Shown: piece after piece, positions 1 to 64,000 of the stretch | How positions within the stretch are numbered: position 1 is the first letter of the stretch | Layout of the letters: each line of letters starts with the position of its first letter | Assembly: GCF_001262505.1 (NCBI RefSeq) | Contig: NZ_KQ410726.1 | Location: 62,001 to 126,000, forward strand | Source: Shinella sp. SUS2 | Lineage (GTDB): Bacteria; Pseudomonadota; Alphaproteobacteria; Rhizobiales; Rhizobiaceae | DNA: 64,000 nt | Direction: 5' to 3' | Translations under genes and position numbers: made by a program | Notes under the pieces: generated by a model | Databases searched by the model: none | Told to the model about the DNA's origin: nothing | Seen by the model: only the letters and a program-made list of their open reading frames with translations

Positions 1-567
1 CAGGCCCCAGTCCTGCGCCTCCTCGGCTGTCATGAACCGGTCGCGATCCATAGCCAGTTCGAATTCCTCGTAGCTGCGCCCGCAATGGCGGGCATAAAGC
101 CGCGTCATGCGCTGCTTGGTCTTCAGGATCTCCTCGGCATGGATGAGCATGTCGGAGGCCTGACCCTGGAATCCGCCGGAGGGCTGGTGGACGAGGATGC
201 TGGCATTGGGCAGGGCGGCCCGCATGCCGGGGGTGCCGGCCATAAGCAGGAACGAGCCCATCGAGCGGGCCGTGCCCATGCAGAGCGTGTGAACGGGCGC
301 GCGGATGTAGCGCATGGTGTCGTACATCGCAAAGCCGCTGGTCACCATGCCGCCGGGCGAATTGATGTAGAGCTGGATCGGTTTCTGCGGGTTCTCGGCC
401 TCCAGGAACAGCAGCTGTGCACAGACGAGTGCGGACACAGTGTCGTTCACCTCGCCGTTGAGGAAGATGATCCTCTCGCGCAGAAGGCGGGAATAGATGT
501 CGAAGGAGCGTTCTCCCCGGCTGGACTGTTCGACGACCATAGGGACGAGTTGCATCGTTTCGCGCAT
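1..567 (-). CDS. clpP: ATP-dependent Clp protease proteolytic subunit, ClpP (partial, C-terminus beyond window)
   Basis: Serine peptidase subunit that forms the barrel of the cytosolic Clp protease and degrades substrates unfolded by ClpA or ClpX. The 189 codons seen start [14 protein letters not shown] and hold the catalytic Ser102 (in GTARSMGS), His127 (in VHQPSGG) and, by spacing, Asp176 (in DRDRF). The oxyanion-side motif INSPGG is at about 69-73. The start ATG has a GGAG Shine-Dalgarno about 7 bases upstream. Arg sits just before the catalytic Ser where many ClpP have Ala, which fits one of the several ClpP paralogues that rhizobia carry. The last residues and stop lie outside the window. 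Confidence 0.95.
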
Positions 568-610
568 GGGCGAACTCCTGTCTTCCGGATTGTTTCGGGG
601 AGGGGGTAGG

Positions 611-970
611 TCAGGCGGCGCGCATCAGCGTGCGCCCGTTGTCGTTGCCATTGTCGTTGAGGGGCCGCGGCGCGACGCGCGCGTCCGCAAGGCCGTGGAC
701 GATCCGGAGCGTGGTGCCGCCCTGTTCATTCGGGCGTAGCTGGAACGCCACGACGCTTTCGAGATGGGGCGGTTCCCGGTCCCGCATCCTGAAGCGGATT
801 TCCTCGCCGGGCGCCGCCAGGATCGGCTCGGCATCGGTAAGCGCGCCGTCGGGCAGCCACCGCTCGCGGAAGGCCGGAATGCTGATCGCCCGCCACACTT
901 TTTCGGTCGGTGCGTCGAGGTCGTATTCGAGCACGAGATCCGTTGCCTGCCCGGCCTGCCTGTCGCTCAT
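611..970 (-). CDS. SRPBCC (START/AHSA1-like) domain protein, partner of ArsR
   Basis: A 119-residue protein of the SRPBCC helix-grip fold, with the usual opening hydrophobic strand, [18 protein letters not shown], and a late segment rich in beta strands. Proteins of this type bind small hydrophobic ligands or act as Aha1-like stress factors; the ligand here is unknown. The start ATG overlaps the stop of the upstream ArsR gene as ATGA, so the two are translationally coupled. The longer in-frame start further upstream would run inside the ArsR gene and is less likely. One of three ArsR/SRPBCC pairs in this window. Confidence 0.85.
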
Positions 971-1281
971 TGGTCCATGTCCTTCAGCAAATCCTTGAGG
1001 GCGTCGATCCGTGCCGGCCAGTAGGCCCGGTACCTCGCGAGCCATCCGGCGATGAGCGCAAGCCCGTCCGGATCGACCTCGTAGTTGATGAAACGCCCCT
1101 GCCGCTCCTCGCGCACCAGCCCTGCATTGCGCAGCGCCGCCAGATGCTGGGACATGGCGGGTTGGCTGATCTCCATGCCTTCGCGCAGGGCGCTGGCATT
1201 CATGGCGCCGTCCGCCAGCTTCTCGAAGATCGTGCGGCGCGTAGGATCGGCAAGGGCCTTGAATATCTCGTTCTCGATCAT
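967..1281 (-). CDS. ArsR family winged-helix transcriptional regulator
   Basis: A 104-residue ArsR repressor: IFKALADPTRRTIFEKL at the N-terminus, then the recognition region QPAMSQHLAALRNAGLV and the wing EERQGRFINYEVD. No Cys pair of the classical metal sensors is visible, so it is probably a non-metal ArsR of the type paired with SRPBCC proteins. It overlaps the SRPBCC gene by four bases and is likely co-transcribed with it. There is no Shine-Dalgarno before the ATG, and a good promoter ends 7 bases before it, which suggests a leaderless transcript repressed by its own product. Confidence 0.9.
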   Translation of the reverse strand: MIENEIFKALADPTRRTIFEKLADGAMNASALREGMEISQPAMSQHLAALRNAGLVREERQGRFINYEVDPDGLALIAGWLARYRAYWPARIDALKDLLKDMDQ

Positions 1282-1288
1282 GAGAATG

Positions 1289-1317
1289 AGATAAGCATAG
1301 ACTTATCTGATTTGCAA
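1289..1317 (-). promoter_or_regulatory. Promoter and dyad operator of the first ArsR/SRPBCC pair
   Basis: On the minus strand a -35 TTGCAA (1312-1317), a 17-base spacer and a -10 TTATCT (1289-1294) precede the ArsR ATG. The perfect inverted repeat AGATAAG-N6-CTTATCT (1289-1308) covers the -10 and much of the spacer, the usual place for an ArsR operator. The -10 ends only 7 bases before the ATG, so transcription would begin at or next to the start codon. Confidence 0.65.
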
Positions 1318-1358
1318 TGGCCCTTCATGCCGGCAGGAGCGGCTGGTTTTCGCCGGGT

Positions 1359-2009
1359 TCAGTCCTGGCGGAGCGGGCGGAAGCTCATGCGGTGCAGCCG
1401 GCAGGGGCCGATCGTGGTGATGGCCTTGCGGTGCACCTCGGTGGCATAGCCGGCATGGATGGCAAAGCCGTAGCCGGGATAGGTGTCCTCGGCGCGTGCC
1501 ATCATGCGGTCGCGCATCACCTTGGCGATGATGGAGGCGGCGGCGATGGAGAGCGAGCGGGCATCGCCCTTGACGACGGCGCGGCCCTCGCAGGCAAGGC
1601 CCGGCGGCACGTCGCGGCCGTCGGCAAGCACGAGTTTCGGCGCAACCTCCAGGCCGGCCACGGCGCGGCGCATGGCGTCGAGGCTCGCCTTGCGGATGTC
1701 GCTGGTATCGATGTGGCGCGATGAGCTGGAGGCGACGGAGACGAAGGCTGACTGCAGGATCAGCGTGAAGAGCGCCTCGCGCCTTGCGGCATTGAGCTGC
1801 TTGGAATCGTTGAGCCCAGCGGGAATGTTGTCCGGGTCGAGCACCACGGCAGCGGCGACGACGGGGCCTGCCAAAGGCCCGCGGCCGGCCTCGTCCGTGC
1901 CGGCCACCGGCCAGATCCCGCGCTTGCGGGCGGCGATCTCCATCTGGAAATCCGGCCCTTCGGGGAGGTCGAAAAGAAGGCGGGAATCGGAGGATGCGGT
2001 ACGGGACAT
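1359..2009 (-). CDS. rnhB: Ribonuclease HII
   Basis: Cleaves the RNA strand of RNA-DNA hybrids and single ribonucleotides embedded in DNA. The 216-residue product carries the RNase HII core: [19 protein letters not shown] with the acidic DE pair, NDSKQL, and [11 protein letters not shown], followed by [14 protein letters not shown] and the late [12 protein letters not shown] chose the ATG at 2009 because homologues begin shortly before the [11 protein letters not shown] segment; longer in-frame starts would add an unconserved stretch. It lies downstream of the radical SAM gene on the same strand with a 255-base gap that shows no gene. Confidence 0.93.
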
Positions 2010-2264
2010 GCGGCGAACCTCGCACATCCATCCGATTCCCTGCAAGTCCTCCGGCAGGAGGCGGACGCCGGAGGAGCGCCGGTGTGCCCCGGGGAAAGGC
2101 AAACCGGAAGAAGAGGCCGGGCGCGGACGCCCGGCGAGATTTCGTTTTGCAGTCCGTCCGCCTCGGGCCGAACCGGATCTCCCCGCGCTGTCAGTCCCTT
2201 CGGGAGGGCGGCGCGATTTGCCCTGCCAAACGCTTTGGGGAACGCGGGCGGAAAACTTTCCGCC

Positions 2265-3422
2265 TCACAGCAGCGAGAGCTGCACGCCGCTGCCCGAGGG
2301 CGGCACGAACTGGTCGCAGGCAAGGCTGCGGCGGGTGCGGGTCAACTCCAGCCGCTTGGCCGCCATCTCGAAACGGCGGGCGATCTGCCAGGCATAGGGA
2401 CCGGCGCCCTTCATGCGCTTGCCGAACTCGGCGTCGTAGTCCTTGCCGCCGCGCATGGAGCGCACCAGCGACATGACATGGCGGTAGCGGTCCGGGTAGT
2501 GGCGCAGCAGCCAGTCGCGGAAGAGGGGGCTCACCTCCAGCGGCAGGCGGAGCAGCACATAGCTCGCCTCCAGCGCCCCGGCGGCCTTGCCCGAATCGAG
2601 CACGCGCTCGATCTCATGGTCGTTGAGGCCGGGAATGATCGGCGCCATCATGATGGCGACGGGAATACCGGCCTCCGAAAGCGTGCGGATGGCCTCCAGC
2701 CGGCGCGGCGGCGTTGCAGCGCGCGGCTCCATGGTGCGGGCGAGCTTGCGGTCGAGCGTGGTGACGGATAGCCCGACCCAGGCAAGGCCGCGTGCCGCCA
2801 TGCGCGAGAGGATGTCGATGTCGCGCAGCACGAGCGCCGACTTGGTGACGATCGAGACCGGATGATTGGCGGCATCCAGCACTTCGAGGATCTGCCGCAT
2901 GATGCGCCATTCCTTCTCGATCGGCTGGTACGGATCGGTGTTGGTGCCGATCGCGATGACGCGCGGCTTATAGCCGGGCTTGGAAAGCTCCCGCTCCAGC
3001 AGCTTCGGCGCATCCGGCTTGGCAAACAGCCGCGCCTCGAAATCGAGGCCGGCGGACAGACCCATGAAGGCATGGGTCGGCCGTGCGAAGCAGTAGATGC
3101 AGCCGTGTTCGCAGCCGCGATAGGGGTTGATCGACCGGTCGAAGGGGATGTCGGGCGATTCGTTGCGTGTGATGATGGTGCGCGGCTTCTCCACCTGCAC
3201 CTCGGTGCGGAAGGGCGGCAGCTCCTCCAGCGTCTGCCAGCCGTCGTCGAAGGTCTCCCGCGTCATCGGTTCGAAGCGGCCGGTGAAATTGAGACCCGCA
3301 CCCCGGCCGCGCCGGCGCTCGCTCTCGACGCGCATGCCCGTCTCGGCCATCAGCGCTTCGGCAACGTCTTTCGCATGGCCGGGCGCAAGGGCGCCCTGCC
3401 TGAGGCTGGCCAGATCGTTCAT
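2265..3422 (-). CDS. PA0069-family (SplB-like) radical SAM protein
   Basis: A 385-residue radical SAM protein with the cluster motif RGCEHGCIYCFAR, whose three Cys bind the 4Fe-4S cluster. It also has the family segment PYRGCEHGC, the GTNTDPYQPIE region and the C-terminal FRDWLLRHYPDRYRHVMSLV. The family resembles spore photoproduct lyase in outline but its reaction is not established. The start at 3422 has a GGAGA Shine-Dalgarno at good distance; a longer form would start at 3455. The promoter region contains a GAAC-N7-GAAC box, the alphaproteobacterial LexA site, so the gene is probably part of the SOS response. Confidence 0.9.
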   Translation of the reverse strand: MNDLASLRQGALAPGHAKDVAEALMAETGMRVESERRRGRGAGLNFTGRFEPMTRETFDDGWQTLEELPPFRTEVQVEKPRTIITRNESPDIPFDRSINPYRGCEHGCIYCFARPTHAFMGLSAGLDFEARLFAKPDAPKLLERELSKPGYKPRVIAIGTNTDPYQPIEKEWRIMRQILEVLDAANHPVSIVTKSALVLRDIDILSRMAARGLAWVGLSVTTLDRKLARTMEPRAATPPRRLEAIRTLSEAGIPVAIMMAPIIPGLNDHEIERVLDSGKAAGALEASYVLLRLPLEVSPLFRDWLLRHYPDRYRHVMSLVRSMRGGKDYDAEFGKRMKGAGPYAWQIARRFEMAAKRLELTRTRRSLACDQFVPPSGSGVQLSLL

Positions 3423-3457
3423 GGGTGTCTCCGCCGGGGACAGGCCCCGATTCAATG

Positions 3458-3496
3458 ACTATATTCCTATCGCGCGAATGAGAACAATGCAAGAAC
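3458..3496 (-). promoter_or_regulatory. Candidate LexA (SOS) box overlapping the radical SAM promoter
   Basis: GAAC-N7-GAAC is present at 3482-3496 and matches the alphaproteobacterial LexA consensus (equivalent to GTTC-N7-GTTC) exactly. On the minus strand a -35 TTGTTC (3482-3487), an 18-base spacer and a -10 TATAGT (3458-3463) can be read, so LexA bound here would cover the -35. The box lies about 60 bases upstream of the radical SAM start and about 100 bases upstream of the divergent glycosyltransferase start. Confidence 0.65.
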
Positions 3497-3593
3497 AAAT
3501 TTCAGGGTGCCGCTAACCATGCTGCCTAACCATGCAGGAAACATCACGGAAGCCTGCGGTGGAAATCGATGCTGCAATGCGGTATGGGAGGAC

Positions 3594-4124
3594 ATGCTGA
3601 CCATCATCATGGAATGCCGGGACAATGAGGCCGAGCTTGCGCAGACGCTGTCGGCGCTGGTTTCCGGCGCCGTCGAGGGGGTCGTTCGCGACGTGATCGT
3701 GCTCGATCACGGCTCGCGCGACGGTTCCTCTGAGGTGGCGGACGCCGCCGGTTGCCACTTCCTGACAAGCTGGGACATGAAGGATGTGGTGGGCTCCGCC
3801 CGTGGCGACTGGCTGCTGCTGCTGGAGCCGGGTGCCCGGCCGATGTCGGGCTGGGTGGACGCCGTCGTCGACCATGTGGCGGTCAACCGCAATCCGGCGC
3901 AGTTCCTGGGCTCGCGCAGCCATCGCCGGCCGTTCTTCCAGCGCCTTGCGCGCCGCCGCGCGCCGCTGGAGCAGGGGTATCTCGTCAGCAAGCGCCAGGC
4001 CTCGGCCGCCGTGCGCACCGGCATGACGCTCGCCGACATCGCCACGGGCGCCGGCGTTCGCCGCCTCGCCGTGGAACTGGTGCCGGCCTGGGTCGCAAAG
4101 GCCATGCGGGCGGAGATCGGTTGA
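3594..4124 (+). CDS. Small glycosyltransferase family 2-like protein
   Basis: A 176-residue protein with a GT-A type nucleotide-sugar fold: MLTIIMECRDNEAELAQTLSALV at the N-terminus, VIVLDHGSRDGSSEVADAAGC as the first Rossmann-like segment, then GSARGDWLLLLEPGARP. It stops soon after the first half of a normal GT2 domain and lacks an obvious downstream catalytic region, so activity is uncertain. The start is set by GGGAGGAC just upstream of the ATG. It is divergent from the radical SAM gene and convergent with the RTX gene. Substrate unknown. Confidence 0.75.
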   Translation: MLTIIMECRDNEAELAQTLSALVSGAVEGVVRDVIVLDHGSRDGSSEVADAAGCHFLTSWDMKDVVGSARGDWLLLLEPGARPMSGWVDAVVDHVAVNRNPAQFLGSRSHRRPFFQRLARRRAPLEQGYLVSKRQASAAVRTGMTLADIATGAGVRRLAVELVPAWVAKAMRAEIG

Positions 4125-4160
4125 GCAACCCCGGCTGACGGCGGCCGTGCCGTGCCTTTC

Positions 4161-5153
4161 TCAGAGCAGGAAATCACCGCGGAAGACGCTGCCGACGCCG
4201 GAAAGCTCGATTTCGAAATCGGCCTCGCCGTCGCCATTGGTGTCGCCGGCAACGATCCCGCCGGAAAAGCGCAGCTCTCCGGCCGTTCCGGAAAAGCTGT
4301 TCCCCCCGATGAAATCGAAGGCCTGGTTGCCGCCGCGGCCGGCATCGGCATCGATGTCGCGCAGGTCGATGCGGTCGCCTTCGCCGCTGTTGAAATCGAG
4401 GATGACGTCGCGTCGCGCGCCGGACGCCGTATCGAGCACGCCGTTGAAGTCGAACCGGTCGGCACCGCTGTCGCCTTGCAGCAGGTCCCGGCCGCGGCCG
4501 CCGACGAGCACGTCGTTGCCGCCGCGCCCGGCAATCTCGTCGTCGCCACCAAGGCCCCTCAGGACGTTTCCGACGCTGGAGCCGGCGATGGCGTCGGCGA
4601 CGCCCGTGCCGGCGGCATTCTCGATGCTGATGAGGCGTTCGAAGCGATTGGCGACAGTCTGCGCCAGGCCTGCGCCGAGATCGATGGCGACGCCGGAACC
4701 GCCGAGCACGGTGTCGTCGTCGCGCGCGATGTAGCTGATCGAATCGGTGCCCGAGCCGCCGTGGAAGGTGTTCTGCTGGCCGACGGAGAAGAAACTGTCC
4801 TTGCCGCTCTCGCCGAAATAGCTGCTCTTGAAGGTGCTGACGACGATCTTGTCGTTGCCGGAGCCCCCCTTGACGATATCGGCACGCTCGTTGACGAAGG
4901 AGCCGAAGCCGGTGCCCACATAGGTGTCGTTGCCGGCGCCGAGCAGGATGACGTTGCCGTCTTCCTTCATGTTGACGACGCTGTCGTTGCCCTTGCCGGC
5001 ATCGACCTGGTTGCGGCCGCCGAAATCGTCGGTGCGGTTGAGGATGATGGTGTCCGCGCCGCCGCGGGCGAAGATCGTCAGTTCGGTGTTGTTGATGTTG
5101 CCGCCCTGGACGATGCGGTCTGCGCCGTTGGTTCCGGTGATCGTGCGTGCCAT
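4161..5153 (-). CDS. RTX (haemolysin-type calcium-binding repeat) secreted protein
   Basis: A 330-residue glycine- and aspartate-rich protein. Near residues 190-230 run calcium-binding nonapeptides of the GGxGxDxLx type (LRGLGGDDEIAGRGG, NDVLVGGRGRDLLQGDSG). The C-terminal third, from DRFDFNGVL through ILDFNSGEGDRIDL to ADFEIELSGVG, is the secretion domain found on serralysins and other type I substrates. There is no signal peptide, as expected for type I secretion, and no metalloprotease domain. No type I transporter gene is in the window. AGGAGAG stands before the ATG. Function beyond secretion and calcium binding is unknown. Confidence 0.85.
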   Translation of the reverse strand: MARTITGTNGADRIVQGGNINNTELTIFARGGADTIILNRTDDFGGRNQVDAGKGNDSVVNMKEDGNVILLGAGNDTYVGTGFGSFVNERADIVKGGSGNDKIVVSTFKSSYFGESGKDSFFSVGQQNTFHGGSGTDSISYIARDDDTVLGGSGVAIDLGAGLAQTVANRFERLISIENAAGTGVADAIAGSSVGNVLRGLGGDDEIAGRGGNDVLVGGRGRDLLQGDSGADRFDFNGVLDTASGARRDVILDFNSGEGDRIDLRDIDADAGRGGNQAFDFIGGNSFSGTAGELRFSGGIVAGDTNGDGEADFEIELSGVGSVFRGDFLL

Positions 5154-5230
5154 TTGTCTCTCCTCAGCTCCGTGATGCCGGGAAAGTCATAGGGGTGCGG
5201 CGGGAGGCGCGCAGTCCCCCGGGGAACAGG

Positions 5231-5779
5231 TCAGCCGGCCGTGCGCTTCAGGTGCTCGTCGAGCCGCGGCATGATTTCCACGAAGTTGCAGGGCATGTGG
5301 CGATAGTCGAGCTGCGCCTTCAGGATGCCGTCCCAGGCGTCCTTGCAGGCGCCGGGCGAGCCCGGCAGCGCGAAGATGAAGGTGGCGTTGAGAACGCCGC
5401 CGGTCGCGCGCGACTGGATCGTCGAGGTGCCGATCTTGTCGTAGGAGATACGGTGGAAGACTTCTGAAAATCCGTCCATGCGCTTTTCGAACAACGGTTC
5501 CAGTGCCTCCGGCGTCACGTCGCGGCCGGTAAAGCCCGTGCCGCCCGTGGTGATGACCACGTCCACCGCGTCGTCGCGCGTCCAGGCTTCCACCTTGGCG
5601 CGGATCGCGGCCACGTCGTCCGTCACGATGGCGCGGTCGGCAAGGCGGTGCCCGGCCTCGGTGATGCGTGCGACCAGCGTGTCGCCGGAACGGTCCGTGT
5701 CGAGCGTGCGCGTGTCGGAGACGGTGAGCACGGCGATGCCGACGGGAATGAAGGGTCTCGTCTCGTCAACATGCGCCAT
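5231..5779 (-). CDS. moaB: Molybdenum cofactor biosynthesis protein B
   Basis: MoaB/Mog-family protein of 182 residues that in this family binds molybdopterin and takes part in its adenylylation. The signature is VVITTGGTGFTGRDVTPEAL; IAVLTVSDTRTLDTDRSGDTL opens the fold and FALPGSPGACKDAWD lies near the C-terminus. The start ATG has AAGGAG 8 bases upstream and lies inside the last 14 bases of ispE, so moaB is the last gene of a run with ispE and the TPR gene upstream. No other molybdopterin gene is next to it. Confidence 0.93.
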   Translation of the reverse strand: MAHVDETRPFIPVGIAVLTVSDTRTLDTDRSGDTLVARITEAGHRLADRAIVTDDVAAIRAKVEAWTRDDAVDVVITTGGTGFTGRDVTPEALEPLFEKRMDGFSEVFHRISYDKIGTSTIQSRATGGVLNATFIFALPGSPGACKDAWDGILKAQLDYRHMPCNFVEIMPRLDEHLKRTAG

Positions 5780-6677
5780 CGTCGGCTCCTTTGCCTTTCG
5801 CTTCAAGCGTGCGCGTGGCGGTGAAAAACCAGTGCGGATGCCGGCGCGCGAGTGCCGCTGCCGCGCCTCTTGCGGCCGCGTCCGTATCGTATAGCGCAAA
5901 GCAGGTCGCGCCGGAACCGGACATGCGCACCAGGCCGGGACCTGTTGTCGCAAGGCTTTCGGAGAGCGCGACGATCTCCGGGCAGAGCGTGCGGGCAGGG
6001 GGCTCCAGGTCGTTGCGCAGGCCCGCAAGCGCCTCCGCCCAGCCAGCGGCGCCCGCAAGGGCAAGCGGCGGGTTGTTCCGCGAGGCGAGTGCCTTGAAGA
6101 CGGCAGGCGTCGAAACGCCGACGAGCGGATTGGCCAGCACCATGGGAAGGGCCGGCAGGGCGACGGGGGTGATTGCCTCGCCGATGCCGCGCGCGAGCAG
6201 CGGACGGCTGGCAAGGCACATCGGCACGTCGGCGCCAAGGCCGAGGGCAAGCGCCTCCAGCGTGTCGCCAGGCAGAACCGCCCGCCACAGCGAGAGGAGG
6301 CCGCGCAGCGTCGCGGCCGCGTCCGCCGAGCCGCCGCCGATGCCCGACGCGATGGGCAGGTTCTTCTCGAGATGAATGTGCACGGGCGGGGTCGCCTGGC
6401 CTATCGGGGCGAGCGCCGCGCGCAGCCGGTCGCGGGCGCGGGTCACGAGGTTGTCGGCGTCGGCCGAAAGCGCTTCGCCAAAACGGCCGGACAGGGTGAA
6501 GCGGTCCTCGGCGGCCGGCGCAAGGCCGATGCGGTCGCCGAAGGCGGTGAAGGTCACGAGACTGTCGAGGAGGTGGTAGCCATCCTCGCGCCGGCCGGTG
6601 ACGGCAAGCGCGAGGTTGATCTTGGCCGGGGCCGGCTCGACCACCGCAAACCCCGACAAGGCGTCGGCGTCAGCCAT
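5766..6677 (-). CDS. ispE: 4-diphosphocytidyl-2-C-methyl-D-erythritol kinase
   Basis: GHMP kinase of the non-mevalonate isoprenoid pathway; phosphorylates CDP-methylerythritol at the 2-hydroxyl. The 303-residue product has APAKINLALAVTGRREDGYH near the N-terminus, the ATP-binding glycine loop PIASGIGGGSADAAATL at about 100-120, and the third GHMP motif RMSGSGATCFAL near the C-terminus. It starts 8 bases after the TPR gene and overlaps moaB by 14 bases. dxs, which feeds the same pathway, is at 51.8-53.7 kb. Confidence 0.95.
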   Translation of the reverse strand: MADADALSGFAVVEPAPAKINLALAVTGRREDGYHLLDSLVTFTAFGDRIGLAPAAEDRFTLSGRFGEALSADADNLVTRARDRLRAALAPIGQATPPVHIHLEKNLPIASGIGGGSADAAATLRGLLSLWRAVLPGDTLEALALGLGADVPMCLASRPLLARGIGEAITPVALPALPMVLANPLVGVSTPAVFKALASRNNPPLALAGAAGWAEALAGLRNDLEPPARTLCPEIVALSESLATTGPGLVRMSGSGATCFALYDTDAAARGAAAALARRHPHWFFTATRTLEAKGKGADDGAC

Positions 6678-6685
6678 AGGGCGCG

Positions 6686-8527
6686 TCAGGACTTGCGGTC
6701 GGCCGCCGTGCCCTCGGGCGAGGGGTTCTGCACCGGCTTTTCGTCCTTGGCTTCGGCGGAGGCCGGCTCGGTCTTCTTCAGCTCCGGCAGGCCGTTCTCG
6801 ATCTTCAGCTTGATCTTCGGGATTTCCGCCTCTTCCGGCTTCAGGCCGAGTGCGCGGTTCCACTGGAAGGTGGCTTCCAGCTTGCGGCCGACGCGCCAGT
6901 AGGCGTCACCCAGATGGTCGTTGATCGTCGGGTCGCCGGCCTTCAGTTCCGCCGCCCGCTCCAGCTCCGCCACGGCGTCGGAGAAGCGGTCGAGGCGGTA
7001 GTAGGCCCAGCCGAGCGAATCGACGATATAGCCGTCATCCGGCTTGATGCTGACGGCCCGGCGGATCATGTCCAAGCCTTCGTCGAGGTTCATGTTCATG
7101 TCGACCCAGGAATAGCCGAGATAGTTCAGCACCTGCGGCTGCTCCGGGTTCAGCTCCAGCGCCTTGCGGAAGCTCGGCTCGGCCTTCTCCCATTCCTTCA
7201 GGCGCTCATAGGCGATGCCGCGCTGGAAGAAGATGCTCCAGTGGTTGCGCGTCGGAACGGGGCCGATGGCGGCGACAGCGCGATCGTAAAGCGCGGCCAT
7301 GTCCTTGTAGTCCTTGGCATCCGACAGCACGCTGCCGAGCGCGAGGTAGGAACGAAGGTCCGACGGATCGGCCTCGATCAGTGCCTGAAGGTGCTTCTTC
7401 GCCTCGGGAACCTTGCCGGTATCGGCGAGGTTGAGGCCGAGCTGCAGCTCGGAAATGCGCCGCATCGGCGATTTTTCCGGCACGGCGCGGTAATATTCGA
7501 TCGCCCGCTCCGGCTTCTTCTGGTTCTCGGCCAGCCCGCCGAGCAGCACCAGCATGTCGTCGCTGTCGGGGTCGAGCGCGCGGGCGGCCTGGAGATAGAG
7601 CGAGACGATGTCTTCCGCGCCGTCGCGGTTGAGCGCGCCGCCGATAGAGAAGAGCACGGCGGCAGCGCCCTGTGCAGCGTTGCGGACCTGCTGCTCCTGC
7701 TTTTCGCCGGCTTCGATGCTCTGGCGCAGCGCCTTCAGCGGCGCATAGCTGGTGATGAAGTTGTCGCCGACCGAGATGGCATCGAGCGCCTTCTGCTTGT
7801 TGCCCTCATGAGCCTCGAGACGGGCAAGCGCCATCACGGCGCGGATGAAGGTGTCCGGCGCGGCGCTGGCGCCGTTGCGGTCGAGAATGGCGTCGTTGAG
7901 GCGCGCACGCGCCGTCGCCTTGTCGCCGGCCGCGGCGGCCAGCGCCCCGGCATGGTAGTTCTTGAAGATGGCCAGCCAGTCCGGTCCCTCCATGCCGCCG
8001 ATCAGCTTGATTGCTTCCTTCGACTTGCCGTCGCCGAACTTGGCCCAGGCGAGCAGGAGGTCGTTCATCATGCGGTCGAGGTCGTTCGGTCCCTTGTAGA
8101 CGAGGATTTTTTCGGCGCTCTTGTATTCGCGCTTGCGAATCGCCTCCATGCCGCGCACCACGGCGGTGATGCGCTCGACGGCCGGGTCGTTGCGCAGCGC
8201 GTCGGCCAGCTTGACGCCCTCTTCGAACTCGCCGTTCATCAGCTGCGTCACCATCAGGCGCTGCTTGACGTCCTTGTTGGTGGGGTCGAACTGCAGGGCG
8301 ATCTTGTAGAGCGCGACGGCGGTTTCGTATTCCTTGTCATAGTCGGCCGTGCGGGCGGCAAGGAAGGCGCCGGAGAACGTATTGACGCTCAAGGGGTCGA
8401 ACGGCGTTTCCTCTGCGGCCGCGGCTGCGGGCTTTTCCTCCGCGTATGCCGCCAGAGGACCGGTGAACGCTATGCTGGCCGCAAGCGCCACGCCGGAGAA
8501 AAGCCGAAGGAAAAGGGAATGCCGCAT
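6686..8527 (-). CDS. Periplasmic or envelope tetratricopeptide repeat protein
   Basis: A 613-residue TPR protein with a Sec signal peptide (RHSLFLRLFSGVALAASIAF, likely cut after AYA). Many 34-residue helix pairs follow; clear ones include YETAVALYKIALQFDPTNKD near the start, WEKAEPSFRKALELNPEQPQ and FSDAVAELERAAELKAGDPT near the C-terminus. The tail is rich in Lys, Glu and Pro. It probably acts as a protein-protein scaffold in the periplasm. The ATG at 8527 is preferred over a TTG one codon earlier. It stands 8 bases upstream of ispE, so the two are likely co-transcribed. Confidence 0.88.
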   Translation of the reverse strand: MRHSLFLRLFSGVALAASIAFTGPLAAYAEEKPAAAAAEETPFDPLSVNTFSGAFLAARTADYDKEYETAVALYKIALQFDPTNKDVKQRLMVTQLMNGEFEEGVKLADALRNDPAVERITAVVRGMEAIRKREYKSAEKILVYKGPNDLDRMMNDLLLAWAKFGDGKSKEAIKLIGGMEGPDWLAIFKNYHAGALAAAAGDKATARARLNDAILDRNGASAAPDTFIRAVMALARLEAHEGNKQKALDAISVGDNFITSYAPLKALRQSIEAGEKQEQQVRNAAQGAAAVLFSIGGALNRDGAEDIVSLYLQAARALDPDSDDMLVLLGGLAENQKKPERAIEYYRAVPEKSPMRRISELQLGLNLADTGKVPEAKKHLQALIEADPSDLRSYLALGSVLSDAKDYKDMAALYDRAVAAIGPVPTRNHWSIFFQRGIAYERLKEWEKAEPSFRKALELNPEQPQVLNYLGYSWVDMNMNLDEGLDMIRRAVSIKPDDGYIVDSLGWAYYRLDRFSDAVAELERAAELKAGDPTINDHLGDAYWRVGRKLEATFQWNRALGLKPEEAEIPKIKLKIENGLPELKKTEPASAEAKDEKPVQNPSPEGTAADRKS

Positions 8528-8838
8528 CAAAATGCCTTTCGCCAGAATCTATGGAGTCCGCCCCGTGCGGCATCCTCGCAAGGACGCCGCAACCCTCATA
8601 TAGGACCTGCCGCGGCAAATTCAGCCACGATGGCGCCCAAATCAGTCACGGACTCATGACGGTAGAGAATGGCTTTTTTGGCGCGGTGCGGCAAGAAAAT
8701 CCTGCTGGATCGTTTTCGTCTTGCGCGAGATGGAACGGCGCGCTTCGAGCACCGACGTTGCCGCTATGAAAGCGTCACAAGAGGGCGGCCGTTCCGCCAC
8801 GGCCGCCTCTGATGGCAACAGGCCTGGGTGGCCGCCGA
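8528..8838. other. 311-base intergenic region between the TPR and octaprenyl diphosphate synthase genes
   Basis: No convincing coding frame. It holds the probable terminator of the polyprenyl synthetase gene (8784-8807) and must contain the promoter of the TPR-ispE-moaB run, although no clear -35/-10 pair stood out. Confidence 0.6.
8784..8807 (-). terminator. Hairpin downstream of the polyprenyl synthetase gene
   Basis: A perfect 9-base-pair stem, GGCGGCCGT / ACGGCCGCC, with a six-base loop, about 30 bases past the polyprenyl synthetase stop. The T-tract on the minus strand is poor (CCCTCTTG), so termination may be inefficient. Confidence 0.5.
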
Positions 8839-9855
8839 TCAGCTCACGCGGGCGATGGAGAAGTCGATGACTTCGAGCAGGGCGTTCTTCCACGGCGAGG
8901 CCGGCAGAGGCGCCAGCGCATCGCGGGCGATCATGCCGTAGTGCTGCGCACGGGCGATGGTGTCCGTCAGCCCGCCATAACGGGTGATGAGGCCGAAGGC
9001 GCGCTCGAGGTTCGCCTCGTCGCTCTTTCCGCCCTCGATGGCCTCGCGCCAGAAGGCGCGGTCTTCCGCCGTGCCACGCCGCCAGGCGAGGATGACCGGC
9101 AGGGTGATCTTGCCCTCGCGGAAATCGTCGCCGGTGTTCTTGCCAAGATCGGCCGCCTTGCCGCCGTAGTCGAGCGCATCGTCGACGAGCTGGAAGGCGA
9201 GGCCGAGATTCATGCCGTAGGATTTCAGCGCATTGCGCTCGGCCCGGCTGGTATTGGCGATGATGGGGCCCACTTCCGCGGCCGCGGCGAAGAGCGCCGC
9301 CGTCTTGGCGCGGATGACCTGGAGGTAGTCGTCCTCGGTCGTCTCCATGTTCTTGGCGACGGAGAGCTGCAGCACCTCGCCTTCCGCAATCACGGTGGCG
9401 GCTGTGGAGAGCACATCAAGCGCCTCCAGCGACCCCACTTCCACCATCATCTTGAAGGCCTGGCCGAGCAGGAAGTCGCCGACGAGCACGCTCGCCTGGT
9501 TGCCCCAGATCATGCGAGCGGTGGATTTGCCGCGGCGCATGTCGCTCTCGTCCACCACGTCGTCATGCAGCAGCGTCGCCGTGTGCATGAACTCGACGCT
9601 GGTCGCGAGCTTGATATGCTGGTCGCCGTCGTAGCCGAACATTGCGGCGGAGGCGAGGGTCAGCATCGGGCGCAGACGCTTGCCGCCGGACGAAATCAGG
9701 TGATTGGCGACCTCCGGGATCATCGCGACGTCGGAGCCGGCTTTCGACAGGATGAGCTGGTTCACCCGCTCCATGTCGGCCTTTGTCAGATCGACGAGCG
9801 GCTTCACCGATGCCTGTTTGTTTTTGCCTTCTTCAAGCGGTATCACGACGCCCAA
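8839..9855 (-). CDS. ispB: Octaprenyl diphosphate synthase-type polyprenyl synthetase
   Basis: Trans-long-chain prenyl transferase that makes the side chain of ubiquinone. The 338-residue product has both Asp-rich motifs: LLHDDVVDESDMRRG near residue 90 and LAFQLVDDALDYGG near 220, and GGKRLRPMLTLASA near 55. Rhizobial versions start MGVVIPLEE; here that codon is TTG, preceded by GGAG at a workable distance, so I chose a TTG start at 9855. A GTG three codons further in is possible. UbiA, which attaches the chain to 4-hydroxybenzoate, is at 26.4 kb. Confidence 0.92.
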   Translation of the reverse strand: MGVVIPLEEGKNKQASVKPLVDLTKADMERVNQLILSKAGSDVAMIPEVANHLISSGGKRLRPMLTLASAAMFGYDGDQHIKLATSVEFMHTATLLHDDVVDESDMRRGKSTARMIWGNQASVLVGDFLLGQAFKMMVEVGSLEALDVLSTAATVIAEGEVLQLSVAKNMETTEDDYLQVIRAKTAALFAAAAEVGPIIANTSRAERNALKSYGMNLGLAFQLVDDALDYGGKAADLGKNTGDDFREGKITLPVILAWRRGTAEDRAFWREAIEGGKSDEANLERAFGLITRYGGLTDTIARAQHYGMIARDALAPLPASPWKNALLEVIDFSIARVS

Positions 9856-9963
9856 ATGCCCGGACTCCTGTTCATTTTTGTTGAAAGACAATAGAAAGCG
9901 GGGCTTCCTGCGGCAAGAGGCGAATTGTCCCGCCTCCCCAATTATGGCTGGAAAACGACCGGA

Positions 9964-10185
9964 ATGATCGAATTGATCCGCACCAACGACGCCGTCCTGC
10001 TCTCCTTTGCGGAAAGCCTGATGAAGGAGGCCGGAATCCATTGCCTGATCGCCGATCAGGCGATGAGCATCCTCGAAGGTTCGCTCGGGATGTTGCCGCG
10101 CCGCTTCCTGGTTGAAAGCGACCGGGAGGACGAGGCCCGGCAGATCCTGACGGATGCGGGTCTGGTGGCGGAGCTGCGGGCGTGA
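9964..10185 (+). CDS. DUF2007 domain protein
   Basis: A 73-residue cytosolic protein beginning MIELIRTNDAVLLSFAESLM, with the DUF2007 features GIHCLIADQ and RRFLVESDREDEARQIL. The fold resembles signal-transducing PII-like ferredoxin folds; no function is established. The ATG at 9964 fits the family start better than the earlier in-frame ATG. It overlaps the downstream methyltransferase start by four bases and stands divergent from the polyprenyl synthetase gene. Confidence 0.85.
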   Translation: MIELIRTNDAVLLSFAESLMKEAGIHCLIADQAMSILEGSLGMLPRRFLVESDREDEARQILTDAGLVAELRA

Positions 10186-10988
10186 GCGAAGCCGACCCGG
10201 CGCCGGAAAAACCGGCCACCGAGACCATCGACGCCTTCCATCGCGGCCGCTTCCACGTCGTCCAGCCGAAGGGCATAGGCCATCGTTCCGGCATGGATGC
10301 CATGCTGCTCGCCGCGCTGGTGGACGACGAGGGGCCGACGCGCGTCGCCGATCTCGGTGCGGGGGCGGGGGCTGCCGGCCTTGCCGTTGCCGCCTGCAAC
10401 GAAAAGGCGGAGGTGCTGCTTGTCGAGCGCTCGCCGCTGATGGCAGGTTTTGCCCGCAAGTCGATAGCGCTTGCGGCAAACGCCGCGTTTTCCGCCCGTG
10501 TCGGCGTGCTGGAGGCCGATGTCGGGCTCGCGGGCACGGCGCGTGTCGCGGCGGGCCTTGCCGACGAGGCCTTCGATCAGGTCATCATGAACCCGCCCTT
10601 CAACGACCGCATCGGCAGCCGCACGCCGGATGCGCTGAAGGCCGAGGCCCATGCCATGGAGCAGAACCTCTTCGAACGCTGGATCCGGACGGCGGGCGCG
10701 ATCCTGAAGCCGGGCGGCCAGCTTTCCCTCATCGCCCGGCCGGAATCGATCGCCGATATTGTCGCCGCTTGTGGCCGTCGCTTCGGCGGCATCGAGATCA
10801 CGGCGCTCCATCCCCGCCCCGGCGAGCCGGCCCTGCGCATCCTCGTCACCGCCATCAAGGGCTCGCGCGCCAGACTGACGCTGCGCATGCCGTTCGTCAT
10901 GCACGAGCCCGGCCGGCACGCCTTCACCCCCTTCGTCGACGATCTCAACAACGGTCGAACAAGCTATCCACGCCTGTCGAAGCCCTGA
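10182..10988 (+). CDS. tRNA1(Val) (adenine37-N6)-methyltransferase-like protein
   Basis: Class I SAM-dependent methyltransferase of 268 residues with the SAM loop VADLGAGAGAAGLAVA and the N6-adenine catalytic motif NPPFND, as in TrmN6/YfiC. It would methylate N6 of an adenine, most likely in tRNA. The start is GTG, overlapping the DUF2007 stop (GTGA). The C-terminus is the usual beta-rich end of the family (ITALHPRPGEPALRILV). Exact target not provable here. Confidence 0.85.
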   Translation: MSEADPAPEKPATETIDAFHRGRFHVVQPKGIGHRSGMDAMLLAALVDDEGPTRVADLGAGAGAAGLAVAACNEKAEVLLVERSPLMAGFARKSIALAANAAFSARVGVLEADVGLAGTARVAAGLADEAFDQVIMNPPFNDRIGSRTPDALKAEAHAMEQNLFERWIRTAGAILKPGGQLSLIARPESIADIVAACGRRFGGIEITALHPRPGEPALRILVTAIKGSRARLTLRMPFVMHEPGRHAFTPFVDDLNNGRTSYPRLSKP

Positions 10989-11066
10989 ATATTCCGTGAT
11001 TGTCTTGCGTTTTCGCTCGTCGTGCATACATCAGCCGGGCAAACGAACAGGAGACAGGATCGCGCG

Positions 11067-11942
11067 ATGGCCGGATTTTTGAAGACGCTGGTGCCGAAGA
11101 GGTTCCGCAAGGAGGGTGTCGCGATCCCGGTCGTCCGGTTGCACGGGGCGATCATGGCGTCGGGCAGCCAGTTCCGGCCGCCGCTCAATCTGGCCACCGC
11201 CGCGCCGGCGCTCGAAAAGGCCTTCGCCTACAAGGACGCACCCGCTGTCGCGATCTCCATCAATTCGCCGGGCGGTTCGCCCGTGCAGTCGCGACTGATC
11301 TTCCAGCGCATCCGCGAGCTCGCGGCGGAGAAGAACAAGCGTGTGCTCGTCTTCGTCGAGGACGTGGCGGCCTCCGGCGGCTACATGATCGCGCTCGCTG
11401 GCGACGAGATCTATGCCGACCCGACCTCCATCGTTGGTTCGATCGGCGTCGTCTCGGGTGGTTTCGGCTTTCCGGAAATGCTGAAGAAGATCGGCGTCGA
11501 GCGCCGCGTCTATACGGCCGGCACGAACAAGGCGATCCTCGATCCGTTCCAGCCCGAGCGTGAAAACGAGATCGAATACCTCAAATCCCTGCAGCTCGAG
11601 ATCCATCAGGTGTTCATCGACATGGTGAAGGAGCGCCGCGGTGCGAAACTCGCCGACGATCCCGATCTCTTCTCCGGCCTGTTCTGGACTGGCGGGCGCG
11701 GCGTGACGCTCGGCCTCGTCGACGGCCTTGCCGACATGCGTTCGGAATTGAAGAAGCGGTATGGCGACAAGACGCGGCTGGAGCTGGTCTCCGCGCCCAA
11801 GGGGCTGTTTGGTCGCAAGGCGCCGGGCATCGGGGGGCTTTCATCGGATGTGGCGGAGCGTATAGGCTCTGCGGGCGTGGCCGCCGTGGCGGGCCTCGCG
11901 GAAGAAAAGGCGCTGTGGGGCCGCTTCGGCCTTTCCGGATAA
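11067..11942 (+). CDS. S49 family serine peptidase (SppA/SohB-like)
   Basis: A 291-residue signal-peptide-peptidase-type protease with a Ser-Lys dyad. The nucleophile is the Ser of VAASGGYMIAL and the base is probably the Lys of TAGTNKAILDPF; ISINSPGGSP and SIVGSIGV are the other family motifs. There is no clear N-terminal membrane segment, unlike full-length SppA, so it resembles the short archaeal and alphaproteobacterial form. The ATG follows CAGGAGACAGG. A small membrane protein gene follows 27 bases later. Confidence 0.9.
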   Translation: MAGFLKTLVPKRFRKEGVAIPVVRLHGAIMASGSQFRPPLNLATAAPALEKAFAYKDAPAVAISINSPGGSPVQSRLIFQRIRELAAEKNKRVLVFVEDVAASGGYMIALAGDEIYADPTSIVGSIGVVSGGFGFPEMLKKIGVERRVYTAGTNKAILDPFQPERENEIEYLKSLQLEIHQVFIDMVKERRGAKLADDPDLFSGLFWTGGRGVTLGLVDGLADMRSELKKRYGDKTRLELVSAPKGLFGRKAPGIGGLSSDVAERIGSAGVAAVAGLAEEKALWGRFGLSG

Positions 11943-11969
11943 GGCGCCGGGAAAACGAGGGGAGGGGCG

Positions 11970-12161
11970 ATGGCCCAGATCATCTTTCTGCTGCTGGTCG
12001 TCGGCCTTGCCTGGTTCGGCTATCGCAAGTTCGTGGCCGATGCCGAGCGCCTCAGCAAGGCACGCAAGCGTTCCGAGGAGGAGCGCCGCACCGGCGCCAA
12101 CGGCACGCTCGTCAAGGATCCGGAAACCGGCGAATACCGCCTGCGCCGTGACGACGACTAG
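11970..12161 (+). CDS. Small membrane-anchored conserved hypothetical protein
   Basis: A 63-residue protein with one N-terminal membrane helix (AQIIFLLLVVGLAWFGY) and a charged cytosolic tail that has DPETGEYRL, a motif seen in small rhizobial proteins of unknown role. GAGGGG is just upstream of the ATG and the gene is 27 bases after the S49 peptidase, so the pair probably forms an operon. Function unknown. Confidence 0.8.
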   Translation: MAQIIFLLLVVGLAWFGYRKFVADAERLSKARKRSEEERRTGANGTLVKDPETGEYRLRRDDD

Positions 12162-12429
12162 GGCTGTGTCAGCCCGGCTTCCAAGCATTTTACACCTTCG
12201 GTTCGCGGGCACGTTGAAAAAACCGGTCGCCGCGATACGACTGTGTGCCAGCGCGGGACTGGAGCAGAAGGCCTGCCGTGCGGCTCCGGCACATTAACCA
12301 CGCTCCGTAAGGTTAACGCGGGATTTATGCTTTTGCGTCTGCCGGCCGGCGTTGCCCCCGCGCGCAGGAAGGCCGATCTAGCGGTCAGGGCCGCCATGAG
12401 GGAGGCCCGGCAGTGAACGGAGAATGCGC

Positions 12430-13500
12430 ATGGCCTCGCTCGACCTCGATTGGATTCGCACCATCGTTGTAACGGGCGGTGCCGGCTTCGTCGGCTCGCA
12501 CATCGTCGATGATCTGCTCGCCCATTGCCCGAATGCGCGCATCCGCGTGCTCGATGCCTTCACCTATGCCGCCGACATGTCGCATCTCGATGCCGCCTTC
12601 CGCACCGGCCGCGTGACGCTGCAGGATGGCGATGTCGGCAATCTCGATCTCGTCACCGAAATGCTGAAGGATGCCGACCTCGTCGTGCATGCGGCGGGCG
12701 AAAGCCATGTCGAGCGCGCCTTCTCGGTGCCGGAGCGGTTCACGCTGGCCAATGCGCTCGGCACGCAGGTGCTGGTCGAGGCGATGGGGCGCCGCCGCGT
12801 GCCGCTGATGATCCATGTCAGCTCCGCCGAGGTCTACGGCGCCGGCAATGGCCAGCCGATGGGCGAGCTTGCGCCGCTCCTGCCGGACAACCCGCACGGC
12901 GCTTCCAAGGCCGCCGCCGAAATGCTGATCGCCGGCCTGCGCCGCTCGTTCGATCTCGATATCCGCGTGCTGCGCCCCGTCAACATCGTCGGCACGCGCC
13001 AGAACACGGAAAAACTGCTGCCACGCTTCCTCGAGCTTGCCGCCGTCGGCCGTCCGCTTCCGGTGCATGGCGACGGCCTGCAGACGCGCGGCTTCGTCAC
13101 CATGGCGGATTTCTGTTCGGCGCTGCGGGCAGTGGTGACGCGCGGGGCGGAGAACGCCACCTACAATGTCGCCGGCGACGATTTCCTCGACATTCTTGCA
13201 ATCACCCGCCTTGTCCTCGATGCCGTGCAGGACCCGGTTTCCGGCGTCAGCTTCACGGCTGGCCGGCCGGACAATGTCAGCCGTCCGCCGCTCGACACGC
13301 GGGCGCTGAAGGCGCTCGGCTGGCAGGCGAAGGGCACACTGCGCCGCGAGTTACCCATGCTTGCCGCCTGGTATGGCGCACGCATTCCGGTCGGCCTGCG
13401 CCGTCAGGTGCGGCATGTGCCGGATCTCGCCCCGCAGCGCGTGCAGGCCGTCACTCAGGCGGCCGGCTCCGGGCTCTTTCGTTCGCTCGAACGGCATTGA
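12430..13500 (+). CDS. NAD-dependent epimerase/dehydratase-like protein lacking the catalytic tyrosine
   Basis: Extended short-chain dehydrogenase fold of 356 residues with the NAD-binding [18 protein letters not shown] and substrate-region [18 protein letters not shown], close in outline to dTDP-glucose 4,6-dehydratases. The active-site segment that should read YxxxK reads HGASK: the codon is CAC, so His156 replaces Tyr, with Lys160 kept. The dehydratase Asp-Glu pair is also broken (SSAEVYG where STDEVYG is usual). It may be catalytically altered or a binding protein. SD CGGAGA fits the second of two close ATGs. It precedes glyQ. Confidence 0.85.
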
Positions 13501-13592
13501 TGCATGCGGGGCCGGGGGCCGAAACCCTTGACCCCCAAGGCGCATCGTGGCACCAGTCCGGCACCTTTTTCCAGAATGCCCGGACGAAACCG

Positions 13593-14555
13593 ATGACCCC
13601 TGCCGCCCTGCCTGACCACATGAACCCGACGCGCTCCTTCCAGGGGCTGATCCTGACGCTGCACAACTACTGGGCGGACAAGGGCTGCGCGGTGCTTCAG
13701 CCCTATGACATGGAAGTGGGCGCCGGCACGTTCCACCCGGCAACGACGTTGCGTGCGCTCGGTCCGCGCCCGTGGCGCGCCGCCTATGTGCAGCCCTCGC
13801 GCCGCCCGTCCGACGGGCGTTACGGCGAGAATCCGAACCGCCTGCAGCACTATTACCAGTACCAGGTCATCCTGAAACCGAACCCGTCGAACCTGCAGGA
13901 GCTCTATCTCGGCTCGCTGGCCGCCATCGGCCTCGATCCGCTGCTGCACGATGTGCGCTTCGTCGAGGACGACTGGGAAAGCCCGACGCTCGGCGCCTGG
14001 GGCCTCGGCTGGGAATGCTGGTGCGACGGCATGGAAGTCTCGCAGTTCACCTATTTCCAGCAGGTCTGCGGCATCGAGTGCTCCCCCGTTGCGGGCGAAC
14101 TGACCTACGGTCTCGAGCGCCTCGCCATGTATGTTCAGGGCGTCGACAATGTCTACGACCTCAATTTCAACGGCCGCGAGGGCGCTGAAAAGATCACCTA
14201 TGGCGACGTCTTCCTGCAGGCCGAGCAGGAATATTCCCGCCACAATTTCGAATTCGCCGATACGGCCATGCTGCACCGCCATTTCATCGATGCGGAGAAG
14301 GAATGCCAGGCGCTGCTCGCGGCCGGCGCGCCGGGCGATGCGGAAAACCAGCGCCTGCACAAATGCGTGCTGCCGGCCTATGACCAGTGCATCAAGGCCA
14401 GCCACGTCTTTAACCTGCTCGATGCGCGCGGCGTGATCTCCGTCACCGAACGCCAGAGCTATATCCTGCGCGTGCGCACGCTGGCAAAGGCCTGCGGCGA
14501 GGCCTTCCTGCTGACGGATGCCGGCGGCGTGAACTGGACGAAGGACGCGGCCTGA
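13593..14555 (+). CDS. glyQ: Glycyl-tRNA synthetase alpha subunit
   Basis: Class II aminoacyl-tRNA synthetase subunit that forms the alpha2beta2 enzyme with GlyS. The 320-residue product shows [39 protein letters not shown], and [12 protein letters not shown], all typical of GlyQ. The start at 13593 gives the N-terminus [17 protein letters not shown]; an internal ATG 27 bases on is possible. There is no strong Shine-Dalgarno. glyS lies 5.9 kb downstream rather than adjacent. Confidence 0.95.
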
Positions 14556-14582
14556 GCCTGTTTTTCCGCGCGTTTCCGTCTT

Positions 14583-15497
14583 TCAGCGGAAACGCGGGCT
14601 CCGAAAGGCCTGGCCGCCGGTGGTGGCCAGCCAGGCGCGAACCGCTGCGACGGATGCGGCGTGGCGCGGCTTGCGGGGCGAGACGGCATAGAAGTCCGCC
14701 CCCGCACGCATGTCGCCTGCAAACAGGCGAACCAGCCGCCCGGTGCGGATATCCTCCTCGACGAAGAACTGGCTCGCCAGCACCATGCCCTGGCCGGCGA
14801 TCGCGGCCTCGATGGCATGGGCGGTCTGGTTGAAGCGGATGTTCTTCGCTGCCGCGGGCGTGCCATCCGGAAAGACCGTTTCGAGATATTGCGGCCAGAA
14901 GTCATGCGCATCGTGCAGCAGCGCGTAGCGGGCGAAGGTCTCCGGGTGTGTCGGGTTCCCCAGCTTCTCGATGAGCAGCGGGCTGGCGACGGCTACCAGC
15001 ACCTGCTCGAACAGGAGGTCCACATCGAGCCCCGGGCCGAAGGGCGGGCGGCCGTAACGCACGGCGAGATCCACCGCATCCGTCTGGAAATTGGAGATCC
15101 GGTCCGTCGCCAGGATGCGCAGGTCGATGTCCGGATGGGCTGCGGTGAATTCGGGCAGGCGCGGGATCAGCCATTTCGAGGCGAAGGTCGGCGTCACGCT
15201 GATCGTCAGGTGCTGCGGCTCCGGTCGCAGGGCCTCCGTCGCCTCGGCGATCAGCTCGAAGGCGCGGCGGACGTTGGCGACATAGCTGCGCCCGGCCTCG
15301 GTGAGCGCGAGCATGCGCGGCTGGCGGTCGAACAGTTTTAGCCCCAGTTCGGCCTCCAGCCCGCGGATCTGCTGGGCCACCGCGCCCTGGGTGACGCCGA
15401 GCTCCTCGGCAGCCAGCCGGAAATTGAGATGCCGTGTCACCACCTCGAAAACACGCAGGCCGTTGAGTGGGGGGAGGCGTCGTATGGCGTCTGTCAT
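14583..15497 (-). CDS. LysR family transcriptional regulator (GcvA-like)
   Basis: A 304-residue LysR regulator. The HTH is FRLAAEELGVTQGAVAQQIRGLEAELGLKLF near residues 26-56, and the effector domain holds LTISVTPTFASKWLIPRL and DAVDLAVRYG as in GcvA/AmpR types. It is divergent from the SDR gene at 15626, with the shared 128-base promoter region holding small dyads, so the SDR gene is the likely target. The effector is unknown. Confidence 0.9.
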   Translation of the reverse strand: MTDAIRRLPPLNGLRVFEVVTRHLNFRLAAEELGVTQGAVAQQIRGLEAELGLKLFDRQPRMLALTEAGRSYVANVRRAFELIAEATEALRPEPQHLTISVTPTFASKWLIPRLPEFTAAHPDIDLRILATDRISNFQTDAVDLAVRYGRPPFGPGLDVDLLFEQVLVAVASPLLIEKLGNPTHPETFARYALLHDAHDFWPQYLETVFPDGTPAAAKNIRFNQTAHAIEAAIAGQGMVLASQFFVEEDIRTGRLVRLFAGDMRAGADFYAVSPRKPRHAASVAAVRAWLATTGGQAFRSPRFR

Positions 15498-15500
15498 GGA

Positions 15501-15513
15501 GTAGATTTTCTAC
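15501..15513. promoter_or_regulatory. Dyad in the LysR/SDR divergent promoter region
   Basis: GTAGA-TTT-TCTAC, a perfect 5+5 inverted repeat, lies 4 bases upstream of the LysR start. A palindrome TGATATCA at 15557-15564 lies nearer the SDR. Either could be a LysR site, by position only. Confidence 0.35.
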
Positions 15514-15625
15514 TGGATGATGAGAGTGGAACTGGCTCGCACTCCTGCTGGAGCAATGATATCACTTGGCGGAAAATGAAGAAAGGCGGCTTGCCCGCAA
15601 CTGGTTCTCAAGAGGGAGACAAGCG

Positions 15626-16330
15626 ATGGCAGTAGAAAAAGTGGCAATCATCACGGCTGGCGGCAGCGGCATGGGTGCGGCGGCGGCAAAGCGGCTGGCG
15701 GCGGATGGCTTCAAGATCGCCGTCCTCTCTTCCTCCGGCAAGGGCGAGGCGCTGGCCGCCGAGACCGGTGGCTTCGGCGTCACCGGCTCGAACCAGTCGA
15801 TTGACGACCTGAAGCGGCTCGTCGATGGGGCGCTGGAACGCTGGGGCCGTATCGACGTCCTCGTCAACAGCGCCGGCCACGGCCCGCGCAAGCCGATCCT
15901 CGATCTGACGGACGAGGACTGGCACGCTGGCATCGACGTTTATTTCCTCAACGCCGTGCGCCCGACGCGCCTCGTCACCCCGGTCATGCAGAAGCAGAAG
16001 TCCGGCGTGATCATCAACATCTCCACCGCCTGGGCCTTCGAGCCGAGCGCGATGTTCCCGACATCGGCCGTCGCCCGCGCGGGTCTTGCCTCCTTCACCA
16101 AGATCTTCGCCGATACCTATGCGGCCGACAACATCCGCATGAACAACGTGCTGCCCGGCTGGATCGACAGCCTGCCGGCGACCGAGGAGCGGCGCGACGG
16201 TGTGCCGATGAAGCGTTACGGCACGAGCGAGGAGATCGCCGCGACGGTGGCCTTCCTCGCCTCCGATGGCGCCGCCTACATCACCGGCCAGAACATCCGC
16301 GTCGATGGCGGCATCACGCGCGCGATCTGA
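15626..16330 (+). CDS. SDR-fold protein with altered catalytic residues
   Basis: A 234-residue classical SDR fold: cofactor loop TAGGSGMGAAAAKRL, VNSAGHG in place of NNAG, and the C-terminal ITGQNIRVDGG. Aligned without gaps to FabG, the catalytic Ser-Tyr-Lys become Thr134, Ser147 and Arg151 (NISTAWA and PTSAVARAG). It therefore cannot use the standard SDR mechanism. Ser133 sits next to the normal Ser position. SD GAGGGAGAC precedes the ATG at 15626. It is divergent from LysR and probably regulated by it. Substrate unknown. Confidence 0.85.
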   Translation: MAVEKVAIITAGGSGMGAAAAKRLAADGFKIAVLSSSGKGEALAAETGGFGVTGSNQSIDDLKRLVDGALERWGRIDVLVNSAGHGPRKPILDLTDEDWHAGIDVYFLNAVRPTRLVTPVMQKQKSGVIINISTAWAFEPSAMFPTSAVARAGLASFTKIFADTYAADNIRMNNVLPGWIDSLPATEERRDGVPMKRYGTSEEIAATVAFLASDGAAYITGQNIRVDGGITRAI

Positions 16331-16355
16331 GGCGGAAAGCAGGATGCCTCGTTGT

Positions 16356-16388
16356 GCCTCTCCGGTCCGGCCGGGGAGGCATTTTCTT
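16356..16388 (+). terminator. Rho-independent terminator after the SDR gene
   Basis: Stem GCCTCTCCGG / CCGGGGAGGC (one G-T pair) followed by ATTTTCTT, 25 bases past the SDR stop. Confidence 0.8.
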
Positions 16389-16585
16389 CAGGCGAGGGTC
16401 GAAACCTTCACGCCGAGTTCCCAGACGGGCTTCAGCGTCGGCATCGCGCCGGTGGGAAGCTGGCCGGCATAGGTCTGGAGCGCCCGGCGTACACCCTTCG
16501 GACGGTCGACCGCAGCGCCCATCGTGTAGGCGAGGAAGAGGGCGGTGAAACCGAGAACGTTGATGGGGAGGACGAGGGCTTTCAT
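16388..16585 (-). CDS. Small hypothetical protein with an N-terminal membrane helix
   Basis: A 65-residue reading frame starting MKALVLPINVLGFTALFLAY, a single likely membrane segment, followed by a basic stretch (DRPKGVRRALQTY). It sits between the SDR terminator and lemA, on the opposite strand. The Shine-Dalgarno is weak (CTGAAGC). Its hydrophobic start and codon use look real, but I recognise no family. Function unknown. Confidence 0.5.
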   Translation of the reverse strand: MKALVLPINVLGFTALFLAYTMGAAVDRPKGVRRALQTYAGQLPTGAMPTLKPVWELGVKVSTLA

Positions 16586-16786
16586 GGCGGTTGCTTCAGG
16601 GTTCGTGTGGTTGGTGAAGCGACTATCGGCCAAAGCGCGCCGTGGCGCGGTTCCCGGGGTGACAGGGTTTGCGGGCGCTCGCCTGCTTTGAGGAAGAGGA
16701 GACGGCGCCAGGCCCCTTGGGGGGCTTTTCTGCGGCGATGCGGATGCTAAGGTCGTGCCCGAGACAAAGAACGAGCGGAGACTTTC

Positions 16787-17335
16787 ATGATCGGTCTGGC
16801 AATCGCGGCGGTGGTCGTCCTCTACGCCATCATTCTCTACAACGGCCTCGTCAAAGCCCGTCAGGTGAAGGAGGAGGCCTGGTCCGGCATCGACGTGCAG
16901 CTGAAGCGCCGCGCCGACCTCATCCCCAACCTGATCGAAACCGTGAAAGGCTACGCCGCGCACGAGAAGGACACGCTGGAAAAGGTGGTGGAGCTGCGCA
17001 ACCGGGCGCAGGCCGTGCCGGCCGGGGACGTCGCAGGCAGGGCGCAGGCGGAAGGCCTGCTCAGCCAGGCGCTGGGCCGCATCTTCGCGCTGGCCGAAGC
17101 CTATCCGGACCTCAAGGCCAACCAGAACTTCGCCGAGCTGCAGGAGACGCTGGAGACACTGGAAAACGAGATCCAGATGTCCCGCCGCTACTACAACGGC
17201 GCCGCCCGCGATCTCAACGTCAAGGTCGAAAGCTTCCCCTCGAATCTCGTCGCCAGCCTCTTCAAATTCCTGAAGGCGCCCTATTTCGAGATCGAGAACC
17301 CGGCCGACCGGGTCGTGCCGACCGTCAAGTTCTAA
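16787..17335 (+). CDS. lemA: LemA family protein
   Basis: A 182-residue membrane-anchored protein: N-terminal helix MIGLAIAAVVVLYAIILYN, then the LemA signature EEAWSGIDVQLKRRADLIPNL and the C-terminal YNGAARDLNVKVESFPSNLVA. LemA proteins form long helical bundles at the inner membrane; their role is not settled. The partner DUF2207 gene starts 15 bases later, a pairing common in Proteobacteria. Confidence 0.93.
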   Translation: MIGLAIAAVVVLYAIILYNGLVKARQVKEEAWSGIDVQLKRRADLIPNLIETVKGYAAHEKDTLEKVVELRNRAQAVPAGDVAGRAQAEGLLSQALGRIFALAEAYPDLKANQNFAELQETLETLENEIQMSRRYYNGAARDLNVKVESFPSNLVASLFKFLKAPYFEIENPADRVVPTVKF

Positions 17336-17349
17336 TACCGGAGCCCTTC

Positions 17350-19293
17350 ATGATGCGGATTGCCGTTGTCCTGACGCTGTGGCTCTGCCTTCTGGCTGGC
17401 AACGCGGCGCGGGCGGAGGAGTATTTCGACCGCTATCATTCCGACATCGCTGTCGCGAAGAACGGCACCTTGACCGTGACGGAAACGATCCGCGTCTACG
17501 CCGAGGGCAACCAGATCCGCCGCGGCATCTATCGCGATTTTCCGCTGACCTTCGTCGACGCCGGCGGGCGGGAGCGGGAGGTGGGCTTCAAGATCCTCAG
17601 CGTCGAGCGGGACGGCCGGCCGGAGCCCTACCGCACGGAAACCATCCGCCGCGGCATCCGCATCTATTTCGGCTCGGCCGACGTGCTCCTCGATCCCGGC
17701 TTCCACCAGTATCGCCTGACCTACGAGACGACGCGGCAGATCCGTTTCTTCAACACGCATGACGAACTCTTCTGGAACGTCACCGGCACCGAATGGGCCT
17801 TTCCGATAGACAAGGCCACGGCGACGGTGACCCTGCCCGAGGGGGTGCGGGCGGAGGAACTGACCGTCTTCACCGGACCGCTCGGCGCCACGGGCAAGGA
17901 CGCGCGCAGCGAAAACCAGGGCAACCGCGCAACCTTCGAGACGACGCGCGAACTCGGCCCGAACGAGGGGCTGACGATCGGCGTGAAAATGCCGGCCGGC
18001 AGCATCGATCGCCCGACGGCGGCGGAAGAGCGGACCCTGTTCCTCAAGGACAACCGCAACCTTTTCCTCGCCTTCGGCGGGCTCGTGCTGGTCGTCGGCT
18101 ATTACCTTTGGGCCTGGCTTTCCGTGGGCCGCGATCCGGCGCGTGGCGTCATCGTGCCGCGCTGGGATGCGCCGGAGGGCCTGTCGCCGGCGCTCGTCAA
18201 CTATATCGACGAGAAAGGCTTCGGCGGGCAGGGCTGGACGGCGATTTCCGCCGCCTTCCTCAACCTTGCGGTCAAGGGGCTCGTCGAACTGAAGGACCTG
18301 AAGACCTCGATCACCGTTACCCGGACGGAAAAGCCGGTCGAAGGCGCGCTGCCGACCGGCGAGGCGACCCTGCTGAAGACCGTCGGCTCGGCGGGCAGCA
18401 CCTTCATCATCGACAAGTCGAACGGCAAGCGGGTGCAGACGCTCGGCCTGGACTTCAGCGAGGCGATGGAGAAGGAGCACCGCTACAAATATTACCTTGC
18501 CAACTGGCCGCAGGTGATCTGCGGCATTCTCCTGTCGCTCGTCTGCCTTGCGGCTCTCCTCATCTTCGGCTCGCTGCCGGAGGAGGGCATCGCGCTCGTC
18601 ATCCTGCCGGTCTTCGCCTCGGTCTTCATCTCCATCTTCGCGCTGGCGCTCGGGCAGAATTTCCGGCGGGCGAAGTCGCTCGGCGCGCGCATCCTCGCCG
18701 TCGTTATGATCGCCTTCGTCGGCTTCGTCTTCCTCACGGTCTTCGGCAGCATCATCCTCGCGCTGTTCGTCACCAGCGCCGCCGCCGGCCAGATGCCGCT
18801 CTTTGCCGCCGTCGGCGGCATCGTCGTCACCAATCTCGTCTTCTTCTTCCTGATGGGCGCGCCGACGCCGCTCGGCCGCAGGATGATGGACGGCATCGAG
18901 GGCCTGCGCCAGTATCTGACGCTTGCCGAGAAGGACCGCATGAACATGGCCGGCGCGCCGGACATGTCGCCGCGCCACTACGAGACCCTCTTGCCCTATG
19001 CCGTGGCGCTGGGCGTCGAGAAACCCTGGTCTGAAACCTTCGACCGCTGGCTCGTCGCCGCCGCGGCAGCCGGTGCCGCCGCTGCCGCCTACCAGCCCGC
19101 CTGGTACCGTGGCGACGGCTTCTCCTCCGGCCGGTTTTCCGATCGCATGGGCGGCTTTGCCGGCTCCATGGCGAGCACCATGACCTCCTCCCTGCCGGAT
19201 CCGCCGAAAAGCTCCTCTTCCGGCTTCTCCTCGGGCGGCGGTGGCGGCTCGTCCGGGGGCGGCGGCGGTGGCGGTGGAGGTGGCGGCTGGTAG
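17350..19293 (+). CDS. DUF2207 membrane protein with a polyglycine tail
   Basis: A 647-residue protein: signal peptide (RIAVVLTLWLCLLAGNAARA), an extracytoplasmic beta-rich DUF2207 domain (EYFDRYHSDIAVAKNGTLTV through about residue 220), membrane helices at about 235-255, 390-410, 418-440 and 455-505, then a cytoplasmic stretch and a Ser/Gly-rich end closing with a run of glycines and a final Trp. Such Gly-rich ends are typical of the LemA-linked DUF2207 family. It is cotranscribed with lemA. Function unknown; an envelope role is likely. Confidence 0.9.
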   Translation: MMRIAVVLTLWLCLLAGNAARAEEYFDRYHSDIAVAKNGTLTVTETIRVYAEGNQIRRGIYRDFPLTFVDAGGREREVGFKILSVERDGRPEPYRTETIRRGIRIYFGSADVLLDPGFHQYRLTYETTRQIRFFNTHDELFWNVTGTEWAFPIDKATATVTLPEGVRAEELTVFTGPLGATGKDARSENQGNRATFETTRELGPNEGLTIGVKMPAGSIDRPTAAEERTLFLKDNRNLFLAFGGLVLVVGYYLWAWLSVGRDPARGVIVPRWDAPEGLSPALVNYIDEKGFGGQGWTAISAAFLNLAVKGLVELKDLKTSITVTRTEKPVEGALPTGEATLLKTVGSAGSTFIIDKSNGKRVQTLGLDFSEAMEKEHRYKYYLANWPQVICGILLSLVCLAALLIFGSLPEEGIALVILPVFASVFISIFALALGQNFRRAKSLGARILAVVMIAFVGFVFLTVFGSIILALFVTSAAAGQMPLFAAVGGIVVTNLVFFFLMGAPTPLGRRMMDGIEGLRQYLTLAEKDRMNMAGAPDMSPRHYETLLPYAVALGVEKPWSETFDRWLVAAAAAGAAAAAYQPAWYRGDGFSSGRFSDRMGGFAGSMASTMTSSLPDPPKSSSSGFSSGGGGGSSGGGGGGGGGGGW

Positions 19294-19371
19294 CCGGCCG
19301 GCTCAGGCAGAATCATTTGCAGCTGGCTTGCTCCGTCGATGGCACATGCCGCAGGAGCGCGTTTCTCAAAC

Positions 19372-19432
19372 ACTTAAGTCGCGGCTGAAGTTTTTTGTTG
19401 ACAGGGAAGGTTGCCTTCCAATACTTAAGCGT
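19372..19432 (+). promoter_or_regulatory. Leaderless promoter and ACTTAAG operators of the second ArsR/SRPBCC pair
   Basis: TTGACA (19398-19403), a 16-base spacer and AATACT (19420-19425) end 7 bases before the ArsR ATG. ACTTAAG occurs twice, at 19372-19378 and 19423-19429, the second overlapping the -10. No Shine-Dalgarno is present. Confidence 0.65.
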
Positions 19433-19768
19433 ATGCCTAACTATTCAGACCCGATAGACATCCTGCTCAACGCCCTTTCCGAGCCCGTGCGCCGACGTAT
19501 CGTCGAGCGGCTGGCCAAGGGGCCGTGCTCCGTCAGCGGCCTTACGCAGGTCGCGCCGATCTCGCTGCCCGCGGTGATGCAGCATCTCGGCGTGCTCGAA
19601 GAGGCGAAGCTGATCGTGTCGGAAAAGGTCGGCCGCGTGCGGACCGTGTCGTTGAAGCCGGGGGCCTTGAAGGATCTGGAACGCTGGGCTGCCGCGCAAA
19701 GCCGGCCGTGGGAGCGCAAGCTCGACCATCTCGATGCCTATCTGAAAGAAACCAAGGAAGAGGAATGA
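19433..19768 (+). CDS. ArsR family transcriptional regulator
   Basis: A 111-residue winged-helix repressor starting MPNYSDPIDILLNALSEPVR, with the HTH QVAPISLPAVMQHLGVLEEAKLI and wing SEKVGRVRTVSLK. No metal-binding Cys pair. The ATG at 19433 is chosen because the promoter -10 ends just upstream; longer frames would read through the promoter. It overlaps the SRPBCC gene as ATGA. Confidence 0.9.
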   Translation: MPNYSDPIDILLNALSEPVRRRIVERLAKGPCSVSGLTQVAPISLPAVMQHLGVLEEAKLIVSEKVGRVRTVSLKPGALKDLERWAAAQSRPWERKLDHLDAYLKETKEEE

Positions 19769-20244
19769 ACATGACCGATCCGAAGATCATTCACGGCAGC
19801 TTCACGCTCGACCGTCTCTACGATGCGCCCGTGGCAAAGGTCTTTGCCGCCTATGTGGAAGCCGAGGCGCGTTACCGCTGGCTCATCAGCTCTGACGGCT
19901 GGACGGTGCACGAATATCGGCCCGCCGGGAGCGTCGCTGCCGGCGCGCAGGAATTCAGCAAGTTCAGCCCGCCCGGCGCGGATGTCGTGCTGACCAACGA
20001 GACGACCTTCCTGGAGGTGCGCGAGGGGGAATGCGTCATCCTCGCCTATGCAATGACGCTGGACGGGGCACCGCTCTCCGCCTCGCTGCTGACGGCCGAG
20101 TTTCAGGCGGAGGGTGGCGGAACGCGTCTTCTCCTCACCGAGCAGGGCGCCTATCGCGACGGCAACATCGACGGCCGCAAGGAGGGAACGCGGGGGCTGC
20201 TCGAGCAGCTGGCGAGGGAAGTGGCGGCCAGCGTCGCCGCCTGA
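19765..20244 (+). CDS. SRPBCC (AHSA1-like) domain protein
   Basis: A 159-residue START-like protein with YDAPVAKVFAAYVEAEARYRW and LTEQGAYRDGNIDGRKEGTRGL, the ending typical of AHSA1-type proteins. It overlaps the ArsR stop by four bases, and AAGGAAGAGGA supplies its Shine-Dalgarno. Second of three such pairs in the window. Ligand unknown. Confidence 0.88.
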   Translation: MNMTDPKIIHGSFTLDRLYDAPVAKVFAAYVEAEARYRWLISSDGWTVHEYRPAGSVAAGAQEFSKFSPPGADVVLTNETTFLEVREGECVILAYAMTLDGAPLSASLLTAEFQAEGGGTRLLLTEQGAYRDGNIDGRKEGTRGLLEQLAREVAASVAA

Positions 20245-20427
20245 ACGGCAAGCGCGGGCCGGCGGGAACGCCGTCCGGTCCGCCTATTCGGCGCGATTGG
20301 CCGGCGGGGCGCACATTTGCCGTTGAACAGCACCGCCGAACTTTGCTAGCAGAGGCGCACGATTTTGACCCCACTCCGGCCGCTGCGCCGGCCCTCTCCG
20401 GCGAAGGGGAGGGCGAGGAAAGCTGAC

Positions 20428-22542
20428 ATGCCCGATCTTCTGCTTGAACTCCGCTCCGAGGAAATCCCCGCCCGCATGCAGCGGAAGGCCGCGGGCGATC
20501 TGAAGAAGCTCGTCACGGACGCGCTGGTGGATGCGGGCCTGACCTATGAGGGTGCGCGCGAATACTGGACGCCGCGCCGCCTGACGCTCGATATCCGCGG
20601 CCTCAATGCCCGCTCGAGCGACGTGCGCGAGGACATCAAGGGCCCGGCGACCTCGGCCCCCGAACAGGCGATCCAGGGCTTCCTGCGCAAGGCGGGCCTC
20701 GCATCGGTTTCCGAAGCCCATGTGCATTCGGACCCGAAGAAGGGCGATTTCTACGTCGCCCACATCGTCAAGCCGGGCCGCCCGGCCGACGAGATCATCG
20801 CCGAGGTGATGCCGGGCATCATCCGCAACTTCCCCTGGCCGAAATCGATGCGCTCCGGCGCCGCCTCGGCCAAGCCCGGTGCGCTGCGCTGGGTGCGCCC
20901 GCTGCAGTCGATCGTCTGCACCTTCGGCTCGGAAACGGAGGAAACCCGCATCGTGCCCTTCGAGGTCGACGGGCTCGTCGCCGGCAATGTTACCTATGGC
21001 CACCGGTTCCATGCGCCGGGCGCGATCACCGTGCGGCGCTTCGAGGATTATGTCGCCAATCTGGAGAAGGCGAAGGTCGTGCTCGATGCCGAACGCCGCA
21101 AGCAGATCATCGCGACGGATGCGGGCAACATCGCCTTTGCGAATGGCCTCGAACTGGTCGAGGACGAGGGCCTGCTGGAGGAGGTCTCCGGCCTCGTCGA
21201 ATGGCCGCAGGTGCTGATGGGCACCTTCGAGGAGGAGTTCCTGGCGATCCCCTCGGAAATCATCCGCCTCACCATCAAGACGAACCAGAAATGCTTCGTC
21301 ACCCGCAAGCCGGGCGCTGAAACACTTTCCAACCACTTCATCCTCATTTCGAACATCGAGGCGAAGGACGGCGGCAAGGAGATCGTGCACGGCAACGGCA
21401 AGGTCGTTCGGGCCCGTCTTTCCGATGCAAAGCACTTCTGGCTGCGCGACCAGCGCGACCTGCCGGACCTCGACACGCTGAAGGCATCGGCCGAAAAGTT
21501 CGGCCTCGACCTGAAGAAGCCGCTCGACCAGCGCATGGCCAAGCTCGACGCGCTGAACGTCACCTTCCATGCCAAGCTGGGCACCCAGGGCGCCCGCGTC
21601 GAGCGCATCCGCACGCTTGCAGGCGAACTTGCCCCCGTCATCGGCGCCGATGCGGCGCTCGTCGACCGGGCCGTGGTGCTCGCCAAGGCGGACCTGCGCA
21701 CCGAGGCCGTCGGCGAGTTTCCGGAGCTGCAGGGCATCATGGGCCGGAAATACGCCGCGCTCCAGGGCGAGGACGCCGCGGTGGCCGAGGCGATCGAGGA
21801 TCACTACAAGCCGCAGGGCCCCTCGGACCGCGTACCGGCCGGCAAGGTCGGTCTTACCGTCGCACTCGCCGACAAGCTCGACACGTTGATCGGCTTCTGG
21901 GCGATCGACGAGAAGCCGACCGGCTCGAAGGACCCCTACGCGCTGCGCCGCGCCGCCCTCGGCGTCATCCGCATGCTGCTCGAAAAGAACATCCGCCTGC
22001 CGCTCGCCTCCGTCGCGAAGGATCCGGACCTCGTTGCCTTCTTCCACGATCGCCTCAAGGTCTATCTCCGCGACATGGGCGCGCGCCACGATCTCATCGA
22101 TGCCGTGCTGACGCCCGAAGCCGATGATCTCTTGATGGTCGCCCGCCGCGTCGAGGCGCTGACGGCCTTCATCACCTCGGAAGAGGGGCAGAACCTGCTC
22201 GCCGGCACCAAACGCGCCACGCAGCTTCTCGCCGCCGAAGAGAAGAAAGGCACCGTCGTCGAAGGCGCCGTCTCGGCCGACCTTCTCCTGCTCGATGCCG
22301 AAAAGGCCCTCCACGCCGCCGTCGAGACCGCGACGAAGGACGCCGCTGCCGCCGTTTCGAAGGAAGATTTCCGTTCCGCCATGGAAGCTCTTTCGGCGCT
22401 GCGTGCCCCGGTCGACCAGTTCTTCAACGACGTGCTCGTCAACGACGAGGACCCCGCCATCCGCGCCAACCGCCTCGCCCTGCTCTCCGCCATCCGCGCC
22501 GCAACCGGCACAGTCGCGGATTTCTCCAAGATCGCGGGATGA
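20428..22542 (+). CDS. glyS: Glycyl-tRNA synthetase beta subunit
   Basis: A 704-residue GlyS starting [18 protein letters not shown], with [46 protein letters not shown] and [11 protein letters not shown], all GlyS hallmarks. The C-terminal anticodon-binding region (FFNDVLVND) is complete. It pairs with GlyQ at 13.6 kb to form the tetramer. The preceding 183 bases hold a plausible TTGAAC/-10 promoter, so glyS probably has its own transcript. Confidence 0.96.
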
Positions 22543-22555
22543 GGGAAGGGCGCTG

Positions 22556-23050
22556 ATGTCGGCGAAGATCCTCATCAGCGCCTGTCTTGCCGGTCTGCCG
22601 GTGCGGTACAACGGGTCGGCCAAGCCGCTTGTCCATGGCGCGGTCGAGCGCTGGCGAGTGGAGGGGCGGCTGGTGACGCTCTGTCCGGAGCTTTCCGGCG
22701 GCTTCCAGGTGCCGCGGCCGCCAGCGGAGATCGAGAACGGGCTTGACGGCGAGGATGTGCTCGACGGCCGGGCGCGGGTATTGGAAGTGTCCGGTGGGGA
22801 TGTTTCCGCCGCCTACATCGCGGGCGCGCGCATTGCGCTCGACGTGGCGCGGGAGAATGGCTGCCGGCATGCGCTGCTCATCGACGGCAGCCCGTCCTGC
22901 GGGTCCGGCTTCGTCTATGACGGCACGTTTTCAGGTATCCGGCATGCGGGGCAGGGAGTGACGGCGGCGCTGCTGCGGCGCGGCGGCATCGCGGTCTATT
23001 CCGACCGGGAGGTCGATCGGCTGGTCGGCGATCTCGGAGAGAGGGGCTGA
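22556..23050 (+). CDS. DUF523 domain protein
   Basis: A 164-residue protein with ILISACLAGLPVRYNG, TLCPELSGGFQVPRPPAEI and LIDGSPSCGSGFVYDG, the three conserved DUF523 blocks with conserved Cys. The Cys residues suggest metal or cluster binding. It starts 13 bases after glyS and is likely on the same transcript. Function unknown. Confidence 0.88.
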   Translation: MSAKILISACLAGLPVRYNGSAKPLVHGAVERWRVEGRLVTLCPELSGGFQVPRPPAEIENGLDGEDVLDGRARVLEVSGGDVSAAYIAGARIALDVARENGCRHALLIDGSPSCGSGFVYDGTFSGIRHAGQGVTAALLRRGGIAVYSDREVDRLVGDLGERG

Positions 23051-23152
23051 TACGCCTGCGCCCCCGCTTGAGGTCAGGGGCGCAAAACGTCCGCTTCCGC
23101 GGATTCCTGTCAGCCTGGAGGGACTGAGAGGCAGGGCGTGCCCACTATGGGG

Positions 23153-23629
23153 TCAGTTGACCCGAAGTTCAAACCCTGACGGATCAAACTCCTGTGAAGT
23201 TGCCATGCCGGCCGCCGCCGTCTTGCGGGCGGCGGTCTCGTCGAGCGCGCTGGTATGGGCGCCGGCATCGACGGTTTCCACGGCCGTGGCCTTCTCGTCC
23301 ACCGTCGTTTCGACAGCGGCCGCCTGCCGGACTTCCGCCGGGGCCTTGCTGACGAAGAGCACGGGCGAGCCGCCCATCCAGGCTTCGGTGCGGAAGATCT
23401 TGCGTTCGCCGTTCTCCTCGCGGATCTCCACCTTCTGCGTGCCGGGGTCGATGGCATCGACCTGGTAGGTGGCGTGTTTGGGCTTCGGCTTCAGCGCCGG
23501 GCAGTCGCCGCAGCGGACCGCCGAAATGCTCGACCCCTCGGACGATGCGCCGGAAACGGGCTCGATCGAACCCGCAAGGGCGGGGGTGGCGAGAAGCATG
23601 AAAGCAAAGGTCGGCAGCAGGGTGCGCAT
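23153..23629 (-). CDS. HPE1-like small secreted protein
   Basis: A 158-residue exported protein: signal peptide MRTLLPTFAFMLLATPALA, then GSIEPVSGAS, a CGDCPALKP segment with two Cys, and RTEAWMGGSPVLFVSK. From memory this resembles rhizobial proteins annotated as HPE1-like plant virulence effector domain proteins; that name is tentative. The ATG at 23629 is preferred over a TTG one codon earlier. Its Shine-Dalgarno AGGGAGAA lies in one arm of a perfect hairpin. Confidence 0.75.
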   Translation of the reverse strand: MRTLLPTFAFMLLATPALAGSIEPVSGASSEGSSISAVRCGDCPALKPKPKHATYQVDAIDPGTQKVEIREENGERKIFRTEAWMGGSPVLFVSKAPAEVRQAAAVETTVDEKATAVETVDAGAHTSALDETAARKTAAAGMATSQEFDPSGFELRVN

Positions 23630-23635
23630 CAACGG

Positions 23636-23660
23636 TTCTCCCTTATGGTTGTAGGGAGAA
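23636..23660 (-). promoter_or_regulatory. Hairpin that would bury the Shine-Dalgarno of the HPE1-like gene
   Basis: On the minus strand TTCTCCCT, a 9-base loop and AGGGAGAA form a perfect 8-base-pair stem. The right arm is the Shine-Dalgarno, 6 bases before the ATG. The RNA could limit translation until opened; the same dyad could instead be a protein operator. Confidence 0.55.
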
Positions 23661-23734
23661 TAGCGCCCGCCGGTTACGGTCCCGTCAGGGGAAATGGTAA
23701 AATTTGAGCGATCCGGCGTTTTTCGTGCCGGACC

Positions 23735-25006
23735 TCACGCCTTTTCGCGCGCGACGGCGCGCCAGCCGATGTCGCGGCGGCAGAAGCCGTTGTCCCATTC
23801 CACCTGGTCGAGCGCCTGATAGGCGGCCTTTTGCGCCTCCGCGACAGTCGCGGCGACGGCCGTGACGTTGAGCACGCGCCCGCCGGTCGCCACCAGCTGG
23901 CCGTCCTTCAGGGCTGTGCCGGCATGAAACACCTTGCTGGCTGCGTCGTCGGCCGGTAGCGCCCGGATCGGCGTGTTCTTCTCGTAGGCGCCGGGATAGC
24001 CCTTCGAGGCCATGACGACGGTGAGCGCCGGGGCATCGCGCCAGCTGGCGGAAACCGTGTCGAGCCGGCCGGTCGCGGCCGCATGCAGGATCGGGAGCAG
24101 GTCGCTTTCGAGCCGCATCATCAGCACCTGGCATTCCGGGTCGCCGAACCGCACATTGTATTCGATGAGCTCAGGGCCCTTGGCGGTGATCATCAGCCCG
24201 GCGAAGAGCACGCCCTGGAAGGGGTGGCCGTCTGCCGCCATGCCGCGGATCGTCGGCTCGATGATCTCCTTCATGGTGCGCGCGACCATGTCGGGCGTCA
24301 TGACGGGGGCGGGCGAGTAGGCGCCCATGCCGCCGGTGTTGGGGCCGGTGTCGCCGTCGCCGACGCGCTTGTGGTCCTGCGCCGAAGCGAGCGGCAGGGC
24401 GTTCACGCCGTCGCACAGGCAGAAGAAGCTCGCCTCCTCGCCATCGAGGAAGGCCTCCACCACGACTTCCGCGCCCGCCGCACCGAAGGCGCCGTCGAAG
24501 CAGTCGTCCACGGCGGCCAGCGCTTCGTCGAGCGTCATGGCGACCGTCACGCCCTTGCCGGCGGCAAGTCCGTCCGCCTTGATAACGATCGGCGCGCCTT
24601 CGCGCTCCACATAGGCCCTGGCGGCCGCGGCATCGGTGAAGCGCTGGTAGGCGCCGGTGGGAATGTCGTATTTCGCGCAGAGATCCTTGGTGAAGCCCTT
24701 GGATCCCTCGAGCTGCGCGGCGGCGGCCGAGGGGCCGAAGACGTCGATGCCGGCGGTGCGCAGCACGTCGGCCATGCCCGCGACCAGCGGGGCTTCCGGT
24801 CCGACCACCACGAAGGTGACACCGTTTTCCTTGCAGAAGGCCGCGACGGCCGCATGATCCTCGATGTCGAGCGCGACGAGCGTGGCGCAGTCGGCGATGC
24901 CGGGATTGCCGGGGGCGGCGTAGAGCGTTTCGAGGAGGGGAGATTGCGCCAGCTTCCAGGCAAGGGCGTGTTCGCGTCCGCCCGATCCGATCAACAGAAC
25001 CTTCAT
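23735..25006 (-). CDS. purD: Phosphoribosylamine-glycine ligase
   Basis: Second step of purine synthesis: ATP-dependent joining of glycine to phosphoribosylamine. The 423-residue product has [27 protein letters not shown], the ATP-grasp region [27 protein letters not shown] and [10 protein letters not shown]. The ATG at 25006 has GAGGAT 6 bases upstream; an ATG two codons earlier is also possible. Confidence 0.96.
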
Positions 25007-25153
25007 GCCCATATCCTCGATCCGTCCTTCGTTGCTGGCGGGTTAAGGGGATGGGGCTGAAAGGTCAAGGGCTGCGGGGACCGGGAGCGCGCGCGGGCAG
25101 GAGAATGTCAGGTTTGCCCCTCATCCCGCTGCCGCGACTGTACGGTACCGCCC

Positions 25154-25393
25154 CTATAGGGTCGCCGCACCCTTTTCCTCCACGGTACGGCCGAGCGCCT
25201 CCAGCTCCGTGTCGATCAGGTGCACGTCCTCGTACCAGCCATCATCCTCCACCATGGCGCTTTCGGTGGCGGCGCGCTGGAGAGCGCGGGCTTCGGTGCG
25301 CAGCTTTTCCAGCCTGGCGATCTTCTCCTTGCGGGAAAGGCCGCTGTCGTTGCGGATCGCCTGCAGCTTAAGTTCCATCGTGCTGACGGTCAT
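25154..25393 (-). CDS. Conserved hypothetical coiled-coil protein
   Basis: A 79-residue, mainly helical protein (KLQAIRNDSGLSRKEKIARL, then a glutamate-rich helix and GWYEDVHLIDTELEALG). AAGGAG precedes the ATG at 7 bases. It resembles small rhizobial hypotheticals but I recognise no named family. Divergent from the MipA gene. Confidence 0.75.
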   Translation of the reverse strand: MTVSTMELKLQAIRNDSGLSRKEKIARLEKLRTEARALQRAATESAMVEDDGWYEDVHLIDTELEALGRTVEEKGAATL

Positions 25394-25561
25394 CGGGAAA
25401 CTCCTTGTTCGTTCCCCGCAAAAACGTCGGCACGGCCGAATCGTTCCGCGCGCCGCCAGGCGGGATGGTTAGCAAAGCGGTAATGAAACGCAGCTAATGT
25501 TCACGCAATCAAAGGTTTCGGCAGCCCGCGGCGGGTCTGCCGGTGAAGCGAGGATTGTGTC

Positions 25562-26371
25562 TTGAGTATCCGTGTTTCGACCGCAATGACTGCGGCCGCT
25601 CTCCTTTTTGCGCCCGTTTCCGCCCTTGCCGGCGAAGGCGGCTATTTCTGGTCCGGCGACTGGTATCTGAAGGTCGGCGCCGCCGGCTTTGCCGCGCCGC
25701 GCTACGAGGGGGCGAAAAAATACCTGTTCCAGGTCACGCCGATGATCTCGCTCGGCAAGGCGGGCAGCACCGTCCGCTTCTCCTCGCGCAATGACAACCC
25801 GTCCTTCGCGCTGATCGACAATGGCGGCTTTCGTGCCGGTGCGACGGGTAAACTCGTCATGCCGCGTGACGACGACGATTCGAAGGATCTGCGCGGCCTG
25901 ACCCCGGTGAAGTTCGGCGGCGAACTCGGCGCCTTCGCCGAAGCCTATCCTACGGACTGGCTGCGCGTGCGCGGCGAGGTGCGCCACGGCATCCGCAGCC
26001 ATGACGGTATCGTTGCTGATATCGCGGCCGACGCCTTCGTCGACGTGCGCCCGGATGTGCGCATCTCGGCCGGCCCGCGTGTGACGCTTGCCTCGAACGA
26101 CTATATGGACACCTATTATGGCGTGAAACCGAACCAGGTCGCCAAGTCCGGTCTTTCCGCCTACGATCCCGACGGCGGCATCCACTCGGTGGGCGCGGGC
26201 GCGGCGATCACCTGGCAGGTCAACGAGAAGATCGAGACGAGCGCCTTTGCCGAATACAAGCGCCTCGTTGGCGATGCGGCCAAGTCGAGCCTCGTCAAGG
26301 AGCGCGGCAGCCGCGATCAGGTGCTGATCGGCCTTTCCGCCACCTACCGGTTCGATTTCACGCTGCCGTAA
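25562..26371 (+). CDS. MipA/OmpV family outer membrane protein
   Basis: A 269-residue beta-barrel protein with a signal peptide ending VSALA, then GDWYLKVGAAGFAAPRYEGAKK, alternating beta strands, and a C-terminal GLSATYRFDFTLP ending in an aromatic-rich strand. The start codon is TTG, with GCGAGGA upstream. MipA proteins scaffold murein enzymes or act as porin-like proteins. A GATGGTTAGCAAA motif lies 86 bases upstream. Confidence 0.88.
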   Translation: MSIRVSTAMTAAALLFAPVSALAGEGGYFWSGDWYLKVGAAGFAAPRYEGAKKYLFQVTPMISLGKAGSTVRFSSRNDNPSFALIDNGGFRAGATGKLVMPRDDDDSKDLRGLTPVKFGGELGAFAEAYPTDWLRVRGEVRHGIRSHDGIVADIAADAFVDVRPDVRISAGPRVTLASNDYMDTYYGVKPNQVAKSGLSAYDPDGGIHSVGAGAAITWQVNEKIETSAFAEYKRLVGDAAKSSLVKERGSRDQVLIGLSATYRFDFTLP

Positions 26372-26447
26372 CCTTTTCGGCGCGCGCGACCTGCCCTGCG
26401 GCGCGGTGCCGGCTTGACCGGCGCCGGGCGGCTTGCGATCTAGGGGA

Positions 26448-27401
26448 ATGATCAGCTCTCCCTCCGATTCCGGCCGCGTCGCCGATGCGCCGTCCCGAAA
26501 CTGGGTCTACCGCGTGCTGCCGCGCGCGGCCTGGCCCTATGCGCAGCTCGCCCGCTGGGACCGGCCGATCGGCTGGCAGCTTCTCCTCCTGCCGTGCCTC
26601 TGGTCGGCGGCGCTGGCGGCCAATGTCTCGGCGGCGATCGGCACCTTCGATCTTGCGCGCTTCGTCACGCAGCTCTTCCTCTTCTTCGTCGGGGCCGTCG
26701 CGATGCGCGGCGCCGGCTGCACCTACAACGACCTCGTCGACCACGAGATCGACCAGGCGGTGGCCCGCACCCGCTCGCGTCCGCTGCCCTCCGGCCGCGT
26801 CACGCGCCGGCAGGCGAAGATCTTCATGGCATTGCAGGCGCTTGTCGGCCTCGTCGTGCTGTTGCAGTTCAATCTTTTCACCATCGTGCTCGGCATCGCC
26901 TCGCTGGCGATCGTCGCCATCTACCCCTTCGCGAAGCGCTTCACCGACTGGCCGCAATTCTTCCTCGGCATGGCCTTCTCCTGGGGGGCGCTGATGGGCT
27001 GGGCGGCGGAATTTTCCGAAGTGTCGGCCGCCTCGCTGGCGCTCTACGTCGCCGCCATCGCCTGGACCATCGGTTACGACACGATCTATGCCCACCAGGA
27101 CAAGGAGGACGATGCACTGATCGGCGTGCGTTCCACCGCGCGCCTCTTCGGCGAGAAGACCGCGGGATGGCTCATCGGCCTCTACGGCCTGACGGTCGTG
27201 CTGGTCGCGCTTTCCTTCTGGCTTGCCGGCATCGGCATCGTCGCCTGGCTCGGCCTCGGCGTGGCTGCCGCCATGCTCGCCTGGCAGATCGCCACGCTCG
27301 ACATCGACGACCCGGAACAGTGCCTCGCACTCTTCAAGTTCAACGGCGTCGTCGGCCTCTGCCTCTTCCTTGCGCTCACCGTCGCCATCCCGTTCGCCTG
27401 A
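26448..27401 (+). CDS. ubiA: 4-hydroxybenzoate octaprenyltransferase
   Basis: Integral membrane prenyltransferase of ubiquinone synthesis. The 317-residue product has about nine membrane helices and both Asp motifs: TYNDLVDHEIDQAVARTRSR near residue 95 and YDTIYAHQDKEDDALIGVRS near 210. AGGGGA precedes the ATG at 26448. The chain substrate would come from the octaprenyl diphosphate synthase gene at 8.8 kb. It ends one base before a small opposite-strand frame. Confidence 0.95.
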   Translation: MISSPSDSGRVADAPSRNWVYRVLPRAAWPYAQLARWDRPIGWQLLLLPCLWSAALAANVSAAIGTFDLARFVTQLFLFFVGAVAMRGAGCTYNDLVDHEIDQAVARTRSRPLPSGRVTRRQAKIFMALQALVGLVVLLQFNLFTIVLGIASLAIVAIYPFAKRFTDWPQFFLGMAFSWGALMGWAAEFSEVSAASLALYVAAIAWTIGYDTIYAHQDKEDDALIGVRSTARLFGEKTAGWLIGLYGLTVVLVALSFWLAGIGIVAWLGLGVAAAMLAWQIATLDIDDPEQCLALFKFNGVVGLCLFLALTVAIPFA

Positions 27402-27572
27402 TCAGCGGTGCCGCGGCCCGCGCGAGCCGGTCTGCGGGCGGTCTTCGCCGCGCCGCAGCGTTGTCGGATGAAGGGCGATCTCGAAACCGCGGCGTGGCGG
27501 GCGAACGCGATCGACGGTCGCGCTGTCGACGGTGCGGATGCGGCCGAGGAGGGTGGTGAAGAACTTTGCCAT
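27402..27572 (-). CDS. Possible small protein, convergent with ubiA
   Basis: A 56-residue basic frame, MAKFFTTLLGRIRTVDSATV, Arg-rich in its second half, with AGGGACAG upstream of the ATG. It ends exactly at the ubiA stop. No family recognised; may be a real small gene or chance. Confidence 0.4.
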   Translation of the reverse strand: MAKFFTTLLGRIRTVDSATVDRVRPPRRGFEIALHPTTLRRGEDRPQTGSRGPRHR

Positions 27573-27684
27573 CGTGATCTGTCCCTTGCTTCGCGTTCCC
27601 CGGTACGAACCCGGTGTGTTGAACGCTGTTTCCCACGCCGGGCACGGGAAAAGTGTTCCGGAGGGAACAGGCAAGGGCGCACGA

Positions 27685-27715
27685 AAAAGCCGGCCGCAGG
27701 GAACGGCCGGCTTTT
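27685..27715. terminator. Bidirectional Rho-independent terminator
   Basis: Perfect 12-base-pair stem AAAAGCCGGCCG / CGGCCGGCTTTT with a 7-base loop. T runs occur on both strands. It closes the DUF6101-like gene on the minus strand. Confidence 0.9.
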
Positions 27716-27741
27716 CTGGAGGTCATGCGGCTGTCTCAGGC

Positions 27742-28305
27742 TCAACGCCGGGCAATGATTTCCCGGCCGTCGATCTTCATCTGCACGCCGAGCTTGCCGG
27801 TGGTGCGGCGCACCAGGAAGCGGGGGCGGCGGTCGGCGAAGTAGGAGTGGCGGCGACGCTGCTTGGCGGGGCGGCTGCCGACCGTCAGGTTGTCGTCGAG
27901 CGGCCGGGCGATGCCGTCGGCCTCGACCATCAGCATGGGGATGCGGTAGGCCTCGGCCCAGCTGCGCCAGTCGGCGGCGATATCGCACAGGTCGTGCGCC
28001 ACCAGGAGCGGGATGCAGAGGTCCGGATCGTCGTGGTGCAGTTCGAGGGTGACGGTCACGTCGCCGTTGCCGTGGTCGATGGCGCGGGCGGCGACGCCCT
28101 TGAAGGCGCGGGCCGGCAGGGCGATCGAGAGCGGCAGGCCGCTGGACGGCAGGACCTTGCGCAGCACGGCACCGCGTTCGTCAAGCGTGATGGTGGCGTC
28201 GGTTCCCTCGGCGCGCAGCTCGAAGGTCACCTGCTGCGGAAAGCGCTTGGGATCGAGCCGGAGCGTGGTGCCGGCCCAGGCCGGCTTGGAAACGGTATTC
28301 AGCAT
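27742..28305 (-). CDS. DUF6101-like protein
   Basis: A 187-residue protein beginning MLNTVSKPAWAGTTLRLDPK, with LPSSGLPLSIALPARAFKGV and the basic RRHSYFADRRPRFLVRR. I place it with DUF6101 of Rhizobiales from memory; function unknown. The start at 28305 excludes a long basic upstream extension. It is divergent from the DUF1217 gene. Confidence 0.75.
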   Translation of the reverse strand: MLNTVSKPAWAGTTLRLDPKRFPQQVTFELRAEGTDATITLDERGAVLRKVLPSSGLPLSIALPARAFKGVAARAIDHGNGDVTVTLELHHDDPDLCIPLLVAHDLCDIAADWRSWAEAYRIPMLMVEADGIARPLDDNLTVGSRPAKQRRRHSYFADRRPRFLVRRTTGKLGVQMKIDGREIIARR

Positions 28306-28440
28306 GTCTTTCGCCCTTGTTTTCCTTGAGAGCCGGTGTCCGGTCTTCTCATCGGGACTTTTCGTCCTCTGAGGGCGAGAATAGGCGCACCCCCTTCCGA
28401 GCCGCTTAAAAATCGCGGTTAAGAAAACTTTGCAGTTCCT

Positions 28441-28453
28441 GATGGTTAGCAAA
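28441..28453 (+). promoter_or_regulatory. GATGGTTAGCAAA motif upstream of the DUF1217 gene
   Basis: The same 13 bases occur at 25464-25476 before the MipA gene. ATGGTTA resembles the CtrA half-site (TTAACCAT on the other strand) described in Sinorhizobium. Placed 115 bases before the DUF1217 start. Confidence 0.3.
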
Positions 28454-28567
28454 ACCGCACGGGCTAGGGTTTAGGAGAGGTGAACGCGTGCGACAGGTCG
28501 GGACAAGCCCCGCGCGCGAGAGTGGCCCTTGATCGGCCCGCCCGCATTGTCGAAAGAGATCCCTCCG

Positions 28568-30889
28568 ATGCTGTCCACCTATACGAGCTACAACCTCATC
28601 GCGCGTGACATGCTGGTGTCGCTGGACCGCACGGCGAGCGAGACGGTCACCGCGCGCGAGGCCGAGTACTACAAGGAAAACATCGGCAAGGTGACCAGCG
28701 TCGACGCGTTCCTCGACGACTACCAGCTCTATTCCTATGCCATGAAGGCCTATGGCCTGGAGGAGATGACCTATGCCACCGCCTTCATGCGCAAGGTGCT
28801 GGAAAGCGATACGTCGGATGCGAACAGCTTCGTCAACCTCCTGACGGATTCGCGCTACCGGGAATTCGCAACCGCCTTCAGTTTCGAGGCGTCGACCGCC
28901 TCGGCGCAGACCGAGGTGCAGCTCGACGAGATCATCGGCCTCTATTCGGCGACGGCGGCCAATGCCGGCGCGGCGATCAAGGAGGAGACGCGCTACTACA
29001 ATGCCGTCATCGACACGGTCACGAGCGTCGACCAGCTGCTCAACAACGACCGGCTGCGCAGCTACGTCTTCACGGCCTTCGGCATCGATCCGTCGACCTG
29101 GTCGCGCCAGACGATCCGCGGGGTGCTGACCAGCGACCTCGACGATCCCGCCAGCTACTTCAACACGGAGTTCGGCGCCAAGGCGACCGCCGCGCAGGCA
29201 GCCATGCAGGCGGCCAATGACGAGCTGGCGACACTCGAACCCAACGACGCCAACGCGGCCCGCATCGCCCAGCTCAAGGCCGAGATCGTCCGCCAGAACG
29301 CCATCATCGCCAATGCCGAGAAATACGGCACGCTCGCCAGCGCCTTCAATTTCGCCGCCGATGGCACGGCGGTCGCCGGCACGGTGCAGAACGCCAGCCA
29401 GAAGACCAGCACGACCGAGCTCTACACGCTCTCCAATCCGCGCGCGACATCGGCCGCCGCGCTGATCCACAAGGAGTATTTCGAAAGCCGGATCGGCAGC
29501 GTCACGACGGCAAGCGAGGTTGCCGGCAATCCGCGCATGGTCAATTATCTCAAGGTGGCCTTCGGCCTCGACAAGCTGTCGATCGTCAGCTCGACCATCG
29601 CCAACATCCTGACCAGCGATCCTGACCCGAACAACGCCAACAGCTACATCAACAAGTTCGGCGGATCGGACAAGGAAGCCTATTTCGCCCTGCGCGCCGC
29701 CTTCAATTTCCAGGAGGACGGCACGCTGGCCGCCGGCGATGCGGCGCAGACCGCGACCCAGACCGCAACGGTCGCCTCCGGTTACATGAGCCGCTACAAT
29801 GACAAGGACGACGAGGCGGACGAGCTGGCCATCCGGCGGTTCAAGAGCCAGATCGGCGCGGTGAAGACCGTCAACGAGTTCGTCGGCGAGGCGAGCCTCT
29901 ACGACTTCGCGTTGAAGGCCTTCGGTTTCGATCCGGCCAAGGTCTCGGCCCTGACGGTCAAGAACGTGCTGAAGAGCGATCTCAACGATCCGAAGAGCTA
30001 CGTGTACCAGCTCGGCGACCCGCGCTTCGTCGAATTCGCCAAGGCGTTCAATTTCGGGTCGGACGGCAATATCACCGCGCCGAAGCTGGCACAGTCCGAA
30101 TCCGAGATCCTCGTCATGTCGCGCGCCTATGTGACGGCCAAATCCCGTTTCGGAACGGAAGATGACAAGAAACTGGCGGAGGAGGAGGCGAAATATTACT
30201 CCCTCCAGATGCAGAAGATCGACAGCGTCAAGGAATTCCTGTCCGATCCGCGTCTCGTCGCCTTCGTGCTGACGGCCAACGGCATCGATACGAAGAGCGT
30301 CGATGCGGAGTTCATGGCGAAGATCTTCACCTCCGACCTCGACGACCCCGACAGTTTTGCCAACCAGCAGCCCGACCGCGCCTATCGCCAGATCGTGGCC
30401 TCGTTCAACTTCAATGCCGAGGGCCAGGTCGAGCGGCAGGACGATGCCGAGATTCAGTCGCGCCGCGGCATCTACCAGACGATCGACGGCTACGTGCGCC
30501 AGAAGCTGGAGGCGGATGCTGGCAACGACAATGCCGGCGTGCGCCTCGCGCTCTATTTCGAGCGCAAGGCGGAAACGGTTTCGAACCCTTACGACCTTCT
30601 GGCCGACGACGCGCTCTTCGAAGTCTTCAAGGTGCTCTACCAGCTGCCCGACGAGATCGCGAGCGCCGATGTCGACGCCCAGGCCGACATGGTCGAGCGC
30701 TATCTCGAGCTGAAGGACCTGCAGGATCCGGAGAAGGTCTCCAAGATGATCGTGAAGTTCTCCGTGCTCTACGATCTCGAGAACCAGAGCACGACGGATC
30801 CGGCGCTCTCCGTGCTCACCAGTTCGGGTTCGGCCGGCATCAGTGCCGATCTCATGATGTCGCTGGCGCAGCTGCGCACCGGCGGCTGA
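28568..30889 (+). CDS. DUF1217 protein with six internal repeats
   Basis: A 773-residue, mainly helical protein made of six related units starting near residues 33, 142, 303, 423, 542 and 662. Each unit has a YY/YF start, a hydrophobic helix (as SVDAFLDDYQLYSYAMKAYG), a T/S-SD-L-DD-P-S segment and a closing FNF. The spacing is about 120 residues, with a coiled-coil insert in unit two. DUF1217 proteins are found in rhizobial flagellar regions; the usual members are shorter. No signal peptide. Start from the ATG that gives MLSTYTSYNLIARDM. Confidence 0.85.
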   Translation: MLSTYTSYNLIARDMLVSLDRTASETVTAREAEYYKENIGKVTSVDAFLDDYQLYSYAMKAYGLEEMTYATAFMRKVLESDTSDANSFVNLLTDSRYREFATAFSFEASTASAQTEVQLDEIIGLYSATAANAGAAIKEETRYYNAVIDTVTSVDQLLNNDRLRSYVFTAFGIDPSTWSRQTIRGVLTSDLDDPASYFNTEFGAKATAAQAAMQAANDELATLEPNDANAARIAQLKAEIVRQNAIIANAEKYGTLASAFNFAADGTAVAGTVQNASQKTSTTELYTLSNPRATSAAALIHKEYFESRIGSVTTASEVAGNPRMVNYLKVAFGLDKLSIVSSTIANILTSDPDPNNANSYINKFGGSDKEAYFALRAAFNFQEDGTLAAGDAAQTATQTATVASGYMSRYNDKDDEADELAIRRFKSQIGAVKTVNEFVGEASLYDFALKAFGFDPAKVSALTVKNVLKSDLNDPKSYVYQLGDPRFVEFAKAFNFGSDGNITAPKLAQSESEILVMSRAYVTAKSRFGTEDDKKLAEEEAKYYSLQMQKIDSVKEFLSDPRLVAFVLTANGIDTKSVDAEFMAKIFTSDLDDPDSFANQQPDRAYRQIVASFNFNAEGQVERQDDAEIQSRRGIYQTIDGYVRQKLEADAGNDNAGVRLALYFERKAETVSNPYDLLADDALFEVFKVLYQLPDEIASADVDAQADMVERYLELKDLQDPEKVSKMIVKFSVLYDLENQSTTDPALSVLTSSGSAGISADLMMSLAQLRTGG

Positions 30890-30994
30890 TCGCCTGGCGC
30901 AATTCCAGCAGAAGCGCGGCGCGGTTTTACGCCCGGAACGGCATCAAACAGATAGAGAGAGCGTTTTCGCTGTTCGAAGAAAAGCGGAAATAGG

Positions 30995-32425
30995 CTAGCC
31001 CCTGACGACCTTGCCGGGGTTCATGATGCCGGCGGGGTCGAAGGCGTGCTTGATCCTTGCCATCAGGTCCATCTCGATCGGCGCGCGCACCGCCGCGAGC
31101 TCGTCGCGCTTCAGCTGGCCGATGCCGTGCTCGGCGGAAATCGACCCGCCATAGCTCAGCACGATGGCGTGCACGAGGTCGTTGATCTCGCGCCAGCGGC
31201 CGAGGAAGGCGTCCCTGTCGGCGCCGACGGGCTGGGAAATGTTGTAGTGGATGTTGCCGTCGCCCATATGGCCGAAGGAGCAGATGCGCGCGCCGTCGAT
31301 GGCTTTCATGACCGCCGCATCCGCTTCCGCCATGAAGGCCGGGATGGCCGAGACCGGCACGGAGACGTCGTGCTTGATCGAGCCGCCCTCCGGCTTTTGC
31401 GCCGGCGACATGCTCTCGCGCATGTGCCACAGCGCCCGGCGCTGCTCCTCGCTGGCGGCGATCACCGCGTCCTCGACGAGCCCGGCCTCGATGCCCTCGG
31501 CCAGCAGGGCCTCCATCATGCGCGCGGCGGTCTCCGCCGCGTCGGATGTCGAGATATCGACGAGCACGTACCAGTCATGCCGGCTGGCAAGCGGGTCGCG
31601 CACGCCCGGAATGTGCCGCGTGGTGAAATCGACGCCGAGACGCGGCATCAGCTCGAAGCCGGTCAGCGCGGTGCCGCAGCGGCTGGAGGCACGTTCGAAG
31701 AGGGCGAGCGCATCCGCGACGGATTTCAGCCCGGCAAAGGCCACCTCGTGGCCGAGCGGCCGCGGGAAGAGTTTCAGCACCGCGCCGGTGATGACGCCGA
31801 GCGTGCCTTCCGCCCCGATGAAGAGGTCGCGCAGGTCGTAGCCCGTATTGTCCTTCTTCAGCCGGCGCAGGCCGTTCCAGACCTCGCCGGTCGGCAGAAC
31901 GACTTCGAGGCCGAGGCAGAGCTGGCGCATGTTGCCATAGGCGAGCACCGCGGTGCCGCCGGCATTGGTGGACAGGTTGCCGCCGATCTGGCAGGAGCCT
32001 TCCGAGCCGAGCGACAGCGGAAACAACCGGTTCGCGGCCTCGGCCGCCTTCTGGATCTCCGCGAGGACGCAGCCGCCGTCGGCGACGACGACATTGCCGA
32101 CCGGATCGACATCGCGGATGCGGTTGAGCCGGGAGAGCGACAGCACGACATCCGTCGCCCCTTCACGCGGCGCCGCGCCCCCGACATGGCCGGTATTGCC
32201 GCCCTGCGGGACGATGGCCGTGCGCGTTTCCGTGGCGAGCGCGAGGATTTTCGAGACCTCCTCGACGGAGCCCGGCCGCAGCACGAGCGGCGAGGTGCCG
32301 TGATAGAGCCCCCGGCTTTCGACGAGATAGGGCGCGATGTCGCGCTCCGCCGTCAGGGCGTGGGCCGGGCCTGTGATGGTGGCGAAGCGGTCGATGAGAT
32401 CTGGGGCAAGCGTCGCCTGGGTCAT
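30995..32425 (-). CDS. FAD-linked oxidase (D-2-hydroxyacid or D-lactate dehydrogenase-like)
   Basis: A 476-residue VAO-type flavoprotein: FAD domain with VPQGGNTGHVGGAAP and LGSEGSCQIGGNLSTNAGG, and the C-terminal oxidase domain with GHMGDGNIHYN and SAEHGIGQLKRDEL, which supply metal and substrate ligands. The family oxidises D-2-hydroxyglutarate, D-lactate or glycolate; the substrate is not determined here. ATG at 32425 follows ACGAGGACAG. Its gene is 62 bases after sua5. Confidence 0.9.
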   Translation of the reverse strand: MTQATLAPDLIDRFATITGPAHALTAERDIAPYLVESRGLYHGTSPLVLRPGSVEEVSKILALATETRTAIVPQGGNTGHVGGAAPREGATDVVLSLSRLNRIRDVDPVGNVVVADGGCVLAEIQKAAEAANRLFPLSLGSEGSCQIGGNLSTNAGGTAVLAYGNMRQLCLGLEVVLPTGEVWNGLRRLKKDNTGYDLRDLFIGAEGTLGVITGAVLKLFPRPLGHEVAFAGLKSVADALALFERASSRCGTALTGFELMPRLGVDFTTRHIPGVRDPLASRHDWYVLVDISTSDAAETAARMMEALLAEGIEAGLVEDAVIAASEEQRRALWHMRESMSPAQKPEGGSIKHDVSVPVSAIPAFMAEADAAVMKAIDGARICSFGHMGDGNIHYNISQPVGADRDAFLGRWREINDLVHAIVLSYGGSISAEHGIGQLKRDELAAVRAPIEMDLMARIKHAFDPAGIMNPGKVVRG

Positions 32426-32487
32426 GGCTCTGTCCTCGTTGGCACCGCCTCGCACAGGGCTGGTGCGCTTGGATCGGTTCGCAGCGG

Positions 32488-33462
32488 TCAGCCGCGCGGG
32501 GCAGCCGCGCGTTGCAGTCGGTCGTTGATCGCCTCGCCGAGGCCGCGGGAGGGGATCGGCGCGAAGGCGATCGCGCGCGCGCCGGCCGCATCCGCCCGTT
32601 TCATGTAGCCGAAGAGATTGGCGGCGGCCTCCGCAAGGTCGCCGCTGGGGCTGAGGTCCAGCACCAGTGCGGCATCGGCCTCGCCGGGCAATGCCGCGCC
32701 GCCGAAGCGGATCAGCACCTCGCCGGGCGCCACGTCGCGTGCATTGAGCCGCACCGGCGCATCGGGCGCGTAATGCGAGGCAAGCATGCCCGGCGCCTCG
32801 ATCGCGGCCCCCGCCTTTTCGTTGCGCACCACCTTCAGGCCGGTGACGCGCTCGACCTCGGCGGCATCCAGCCCGCCCGGCCTCAACAGGCGGATCGTGT
32901 CACCCTCGACCTTGAGGATGGTGGATTCCAGCCCCACGACGGCCGGCCCGGCATCCAGAACCAGCTCGAGCTTTGCGCCAAAATCCTCGGCGACATGCCG
33001 GGCGGTGGTCGGGCTGATGCGGCCGGACGTGTTGGCGCTCGGCGCTGCAAGAGGTCGGCCGAAGGCCGACAGCAGGCGGCTGGCAAAGCCCTTGGGCACG
33101 CGGATGCCGATCGTGTCGAGCCCGGCGCGGGCGAGCGGATGGATGGCGCTTTCCGGGCGGATCGGCAACACGAGCGTCAGAGGCCCCGGCCAGAAGGCCT
33201 CGGCGATCGCGCGCGACAGCGGATCGAAGACCGCATGCTCCTCTGCCATGGCGAGGTCGGCCATGTGGCAGATCAGCGGATTGAAGCGTGGCCGTCCCTT
33301 CATCTCGTAGATGCGCGTGATGGCCAGCGGATTGGTGGCGTCGGCGGCAAGGCCGTAGACCGTCTCGGTGGGAATGGCGACCGGCACGCCCCGGCCGAGC
33401 GCTTCGCAGGCCCGGGCCAGCGCCGTCTCCGCATCCGTCCGCGTATCCACGATATCAGCCAT
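32488..33462 (-). CDS. tsaC: Threonylcarbamoyl-AMP synthase, Sua5 type
   Basis: Makes threonylcarbamoyl-AMP for the t6A modification of tRNAs. The 324-residue product has PTETVYGLAADATNP, KGRPRFNPLICH, PGPLTLVLP and APSANTSGRISPTTA in the YrdC domain, a linker with EAPGMLASHYAP, and a C-terminal Sua5 domain from about residue 215, marking the long Sua5 form. Conserved with the downstream oxidase gene. Confidence 0.93.
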   Translation of the reverse strand: MADIVDTRTDAETALARACEALGRGVPVAIPTETVYGLAADATNPLAITRIYEMKGRPRFNPLICHMADLAMAEEHAVFDPLSRAIAEAFWPGPLTLVLPIRPESAIHPLARAGLDTIGIRVPKGFASRLLSAFGRPLAAPSANTSGRISPTTARHVAEDFGAKLELVLDAGPAVVGLESTILKVEGDTIRLLRPGGLDAAEVERVTGLKVVRNEKAGAAIEAPGMLASHYAPDAPVRLNARDVAPGEVLIRFGGAALPGEADAALVLDLSPSGDLAEAAANLFGYMKRADAAGARAIAFAPIPSRGLGEAINDRLQRAAAPRG

Positions 33463-33613
33463 GTCGCCCTTCCTTGTCCGGGCTTCCTTTACAGGGCTTT
33501 TCCCGCAAAAGCCAAGGGTTGCCCATTGCCTAAAATGCGAGCGACCGGATTAGATCGGCCGAAAGTGGTGGCTGCTATGGAGGGTTGAAAAATCAAGCAG
33601 CAGGTCCGCATTG

Positions 33614-34687
33614 ATGGCGCATAAGAAATCCTCGACGACCGATATCGCCCTGCGCGTCGCAACGGCGATGAAGCAGATGGGCATCGACGGCCTGCCGCGC
33701 AATTATGAACTGGTCTACGAGGCCTATGCGGGGTGCAATCCCGATCTGGTGCGCGATTTCATCGCGCTCGGCAAATACAAGACGCAGGGCGCGCTCGACG
33801 AACTCGGCCGCAAGTATCTGCCGCACCAGCATGAGGCGGGCGTGCTGCAGCGCTCGGCCGGCGCCATCAGCAACGAGATGGCAAATTTCATGGATCTGCT
33901 CAGCCAGGAACGCACCTCGCTGTCGGATTACGGCCGCCTGATCGGCGAGGCCTCGCAGGTCATCCGTGATGCCGGCAGCCTCGGAGAGGGCGCACTCGGC
34001 TCCTCGCTCGAGGCGCTGCAGCGCGCGACCGAACTGCGCGTCACCCATACGGCGGAGATGGCGGAGAAGGTCGCCGCGCAATCGGTCGTCATGGACGGCA
34101 TCCAGAAGGAGATGGCGGAATTCGAGGCGATGAAGTTCGTCGATCCGCCGACGAAGCTCGGCAACCGCCGTGCCTTCAACAAGGCGCTCGCCCGGGTCTA
34201 TGCCAATCCGGACCTGCCGATGCTCTGCGGCGTCGCGATCGCCGAGGTGGATGCCGAGCGGCGGTTCTCCGCCGGCCAGATCGAGGCCCTGTCCGATCAT
34301 CTCGTCACCTTCTACGGCGGCCTTATCCGCCAGGCTTTTCCCGCCGGCGAGCTGGCCGTGCGTTTCGACGGCCTGCGCTTCGGCTTCCTGTTTCGCACCG
34401 CTGACGAAGGGGAGGTGACGCGGCTGATCGACCTGCTGCGGGCCGCCTTCCAGACGGTGGCGCTGCGCGATCCGCGCACCGGGCGCAATCTGGGTCACCT
34501 CACCTTGTCTGCCGGCGTGTGCATGGCGGACCGTGCCGACAGCGCGCTCGACCTTTCGGCGGCCTGCGAGCGGGCACTGGCGGAGGCGCGGGGCGCGGGC
34601 GGCGACCAGATCGTCGTCTATGGCCGCGGCGACGAGGTGCCGGCCGGCAAGGAATGGCTGATCTACCGGCCGTCCGGGGTGGCCTGA
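33614..34687 (+). CDS. GGDEF-domain protein with a degenerate active site
   Basis: A 357-residue cytosolic protein. A helical N-terminal half (residues 1-165) precedes a GGDEF fold that opens with DPPTKLGNRRAF. The signature GGDEF itself reads DGLRF (in VRFDGLRFGFLF near residue 250), so diguanylate cyclase activity is unlikely. No inhibitory RxxD site was seen just upstream. It may bind c-di-GMP, GTP or a partner protein. Divergent from sua5. Confidence 0.85.
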   Translation: MAHKKSSTTDIALRVATAMKQMGIDGLPRNYELVYEAYAGCNPDLVRDFIALGKYKTQGALDELGRKYLPHQHEAGVLQRSAGAISNEMANFMDLLSQERTSLSDYGRLIGEASQVIRDAGSLGEGALGSSLEALQRATELRVTHTAEMAEKVAAQSVVMDGIQKEMAEFEAMKFVDPPTKLGNRRAFNKALARVYANPDLPMLCGVAIAEVDAERRFSAGQIEALSDHLVTFYGGLIRQAFPAGELAVRFDGLRFGFLFRTADEGEVTRLIDLLRAAFQTVALRDPRTGRNLGHLTLSAGVCMADRADSALDLSAACERALAEARGAGGDQIVVYGRGDEVPAGKEWLIYRPSGVA

Positions 34688-34703
34688 CGCAGCGGGGTAG
34701 GGG

Positions 34704-35324
34704 TTAGAGCGCCCGGATGATCTTGCGCAGCGCCTCGTTGTGCGCGCCTAGCATCAGCACGTTCTTCATGGCAAGCTTCGGATCGTCGGTGCGGAAGAGC
34801 ACGCCGTTGCCGCGCACCTTGCGGTCGATCTGCAGACGGCCTTCCTCTTCGGCCGGCGTGATGGCGACGGCGAAATACATCCGCCCGGCCTTCTTCGAGA
34901 TGTCGGCGAAGAACTGCTCCTCCTCACCGATCTCGGCGAAGAAATTGGCCATGTAGAAGGCCCATTGCACATTCTCGAATTCCGCGAAGCGGGAATTGGC
35001 GACGGTGATGTGGCAATAGCCGAGATGCGGCGTCTGGGCGAGCGTGCGGTGGAAGATCAGCTTGGGAAAGCGGATCGACTGGTGGAAGCCGTTGATGCGG
35101 TCATGCGTGACGCTGCCGGCATTTTCCAGCTTGCGGCCGGTACGCTCGGCCACTTCCTGGTAGCTGAGGTAGCGCTTCTCGTTCGGGCTCCAGCTGACAT
35201 TCCGGTCGATGCGGCCGGTGCGCAGGAACTCGGTATGGGCGGCCGATTTCGGCTGATTCGCGCGCTTGTAGGCGACTGCGTCGTAGTAACGGAACTTGGT
35301 TTGCTGCACGCGTCGGCACTCCAT
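34704..35324 (-). CDS. DUF6656-like conserved hypothetical protein
   Basis: A 206-residue protein with FRYYDAVAYKRANQPKSAAH, SWSPNEKRYLSYQEVAERTG and QWAFYMANFFAEIGEEEQFF. I know similar rhizobial proteins as DUF6656; the name is from memory. Start may be the ATG at 35324 or a GTG five codons in. No signal or membrane segment. Function unknown. Confidence 0.7.
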   Translation of the reverse strand: MECRRVQQTKFRYYDAVAYKRANQPKSAAHTEFLRTGRIDRNVSWSPNEKRYLSYQEVAERTGRKLENAGSVTHDRINGFHQSIRFPKLIFHRTLAQTPHLGYCHITVANSRFAEFENVQWAFYMANFFAEIGEEEQFFADISKKAGRMYFAVAITPAEEEGRLQIDRKVRGNGVLFRTDDPKLAMKNVLMLGAHNEALRKIIRAL

Positions 35325-35617
35325 CCTCGCGCCCCGATGCGATGAAGTTTATGGAAACGGCGTTAAGCATTCCTTGCCAATCCGCCCCCGCTTTTTCCAA
35401 AGGTTCCGGAGGGGTCGCAATATGACAATTGTGTCACCGGGCAGGCCAGGTGGCCAAAAGGGTATTCATGCTGCTCGTTTCTTTTGCATAATTGATTGAA
35501 ATATATGCAATTAGGCCTGAGGTTGGCTTGCCTCTGCCCATTTTATCTCTGTCGCCAAATCGGAATGGCATGTCGCTAACTGACATGTCGTTTGCCGGGT
35601 CTTGCGTTTAGATAAGA
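35325..35617. other. AT-rich intergenic region upstream of the cobalamin riboswitch
   Basis: About 290 bases without a gene. It holds TGACA-ATTG-TGTCA (35423-35436), the inverted repeat TTGCATA-N13-TATGCAA (35484-35510), and three TGTCG copies at 35550, 35571 and 35586. The region is unusually AT-rich for this genome and must hold the promoters of the DUF6656-like gene and gbcAB. Confidence 0.5.
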
Positions 35618-35792
35618 ACACTCGAGGTGCCGTTCTGACGAAGAGCGGAGAATTGGGAAGCCGGTTGAAATCCGGCGCTGCCCCCGCAACGGTGTAGGAG
35701 AAACGCGCGGCGAGACGCCACTGGACAGAAAGTCCGGGAAGGCGCCGCGACGGTCCTGACGGACGCTCCTGAGCCCGGAAACCAGCCTTGGG
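35618..35792 (+). promoter_or_regulatory. Cobalamin (adenosylcobalamin) riboswitch upstream of gbcAB
   Basis: The conserved core is complete: GGGAAGCCGGT with its hairpin partner TCCGGC (35655-35676), GCTGCCCCCGCAACGGT (35677-35693), GCCACTGGAC with GTCCGGGAAGGC (35717-35743), and the B12 box GAGCCCGGAAACCAGCC (35771-35787). All lie in the right order and strand. The next gene is gbcA, 116 bases downstream. CCGGAT (35852-35857) or ATGCC (35856-35860) could pair with ATCCGG or GGCAT at the gbcA start, a possible translation-blocking platform. Confidence 0.9.
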
Positions 35793-35907
35793 AATGATCG
35801 TGACTGGCTGCGGCGGGCGGCCGGGAAGCGTGCAGTCCGGCGCCCCCGCGCCCGGATGCCGTCTCCTTCCGTGCGCCTCATCCCCAACAGGATATCGAGG
35901 ATCCGGC

Positions 35908-37152
35908 ATGGACATCAGCAGCGACGTGCTCCGCAAGCTCAAGAACCGGCGCGAGGGCCACAGCCTCGAGCAGGCCTTCTACATCGACCCCGATCACTAC
36001 AGGCTCGATCTCGAGACGATTTGGTATCGCGACTGGCTGTTCATCGGCCATGACTGCGAGATCCCGAAGGCCGGCAACTATTTTACCGTGCAGGTCGGCG
36101 ACTATCCCGTGGTCATCACCCGCGACCGCACGGGGACCGTGCGCGCCCTGCACAATTCCTGCCGTCACCGCGGCTCGCGCGTCTGCACGCAGCACAAGGG
36201 GTCCTCGGCCAAGCTCGTCTGTCCCTACCACCAGTGGACCTACGAGCTGGATGGCTCGCTGCTCTTCGCCCGCCACATGGCCGAGGATTTCGACAAGAGC
36301 CAGCACGGTTTGAAGCGCGTGCACTGCGAGACCGTCGGCGGATACATCTTCATCTGCCTTGCAAACGAGGCGCCGGATTTTTCCGCTTTCCGCAACCTGG
36401 TCGAGCCCTATCTTGCCCGTCACCGCCTCGGGGAGACCAAGGTCGCCTTCGAAAGCACGATCGTCGAGAAGGGCAACTGGAAGCTCGTCTGGGAAAACAA
36501 CCGCGAGTGCTATCACTGCGCCGCCAACCATCCCGAGCTTTGCCGCACCTATCCCGAGGCGCCGAGCGCCACCGGCGTGCAGGGCGCCAAGGACGATCCC
36601 GTCATCGCCGCGCACTGGGAGAAATGCGAGGCGGCGGGCCTGCCGAGCGAATTCCGCATGTCGTCGACCGGCCAGTTCCGCGCGGCCCGCATGCCGCTCA
36701 TCCAGGATGCCGAGAGCTACACGATGTCCGGCGCCCGCGCCGTCAACCGCCCGCTGTCGAACGATGTGCTGGAAAACCACATCGGCACGCTGCTGCTCTT
36801 CCACTATCCGACGACCTGGAACCATGTGCTCGCCGACCATGCCATCACCTTCCGCGTTCTGCCGCTTGGGCCGGAGCTGACGCAGGTCACGACGAAATGG
36901 CTGGTGAACAAGGACGCGGTCGAGGGCGTCGATTACCGCCTTGACGAGCTCACCCATGTCTGGACCGAGACCAACGACCAGGACCGCCGCATCGTCGAGG
37001 AAAACGCCTTCGGCATCCGCTCGCCGGCCTACCAGCCCGGCCCCTATTCGCCGGAAGACGAGGGGGGCGTCATGCAGTTCGTCGAATGGTACGTGAACTT
37101 CATGGTCGATCGGCTCGACGGCGCCAAGAAGCCGCTCTCGCGGGTGGCATGA
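35908..37152 (+). CDS. gbcA: Rieske non-haem iron oxygenase, glycine betaine demethylase oxygenase subunit-like
   Basis: A 414-residue oxygenase component of the GbcA type, which oxidatively removes one methyl from glycine betaine to give dimethylglycine and formaldehyde. The Rieske cluster ligands are Cys85, His87, Cys105 and His108; the mononuclear iron site includes His203 and His208 in NNRECYHCAANHPEL. The ending NDQDRR and YQPGPYSPEDEGG matches GbcA. Stachydrine demethylase is related, so betaine is likely but not proven. The GAGG Shine-Dalgarno and ATG lie downstream of the riboswitch. The reductase follows after one base. Confidence 0.85.
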   Translation: MDISSDVLRKLKNRREGHSLEQAFYIDPDHYRLDLETIWYRDWLFIGHDCEIPKAGNYFTVQVGDYPVVITRDRTGTVRALHNSCRHRGSRVCTQHKGSSAKLVCPYHQWTYELDGSLLFARHMAEDFDKSQHGLKRVHCETVGGYIFICLANEAPDFSAFRNLVEPYLARHRLGETKVAFESTIVEKGNWKLVWENNRECYHCAANHPELCRTYPEAPSATGVQGAKDDPVIAAHWEKCEAAGLPSEFRMSSTGQFRAARMPLIQDAESYTMSGARAVNRPLSNDVLENHIGTLLLFHYPTTWNHVLADHAITFRVLPLGPELTQVTTKWLVNKDAVEGVDYRLDELTHVWTETNDQDRRIVEENAFGIRSPAYQPGPYSPEDEGGVMQFVEWYVNFMVDRLDGAKKPLSRVA

Positions 37153-37153
37153 C

Positions 37154-38257
37154 ATGACGATCGCAAGCCATTTCCGCCATTTCGACGAGCTTCATCCGTG
37201 GAACGATCGCCAGCACATGCTGGAATGCATTGCCGTAACGGTGGAGACATCAGACGTGATGACCTTCACCTTCCGGTCCGACCGCGACAACTGGTTCCGA
37301 TACCTGCCCGGCCAGTTCGTCACGCTGGAAATTCCGGTTGCGCAGGACGATCCCGTCCTGCGCACCTATACGCTCTCCTCGACGCCCTCGCGGCCCTTCT
37401 CCGTTTCCGTGACGGTGAAGGCGCAGAAGAGCTCGATCGGCACGCGCTGGATGTTCGACAACCTGAAGCCCGGCATGAAGCTGAAGGCCTTCGGCCCGCT
37501 CGGCGACTTCTCCCTCGTGCGCTATCCCGCCGAAAAGTATCTCTTCATCTCGGCCGGCTCCGGCGTCACGCCGATGATGTCGATGACGCGCTGGATGTCG
37601 GATTGCGCGCCGCAGTCCGACGTCGCCTTCGTCACCTGCGCGCGCAAGCCGGAGGATCTGCTGTTCAAGGCGGAGCTTGAATGTCTTGCCGCGCAGATGC
37701 CGAACCTGACGCTCGGCTTCGTCGTCGAGGGGCACAATCCGCGCGACGGCTGGCACGGATTGCGCGGCCGCATCGATGCCGCCCGTCTCTCGCTGCTCGC
37801 GCCGGATTTTCGCGAGCGCACCGTCTTCTGCTGCGGCCCGGAACCTTTCATGCGCGGCGTCAGAGACCTTCTCAAGGTTTGCGGCTTCAACATGGAGCGC
37901 TACCACGAGGAGAGCTTCCAGCCGGCCGCAGCGCCTGCCCCGGAGGAGATCGCCATCCGCGCCGGCGCCGGTGAGCACGACGTCGATGCCAATGCCGTTG
38001 CGACCGTCACCTTCACCATGGCCGGCAAGGATGCGAAATGCCCGCCCGGCCAGACGATCCTCCAGACCGCCCGGGCGGCCGGCGTGCGCATCGGCGCGGC
38101 CTGCGAAGGCGGCCTGTGCGGCACCTGCCGGGTGATGAAGCTCTCTGGCGAGGTGGACATGCGCCACAACGGCGGCATCCTCGACGACGAGATCGAGGAA
38201 GGCTACATCCTTGCCTGCTGCTCGCGACCGGTCGGCGACGTGCAGATCGAGGCGTAG
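37154..38257 (+). CDS. gbcB: Ferredoxin reductase subunit of the betaine oxygenase
   Basis: A 367-residue hybrid reductase: FAD domain with LRTYTLSSTPSR, NAD(P) domain with SAGSGVTPMMSM and FCCGPEPFM, and a C-terminal plant-type 2Fe-2S domain with Cys317, Cys322, Cys325 and a further Cys near 355. It passes electrons from NAD(P)H to GbcA. One base separates it from gbcA, so the pair is one operon under the riboswitch. Confidence 0.88.
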   Translation: MTIASHFRHFDELHPWNDRQHMLECIAVTVETSDVMTFTFRSDRDNWFRYLPGQFVTLEIPVAQDDPVLRTYTLSSTPSRPFSVSVTVKAQKSSIGTRWMFDNLKPGMKLKAFGPLGDFSLVRYPAEKYLFISAGSGVTPMMSMTRWMSDCAPQSDVAFVTCARKPEDLLFKAELECLAAQMPNLTLGFVVEGHNPRDGWHGLRGRIDAARLSLLAPDFRERTVFCCGPEPFMRGVRDLLKVCGFNMERYHEESFQPAAAPAPEEIAIRAGAGEHDVDANAVATVTFTMAGKDAKCPPGQTILQTARAAGVRIGAACEGGLCGTCRVMKLSGEVDMRHNGGILDDEIEEGYILACCSRPVGDVQIEA

Positions 38258-38285
38258 GGGCGGGCCTGCGCCCGCCGCAAGCGTT

Positions 38286-39380
38286 TCAGAAATCCTGATA
38301 GTTCAGCGGCGTCACCTCGACCAGGCGGCGGCCGACCGTGGTGGTCGCGGTGCCCTTGGCCATGATGCCGGCGCGGACTTCGGCCGTCACGGCGACGGGG
38401 AAGGATGCTGTCGCGCCCGAGGCGAGCGTGACGGCGCCGGCCGTCTGTGCGCCGGTGCCGGCTTCGGCCTCGGCCCTTACCGTTGCCTTGAAGCTGCCGC
38501 CCGACGGGATGGAGGCGGTGAGCATGGTGTCGACGGGCTCGAAGGGCTTTTCCGGCAGGAGTTCGCCGAAGGCCCAGGCCCTGCCGAGCGCCGCCTTGGT
38601 CATCGGTGCGACGTTGACGTCGATATCGGTCAGCGCGCCCTTCACCCGGTAGGGGCAGCGCCGTTTCGAGCAGTTGACGCCGGCGGAGAACTGCCAGAGC
38701 GCGTAATTGTCCCAGTTGCCCATCGGGAAGGCGTCCTCGATGCCCGGCTTGTAGCGGGCATACCAGAGCGGCAGGCGCGAGAGGATGCGATACCTGTCAC
38801 GGTTGAGGGCGATGAACCGGGCGGTCGAATGGTTGGTGTAGAGCACGGGATAGCGGCCCGTGCGCGTCTTGATGTGTCCGGCAAAGACCTGCGCATCCTC
38901 CAGCGACATGTAGTTGTCGGGATCGATGCCTTCGATATCGAGCACCATCATCTCGTCGTCCTGGGGATTGGCATAGTCGAGGAAATGGTTGGCCTGATCG
39001 ATCGGATTGCCCGGCCGGGCGAGGTGATAGGCGCCCCAGAGCAGCCCTTTCGAGCGGGCGAGCAGCCGGCGGGTCTCGTAGAGTTCGCGGCTCACCGCAT
39101 ATTTGCGCCACATGGTCTTGCAATGCGCCACCGTGTCGCCGCTGTGCTCGCCCTTGCAGCTGAAGCTTTCCGGCAGGCCGTCGGACGCCTTGGAGATGAA
39201 GCCGGCAATGCGCGTGTCGGACAGCATCTCCGACCAGTCGATCTCGTTCAGCTCATAGGCATCGATGACGATGGCGTTTTCCGGCTTCTTCCACGGTTCG
39301 ACGTTCGCGGCGCTTGCTGAAAAGGGCAGGGCGGCCAGCAGGAGAAGGGCGGCCAGGCCGGAAAGATGCTTCGGGTTCAT
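38286..39380 (-). CDS. GH25 family muramidase-like secreted protein
   Basis: A 364-residue exported protein with signal peptide NPKHLSGLAALLLLAALPFS, then a GH25 domain: VIDAYELNEIDWSEM, GAYHLARPGNP, the acidic VLDIEG, YTNHSTARF, PLWYARYK and LWQFSAGVNC. GH25 enzymes cut peptidoglycan. A further domain of about 80 residues follows at the C-terminus. AGGAG precedes the ATG at 39380. Convergent with gbcB and divergent from the BA14K gene. Confidence 0.85.
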   Translation of the reverse strand: MNPKHLSGLAALLLLAALPFSASAANVEPWKKPENAIVIDAYELNEIDWSEMLSDTRIAGFISKASDGLPESFSCKGEHSGDTVAHCKTMWRKYAVSRELYETRRLLARSKGLLWGAYHLARPGNPIDQANHFLDYANPQDDEMMVLDIEGIDPDNYMSLEDAQVFAGHIKTRTGRYPVLYTNHSTARFIALNRDRYRILSRLPLWYARYKPGIEDAFPMGNWDNYALWQFSAGVNCSKRRCPYRVKGALTDIDVNVAPMTKAALGRAWAFGELLPEKPFEPVDTMLTASIPSGGSFKATVRAEAEAGTGAQTAGAVTLASGATASFPVAVTAEVRAGIMAKGTATTTVGRRLVEVTPLNYQDF

Positions 39381-39436
39381 GGACGCTCCTGTTCGATATC
39401 GCGCCGGCGCAAGTGCGCATGGTGCGCGAAACATGG

Positions 39437-39451
39437 TTAACGGATGGCTAA
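39437..39451. promoter_or_regulatory. CtrA-like site TTAA-N7-CTAA
   Basis: TTAACGGATGGCTAA lies between the divergent GH25 and BA14K genes and differs by one base from the CtrA consensus TTAA-N7-TTAA. Confidence 0.35.
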
Positions 39452-39586
39452 CATGCACAAAACCCGGCGTTGAACATTGAATCGCGCGCGAGAAGATCGC
39501 ATATGGAACGAAAGGGACTTTGGTGCGTTTCGCGTTCAAATTGCCGTTCGAGCAACAGTCGAAAGGCCCTCTCAGGGAGAAGTGTC

Positions 39587-40186
39587 ATGAGATTTCTCAA
39601 CAAATGCCTGGCGGTCGCCATGTCGGCGCTCTTTGCCGCCACCCCGGTCGTGCCGGCCAGCGCCATGCCGCTTGGGGTTCCGAAGGTGCAGACGACCGCG
39701 GCCGGCGGCAACGATGTGCAGCTCGTTCGCGACCATGACCGCCGTATCTGGGTGCGCCGGAATTCCGATCGTGGCTGGCGCGCTGACCGCGGGCGGGGCG
39801 ACGACGGCTGGCGCCGCGGGCGCAGCTGGAACGACGATCGGGGCTGGCGCGATATCCGCCGCTACCGTGGTCCCGACTACCGTTATCGCGACCGGGATGT
39901 GGGCTGGCGTGACCGCGGTGACCGCTACGGCTGGTACCGCGGCCATCGCGGCTACCGCTACCAGCGCCCGGGCTATCGTTATTATGACGGTTACTGGTTC
40001 CCGCTTGCCGCCTTCGGCATCGGCACCATCATCGGCGGCGCGATTGCCAACGACCGGACCTATGTCGGCGGTGGTGGTTCGCATGTGAACTGGTGCGCAA
40101 ACCGCTATCGTTCGTACAGGGCCTACGACAACACGTTCCAGCCCTACAACGGTCCGCGCCGCCAGTGCATCTCGCCCTATAGCTGA
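39587..40186 (+). CDS. BA14K family secreted protein
   Basis: A 199-residue protein: signal peptide [20 protein letters not shown], a middle rich in Arg, Asp, Trp and Tyr ([19 protein letters not shown]), a short hydrophobic stretch [14 protein letters not shown], and the BA14K end [20 protein letters not shown] followed by [11 protein letters not shown]14K was first described as a Brucella antigen with lectin-like activity. CAGGGAGA precedes the ATG. Confidence 0.9.
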
Positions 40187-40227
40187 TAGGGCAATCCTCT
40201 CCGAGCCGGCGGTCCCCCGGCTCCTGG

Positions 40228-40264
40228 AACGGGCTGACCGGTCGTTGAGACCGGCCGGCCCGTT
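40228..40264 (+). terminator. Terminator after the BA14K gene
   Basis: AACGGGC / GCCCGTT outer stem with CCGGTC / GACCGG inside, followed by TCCGTTT, about 40 bases past the stop. Confidence 0.75.
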
Positions 40265-40295
40265 TCCGTTTCTGGGGCCTCATCGCAAGTTGACG

Positions 40296-40305
40296 TTTAC
40301 GTAAA
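40296..40305. promoter_or_regulatory. Palindrome TTTACGTAAA upstream of the acyl-CoA dehydrogenase gene
   Basis: Perfect 10-base palindrome in the context TTGACGTTTACGTAAA, 67 bases before the dehydrogenase start. Similar sequences are bound by MerR-type regulators of acyl-CoA catabolism such as LiuR in Proteobacteria; the assignment is tentative. Confidence 0.45.
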
Positions 40306-40371
40306 AATCAATAATCTGTGCGCCAGCGGATCGCCCCGCCGAAGCGGGCAGGCGGCCGGAGGAGGATAGAG

Positions 40372-42168
40372 ATGTACAAGGCGCCGGTCGAGGAGATTGC
40401 GTTCACGCTGAAGCATGTGGCGGGCCTTGCGCCCGCGCTCGAAGGCGGCCATCTCGGCGATCTCTCGGACGACCTCGTCGATGCCATCCTCTCCGAAGCC
40501 GGCCGGTTCGCCACGGAAGCCGTGGCGCCGCTTGCCGAGATCGGCGACAGACAGGGTGCCCGCCTCGCCGATGGCGCGGTGACGATGCCCGACGGCTGGC
40601 CGGCGCTCTACAAGGCCTGGGCGGAAGGCGGCTGGAACTCGCTGACGGCTTCGCCCGATTTCGGCGGGCAGGGCCTGCCGCACATGCTGCACGTCGCCGC
40701 GCTCGAAATGTGGAACAGCGGCTCCATGGCCTTTGCGATCGGCCCGACGCTGACGATCGGCGCCATCGAGGCGCTGACGGCGCACGGCTCGGACCACCTG
40801 AAATCCACCTATCTGCCGAAGATGGTGTCGGGCGAATGGATGGGCTCGATGAACCTCACCGAGCCCCATGCCGGCTCGGATCTCGGCGTGATGAAGACCC
40901 GCGCGGAACGCCGTGACGACGGCACCTATCGCCTCTTCGGCCAGAAGATCTTCATCACCTATGGCGAGCATGATTTCACCGACAACATCGTGCATCTGGT
41001 GCTTGCCCGTCTGCCGGATGCGCCGGCCGGCACGCGCGGCATTTCGCTCTTCCTCGTGCCGAAGTTCCTGGTCGGCGTGGATGGATCGCTCGGCGCCCGC
41101 AACGATGCCTATTGCCATTCCATCGAGCACAAGCTCGGCATCCATGCGTCGCCCACCTGCACGATGATCTACGGCGACGGCCGCTTCGGTGACGAGCCGG
41201 GCGCCATCGGCTGGCTGGTTGGCGAGGAGAACCGGGGTCTCGCCTGTATGTTCACCATGATGAACAACGCACGCCTCGCTGTCGGCATGCAGGGCGTGGC
41301 GATCGCGGAGGCCGCGATGCAGAAGGCGATCGCCTATGCGAAGGAGCGCACGCAGGGCAAGGCGCCGGGCTGGCACGGTGGCGACCAGGGTTCGGGCATG
41401 AGTCCGATCATCGAGCATCCAGATGTCGCCCGCATGCTCCTGACCATGAAGGTGCTGACCCAGGGCGCCCGCGCCATCACCTATGCCTGCGCCCACGCGG
41501 TGGATATGAGTCATGGCGCGGAGGCACGGCACTGGGCCGAGCGCGCCAGCCTGCTCACCCCCATCGCCAAGAGTTTCGCCACCGATGCCGGCGTCGACGT
41601 CGCCTCGCTCGGCGTTCAGGTGCATGGCGGCATGGGCTTCATCGAGGAGACGGGCGCCGCCCGCCTCTATCGCGATGCCCGCATCGCGCCGATCTACGAG
41701 GGCACCAACGGCATTCAGGCCATCGACCTCGTCACGCGCAAGCTGCCGCTGTCGGATGGTGGCCATGTGCGGGGTTTTGTCGGCGAACTGCGCGAGATCG
41801 CCGAAAAGGCCCGTCTTCGTGCGGGCACGGCAAATACGCCGGATCTCGGCGAAACCGGCGAGCGCCTCGATATTGCCATCGCTGATCTCGAAGCCGCCAC
41901 CGAATGGTTGCTCGCCACGCTCGCCGCGGGCAGGCAGGCCGAAGCGCTTGCCGGTGCCACGCCCTACCAGCGCCTCTTCGGCCTGGTGCTGACGGGGGCC
42001 TATCTCGCCAAGGGCGCGCTTGCCGATGGCGGTGACGGTCGCAACGGCGAACGGGCCGCCCTGTGCCGCTTCGCCGCGGAAAACATCATCGGCGAGACGG
42101 CGGCGCTGCGCGACCGGGTGATCTCCGGTGCCGGGAGCCTTGAAGCCGCACGTGTGGTGCTGGGATAG
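40372..42168 (+). CDS. Acyl-CoA dehydrogenase (DmdC-like long family)
   Basis: A 598-residue flavoprotein that introduces a 2,3-double bond into acyl-CoA. It has [39 protein letters not shown] and the catalytic Glu in [14 protein letters not shown], plus the extra C-terminal domain of the 3-methylmercaptopropionyl-CoA dehydrogenase type. Substrate is not fixed by sequence. GGAGGAGGATAG stands before the ATG. An enoyl-CoA hydratase follows 82 bases later and probably takes its product. Confidence 0.92.
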
Positions 42169-42250
42169 GATGCCGCGATCGAACCGATAGGACTACGGCA
42201 GAGGGGGCCGGCCCCGTACGATTGCCATCCGGCGAAGGAAACCGATACCC

Positions 42251-43006
42251 ATGACCGACCACATCCTGATCGAGCACCCGGAAAACGCGCCGGGCGTCCA
42301 GGTGATCCGCCTCAACCGCCCCGACAAGAAGAACGCCATCACCCGCGCCATGTACCAGGCGATGACCGACGCGCTGAAGGCCGGCGATGCGGATGACAGC
42401 GTGCGCGCCACCGTCTTCCTCGGCTCGGAAGGCTGCTTTTCCGCCGGCAACGATCTCAACGATTTCCTCGCCTTCGCAATGGGCGGCACGATGGGGCGCG
42501 AGGTGGTCGATTTTCTCCATGCGCTCGCTGCGCACGGCAAGCCGCTGGTCTCCGGCGTCGACGGTCTGGCGATCGGCATCGGTACGACGATCCATCTGCA
42601 CTGCGACCTCACCTATGCCTCGATCCGCACGGAGTTCCGCACGCCCTTCGTCGACCTGGCGCTGGTGCCGGAGGCGGCGTCCAGCCTTCTCGCCCCCCGC
42701 CTGATGGGCCACCAGCGGGCCTTCGCGCTGCTGGCTGCGGGGGAGGGCTTCTCCGCCACCGCAGCGCGGGAGGCGGGCCTCGTCTATGCCGTCGTCGAGC
42801 CCGCCGCGGTGGAGCGCGACACGCTCGCCGCCGCCGTGCGTCTTGCCGCCAAGCCGCCGAGGGCGCTCGCCATCGCCCGCACCCTTATCCGGGGCGACGG
42901 CGCGGATGTGGCACGGCGGATCGACGAGGAGGCCGAACATTTCGCGGCGCAGTTGAAGAGCCCGGAAGCTCGCGCCGCCTTCGAAGCCTTCATGGCCCGT
43001 CGCTAG
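42251..43006 (+). CDS. Enoyl-CoA hydratase/isomerase family protein
   Basis: A 251-residue crotonase: LNRPDKKNAITRAMYQAM, GCFSAGNDLNDFL and the oxyanion region GLAIGIGTTIHLHCDL, FVDLALVPEAASS. It would hydrate the enoyl-CoA made by the preceding dehydrogenase. The active-site acid is likely the Glu of VPEAASS. Likely one operon with the dehydrogenase. Confidence 0.9.
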   Translation: MTDHILIEHPENAPGVQVIRLNRPDKKNAITRAMYQAMTDALKAGDADDSVRATVFLGSEGCFSAGNDLNDFLAFAMGGTMGREVVDFLHALAAHGKPLVSGVDGLAIGIGTTIHLHCDLTYASIRTEFRTPFVDLALVPEAASSLLAPRLMGHQRAFALLAAGEGFSATAAREAGLVYAVVEPAAVERDTLAAAVRLAAKPPRALAIARTLIRGDGADVARRIDEEAEHFAAQLKSPEARAAFEAFMARR

Positions 43007-43306
43007 AACCGGTCCTGAAAGCGGGAACCGCTCTTCCGCCGGGAAAACCGGCAGATTGGTGGGTTGGAGCGCCTTTCGGCGCCTCCCGATCCGGTCGATT
43101 TTCCGCACCCCGTTCCGCAGGCACCGGTTACACCCCATTTGTGGTCTGTCAATTTTAACGGTGCCTTAAACACGTTTTCCTATTGTGCGGCATTCTCCGG
43201 CGTCCAGCCGGCGGCCGCATGATGCGCCCGATTTTTCGCCTTTCGGCATGCCGTTCAGCATCGCGTCCCCGCCGTTTCCGGCGCGGCGCCCCAGAGAACA
43301 TCGCCC
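43007..43306. other. 300-base intergenic region before the chemoreceptor
   Basis: No gene seen. It holds a GC hairpin GGAGCGCC-TTTC-GGCGCCTCC at about 43066-43086, which may end the hydratase transcript, and then the chemoreceptor promoter region. Confidence 0.5.
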
Positions 43307-45400
43307 ATGGCCAAGCGCTCCAATCTGATGACGCGCATTCTCGTTGTCGCGTCCCTCGTCGTCGTTGCCGCCTTCACCGGCTTTTCCCTCTATATCGACA
43401 GCCTGCAGCGCAGCGTCCTGACGAATTCCGTCGAGGAAAGCATCGACAGTTCCGGCAAGCAGGCCGCCCAGAGCATCGCCAACTGGCTGAATGCCCGCGT
43501 CTCGCTGACCGAGATGGCCGGCAATGCCGCCGGCAAGGCCGTGGATGCGACGGGCATCGAAGCCGTGTTGCAGAATGACGTTCTCGTCAGCCAGTTCATG
43601 ACCACCTATGTCGGCGACGAGACGGGCCTCTTCACCCAGTGGCCGAAATCGGAGATGCCCGAGGGGTACGATCCGCGCAAGCGCCCGTGGTATCAGGATG
43701 CCGTCAAGGCAAACGGCAGCGTGCTGACCGAGCCCTATATCGACGCTTCCACCAACGACCTGATCATCAGCGCCGCGACACCCGTCAAGCACGACGGCAA
43801 GCTGCTGGGCGTCGCCGGCAGCGACTTCTCGCTGAAGTCCCTCGTCGACATGGTCAATTCGGTCGATCTCGGCGGCACGGGCTTCGCCTTCCTCGTCAGC
43901 AAGAACGGCCAGATCCTCGTGCACCAGGACAAGGCGCTCGTCACCAAGACGCTCACCGATGCTTTCCCCGAGACAACGCCGGCCATCGGCGGCGGCATCA
44001 CGCACACGACCTATGCCGGCAAGCCGGTGCTCGTCTCCTTCGTGCCGGTCACCGGTCTGCCGTCGGTCGAATGGTATCTCGGTTTCACCATCGACAGCGG
44101 CATGGCCTATGCGGCGATCGACCAGTTCCGCATCGCCGCGACGATCGCCACGATCCTTGCCGTCGTCGTCATGATGGGCTTCCTTGCCACCGTGCTCTCC
44201 CGCCTCGTCGTGCGCCCGGTCAAGGATATGACATCGGCCATGGACAAGCTCGCCGCGGGTGACGTCCGCACGGATATTCCCGGTGAGAACCGCACCGACG
44301 AGATCGGCCGCATGGCTGCTGCCGTCGCGGTCTTCCGCGACAATGCCATCGAGCGCACCCGTCTTGAAAACGCTGCGGAAGAAGGCCGCGTGCTCTCCGA
44401 AAGCGAGCGCCGCGAGCGCGAAGCCGTCAAGGCGCGCGAAGCCGGCGAGATCCAGCACGCCGTCGAGGCGCTTGCGGACGGCCTCGGCCGTCTTGCCGAG
44501 GGCGATCTTGCCCACCGTATCGAAAAGCCCTTCGTCGGCCATCTCGATCGCCTGCGCACCGACTTCAACCACTCGCTCACCAAGCTCCACACGGCAATGA
44601 CGACGGTCGGCCAGAACGCCCGCGCCATCGATGCCGGCGCCACGGAAATCCGCTCGGCCGCCGACGATCTCGCCCGGCGCACCGAACAGCAGGCCGCCTC
44701 CGTGGAGGAAACCGCCGCCGCACTGGAAGAGATCACCACGACGGTGAAGGATTCCACGCGCCGCGCGGAAGAAGTCGGCTCGCTCGTCTCGCGCACCCGT
44801 CAGGGCGCGGAGAAGTCGGGCGATGTCGTCCGCCGCGCCGTCTCGGCCATGCAGGGCATCGAAAAGTCCTCGCACGAGATTTCCAACATCATCGGCGTCA
44901 TCGACGACATCGCCTTCCAGACCAACCTTCTCGCGCTCAATGCCGGCGTGGAAGCGGCCCGGGCAGGCGAGGCGGGCAAGGGCTTTGCCGTCGTCGCACA
45001 GGAGGTGCGTGAGCTTGCCCAGCGCTCGGCCAACGCGGCCAAGGAGATCAAGGCGCTAATCACCGCCTCCGGCGAGCAGGTCCGCTCCGGCGTTTCCCTT
45101 GTCGACGAGACGGGCGCCGCACTGGAAGCCATCGTGCGCGAGGTGCAGGAGATCAACGGCCATGTGAACGCCATCGTGCTTGCCGCGCGCGAACAGTCGA
45201 CGGGCCTGCAGGAGATCAACACTGCGGTCAACACGATGGACCAGGGCACGCAGCAGAATGCCGCCATGGTGGAGGAGCAGACCGCCGCCAGCCACGGCCT
45301 TGCCGGCGAGGCAGCCGCACTCTCCGCGCTGCTCGCCCAGTTCAAGCTTGGCTCGGGCGGTGCCGGCTACGCCGCAACACCGGCACGCCGCGCGGCTTGA
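43307..45400 (+). CDS. Methyl-accepting chemotaxis protein with dCache domain and amino acid motif
   Basis: A 697-residue chemoreceptor. A first membrane helix (about 8-30), a periplasmic dCache domain, a second helix near 280-300, HAMP domains and a long cytoplasmic signalling domain with the tip EIAF-type [20 protein letters not shown]. The ligand pocket has Tyr121, Arg126, Trp128, Tyr129, Tyr144, Asp146 and Asp173, matching the amino-acid-binding motif known from PctA. No CheR pentapeptide at the C-terminus. A strong terminator follows. Confidence 0.93.
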
Positions 45401-45417
45401 GGCATAGGGAACCATGG

Positions 45418-45449
45418 AAAGGCCCGGGAGCGATCCCGGGCCTTTCTCT
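45418..45449 (+). terminator. Strong Rho-independent terminator after the chemoreceptor
   Basis: Perfect 12-base-pair stem AAAGGCCCGGGA / TCCCGGGCCTTT with loop GCGA, followed by CTCTTTT. Confidence 0.92.
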
Positions 45450-45531
45450 TTTCTGGCCACTTCTTGCCGTGCGGCCGATGGCGCTCCATCTATAGGCGAC
45501 CCGAACGCAGTTCAGATAGCAGAGGCAGAAA

Positions 45532-46290
45532 ATGGTTGAATTACAGGGACGTACGGCCGTCATCACCGGCGCGGGCCGCGGCTTGGGAGCGGCGCTTGCA
45601 ATGTCCCTTGCGCAAGCGGGGTGCGAGCTCATCCTGTGCGGTCGCACCCTGGCGGCGGTTGAGCGCGTCGCGGAGACCGTCTGGCAGGCAACGGGCGCCC
45701 GTCCGACCTGCATCGAGGTCGACCTTGCCAGCAGCGAAAGCGTGCAGCGCGGCGTCGAGGCGATCAACCGGTTGCAGCGTGGTGTCGATCTCCTCGTGAA
45801 CAACGGCGCGATGTGGCTGGGGGCGAGCGACGAGCCGCACAGGGCGGAAGACGTGCTGAGCACCGTCAATTCCGCCGTTACCGGTACGTTTCTGTTCACG
45901 CAGGGCCTCTTGCCGCTGCTGCGGCAGTCCAGCCATCCGGACATCGTGACGATCGGCTCGATCAGCGGCTTGCCGAATGCGCTCATGCGGGATGTGTCCG
46001 TGCCCTTCTACGCCGCAAAGCGTGCCCAGGCTGCCATCGCGGAGGGGCTGCAGCAGATGCTGGCGGGAACGCCCCTGCGCTCCATCGTGGTGCACCCGCC
46101 CTATCTCGATGACGTTCAGCCGGGTTCGCCGGAATGGGCTGCGGTGGCCGAGCGGGCGAAGGGCGCGCGCGGCACCACGCGGGATGTGGTCGAAGCCGTG
46201 CTCTTCGCCGTCACGCGCCCGCGCCACGTTTCCCTCTCCATCGTGCTGGACGCGGACGATGGCGGGGTGTTCGCCACGCAGGTCGATTGA
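45532..46290 (+). CDS. Short-chain dehydrogenase/reductase
   Basis: A 252-residue classical SDR with cofactor loop VITGAGRGLGAALAMSL, LVNNGAM, catalytic Ser in GSISGLPN and the intact YxxxK as FYAAK. Unlike the SDR at 15.6 kb, its triad is complete. The substrate is unknown. It is convergent with the rRNA methyltransferase gene, 7 bases away. Confidence 0.88.
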   Translation: MVELQGRTAVITGAGRGLGAALAMSLAQAGCELILCGRTLAAVERVAETVWQATGARPTCIEVDLASSESVQRGVEAINRLQRGVDLLVNNGAMWLGASDEPHRAEDVLSTVNSAVTGTFLFTQGLLPLLRQSSHPDIVTIGSISGLPNALMRDVSVPFYAAKRAQAAIAEGLQQMLAGTPLRSIVVHPPYLDDVQPGSPEWAAVAERAKGARGTTRDVVEAVLFAVTRPRHVSLSIVLDADDGGVFATQVD

Positions 46291-46297
46291 ACGAGGC

Positions 46298-47548
46298 CTA
46301 CTTCTCCAGCACCGCCACCGCCTCGACATGGGCCGACCAGAGGAACTGGTCGATCGGTGTCACGAGGCGGATGCGGTAGCCGGCGGCGGTGAGGATCGCG
46401 AGGTCGCGGGCAAGGCTCACGGGATTGCACGAGACGGCGACAATGGTCTTGACGCCGGAGCGGGCAAGCTCCTTGCACTGGTCCTCCGCCCCGGCGCGCG
46501 GCGGATCGAAGACCACGGCGTCGAACACCTTCAGCTCGGAGGCCATCAGCGGGCGGCGGAAGAGATCGCGCCGCTCCACCGTCACCGGCTTCAGGCCCTG
46601 CGTGTTGCGTGCGGCCTGGTCGAGCGCCTTCAGCGCCTTTTCCTCGCCTTCCACCGCATGCACCTTGGCCTGCCGGGCGATACGCAGCGCGAAGGTGCCG
46701 GAGCCGGCGAAGAGATCGGCGACGCGCTTGGCCTTGCCGAGCGCGTCCAGCACCAGCTCGGCCATGGCGTCCTCGGCCGGTTTCGTCGCCTGGGTGAAGC
46801 CGCCGGCGGGCGGGAAGACGCGCACGCCGGAGAAATCGATCACCGGCTTCTGCGGCTCGATGAGGATTTCGCCGTCGCTGGAAACCCGGGCAATGCCGCG
46901 CAGTGACAGGACGCATTGGGTAACGGCGCGCCGCTCCTTGTCGCCCACCTTCTTCACGCCCTCGAAGGCAAGGTCGAGGCCGGAAAGGGTTTCGAGCACG
47001 GTTACGCGGAAGGGCTCGGCCGAGGTGGCGATGGCGGCGGCCACCCGGCGGATCGCCTCCAGCATGGACATGATGCCGTCGCTCGAAATCGGACAGTGGT
47101 CGATGGAGACGATGTGGTGGCTGCCGGCCTGGTTGAAGCCGAGCAGCATCTCCTTTTCCGTCCGGCGTGCGGTGAAGACGACGCGGCGGCGTTCACCCGG
47201 CCGGGCGATGACGAGCGGGGCGACCTCGGACGTCAGGCCCTTGCTCTTCAAAGCATGAACGACGAGGTCGCGCTTGAAGTCGTGGTAGAGCGCATCGGAG
47301 GCGTGTTGCAGCGTGCAGCCGCCGCAGGTGCCGTTCTTGCCGTCGGGGCCGAAATGTGCGCAGGCCGGTTCCACCCGCTCGGGCGAGGCGACCGACATGG
47401 ACATGACCGTGCCGTGGTTCTTGACGCGCGCGACGGCGACCGTCTCGCCCGGCAGGGTGAAGGGCACGTAGACCGGGCCACCGGCTGCCTCCGCAATGCC
47501 GTCGCCGCCGCTGCCGAGCCGGGCGATGGTGAGCGTTTCCGTCGTCAT
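46298..47548 (-). CDS. 23S rRNA (uracil-5-)-methyltransferase, RlmC/RlmD family
   Basis: A 416-residue enzyme: N-terminal TRAM-like segment, the 4Fe-4S Cys set in CAHFGPDGKNGTCGGCTLQH, SAM motif VADLFAGSGTFALRIA, FDPPRAG and the catalytic Cys of VSCNPVSLARD. It makes m5U in 23S rRNA; the exact position is not provable here. It overlaps tlyA by four bases (ATGA), so the two RNA methyltransferases are one operon. Confidence 0.92.
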   Translation of the reverse strand: MTTETLTIARLGSGGDGIAEAAGGPVYVPFTLPGETVAVARVKNHGTVMSMSVASPERVEPACAHFGPDGKNGTCGGCTLQHASDALYHDFKRDLVVHALKSKGLTSEVAPLVIARPGERRRVVFTARRTEKEMLLGFNQAGSHHIVSIDHCPISSDGIMSMLEAIRRVAAAIATSAEPFRVTVLETLSGLDLAFEGVKKVGDKERRAVTQCVLSLRGIARVSSDGEILIEPQKPVIDFSGVRVFPPAGGFTQATKPAEDAMAELVLDALGKAKRVADLFAGSGTFALRIARQAKVHAVEGEEKALKALDQAARNTQGLKPVTVERRDLFRRPLMASELKVFDAVVFDPPRAGAEDQCKELARSGVKTIVAVSCNPVSLARDLAILTAAGYRIRLVTPIDQFLWSAHVEAVAVLEK

Positions 47549-48297
47549 GGCTTGCGGCCTCCCAGAAGAAACTCCACATTTCCGTCGCCGCCGGCGATCG
47601 GTGAGGGAATGAGGCCGAGGCTCTGCCAGCCCATGTCCTCGACGAGCCAGCGCTCCAGTTCGGCCGCAACAGCCGGCGCGCTGTCCGGGTCTTTCAGCAG
47701 GCCCGCCTTGCTGATCGCCTCGCGCCCAGCCTCGAACTGCGGCTTGACGAGCAGCACGCAGAAGGCGCCGGGCTCGGCGAGCGAGAGGGCCGGCGGCAGC
47801 GCCAGTTTCAGCGAGATGAAGGAAACGTCGGAGACGACGCCGCCGATGGTACGATCGTCGAGATGGTCCGCGTCGAGCACGCGGGCGTTGAGGCCCTCGT
47901 GGCTGGTGACGCGGGCATCCGCCATGAGCCGCGGGTGAAGCTGGTCGTGGCCTACGTCGACCGCGACGACGTGGCTTGCGCCGCGCTCCAGCAGGATCTC
48001 GGTGAAGCCGCCGGTGGAGGCGCCGATGTCGAGGCAGTCAAGGCCCGCGGGATCGAACCCGAAGGTCTCCAGCGCGGCCTTCAGTTTCAGCGCCGCGCGC
48101 GAGACATAGGCCTGGGCGGGATCGTCGATCTCGATGGTGACGGAGGGGGAAAAGCTCGAACTCGGCTTGGTGACGACGCGGCCGTTGACGCGCACGGTGC
48201 CGCGCGTGATGGCGTCGCGCGCCCGCGAGCGGCTGGCGACAAGGCCGGCATTCAGCAGGAGCTGGTCGAGGCGGATGGTTTCTGTAGTTTGGGACAT
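47545..48297 (-). CDS. tlyA: TlyA family rRNA (cytidine-2'-O)-methyltransferase
   Basis: A 250-residue protein with an N-terminal S4 RNA-binding domain (RLDQLLLNAGLVASRSRARD, residues 8-70) and an FtsJ-type methyltransferase domain (LDIGASTGGFTEILLERGA, then VVSDVSFISLKLALPP). TlyA adds 2'-O-methyl groups to 16S and 23S rRNA and was once called haemolysin. It overlaps the RlmC/D-type gene. Divergent from the HBM chemoreceptor. Confidence 0.93.
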   Translation of the reverse strand: MSQTTETIRLDQLLLNAGLVASRSRARDAITRGTVRVNGRVVTKPSSSFSPSVTIEIDDPAQAYVSRAALKLKAALETFGFDPAGLDCLDIGASTGGFTEILLERGASHVVAVDVGHDQLHPRLMADARVTSHEGLNARVLDADHLDDRTIGGVVSDVSFISLKLALPPALSLAEPGAFCVLLVKPQFEAGREAISKAGLLKDPDSAPAVAAELERWLVEDMGWQSLGLIPSPIAGGDGNVEFLLGGRKP

Positions 48298-48549
48298 CGC
48301 CTCTCATGACGCCTCACGCCCCGGGTGGCAAGCCCCATACGGTGTGTTGCGCCCGGCAAGGCTCGCTGGAACAGATGAAAACCCTAAAACTGTTGAGCTA
48401 TATTCATCGCTCCTTAAATTATGACAATTAGCATTTGTTAAGCATAAGCCGGCATGACGACGGCGCTTTGCCCTATGACTCCCGAGCAGGGGGCATCCAC
48501 AAAATCCCATGAACGAGCGGCCCGCCCGGTGCGGGCGCAAGGAGCATGC

Positions 48550-50724
48550 ATGACCTTTCGTCTGTCACACCGCATCGGCCTGATGGCGCCGATTGCTGTC
48601 GCGGGCATCCTTCTCATCGTCGGCATTTTCGAAGTCGAAAAGCGCATCTCCGACGACTACCGCGTTACCGTCGAGCGCCATCGCAGCGCCGACGCGCAGC
48701 TGCTGGTGCTGGAGACCGAGTTCCTGCAGAACCGGCGGGCGGAGAAGGATTTCCTGCTGCGACGGGACGAGAAATACACCGCCGCCCACAAGGAGATTTC
48801 CGCGCGGGCGGAGAAGACGCTTGCCACGCTCGACGGCCTCATCGAAGCGCCGGCGACCCGTGCTGACCTCCAGGCGATCTCGGAAGGGTATGCGGCCTAC
48901 CGCAAGAGTTTCGCAACGCTCGCCGATGCGAGCATTGCGCTCGGGCTTGATCCGTCGTCCGGGCGGGAAGGCGCCATGCGGTCGGCCGTGCATTCGATCG
49001 AGGAGCTGCTGAAGACCGTCGACGACAAGGGCCTCCAGGTCAGCATGCTGATGATGCGCCGCCACGAGAAGGACTTCATCATGCGCCGCGACGCGAAGTA
49101 CGTCGCCAGGCATGCCGAGGAGCGCGCGGCTTTTGCCAGCGCGCCGGTGGACAGGTTCGGTGGTGCCGCAAACCAGGCGACCATCCTCAAGGCGCTGGAC
49201 ACCTACGGCAAGGCTTTCGAGGACTATGCGGCGATTGCCGAGACCGAGGCTGCAGCCAGCGCCGGTGTCTCCGGGGCCTTTGCCGCCGTCGAGCCGTTCT
49301 TCGACCGGGTATCGGCCGCCATCGCCTCGGACAAGGCGAAGGCCGAGTCGGAAAGCGCAAGCGCCCTGGAGATGGCGCACAGGATCGCGATCGCCGCGAT
49401 CCTTGCGGCCATCGCGGCGATCGCCGCCACGGTCCTTCTCATCGGCCGTTCGATTTCCCGCCCGATCGTCGCCACCACAAAGGCGATGACGCAACTTGCC
49501 GGCGGTGACACCGCCTCGGCCATCCCTTTCGCCAGCCGCCGGGATGAAATCGGCCAGATGGCCAGCGCGGTCGAGGTTTTCCGTCAGGCGGCCATCGCCA
49601 ATCGCCGTCTGGAAGCGGAAGCCGCGGAGAACCGTTCTCGTGCCGAGGCCGAGCGTGTCCGCCTGCAGGACGAGGCCGAAGCTTCGGCGCAGGCGCGTCT
49701 GCAGCAGGCCACCTCGGGGCTTGCCGGCGGCCTGCGCCGCCTTGCGTCCGGCGATCTCAGCTTCCAGCTGACCGAACCCTTCGCGCCCGATTTCGAACAG
49801 CTGCGCCATGACCTGAACTCGGCCGTCGCACAGCTTGGCGAAACGCTCGGCTCCGTCGCGCTCTCCAGCACCTCCATCGACGACGGTTCGCGCGAGATCA
49901 GCGAGAGCGCCGACGATCTCTCCAAGCGTACGGAGCAACAGGCCGCCTCGCTGGAGGAAACGGCCGCGGCACTCGACGAGATCACGGCCAATGTGGCGAG
50001 TTCGACGAAGCGGGCGGAAGAGGCGCGCAGCGTCGCCAGCGAAGCGAACCGCAGCGCTCTGAAATCCGGCGAGATCGTTGCCGGCGCGGTCGAGGCGATG
50101 AAGCGCATCGAGACGTCGTCCAGCAGGATTTCCAACATTCTCGGTGTCATCGACGAGATCGCCTTCCAGACCAACCTGCTCGCCCTCAATGCGGGTGTCG
50201 AGGCGGCGCGCGCGGGCGAGGCCGGTAAGGGTTTCGCCGTCGTGGCGCAGGAGGTGCGGGAACTTGCACAGCGCTCGGCGCAGGCAGCACGCGAGATCAA
50301 GGAGCTGATCCGCAATTCGGCCGCCGAAGTGCAGGGCGGCGTGCGGTTGGTACAGGATACGGGTGCTTCGCTGGAGGCGATCGGCATGCATGTCGCCACC
50401 ATCAACCAGCACATGGATGCCATTGCGATTTCCGCCCGCGAGCAGTCCGTCGGCCTCAGCGAGGTGAACACGGCCGTCAACCAGATGGACCAGGTCACGC
50501 AGCGCAATGCCGCCATGGTCGAGGAGGCGAATGCTGCCAGCGCATCGCTTGCCAACGAGGCGGTGCGCCTGCGCGATCAGATTTCTCGCTTCGTCCTGCC
50601 TGGCGCGGCGCGCGAACTCCGGGCCATGCACCGCACGATGGAGACGGCCGCGCGCCCAGGTCACTGGCCGGTGGCGGTCTCCCGCGGCAACACGGCCCTC
50701 GCGCAGGAATGGACGGAATTCTGA
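48550..50724 (+). CDS. Methyl-accepting chemotaxis protein with HBM sensor domain and C-terminal CheR pentapeptide
   Basis: A 724-residue chemoreceptor. Membrane helix near 11-25, then a helical bimodular (HBM) sensor with two related halves, [16 protein letters not shown] and [17 protein letters not shown], a second membrane helix around 285-300, HAMP, and the signalling tip [21 protein letters not shown]. The last five residues are EWTEF, a CheR/CheB-tethering type end. HBM receptors usually bind organic acids. AAGGAG precedes the ATG at 48550. Confidence 0.93.
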
Positions 50725-50747
50725 TCTCCACCTGAACGACAGGAAAG

Positions 50748-50779
50748 CGCCCCGGCCCATCCGCCGGGGCGTTTTGTTT
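50748..50779 (+). terminator. Terminator after the HBM chemoreceptor
   Basis: Perfect 9-base-pair stem CGCCCCGGC / GCCGGGGCG, 6-base loop, followed by TTTTGTTTT. Confidence 0.9.
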
Positions 50780-50933
50780 TCAGCGGGAGACTGAGGGCGG
50801 AGATGCGACTATTCGCGGCGCCCACCCTGACAGCCGTCCGGCGGAGGGTCTGAAAGATGGTGGAGGCAATGCCGGAAACGGGGGCCGGTATCCTGCTCCT
50901 GAAGCCAAGCCGCACATAGCCGGCATCTCCTGC

Positions 50934-50977
50934 GTCAACCTTGGTTGACGGATGTCGAATCGTCAACTAAAGTTGAC
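50934..50977 (+). promoter_or_regulatory. Leaderless promoter and twin GTCAAC-N4-GTTGAC operators of the HTH/Clp-N pair
   Basis: Two palindromes, GTCAACC-TT-GGTTGAC (50934-50949) and GTCAACT-AA-AGTTGAC (50962-50977), with centres 28 bases apart. They overlap the -35 TTGACG (50945-50950) and -10 TAAAGT (50968-50973), separated by 17 bases. The seventh base after the -10 is the A of the HTH start codon, and no Shine-Dalgarno is present. Confidence 0.75.
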
Positions 50978-50979
50978 AT

Positions 50980-51201
50980 ATGGTCGATCTCGAAAAGCTG
51001 CCCGATCCCGAAGATCCGGAAAACGCCTTTGCGGCGGTGATTGCGCTTCGTCGCCTCGCGGACGGGCTGGAGCGGCGGGCGGTGCGATCGGCCTTGAAGC
51101 AGGGCTGGTCGTGGGCGCGGATCGCGCAGGCGCTCGGCGTCACCAAACAGGCCGCCCACAAGCGGCTTTCGGATATCGCCGCGGGCGACGATCCCGCATA
51201 G
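50980..51201 (+). CDS. Small helix-turn-helix protein
   Basis: A 73-residue protein with a helical front (LRRLADGLERRAVRSALK) and a C-terminal HTH, WSWARIAQALGVTKQAAHKRL. Such small HTH proteins are known to me mainly from Actinobacteria next to Clp-N proteins. It is the first gene of a two-gene operon and probably binds the twin operators in its own promoter. Confidence 0.85.
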   Translation: MVDLEKLPDPEDPENAFAAVIALRRLADGLERRAVRSALKQGWSWARIAQALGVTKQAAHKRLSDIAAGDDPA

Positions 51202-51209
51202 GAGGTTTT

Positions 51210-51716
51210 GTGTTCGACCGGATCAAGGAACGCTTTCAAAGCATGGGCACGATCAAGGCCCTTTGTGAACAGGCGGAACAGCATGCAAGGCAGGACCAGC
51301 AGAAGGAGCCCGGCGCGGAGCATTTCCTGCTCGCGGCGCTCGATCTGCCGGATGGCACCGCCCGCCGCGCCTTCGAGGCGATCGGCGCCGATCCCGATGC
51401 GTTTCGTCCCGCCATCGCGCGCCAATATGCGGATGCGCTGAAAATGCTGGGGCTTCCCGCCGGGCTTGCCGCGGGTCTGACGGAACCGGAGCCGGCACCC
51501 GCGCAGCGTGCCGTCTTCGACGCTGCACCCTCCGGCAAGGCGGTCATGCAGACGCTGGCGGAAGGGCGGGGCAGCCACAACCCACTGCTTGGCGCCCATG
51601 TCGTTGCGATCGTTGCCGCCATGCCGCATGGCGTTGCGGCCCGTGCCTTGCGGGCGATGGACATCGACGCCAAGGCCCTTCAGGCTGCGGCGGACCGCAT
51701 CCTGGGCAGCCAATAG
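51210..51716 (+). CDS. Clp N-terminal domain protein without ATPase
   Basis: A 168-residue protein starting at GTG (FDRIKERFQSMGTIK), with SD GGAGG overlapping the HTH stop. It has two Clp_N half-repeats: AEHFLLAALDLPDGTARRAF (about 38-75) and LLGAHVVAIVAAMPHGVAAR (about 125-160). No Walker motifs, so it is not a ClpA/ClpC ATPase; it may bind substrates or Clp proteins as an adaptor. Function inferred only from the domain. Confidence 0.85.
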   Translation: MFDRIKERFQSMGTIKALCEQAEQHARQDQQKEPGAEHFLLAALDLPDGTARRAFEAIGADPDAFRPAIARQYADALKMLGLPAGLAAGLTEPEPAPAQRAVFDAAPSGKAVMQTLAEGRGSHNPLLGAHVVAIVAAMPHGVAARALRAMDIDAKALQAAADRILGSQ

Positions 51717-51778
51717 GGCAATCCCCGCAAACGCGCGACGCAGATTGCGCCGCACTTTCTTTAAAACAGTGAGGGAGA

Positions 51779-51810
51779 GCGTTTTGCGCTGCCGGAAACA
51801 GCGGAAACGC
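51779..51810 (-). terminator. Hairpin downstream of dxs
   Basis: Outer stem GCGTTT / AAACGC and inner CGCTG / CAGCG, 9 bases past the dxs stop. The sequence belongs to a GAGAGCGTTTT repeat also seen at 30957. Confidence 0.55.
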
Positions 51811-51818
51811 CGCGGAGA

Positions 51819-53744
51819 TCAGCCGGCGACGCCCACGCCGACAGCCTTCTGGCCGAGGGCCTGGAAGACCGTGGAGACGATGCCGGCACGGTCGAGGCCC
51901 GCCTTGGCATACATCGCCTCGGGCTTGGCCTGTTCCATCCAGATATCCGGCAGCACCATCGGGCGCACCTTCAGGCCGTGGTCGAGCAGGCCTTCGAGCG
52001 CCAGGAACTGCAGCACATGGCTGCCGAAACCGCCGATGGCGCCTTCCTCGATGGTGATCAGCACCTCGTGGTGGCGGGCAAGCTGGCGGATCAGGTCGTG
52101 GTCGAGCGGCTTGGCGAAGCGCGCATCGGCGACCGTCGTGGACAGGCCGGCCGCATCGAGGTCCTCGGCGGCGAGCAAACAGTCGGCCAGTCGCGTGCCG
52201 AAGGAGAGGAGAGCCACCTTGGAGCCCTGCTTGACGACGCGGCCCTTGCCGATCTGAAGGATCTCGCCGCGAACAGGCATGTCGACGCCGACGCCCTCGC
52301 CGCGCGGATAGCGGAAGGAGAGCGGGCCCTCGTCATAGGCGGCGGCGGTGCGCACCATATGCTTCAGTTCCGCCTCGTCGGCGGCTGCCATCACCACGAA
52401 GCCGGGCAGGGTGGCGAGATAGGTCGTGTCGAACGAGCCGGCATGGGTCGGCCCGTCGGCGCCGACGAAACCGGCGCGGTCGATCGGGAAGCGCACGGGC
52501 AGGCCCTGGATGGCGACGTCATGCACCACCTGGTCGTAGCCGCGCTGCAGGAAGGTGGAATAGAGCGCGCAGAACGGCTTGTAGCCTTCGGAGGCAAGGC
52601 CGGCCGCAAAGGTCACGGCATGCTGCTCGGCAATGCCGACATCGAAGATGCGGGCCGGATAGGCCTTGGCGAACTTGTCGAGCCCGGTGCCGGACGGCAT
52701 GGCGGCGGTGATGGCGAGGATCTTCTCGTCGAAGCCCGCCTCCTGCACCAGCGCCTCGGCGAAGACGGAGGTATAGGCGGGGGCGTTCGGCTTTGCCTTC
52801 GCCTGCGTGCCGGTGATGACGTCGAAGGTGTTGACGCCGTGATACTTGTCGGCGGCAGCTTCCGCCGGCGGATAGCCCTTGCCCTTCTGGGTAACGACGT
52901 GGATCAGCACCGGGCCCTTGGAATTGTCGCGCACATTGCGCAGCACGGGCAGAAGATGCTCGAAGGAATGGCCGTCGATCGGGCCGATATGGTAGAAGCC
53001 CATCTCCTCGAACAGCGTGCCGCCGGTGACATAACCGCGCGCGTGCTCCACGGCGCGGGTGATCGCCCGGTCGACCTTCTTGCCGAGATAGGCCGTCAGT
53101 TTCTTGCCGAGATCGCGGAAGCCCATATAGGTGCGCCCGGAGGCGAGGCGTGCGAGATAGGCGCTCATCGCGCCGGTGGGCGGGGCGATCGACATGTCGT
53201 TGTCGTTGAGGATGACGATGAGGCGGGCATCGAGCGCACCGGCATTGTTCAGCGCTTCATAGGCCATGCCGGCGGACATCGCGCCGTCGCCGATGACGGC
53301 GATAACGTTGCGGTGCTCGACGGAAAGGTCGGCCGCGACGGCCATGCCGAGGCCGGCGGAAATCGACGTCGAGGAATGCGCCGCGCCGAAGGGGTCGTAT
53401 TCGCTCTCTGCGCGTCGGGTGAAGCCGGACAGGCCGTCCTCCTGGCGCAGCGTGCGGATGCGCTCGCGCCGGCCGGTAAGGATCTTGTGCGGATAGCACT
53501 GGTGGCCGACGTCGAAGATCAGCCGGTCCTTCGGCGTGTCGAAGACCTTGTGGATGGCGATGGTCAGCTCCACCACGCCAAGGCCAGCACCCAGATGTCC
53601 ACCGGTGCGCGAGACGGCATCGACCATTTCGGCGCGCAGTTCGCTGGCAAGCTGCGGCAGGTCACGGTCGTCCACGGCCTTCAGGTCCGCGGGAATGCGA
53701 ACCTTGTCGAGCAGGGGGGTGGCGGGTGCTTGGGTCACTCTCAT
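51819..53744 (-). CDS. dxs: 1-deoxy-D-xylulose-5-phosphate synthase
   Basis: Thiamine-diphosphate enzyme that starts the non-mevalonate pathway from pyruvate and glyceraldehyde 3-phosphate. The 641-residue product has [20 protein letters not shown], the ThDP motif [20 protein letters not shown] to [25 protein letters not shown] and [18 protein letters not shown]. The gene is in the strand and order of the xseB-dxs-tlyA cluster of rhizobia, but the neighbours are separated here. Confidence 0.96.
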
Positions 53745-53983
53745 GCCTCGTGTTCTCGCCCGTGTGCCCTGGCTCCGTTGCGGAACCCGGCCCGGACATG
53801 CGGTCTCATGCCGCGCTCACCTGTCACATGCAGAATGCGGCGCGCGATTTCAACCGTTTCAGCAAGTCTAGAGCGTATTTCGCCGGATTGATACCGCGCA
53901 AACCGACGCATTCCCGCGTTCTCCCGGGCAATTGGGGCATTTTGCGGACACGAGGTGCCCGCAGTCACGCTGTCGTGATTCCC

Positions 53984-54397
53984 CTAGGCCTTTTTCGCCC
54001 GCGGCTTGGCGCGGGAAGCCTGGTTCAGCGCCACCGCGGCGCGGATGAGCGCCTTCAGGGCGTCCTCGCGGATGGCCTCGCCCTCGCGGAAGTCGATGGC
54101 GCGACGGGTATTGCCCTCCAGGCTGGAATTGAAGAGGCCTGCCGGGTCCTCCAGTGCGGCGCCCTTGGCAAAGGTCATCTTCACGACGGCCTTGTAGGTC
54201 TCCCCGGTGCAGACGATGCCGTCATGCTCCCAGACCGGCACGCCGCGCCATTTCCATTCCTCGACGACATCGGGGTCGGCCGCCTTGACCAGCGCGCGCA
54301 GCCGGGCGAGCGTTTCGCCCCGCCAGTCGGCAAGTTCGGCAATGCGCGCGTCGATCAGCGCGGAAGGGGTGGCCGTCTCGCTTTTCGTCTCGTCCAT
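53984..54397 (-). CDS. DUF1801 domain protein
   Basis: A 137-residue protein with WRGETLARLRALVKAADPDV, EWKWRGVPVWEHDGIVCTGE and a Lys-rich end RAKPRAKKA. AAGGAG precedes the ATG at 54397. It is next to another DUF1801 gene, a distant paralogue. Function unknown. Confidence 0.82.
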   Translation of the reverse strand: MDETKSETATPSALIDARIAELADWRGETLARLRALVKAADPDVVEEWKWRGVPVWEHDGIVCTGETYKAVVKMTFAKGAALEDPAGLFNSSLEGNTRRAIDFREGEAIREDALKALIRAAVALNQASRAKPRAKKA

Positions 54398-54414
54398 GGT
54401 CGTCGTCTCCTTCG

Positions 54415-54834
54415 TCACAGGCGCTCGCCCGGCAGCCGGCTCGCCTGCGCGATCCAGTCGGCAAGCGGCGTCTTGTCGAGATCGTCGCCCTCCTGGATAT
54501 GGAAATAGCGCGTTTCAGGGGTTTTCGAGGCGACCGGCGGCACCGGATCGAGTGACGTGCCGCGAAAGAAGGTCAGCTTGATGTATTTCGCAAAGCAATG
54601 GTAGCTGAGAAACCAGCCGTCTCCCTCGATGCCATAGAACGGCGAGTTCCATTTCACGGCCTTGTGGACATCGGGCACTGCCTTCGCGATCAGCGCGTCG
54701 AGCTTGCGGCCGACATCGCTCTTCCAGCCCGGCATCGCCGCGATATAGGCCTGGATCGGGCCGTCACCATAACCTTTGGCGATCTGCGGATTGCCGCCGG
54801 AAAGGAGTTTGGGTTCCTCCGGTGCCCCGGTCAT
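54415..54834 (-). CDS. DUF1801 domain protein
   Basis: A 139-residue protein with AAMPGWKSDVGRKLDALIAK, VKWNSPFYGIEGDGWFLSYH and KYIKLTFFRGTSL, the DUF1801 core. Its start overlaps the small membrane gene stop (ATGA). Part of the ArsR-SRPBCC run. Function unknown. Confidence 0.82.
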   Translation of the reverse strand: MTGAPEEPKLLSGGNPQIAKGYGDGPIQAYIAAMPGWKSDVGRKLDALIAKAVPDVHKAVKWNSPFYGIEGDGWFLSYHCFAKYIKLTFFRGTSLDPVPPVASKTPETRYFHIQEGDDLDKTPLADWIAQASRLPGERL

Positions 54835-55049
54835 TGCAGGCCCTCCGGGCTGCGTCGCCGCGCCAGATAGGGCAGGGCGAAGAGATAGAGCCCGCTTGCG
54901 AGCAGCAGGATGAGCGGAAAGAGCGCGAGAAGGCCGATCCAGAGGGCCGGGTTCTCCTGCGTCATGGCCGCGATGTTGATCAGCACGGCGACGGTGAAGA
55001 CGATCGAGAGCCAGCGGTGTATCTGCCGGATCCGTATGTTCCAGTTCAT
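54831..55049 (-). CDS. Small two-helix membrane protein
   Basis: A 72-residue protein with WLSIVFTVAVLINIAAM and a second helix WIGLLALFPLILLLASGLYL. CGAGGAGGC precedes the ATG. It overlaps the DUF1801 gene downstream by four bases. Function unknown. Confidence 0.75.
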   Translation of the reverse strand: MNWNIRIRQIHRWLSIVFTVAVLINIAAMTQENPALWIGLLALFPLILLLASGLYLFALPYLARRRSPEGLQ

Positions 55050-55087
55050 GGTTGCCTCCTCGCAACGGTGAAGGGGGTGCCCGCCGA

Positions 55088-55486
55088 TCAGTCCAGATCG
55101 CTCAGGACACGGTCGAGATTGTCGAGGAACCGCGGCCAGCCGGCCTGCGCGCCCTGGAAGTAACGTGGCTGGTCCGGTTTGAAGCCGGTCTGTTCCATGC
55201 GCAGGGTCGTGCCCGCGCCGACCGGCGTCAGCGTCCAGGTGACGACGCTCTTCAGGCGCGAATCGCCCCAGGTGTAGGAAAGGCTGCGGTGCGGCTCGAC
55301 CTCCAGCACCTCGCAGTTCACCGAGCCCCATTCCGCCCGGAAATCGAAGCGGTGACCGACACTGGCCGCAAAATCGGTCTCCATCAGCCATTCGGCGATG
55401 AGATGGGGCTGGGTCAGCGCGCGCCAGATCTTTTCCGGCGGATGGGGAATTTGCCGTTCCAGGACGACGGAAAGCGTTTCTGTCAT
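55088..55486 (-). CDS. SRPBCC (AHSA1-like) domain protein
   Basis: A 132-residue START-like protein: VVLERQIPHPPEKIWRALTQ, AEWLMETDFAASVGHRFDFR, SYTWGDSRLKSVVTWTLTPV and the AHSA1-type end AGWPRFLDNLDRVLSDL. It overlaps the ArsR stop by four bases. Third of three such pairs. Confidence 0.9.
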   Translation of the reverse strand: MTETLSVVLERQIPHPPEKIWRALTQPHLIAEWLMETDFAASVGHRFDFRAEWGSVNCEVLEVEPHRSLSYTWGDSRLKSVVTWTLTPVGAGTTLRMEQTGFKPDQPRYFQGAQAGWPRFLDNLDRVLSDLD

Positions 55487-55806
55487 TGATCCATTCTCTT
55501 CAGGAGGTCTTCCAGGCGATCGAACCGGCTCTGCCAGAAGCCGGCCATCTGGCTCGTCCAGTCGACGAGCGGGGCGAGCGCATCGAGCTGTGCGCTGTAA
55601 TGCGTCTGCCGGCCCTCGTGCCGGTCGCGCACCAGGCCCGCCTGCTTGAGTAAAGCGAGATGTTTGGAAACGACCGGCTGGGAAACGCCGGCCTGCGCCG
55701 TCAGCGCCCCCACCGTCTTCTCCCCCTCGCGGCACAGCCGCTCGAACAGCGCCCGGCGGGTGGGATCCGCAAGCGTGCGGAAGAGCGCGTCGTGTACTTC
55801 GGCCAC
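55483..55806 (-). CDS. ArsR family transcriptional regulator
   Basis: A 107-residue repressor starting at GTG (AEVHDALFRTLADPTRRALF), with HTH GVSQPVVSKHLALLKQAGLV and wing DRHEGRQTHYSAQ. GAGG lies upstream. No metal Cys pair. Controls the SRPBCC, small membrane and DUF1801 genes that follow. Confidence 0.92.
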   Translation of the reverse strand: MAEVHDALFRTLADPTRRALFERLCREGEKTVGALTAQAGVSQPVVSKHLALLKQAGLVRDRHEGRQTHYSAQLDALAPLVDWTSQMAGFWQSRFDRLEDLLKRMDQ

Positions 55807-55810
55807 GTTG

Positions 55811-55866
55811 ATCCATACCTCAATAGCTATGGATTTTCTATAGCCATACGGCTATGAATAAGTCAA
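55811..55866 (-). promoter_or_regulatory. Promoter and dyads of the third ArsR/SRPBCC operon
   Basis: On the minus strand TTGACT (55861-55866), 17 bases, and CTATAG (55838-55843) form a good promoter. The dyad ATAGCC-ATAC-GGCTAT (55840-55855) spans the spacer and -10. A second dyad ATCCATA-N10-TATGGAT (55811-55834) lies downstream in the leader, with the palindrome ATAGCTAT (55823-55830) inside it. Confidence 0.7.
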
Positions 55867-55932
55867 GATGGGCAGGAGGAGCCGAAAACCATCGGCTCGG
55901 CTCACTCGAACATATGCCCGCTCATCTATAGG

Positions 55933-56856
55933 TCAGCTGGCCGGCAGCGGTGTGAACTCCTCCTCGTCACCGGGTACTATGTCGAAGCGGCCGGTGCGCC
56001 ATTCCTCCTTGGCCTGCTCGATTCGCTCCTTGGAGGAAGAGACGAAGTTCCACCAGATAAAGCGTTTCGAGCCGAGCGCCGCGCCGCCGAAGAGCATGAT
56101 GTGACAGCCCTGCGGGCCGGCCTTCAGCGTGATCGCATCGCCGGGACGGAAGACGAGCAGTTGGTCGGGTGCAAAGACGTCGCCGGCGACATCCAGCGTG
56201 CCGGACAGTACGTAGACCGCCCGCTCCTCCCAGTCTGCCGCAAGCGGTGCGGCGGCGCCGGGCGCCAGCGTCAGGTCGGTGTAGAGCGTCTGCGTCGGCA
56301 CGGCGACCGGCGATGCATAGCCCTCGTAGGAGCCGATGATGGTGCGTCCGGTGATGCCGTCCGCCGAAAAGGCCGGAAGCTCCGCCTTGGTCGTGTGGGC
56401 GAAGACGGGGGCGATCTCCTCGTGGCTGTCCGGCAGCGCAAGCCAGGTCTGCAGGCCGGAGATCGACTGCGGCTTGCCGCGCAGGTTCTCCGGCGAGCGC
56501 TCCGAATGCACGATGCCGCGCCCTGCCGTCATCAGGTTCACGTCGCCGGGCGCGATGACCATTTCGGTGCCGAGGCTGTCGCGGTGCTTGATCTCGCCGT
56601 CGAAGAGATAGGTGACGGTGGACAGCCCGATATGCGGATGCGGCTTGACGTCGATGGCCTCACCCGCGCGCAGCAGCGCCGGGCCCATGCGGTCGAAGAA
56701 GATGAACGGCCCGACGAGCCGGCGCTTGGCCGTCGGCAGCGCCCGCCGCACTTCCAGCCCGCCGATATCGCTCGTGCGCGGAATGATCAGATGCTCCAGC
56801 GCATCGCACGCCGCCGCATCGCCGGCCTCCGGGTCCTTTCCGGGAAAGAAACTCAT
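55933..56856 (-). CDS. Pirin family protein
   Basis: A 307-residue bicupin: VGPFIFFDRMGP, VKPHPHIGLSTVTYLFDGEI and HSERSPENLRGKPQSISGLQ with the His and Glu metal ligands of the N-terminal cupin, and AVYVLSGTLDVAGDVFAPDQ in the C-terminal cupin. Pirins bind iron and some act as quercetinases. CAGGAGGGC precedes the ATG at 56856. Substrate unknown. Confidence 0.92.
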   Translation of the reverse strand: MSFFPGKDPEAGDAAACDALEHLIIPRTSDIGGLEVRRALPTAKRRLVGPFIFFDRMGPALLRAGEAIDVKPHPHIGLSTVTYLFDGEIKHRDSLGTEMVIAPGDVNLMTAGRGIVHSERSPENLRGKPQSISGLQTWLALPDSHEEIAPVFAHTTKAELPAFSADGITGRTIIGSYEGYASPVAVPTQTLYTDLTLAPGAAAPLAADWEERAVYVLSGTLDVAGDVFAPDQLLVFRPGDAITLKAGPQGCHIMLFGGAALGSKRFIWWNFVSSSKERIEQAKEEWRTGRFDIVPGDEEEFTPLPAS

Positions 56857-57058
56857 GGCGCCCTCCTGTCGTTGCCGTGTGACCCACATGCTAGCGGGCG
56901 GGGAGGGGCGTGGATAGGGCGGCGGGCGTTGACGGTGTGTCGCCGGGTTCGGTTGCTTGCCGATGTCGGGGAGCACCGCTCCGCCTCGCGAGCGGCGCAA
57001 TGCGCCTCCCTGCTCACGGGGATTTTTCCAGAGGCAGGGACGGCGCCGGACTAGAGGC

Positions 57059-57310
57059 TCATGCCCCGTCGAGCGGCTCGGTGCCCTGCGGCTTGCCGGC
57101 GCGGTCGAGGCGGATCTTTTCGATGCGGTTCTCGGCGGCCGAGAGCAGCGTCTCGCAATGCTTCTTCAGCGCCTCGCCGCGCTCGTAGATCTCGATGGAG
57201 CGGTCGAGCGGCACGTCGCCGCGCTCGAGGGCGGCGACGATCTTTTCCAGCTCCTCCACGGCCTGTTCGAAGGAGAGGGCGGAGACGTCGGGGGTGGTGG
57301 CGTTGGTCAT
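57059..57310 (-). CDS. xseB: Exodeoxyribonuclease VII small subunit
   Basis: An 83-residue all-helical protein with [40 protein letters not shown] and [15 protein letters not shown], the XseB pattern. Partner of XseA in single-strand DNA degradation. Two bases after the HDAC-like gene, so co-transcribed. Confidence 0.95.
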
Positions 57311-57312
57311 GG

Positions 57313-58239
57313 TCAGCCTCTCATCAGGCGGTAGATATGGGTGGCGGCGGATTCGGCGAGGCCCGTGAGGTCGTAGCCGCCTTCCAGCAGGCTGACCACC
57401 CGGTTGTTCGCCGATTTTTCGGAAAGTTCCATCAGCTTGGCGGTCGCCCAGTCGAAATCGTCGGCAACGAGGTTGATCTGCGCCAGGGGGTCACGGTGGT
57501 GGGCGTCGAAGCCGGCGGAGATGATGATGACATCCGGCCGGAAATCGGCGACGCGCGGCAGGACGCGCGACCTGAAGGCATCGCGGAAATGGTCGCTGCC
57601 GTCGTTCATCGAAAGGGGCGCGTTGACGATGTTGCCGGCGCCCGTCTCGTCCTTCGCGCCGCTGCCGGGATAGAGCGGCATCTGGTGCGTCGAGCAGAAC
57701 AGCACGGACGGATCGTCGAAGAAGATGTCCTGCGTGCCGTTGCCGTGATGCACGTCCCAGTCGACGATGGCGACGCGCTCGGCGCCGTGCGCCTTCTGGG
57801 CATGGCGGGCGGCGATGGCGGCGTTGTTGAAGAAACAGAAGCCCATCGCCTTGTCGCGTTCGGCGTGGTGGCCGGGCGGGCGGGCGGCGACGAAGGCGTT
57901 GTCGGCCTTGCCGGTGAAGACGGCGTCGACCGCCGCGATGGCGCCGCCGATGCCGGTCAGTGCCGCCTGCAGCGTCGCGGGGCTCGCATAGGTATCGGCC
58001 TCGACCTGGGCGATGTCCTCCTCGGGCATGGCGGACATGACGGCGGTGAGGTGCCGCTCGGGATGGGCGAGCAGGACGAAATCCTCGTTCGCCTGCGGCG
58101 CCTTCTCGCGCAGGAGCGGCGAAAAGCGCTCGTGCTCCAGCGCAAGATTGATCGCCCGGATGCGGTCCGACCGCTCCGGGTGGCCCTCCGGCGTATGGTG
58201 CTCGAGGAAGATCGGGTTCTCGAAGAGACACGTCGTCAT
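57313..58239 (-). CDS. Histone deacetylase family protein (acetylpolyamine amidohydrolase-like)
   Basis: A 308-residue zinc amidohydrolase: [53 protein letters not shown] and [11 protein letters not shown], with the zinc ligands Asp, His and Asp in place. Bacterial members act on acetylpolyamines or acetylated proteins. Its conserved neighbour is xseB. Confidence 0.92.
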
Positions 58240-58309
58240 GGCCGGAAGCTACCCATTGCGGTTCGCGAGGTCCACGGGAAATGGGCCGGTGTCCACGGCT
58301 TTTCAACCG

Positions 58310-59260
58310 TCAGGGCGCAAGAAGCAGTTTTCCGGCGCGCGCGGGATCGTCCTGCCGGGCGAGTGCGGCGGAAAGGTCGGAAAGCGCGAAGACGCGGTCG
58401 ACGGCCGAGCCGAGAAAGCCGGCGCGGATACCCGCAAAGCTGCGTTCGAAGGCTGCTTCGATCGCCGCGCGCGGCGCCGAATGCACCCAGCCGCGCAGCC
58501 AGAGGAAGGAGAAGGCCACCGCCTCGCGCCGGTTCGCCACCAGCGCCGGGTCGAGCTGTGCGCCGCTCAGCGCGCCATACTGGATGAAGGCGCCGCCGTC
58601 GCGGATCTGCCGGAACAGCGCATTGCCGGGCTCTCCGCCGACTGCGTCGAGCACCGCATCGAGCGGCGGGGCGGCATGGGGAACGATCTCGCCGGCAAAC
58701 GTCTCCGCCAGCCGCGTCGCGCTCGCCGGGCTGCGCACGAGGGCGACAGGCCGGAAGCCGGCCTCGGCCAGCAGCACCAGCAGCATGCGCCCGATGGCGG
58801 AGGCGGCGGCCGTCACGCCGACGCGCTGGCCCTCCACCGCGCCGAAATGCGTCCTGGCGGCCTCGACCAGCTGGAAGGCGGTGAGCGGGTTCACATAGGC
58901 CATCGCGGCGGCCTCGTCGGAAAGGTCGTCCGGCACGGCAAAACACCAGTCGGCCGGGCGCAGCAGGAAGGGTTGCCACAACCCGCTCGCGCCGATCGGC
59001 AGCACGCGCTGGCCGATGGAAAACCCGGTGACGCCCGCGCCGAGGGCGGCGACCTCCCCGACGCCCTCGAAGCCGGGCACGAAGGGCAGCGTCGTGCGGC
59101 TGCGATAGGCGCCGGTGACGGGAATGAGGTCGGACGGGTTGATGGCCGCGCGGCGGATGCGGATCTCCACGTCGCCGGGACCGGGCGACGTGCGCTCGGC
59201 CTCCTCGAGGCGGATCACTTGCCGGGGATCGCCGAACGCTCTAACAACGGCACGAAGCAT
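58310..59260 (-). CDS. Zinc-independent alcohol dehydrogenase/quinone oxidoreductase-like protein
   Basis: A 316-residue MDR protein: AAINPSDLIPVTGAYRSRTT, PGFEGVGEVAALG and cofactor region GVTAAASAIGRMLLVLLAEA in place of the usual AxxGxVG. No zinc Cys cluster. It probably reduces quinones or enoyl compounds with NAD(P)H. Divergent from the thioesterase gene with a 20-base gap. Confidence 0.88.
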   Translation of the reverse strand: MLRAVVRAFGDPRQVIRLEEAERTSPGPGDVEIRIRRAAINPSDLIPVTGAYRSRTTLPFVPGFEGVGEVAALGAGVTGFSIGQRVLPIGASGLWQPFLLRPADWCFAVPDDLSDEAAAMAYVNPLTAFQLVEAARTHFGAVEGQRVGVTAAASAIGRMLLVLLAEAGFRPVALVRSPASATRLAETFAGEIVPHAAPPLDAVLDAVGGEPGNALFRQIRDGGAFIQYGALSGAQLDPALVANRREAVAFSFLWLRGWVHSAPRAAIEAAFERSFAGIRAGFLGSAVDRVFALSDLSAALARQDDPARAGKLLLAP

Positions 59261-59280
59261 GGTTTACCCCGGGACAAGAC

Positions 59281-59682
59281 GTGGAACAGGCGGCAGACAT
59301 CACGGTCAGCGAAGTCCGGATACCCTTCCGCGATATAGACATGCACGGCCACATGCACAATGCCGCATACTATGCCCATGCCGAGGCAGCCGTCGCCGGG
59401 CTCTGGCGGCACCGGCCGGAAGGCGCCGGTGATCCGGTCTATTTCGTGCGCAAGTCCGGCTGCACCTTTCACCGCGGCCTGAGGCTTGACGACCGCGCCC
59501 GCTTCGAGGTGTCCGTCACGCGCATCGGCGCGACCTCGCTGAGCTTTGCCGTGGCGATCTCCGCGGAGGGCGCACCGGTCGCCGACCTGGAGGTCGTCTG
59601 GGTCGCCGTCGATCCCGCAAGCCGCCAGCCCGTCAACGTGCCGCAGCCGGTGCGCGACTGGCTGAAGTCATTCCTCGCCTGA
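59281..59682 (+). CDS. Acyl-CoA thioesterase (4HBT hotdog family)
   Basis: A 133-residue hotdog protein starting at GTG, with FRDIDMHGHMHNAAYYAHAE, where the Asp and His lie at the 4HBT active site, and LRLDDRARFEVSVTRIGATS. Hydrolyses acyl-CoA. Its last 15 bases overlap the convergent GFA gene. Confidence 0.85.
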   Translation: MEQAADITVSEVRIPFRDIDMHGHMHNAAYYAHAEAAVAGLWRHRPEGAGDPVYFVRKSGCTFHRGLRLDDRARFEVSVTRIGATSLSFAVAISAEGAPVADLEVVWVAVDPASRQPVNVPQPVRDWLKSFLA

Positions 59683-60063
59683 CGCGGTCTCGACCTTCAG
59701 CCAGCCGGGCCGGCAATCCTCGAAGGAATGGTATTGCGGCATGAGCGCGGGATCGGCCGGATCGTCGAAGCCGCCGATCAGCAGCGCCACGACAGGCTCG
59801 TCGTCGATCGCCCCGATGGAGCTGCCGCAGGCCGGGCAGAAGGCGCGGCTGGAATAGTCGGAGGAGCGCCAGGTGGCAGGCTTGCCGCCGCTGCCGGTCC
59901 AGGCGAGGCGCCCGGCGGGAAACTCCACCCAGGCGGCGGTCGGGGCCCCCGTGTGCTGCTGGCAGAAGCGGCAGGAGCAGGTATGCGGCTTTTCCGCCAC
60001 GCCCGTCGCCTCGAAACGGATGGCGCCGCACAGGCAGCCGCCGGAATAGATCTTCTCGCCCAT
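59668..60063 (-). CDS. GFA family (glutathione-dependent formaldehyde-activating-like) protein
   Basis: A 131-residue zinc-binding protein: GGCLCGAIRFEATG, CSCRFCQQHTGAP and FCPACGSS supply the Cys ligands. GFA proteins bind glutathione and were first linked to formaldehyde handling. GAGGGG precedes the ATG. Eight bases separate it from the thiolase gene upstream. Confidence 0.9.
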   Translation of the reverse strand: MGEKIYSGGCLCGAIRFEATGVAEKPHTCSCRFCQQHTGAPTAAWVEFPAGRLAWTGSGGKPATWRSSDYSSRAFCPACGSSIGAIDDEPVVALLIGGFDDPADPALMPQYHSFEDCRPGWLKVETASGEE

Positions 60064-60071
60064 AATCCCCC

Positions 60072-61247
60072 TCACAATTTCCGGAAAAGTGTCACGATTC
60101 CCATGCCGCCGCCAATGCCCATCATGGCGAGCCCCTCCGTGCCCGCGTCCGCCGTCCGCATCTGCGTGAACAGCCGCGTGGCGAGGATGGCGCCGGAGGC
60201 TCCATAGGGGTGGCCGAGCGCCAGCGCCCCGCCCTCGCGGTTGACGGCGGCAGGATCGATGCCCAGCGCATCGAGGCTGGCAAGCACCTGGGAGGCGAAG
60301 GCCTCGTTGAATTCGATGAAGGGGACCCGCGCCGCGTCAAGGCCGGGATGGCGCGCGGCGAGCTTCTGCATCGCCGGCACGGGGCCAAGGCCGAGCAGGT
60401 TCGGATCGACGCCGGCGACCGCGCTGTCGACGATCTCCAGCAGCACCGTCAGGCCCAGCCTTTGCGCCTCGGCGCGTGACGTGACGAGCACGACGGCGGC
60501 CCCGTCATTGACCGGGCACGCATTGCCCGCCGTCACCGTTCCGTCGGGACGGAAGACGGGTTTCAGGGCGGCGAGTTTTTCCAGCGAGGTATTTTCGCGC
60601 GGGCATTCATCGTCAGGGACCGGGCCGGTGGGTGTGACGATCGGCACGATCTCGCCGGCAAAGCGCCCGGCCTTGCGCGCCGCCACGGCGCGGCGGTGGC
60701 TTTCGAGCGCGAAGCGATCCTGCCGCTCCCGGCTGATGCCGGCATGGGCGGCGACGTTTTCGGCGGCGATGCCCATGTCCGGATCGCCCACCGTATCCGG
60801 CGCCATGCGGGCGCGGCGGAGAGGCTCGGGCGCGCCGCCCGGCGTTGAGGGCGGGCGGAAGCGCAGATGCGCGCGGCTGGTGCTCTCGGTGCCGCCGGCA
60901 AGATAGATGCGCCCGGCGCCCGCCTGCACCAGTCGCGCTGCCAGCGTAATCGCCTCCAGCCCGGAGCCGCATTGCCGGTCGATCGTCATGCCGGGCACGC
61001 AAACCGGAAGGCCCGCCTCCAGCGCGGCAAGGCGCGCAAGATTGCCGGCGCTGTTGGCGGCATTGCCGAGGATGACGTCGTCAACGGCATCCGGCGGCAG
61101 TCCCGTCTCCTCGAGGATTTTTCGGATGAGCGGCGCGGCGAGGCTGGCTGGCTCGATGGCCGAAAGCCACCCGCCGATGCGGCCGATCGGCGTGCGGAAG
61201 GCCGCGGCGACGACGGGAATGCGGTCAGAGGAAACGGTCGAGTGCAT
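60072..61247 (-). CDS. Thiolase-like protein lacking the second catalytic Cys
   Basis: A 391-residue thiolase fold with the nucleophile Cys93 in DRQCGSGLEAI and His346 in LGHPYGASGA, but the usual CxGGG near the end reads MMGIGGGMG, so Gly377 replaces the acid-base Cys. It could act in one direction only, as a hydrolase, or on a special substrate. It overlaps the acyl-CoA ligase gene by 23 bases. In Bacillus yhfS is the equivalent gene beside bioY. Confidence 0.88.
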   Translation of the reverse strand: MHSTVSSDRIPVVAAAFRTPIGRIGGWLSAIEPASLAAPLIRKILEETGLPPDAVDDVILGNAANSAGNLARLAALEAGLPVCVPGMTIDRQCGSGLEAITLAARLVQAGAGRIYLAGGTESTSRAHLRFRPPSTPGGAPEPLRRARMAPDTVGDPDMGIAAENVAAHAGISRERQDRFALESHRRAVAARKAGRFAGEIVPIVTPTGPVPDDECPRENTSLEKLAALKPVFRPDGTVTAGNACPVNDGAAVVLVTSRAEAQRLGLTVLLEIVDSAVAGVDPNLLGLGPVPAMQKLAARHPGLDAARVPFIEFNEAFASQVLASLDALGIDPAAVNREGGALALGHPYGASGAILATRLFTQMRTADAGTEGLAMMGIGGGMGIVTLFRKL

Positions 61248-62712
61248 CGCTCTCCTCCGCCACCCATTGCCGGACTGTCTTTGCTGCCACCTTGCCGGAG
61301 GGCGTCATGGGCATGGCACGGCACAGCCAGATGCGGCGCGGCTGCTTGTAGCGCGGCAGAAGCGCCGAGAGCGCCGCCGTCAGTGCCTTTGGGGTCAGGC
61401 CCGGCTGTTCCGGTTCGATCACGGCAACGAGCTCGCTGCCGAGATCGGCATGCTGGATGCCGAAGACATGGGCGGCACGCACCAGGGCCGTATCGCGCAG
61501 CGCCGTCTCCACTTCGGAAGGATAGATGTTGTTGCCGCCCGACAGCACCATGCCGCCGGAGCGGCCGAGGAGGTGCAGCGTGCCGTCCGCCTCCAGGAAG
61601 CCGAGGTCGCCGACCGTCGCCAATGTGCCGAAGCGGGAGAGTCCCGCCCCGTCGCCCTGTACGAGATAGCCGGTGGCGACCAGCGGGCTTTCGACGAAGA
61701 CCGTGCCCGTCTCGCCCGCCGGCAGCGGGTTACCGGCATCGTCCAGCACGGCAATGTTCACACCCGGAAAGGCCTTGCCGACCGCGGTGGAGGAGGCGGC
61801 ATCGCCCGGTGCGGCGACAGTGACGAAGCCGAGTTCGGAGGCGCCGTAATATTCGCGCAGCGCCGCGGCGGGAAAGTGCGCCGCGCACAGGGCGTGGTCC
61901 GTCGCCGTCAGCTTCGCGCCGGCAATCGTGATGGCGGCAACGCCGGTTGCCGGGGGCTCTGCGGCGAGCCGGCGCAGCATGGTGGGCACCAGGACGAGGC
62001 GGCGGATGGCGTTGGCCCGGATCGTTGCCAGCGTTGCATCCGGATCGAAATGCGCGGCGGAATGAAAGGCGCCGCCGGCAAGCAGCGTCTCGGTCATCGC
62101 ATAGAGCGCAAGGCCATGGGCGAGGGGGCCGGGGGCACAGGTGTCCAGCGCCCGGTCGATGCCGAAGAAGGGCGCGCCCGTGGCAAGGCTGACGCGCCAG
62201 GAGCGCCGGTCGCGGATGATCGGCTTCGGATCGGCCGTCGTGCCCGAGGTGAAGACGATGAGGAACGGGTCGTCGTCGGCCCCTTCCGGCAGCACGGGCG
62301 TGTCCAGCGCGGCGCTTTCGGCGATGACCCGCCGCGCACCGTCGCGCCGGCTCTCGATGGCAAGATCGGCGCCGTGGGCGGTGACGACGAGGTCGGGGTC
62401 GATCTTGCCGATCAGGCGTGTACGCTGGGCTTCCGGCAGGTGCGGGTCGATCAGGGCGGCGCAATGGATGCCGGCCGTTGCGGCCGCAAAGGCGGCGGGA
62501 AAGAGCGCGTGGTTGCCGGTCATGATCGCGACCAGCCGGGTTTTCGGCCCGATGGTGCTGCGGCCTTCGGGCGCGAGATCGCGGAAGGCCGCAAGGAACT
62601 GCCGGGCCGTTGCCGCCAGTGCACCATAGGAAAGAACCCGGTCCTCCAGGTGGAAGGCCGGGTTCGAGGGGCTTTCGGCGGCGTGCCGTTCGAGGGCGCC
62701 GGAAAGCGGCAT
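61225..62712 (-). CDS. Acyl-CoA ligase (AMP-binding) of the biotin transport operon
   Basis: A 495-residue ANL enzyme: P-loop-like IVFTSGTTADPKPI, YYGASELGFVTV, GDLGFLEADGTLHLLGRSGG and the C-terminal Lys in TPSGKVAAKTV. It would activate a carboxylic acid as its CoA ester. ATG at 62712 is four bases after the bioY stop. Substrate unknown; the location suggests a pimelate-like or biotin-linked acid. Equivalent to yhfT in Bacillus. Confidence 0.88.
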   Translation of the reverse strand: MPLSGALERHAAESPSNPAFHLEDRVLSYGALAATARQFLAAFRDLAPEGRSTIGPKTRLVAIMTGNHALFPAAFAAATAGIHCAALIDPHLPEAQRTRLIGKIDPDLVVTAHGADLAIESRRDGARRVIAESAALDTPVLPEGADDDPFLIVFTSGTTADPKPIIRDRRSWRVSLATGAPFFGIDRALDTCAPGPLAHGLALYAMTETLLAGGAFHSAAHFDPDATLATIRANAIRRLVLVPTMLRRLAAEPPATGVAAITIAGAKLTATDHALCAAHFPAAALREYYGASELGFVTVAAPGDAASSTAVGKAFPGVNIAVLDDAGNPLPAGETGTVFVESPLVATGYLVQGDGAGLSRFGTLATVGDLGFLEADGTLHLLGRSGGMVLSGGNNIYPSEVETALRDTALVRAAHVFGIQHADLGSELVAVIEPEQPGLTPKALTAALSALLPRYKQPRRIWLCRAMPMTPSGKVAAKTVRQWVAEESDALDRFL

Positions 62713-62716
62713 CGGC

Positions 62717-63280
62717 TCAGGCGCGCTGCGGCAGCAGCGGATAGCCGGCAAGCACCGCGCGGCCGGCCAGCATGGCGACGCAGGCCTTGATGATGTCGCC
62801 GGGCACGAAGACCATCGAGGCGAGGGCCGTCTCGAAGAAGACCTTGCCGCTCATATAGGCCAGCCACGGAATGCCGAAGAGGTAGACGACCGCGATGCCG
62901 CCGACGATCGAGGCGCCGAGGAAGGCGGCGAACTGGGTCAGCTCCGGCTGGTCTTCCTTCACGAAGCGCTCGGCGATGAGGCCGCAGACATAGGCGCCGA
63001 AGAACCAGCCGACGAGGTAGCCGGCGGTCGGGCCGGCAAAGACGGCTAGGCCGCCGCGCCCGCCCGACAGGACCGGCAGGCCGATGGCCACGAGCAGCAG
63101 CACGAGCAGCACGGCGGCCGCGCCGCGCTTTGCGCCGAGAATGCAGCCGGCGAGCATGACGCCGAGCGTCTGCGCGGTGATCGGCACCGGAATGAAGCCG
63201 AGCGTGATCGGCGGCAGCAGGCCCAGCACCACGATGATCGCGGCGAAGAGGGCGACGAGGACGATGTCTCTGGTGGTCAT
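62717..63280 (-). CDS. bioY: Biotin ECF transporter substrate-binding protein BioY
   Basis: A 187-residue membrane protein with six hydrophobic helices; hallmark segments are VPITAQTLGVMLAGCILGAK and GPTAGYLVGWFFGA. It binds biotin for import. GGGGAACC precedes the ATG. It lies downstream of bioN and bioM. Confidence 0.95.
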   Translation of the reverse strand: MTTRDIVLVALFAAIIVVLGLLPPITLGFIPVPITAQTLGVMLAGCILGAKRGAAAVLLVLLLVAIGLPVLSGGRGGLAVFAGPTAGYLVGWFFGAYVCGLIAERFVKEDQPELTQFAAFLGASIVGGIAVVYLFGIPWLAYMSGKVFFETALASMVFVPGDIIKACVAMLAGRAVLAGYPLLPQRA

Positions 63281-63316
63281 GTCAGGTTCCCCGGTGGACA
63301 AAATTGGGTCGAATGC

Positions 63317-63922
63317 TTAGTGCCGCCGAAAGCCGCGCGCGTCAATCGCCATGGCGATCGTATCGGCGTCCTTCAGCGTCAGGATGATGAGCGGCACGAG
63401 AGTGGTCAAGGGCCGGACCGGCAGGCCGCGCGCCCGGTGGGCGTCGGTGATCTCGCCGTAGCGCGCGAAGATCTCCGGCACGAAGCGGATGACGAGGCCG
63501 ACCGCGAGGCTCACATCGGCCGCGCGCACGAAGCCGAAGCGTTCGAGCGGTGTCAGGAGCCGGGTGATCTCGTCCATGAAGGCGGAAATGGAGGTCGTGG
63601 CGGTGACGGCGGCAGCCAGCAGAACCAGTGCGCTCAGCCGGGAGAAGACAACCAGCGCCTCGTGCAGCGAATGGAAGGCATAGTTCGCGATTGCGACGAG
63701 GAGCACCGTGAAGAGCACGAAACGCACGCGCCGGAAGGCCTCGCGAAGACCAATGCCGGTCGAAAGGCAGAGGACGGCCGAAAGCCCGAGCGCCGGCACG
63801 AGGATGCGCAGGTCGGCAACGATAAAGAGCCCGATCGCGGCGGCGAAGAGCGTGAGCAGCTTGCCGCGCACCGGCATGCGGTGCAGCAGCGAGTCGCCCT
63901 CGATGTCGAGCCCGTTCAGCAT
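63317..63922 (-). CDS. bioN: Biotin ECF transporter T component BioN
   Basis: A 201-residue membrane protein with the EcfT signature ITDAHRARGLPVR and the Ala-Arg-Gly type MAIDARGF near the end. Couples the ATPase to BioY. Its start overlaps the bioM stop by seven bases. Confidence 0.93.
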   Translation of the reverse strand: MLNGLDIEGDSLLHRMPVRGKLLTLFAAAIGLFIVADLRILVPALGLSAVLCLSTGIGLREAFRRVRFVLFTVLLVAIANYAFHSLHEALVVFSRLSALVLLAAAVTATTSISAFMDEITRLLTPLERFGFVRAADVSLAVGLVIRFVPEIFARYGEITDAHRARGLPVRPLTTLVPLIILTLKDADTIAMAIDARGFRRH

Positions 63923-64000
63923 GCCGCGATCCCCCGATAGGCGCGGATCGCCTCGGCTGGCCGGTCGTCGGCCGCAAGCCGGCCCTCGTGGAACACCAGC
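63916..64000 (-). CDS. bioM: Biotin ECF transporter ATPase BioM (C-terminal fragment)
   Basis: Only the last 28 codons lie in the window; they end RPAEAIRAYRGIAAC, the usual end of ECF ATPases, with LVFHEGRLAADDRPAEAI just before. The assignment rests mainly on its position before bioN. Confidence 0.8.
   Translation of the reverse strand, partial: LVFHEGRLAADDRPAEAIRAYRGIAAC

Follow-up and report, generated by a model that had tools for sequence, protein, structure and literature searches.

A cobalamin riboswitch precedes a gbcAB-like operon in Shinella sp. SUS2 and co-occurs with a cobalamin-dependent betaine methyltransferase cluster

The riboswitch and the operon behind it

In a 64 kb stretch of Shinella sp. 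SUS2 DNA (the window), a cobalamin riboswitch is followed by a gbcA-like Rieske oxygenase gene and a gbcB-like reductase gene, the second starting one base past the end of the first (Table 1). An Rfam model run confirmed that the riboswitch is complete, as the initial annotation had claimed: the RF00174 match spans the full model (1 to 189) at 116.9 bits, well above the gathering threshold of 31.5 (E 1.2e-28). At gathering thresholds no other RNA family was found in the window. Since the downstream neighbour is convergent and the upstream neighbour divergent, the leader can serve gbcAB only, also as annotated.

Table 1. Features of the gbcAB-like locus (positions in the window)
Feature	Position	Strand	Basis
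Divergent gene, next upstream of the riboswitch	34704-35324	-	gene layout
Cobalamin riboswitch aptamer, RF00174, complete	35608-35804	+	Rfam, 116.9 bits
Conserved GCTGCCCCCGCAAC motif, presumed site of the L5 loop	35677-35690	+	sequence; L5 role assumed
Hairpin with GGCGG loop just past the aptamer, taken as P13/L13	35804-35824	+	conserved motif
Expression platform, hairpin to gbcA start	35825-35907	+	ribosome-binding-site-like GAGGAT at 35897-35902
gbcA-like Rieske oxygenase, 414 aa	35908-37152	+	ATG start; domains, NCBIfam, aligned motifs
gbcB-like FAD / NAD / 2Fe-2S reductase, 367 aa	37154-38257	+	domains, NCBIfam
Convergent gene, next downstream of gbcB	38286-39539	-	glycosyl hydrolase family 25

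On the pattern of class-I cobalamin riboswitch structures we take the GCTGCCCCCGCAAC motif to be the site of the L5 loop, and the hairpin past the aptamer to be P13/L13, its presumed kissing partner. Of 66 intact leaders, 63 have the GGCGG-type hairpin motif. Each of its six stem pairs is a standard one in 61 to 63 of these leaders, pairs 3, 4 and 5 show changes on both sides of the stem, and the loop reads GGCGG in 56, GGTGG in 4 and GGAGG in 3. When 28 leaders were aligned, this hairpin was the sole helix of the alifold consensus downstream of the B12 box, and no conserved helix was seen over the ribosome-binding site. No terminator-like site was found in the gbcA leader, and complementarity to the ribosome-binding site exceeded that in shuffled sequences in 21 of 66 leaders (p 0.05 or lower; mean z -1.06), which is a weak test because the leaders are related. 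Translational control of gbcA by the riboswitch, as proposed in the initial annotation, is plausible on these leader features; the pairing named for it, between CCGGAT or ATGCC and the gbcA start, is possible in the window but its sequence is not conserved among the 28 aligned leaders. A C-rich, Rho-type stretch was also considered and was not convincing, C exceeding G in just 41 of 63 leaders.

Judged by its domains (Rieske and Ring_hydroxyl_A; PF00355 and PF00848, above cut-off) and by the CRH/CPYH and NNRECYHC motifs that align with relatives and presumably hold the ligands, the GbcA-like protein is a Rieske non-haem iron oxygenase alpha subunit. The GbcB-like protein carries FAD_binding_6, NAD_binding_1 and Fer2 domains. 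The best NCBIfam models are GbcA (NF058607, 509.7 bits) and GbcB (NF058606, 386.4 bits), both under their equivalog cut-offs of 670 and 500, so the name GbcAB-like is right and plain GbcAB is not established. The pair resembles GbcAB of Pseudomonas and Chromohalobacter in having a Rieske oxygenase and an FAD/2Fe-2S reductase side by side, but it lies on a separate tree branch and has a B12 riboswitch in front; the gbc genes of Pseudomonas are controlled by GbdR. Stc2, a stachydrine demethylase whose substrate differs from glycine betaine, scores about equally on the GbcA model (492 vs 510 bits), and with the cut-offs missed this makes stachydrine or another betaine possible as substrate. Stc2 (L192; PDB 3vca, 929 bits) belongs to a neighbouring tree group and is 55.5% identical to the GbcA-like protein, as against 43.6-46.4% for three GbcA rows above the NCBIfam cut-off. 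The 7.2 kb surrounding the S. meliloti Stc2 gene gave no RF00174 match. A search of the Shinella genome at E 1e-10 did not find a second full-length gbcA-like gene, only two partial matches of 31-37% identity.

Cobalamin riboswitches and the mtg cluster of the genome

The genome has eight RF00174 riboswitches. Three of the others precede metE (1124 bits), nrdI-nrdE-nrdF (all above NCBIfam cut-offs) and bluB, and a further one precedes cbtA and cobW. metH also lies behind a B12 riboswitch; a 67-codon reading frame, by our reading, and a palindrome separate the two, and a separate promoter for metH is therefore possible. The transporter behind one riboswitch (L016) matched none of the B12 or siderophore models above cut-off and is named here no more precisely than an ABC transporter of this type. 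One gene among those re-examined matches Formyl_trans_N.

Clustered in the same genome are mtgB, mtgC, mtgD and metF2, the genes of a cobalamin-dependent betaine methyltransferase; the genome encodes four MTTB proteins in all. mtgB (PF06253) adjoins genes for a corrinoid protein, an mtgD-type methyltransferase, an MTHFR, a DUF1638 protein and a RACo-type protein. The solved relatives of MtgB are 4yyc, named a putative trimethylamine methyltransferase (1076 bits), and a glycine betaine methyltransferase, 9yce (419 bits); that the closest one has the trimethylamine name is a counter-point to a betaine substrate. MtgC (NF047996) is the best model for the corrinoid protein, at 212.3 bits under a cut-off of 370, and the MtgC of roseobacters is distinct from that of anaerobes (PMC12478193). 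Ruegeria pomeroyi no longer grows on glycine betaine when mtgC or mtgD is knocked out, and its MtgB proteins are more abundant in cells grown on betaine; S. meliloti is said to have mtgBCDE adjoining its cobalamin genes (PMC12478193).

Distribution of the riboswitch and of mtgB

The riboswitch-gbcAB order, proposed in the initial annotation as something to look for in other Rhizobiaceae, recurs in relatives. Among the 80 loci most similar to the window among the matches listed (the named relatives), the riboswitch before gbcA was intact in 65, meaning that its core motifs were kept, decayed in 4, absent in 10 and unreadable in 1; all 9 intact cases that were re-checked were confirmed by Rfam. 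Within the order it occurs in five of the families sampled, and a gbcB-type gene adjoins gbcA in 76 of 81 loci.

Riboswitch presence was accompanied by mtgB. In the named genomes tested, an mtgB ortholog was found in 64 of 64 with an intact riboswitch vs 4 of 14 with a decayed (0/4) or absent (4/10) one. An order-wide sample with gbcA of at least 50% identity gave 9 of 9 with the riboswitch vs 0 of 7 without, so that in both sets every tested genome with the riboswitch also holds the B12-dependent counterpart expected beside a replacement enzyme. In 12 further genomes of the order, whose gbcA-like genes are 44-49% identical and whose fetched loci contain no riboswitch, mtgB was present in 3. 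Of 95 rows on a GbcA tree, 74 have both, 17 neither, 4 mtgB only and none the riboswitch only. Riboswitch presence changes 10 times on this tree, and a tree-corrected test on 7 independent pairs, made with a quick GbcA tree without bootstrap, found 6-7 concordant and 0 opposite (sign test, p 0.016-0.031). The same pattern was followed by mtgC in 32 genomes; where the gbcA riboswitch is not intact (22 genomes), mtgC is missing in 18. Across 34 intact-riboswitch genomes the mtgC-linked MtgB ortholog was always there and the other MTTB paralogs varied.

In several relatives the riboswitch has decayed in place. Both flanks and the B12 box remain in L115 and L122 with the core gone, and in L083-L085 and L090 the GCCACTGG / GGGAAGGC arm is missing; all six of these genomes lack an mtgB ortholog. 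In four genomes without the riboswitch (L104, L113, L116 and L119) mtgB, mtgC and mtgD are still there, and the coupling between riboswitch and mtg genes is therefore one-way. With all three genes present, a broken mtg cluster was ruled out for them in these four exceptions. In the same check metF2 did not turn up next to the other mtg genes in L212, and the RamA-like gene lay outside the stretch or was not found in L209 and L210. General loss of B12 use behind the loss of the riboswitch was ruled out as well: in genomes with a gbcA-like gene but without an intact riboswitch, metH was found in 22 of 22 and cobN in 21 of 22, and other B12 riboswitches were kept in all 14 such genomes scanned. 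Over the 32 genomes searched, metH and cobN were each present in 31, and the one genome in which metH was not found (G044) has the riboswitch.

The gene neighbourhoods differ between loci. At riboswitch-less L194, etf genes, folD, a GlxA-type regulator, formaldehyde dehydrogenase and a BCCT transporter are annotated nearby in the record. The gbcA-like gene of L205, also riboswitch-less, adjoins a DAO + GCV_T (dimethylglycine-dehydrogenase-type) gene, and the riboswitch-gbcAB unit of L197 adjoins a DAO + GCV_T gene and an MTTB gene.

Cobalamin supply and the route of betaine demethylation

Because mtgB co-occurs with the riboswitch and general B12 genes persist regardless, the likeliest role of gbcAB is that of a B12-independent backup, as with metE and nrdEF, which likewise stand behind riboswitches here. 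At a probability of roughly 0.8, we consider it to encode a cobalamin-independent, oxygen-dependent betaine N-demethylase that backs up MtgBCD of the same genome. The second of two readings in the initial annotation, in which GbcAB replaces a corrinoid-dependent betaine methyltransferase at low B12, is thereby strongly supported by the co-occurrence with mtgB and mtgC, and the statement made there that a Rieske oxygenase falls outside the known target groups is then wrong in effect, since gbcA joins the B12-independent replacements. We infer a physiological swap in which plentiful adenosylcobalamin would bind the leader and shut gbcAB, while betaine methyl groups would pass via MtgB to the corrinoid protein MtgC and on to tetrahydrofolate. 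A shortage of B12 would stall MtgBCD and leave the riboswitch empty; gbcAB would be made, and GbcAB would then demethylate betaine oxidatively and release formaldehyde.

This arrangement is close to that of metE and MetH, both found here, where a B12-independent substitute stands behind a B12 riboswitch and the B12-dependent enzyme is encoded in the same genome. MetE and MetH make the same product, whereas GbcAB would differ in its oxygen chemistry, in formaldehyde release and in belonging to catabolism, not to biosynthesis. The class Ib ribonucleotide reductase genes nrdIEF, also behind a cobalamin riboswitch, follow the same logic in this genome on the B12-independent side, but in nucleotide synthesis as against osmolyte breakdown. 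MtgBCD presumably shares with GbcAB both the substrate and the product dimethylglycine, and differs in that it depends on cobalamin, delivers the methyl group to tetrahydrofolate and uses no oxygen (PMC12478193).

Glycine betaine is the most likely substrate of the GbcAB-like pair, as judged from the families and gene neighbourhoods. A different quaternary amine, for instance stachydrine, as the true substrate of the oxygenase, with the same or another MttB-family methyltransferase acting on it as partner, is somewhat unlikely; it would fit the higher identity to Stc2 and the four MTTB proteins of the genome. Against it, a 70% identical relative has genes for formaldehyde dehydrogenase, etf and a BCCT transporter as neighbours, the gbcB-type gene is nearly always adjacent, and it is the mtgC-linked MtgB ortholog, not the varying MTTB paralogs, that is constant in riboswitch genomes. 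We also considered whether the riboswitch came to gbcAB by chance in the history of the operon and has no selected role there. The 10 shifts on the tree could be read in this way, but the conserved and Rfam-confirmed core motifs, the spread over five families, the paired changes in the hairpin stem and the tracking of mtgB make such an accident hardly credible.

The first reading in the initial annotation placed GbcAB in the B12 supply regulon: demethylation would yield glycine, from which 5-aminolevulinate is made, and one-carbon units for the methylation of corrins, hence the feedback by B12. Industrial B12 fermentations are fed with betaine, which is said, in an excerpt of PMC8123684, to stimulate the ALA precursor; betaine also appears in the media described in excerpts of PMC5948670 and PMC9157374, and other riboswitches of the genome precede bluB and cbtA/cobW. 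This explanation is disfavoured by the persistence of cobN and of other B12 riboswitches in genomes without an intact gbcA riboswitch. What 18 of these 22 genomes miss is mtgC, and as long as B12 is available MtgBCD could provide this glycine too, so we regard a role in B12 supply as improbable.

A further, tentative extension of the backup reading is that the riboswitch picks the fate of betaine methyl groups, tetrahydrofolate via MtgBCD with B12 and formaldehyde via gbcAB without it, and so avoids a methyl-folate trap. Without B12 both MetH and MtgC would stall and methyl-tetrahydrofolate could be stranded. If this possibility were true, gbcAB and the riboswitch-controlled metE and nrdIEF would form one B12-scarcity programme, covering osmolyte catabolism and biosynthesis.

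Rodionov et al. in 2003 reportedly listed ardX-frdX as a predicted B12-regulated operon with its partner enzyme or function unassigned, and this operon is possibly the riboswitch-gbcAB association seen here; for the bare association no priority is claimed. Our literature search found no paper that joins a cobalamin/B12 riboswitch to a glycine betaine demethylase, gbcA or a ring-hydroxylating enzyme, and none on ardX with frdX; excerpts of papers on cobalamin riboswitches and Rieske proteins held nothing relevant. A riboswitch is named in PMC12478193 only within a reference, and is absent from the version of PMC10418091 that was searched.

Two Ensifer adhaerens strains (L064 and L067) are among the riboswitch carriers. 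Another strain of this species is, according to an excerpt of PMC9157374, an industrial B12 producer grown with betaine, and we would expect gbcAB, if present there, to be switched off. The joint decay of the riboswitch and the mtg genes suggests a simple route to the partners of other unexplained B12 riboswitch targets. If the backup role of gbcAB is true, the short series of B12-riboswitch replacements would gain a catabolic member, the retention of two betaine demethylases of different chemistry in many rhizobia would be explained, and cobalamin supply would be tied to the consumption of an osmolyte that is a major one in plants and in the sea.

The riboswitch, its leader and the gbcAB-like pair

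The initial annotation had placed a cobalamin riboswitch before a gbcAB-like operon, and Rfam confirmed this with a complete match to RF00174, the sole RNA element that it detects in the 64-kb window. The gene upstream of the pair points away from it and the downstream one towards it. GbcA and GbcB are the top curated models for oxygenase and reductase, both scoring under the cut-off, and the nearest solved sequences to the oxygenase are 3n0q (558 bits) and Stc2 (3vca, 528 bits). In our scan of named genomes GbcA was 95% identical in S. yambaruensis, on which we base a Shinella origin of the window.

Features of the gbcAB-like operon and its leader
Feature	Position	Remarks
Cobalamin riboswitch	35608-35804	Rfam, complete
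Hairpin 3' of aptamer	35804-35824	then 83 bases to gbcA-like start
gbcA-like gene	35908-37152	Rieske and catalytic domains
gbcB-like gene	37154-38257	FAD, NAD and 2Fe-2S domains; one base after gbcA-like gene

Across species the GGNGG loop of the hairpin is conserved while paired changes occur in the stem: each of six pairs is standard in 61-63 of the 63 leaders, and three pairs show changes on both sides. This is as expected if the loop is L13 pairing with L5, which we take it to be. Translational control of gbcAB, as proposed earlier, is predicted as the better guess, since the leader holds no terminator-like site and, in 21 of 66 leaders, a stretch able to pair with the ribosome-binding site is stronger than in shuffled sequences.

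Spread and loss of the association

The same order was sought in relatives (75-95% identity). Of the best 80 named loci, 65 have an intact riboswitch by a motif test covering at most 600 bases of upstream sequence; nine of these were re-checked with Rfam and all matched (79-112 bits). By Rfam, the element was weak and partly missing in four loci (56-61 bits) and absent from ten, and one leader was unreadable, being cut by a contig end. As the usual upstream neighbours are kept in 9 of the 10 loci without it, the riboswitch was lost in place. Remnants were seen in L115 (Rhizobium freirei) and L122 (R. lusitanum SEMIA 4060), where both ends and the B12 box are kept and the core is gone, and in L119, which is more worn; L083-L085 and L090 have lost the arm that carries GCCACTGG / GGGAAGGC. 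These genomes lack an mtgB ortholog, L119 excepted.

In a sample of 150 genomes from the order, a gbcA-like gene (E 1e-100) occurs in 28; it is at least 50% identical in 16, nine of them with the riboswitch. The remaining 12 have best matches of 44-49% identity; three of them hold an mtgB relative, and no riboswitch was found in those of their loci that were examined. Riboswitch-gbcAB is also carried by a Phaeobacter plasmid (120 bits) and by three more sampled genomes (L177, L178, L184); these three hold mtgB relatives at 62-81%. Five loci (L087, L110, L111, L120, L124) have riboswitch and gbcA with no adjoining gene called of the gbcB cluster, and their reductase may come from elsewhere; in L087 (Rhizobium tropici PTD1) three B12 riboswitches lie inside 15 kb around an out-of-place gbcA.

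Co-occurrence with MtgBCD

Cobalamin riboswitches are known to control alternatives to B12-dependent enzymes (PMC3766115), and therefore a B12-dependent betaine demethylase was sought in the genome. It encodes four MTTB-family proteins, and one MTTB gene, in a cluster about 20 kb from cobN, adjoins genes for a corrinoid protein, DUF1638, MTHFR, a methyltetrahydrofolate-corrinoid methyltransferase and a RACo-type protein. Such a set is named MtgBCD (PMC12478193); it adjoins cobalamin genes in S. meliloti, and Ruegeria pomeroyi knock-outs showed that mtgC and mtgD are required for growth on glycine betaine and also for methionine synthesis (PMC12478193). The fourth MTTB gene (L135, G000:C9:53000-69000) is lined up with two large genes for FAD oxidoreductases, one of which, the first, is of the DAO + GCV_T type; together they may form a second corrinoid-linked betaine route.

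If gbcAB is a B12-independent backup, the riboswitch should be of use only where MtgBCD is present. With L126 left out, the 64 tested named genomes that have an intact riboswitch (34 + 30 in two batches) all carry an ortholog of mtgB, at 81% identity or more; none of the four genomes with a decayed element does, and of the ten lacking the element four do. In the order sample (gbcA at least 50%) the ortholog (65% or more) was present in 9/9 genomes with the riboswitch vs 0/7 without. Orthologs of mtgC (78% or more; 32 genomes) occur in all 10 with the riboswitch, in the four that have mtgB but no riboswitch and in none of the remaining 18, where just a 32-37% match, located in metH, is left. 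On a quick GbcA tree with SH-aLRT support only, 95 rows had both traits known: 74 have both, 17 neither, four mtgB only and none the riboswitch only (Fisher p 2e-15, ignoring kinship); seven independent pairs gave 6-7 concordant and 0 opposite (p 0.016-0.031). That the operon stands in for a corrinoid-dependent betaine methyltransferase, one of the readings first offered, is thus favoured, as the riboswitch tracks mtgB and mtgC.

Loss of this riboswitch could instead reflect loss of B12 biology, and this was rejected: genomes without an intact gbcA riboswitch have metH (22/22), cobN (21/22, the exception being G150, a 3.4-Mb metagenome assembly) and other riboswitches over the cut-off (14/14 scanned). 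G044 has no metH match, yet mtgB, mtgC and the gbcA riboswitch are all there.

In the window's genome (L012:2065-2675; G000:C13:22064-22674) a riboswitch (131.8 bits) is followed by a 67-codon reading frame of unassigned function and then, beyond a CATAAAGATATCTTTATG palindrome (a possible regulator site), by metH. In L027 (813-1017, minus strand) and L198 a second riboswitch (136 bits), divergent from that of gbcAB, precedes a 113-aa frame and a LysR-like gene; metH, in two pieces, lies downstream of these. In L200 and L207, from two sampled genomes of one family, metH is same-strand downstream of riboswitch-gbcAB, and a third genome, G121, has a MetH-like frame about 4 kb from gbcA.

Substrate and physiological role

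Nearly all riboswitch rows of the GbcA tree fall within one branch (92 rows, support 96). A larger branch (101 rows, support 97) unites it with the Stc2 group and L031 and is separate from those GbcA rows that pass the NCBIfam cut-off. Three riboswitch rows (L028, L184, L193) sit inside the Stc2 group. This position keeps stachydrine as a possible substrate. Glycine betaine is favoured from gene neighbourhoods: a 70% relative lies by etf genes, folD, formaldehyde dehydrogenase and a BCCT transporter, a 54% relative (L205) adjoins a DAO + GCV_T gene, and in L197 riboswitch-gbcAB adjoins both a DAO + GCV_T and an MTTB gene.

The best reading of the gbcAB-like operon is as one more B12-independent backup, like metE and nrdIEF, which also stand behind B12 riboswitches in the window's genome. 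An ardX-frdX operon was reportedly listed in 2003 and may be the bare riboswitch-operon association seen here; its pairing with MtgBCD was not found in the literature searched. In L104, L113, L116 and L119 the riboswitch is absent though mtgB, mtgC and mtgD are there, and gbcAB is expected to be uncoupled from B12, which offers a natural contrast. Pairing with MtgBCD would explain the riboswitch-gbcAB association.
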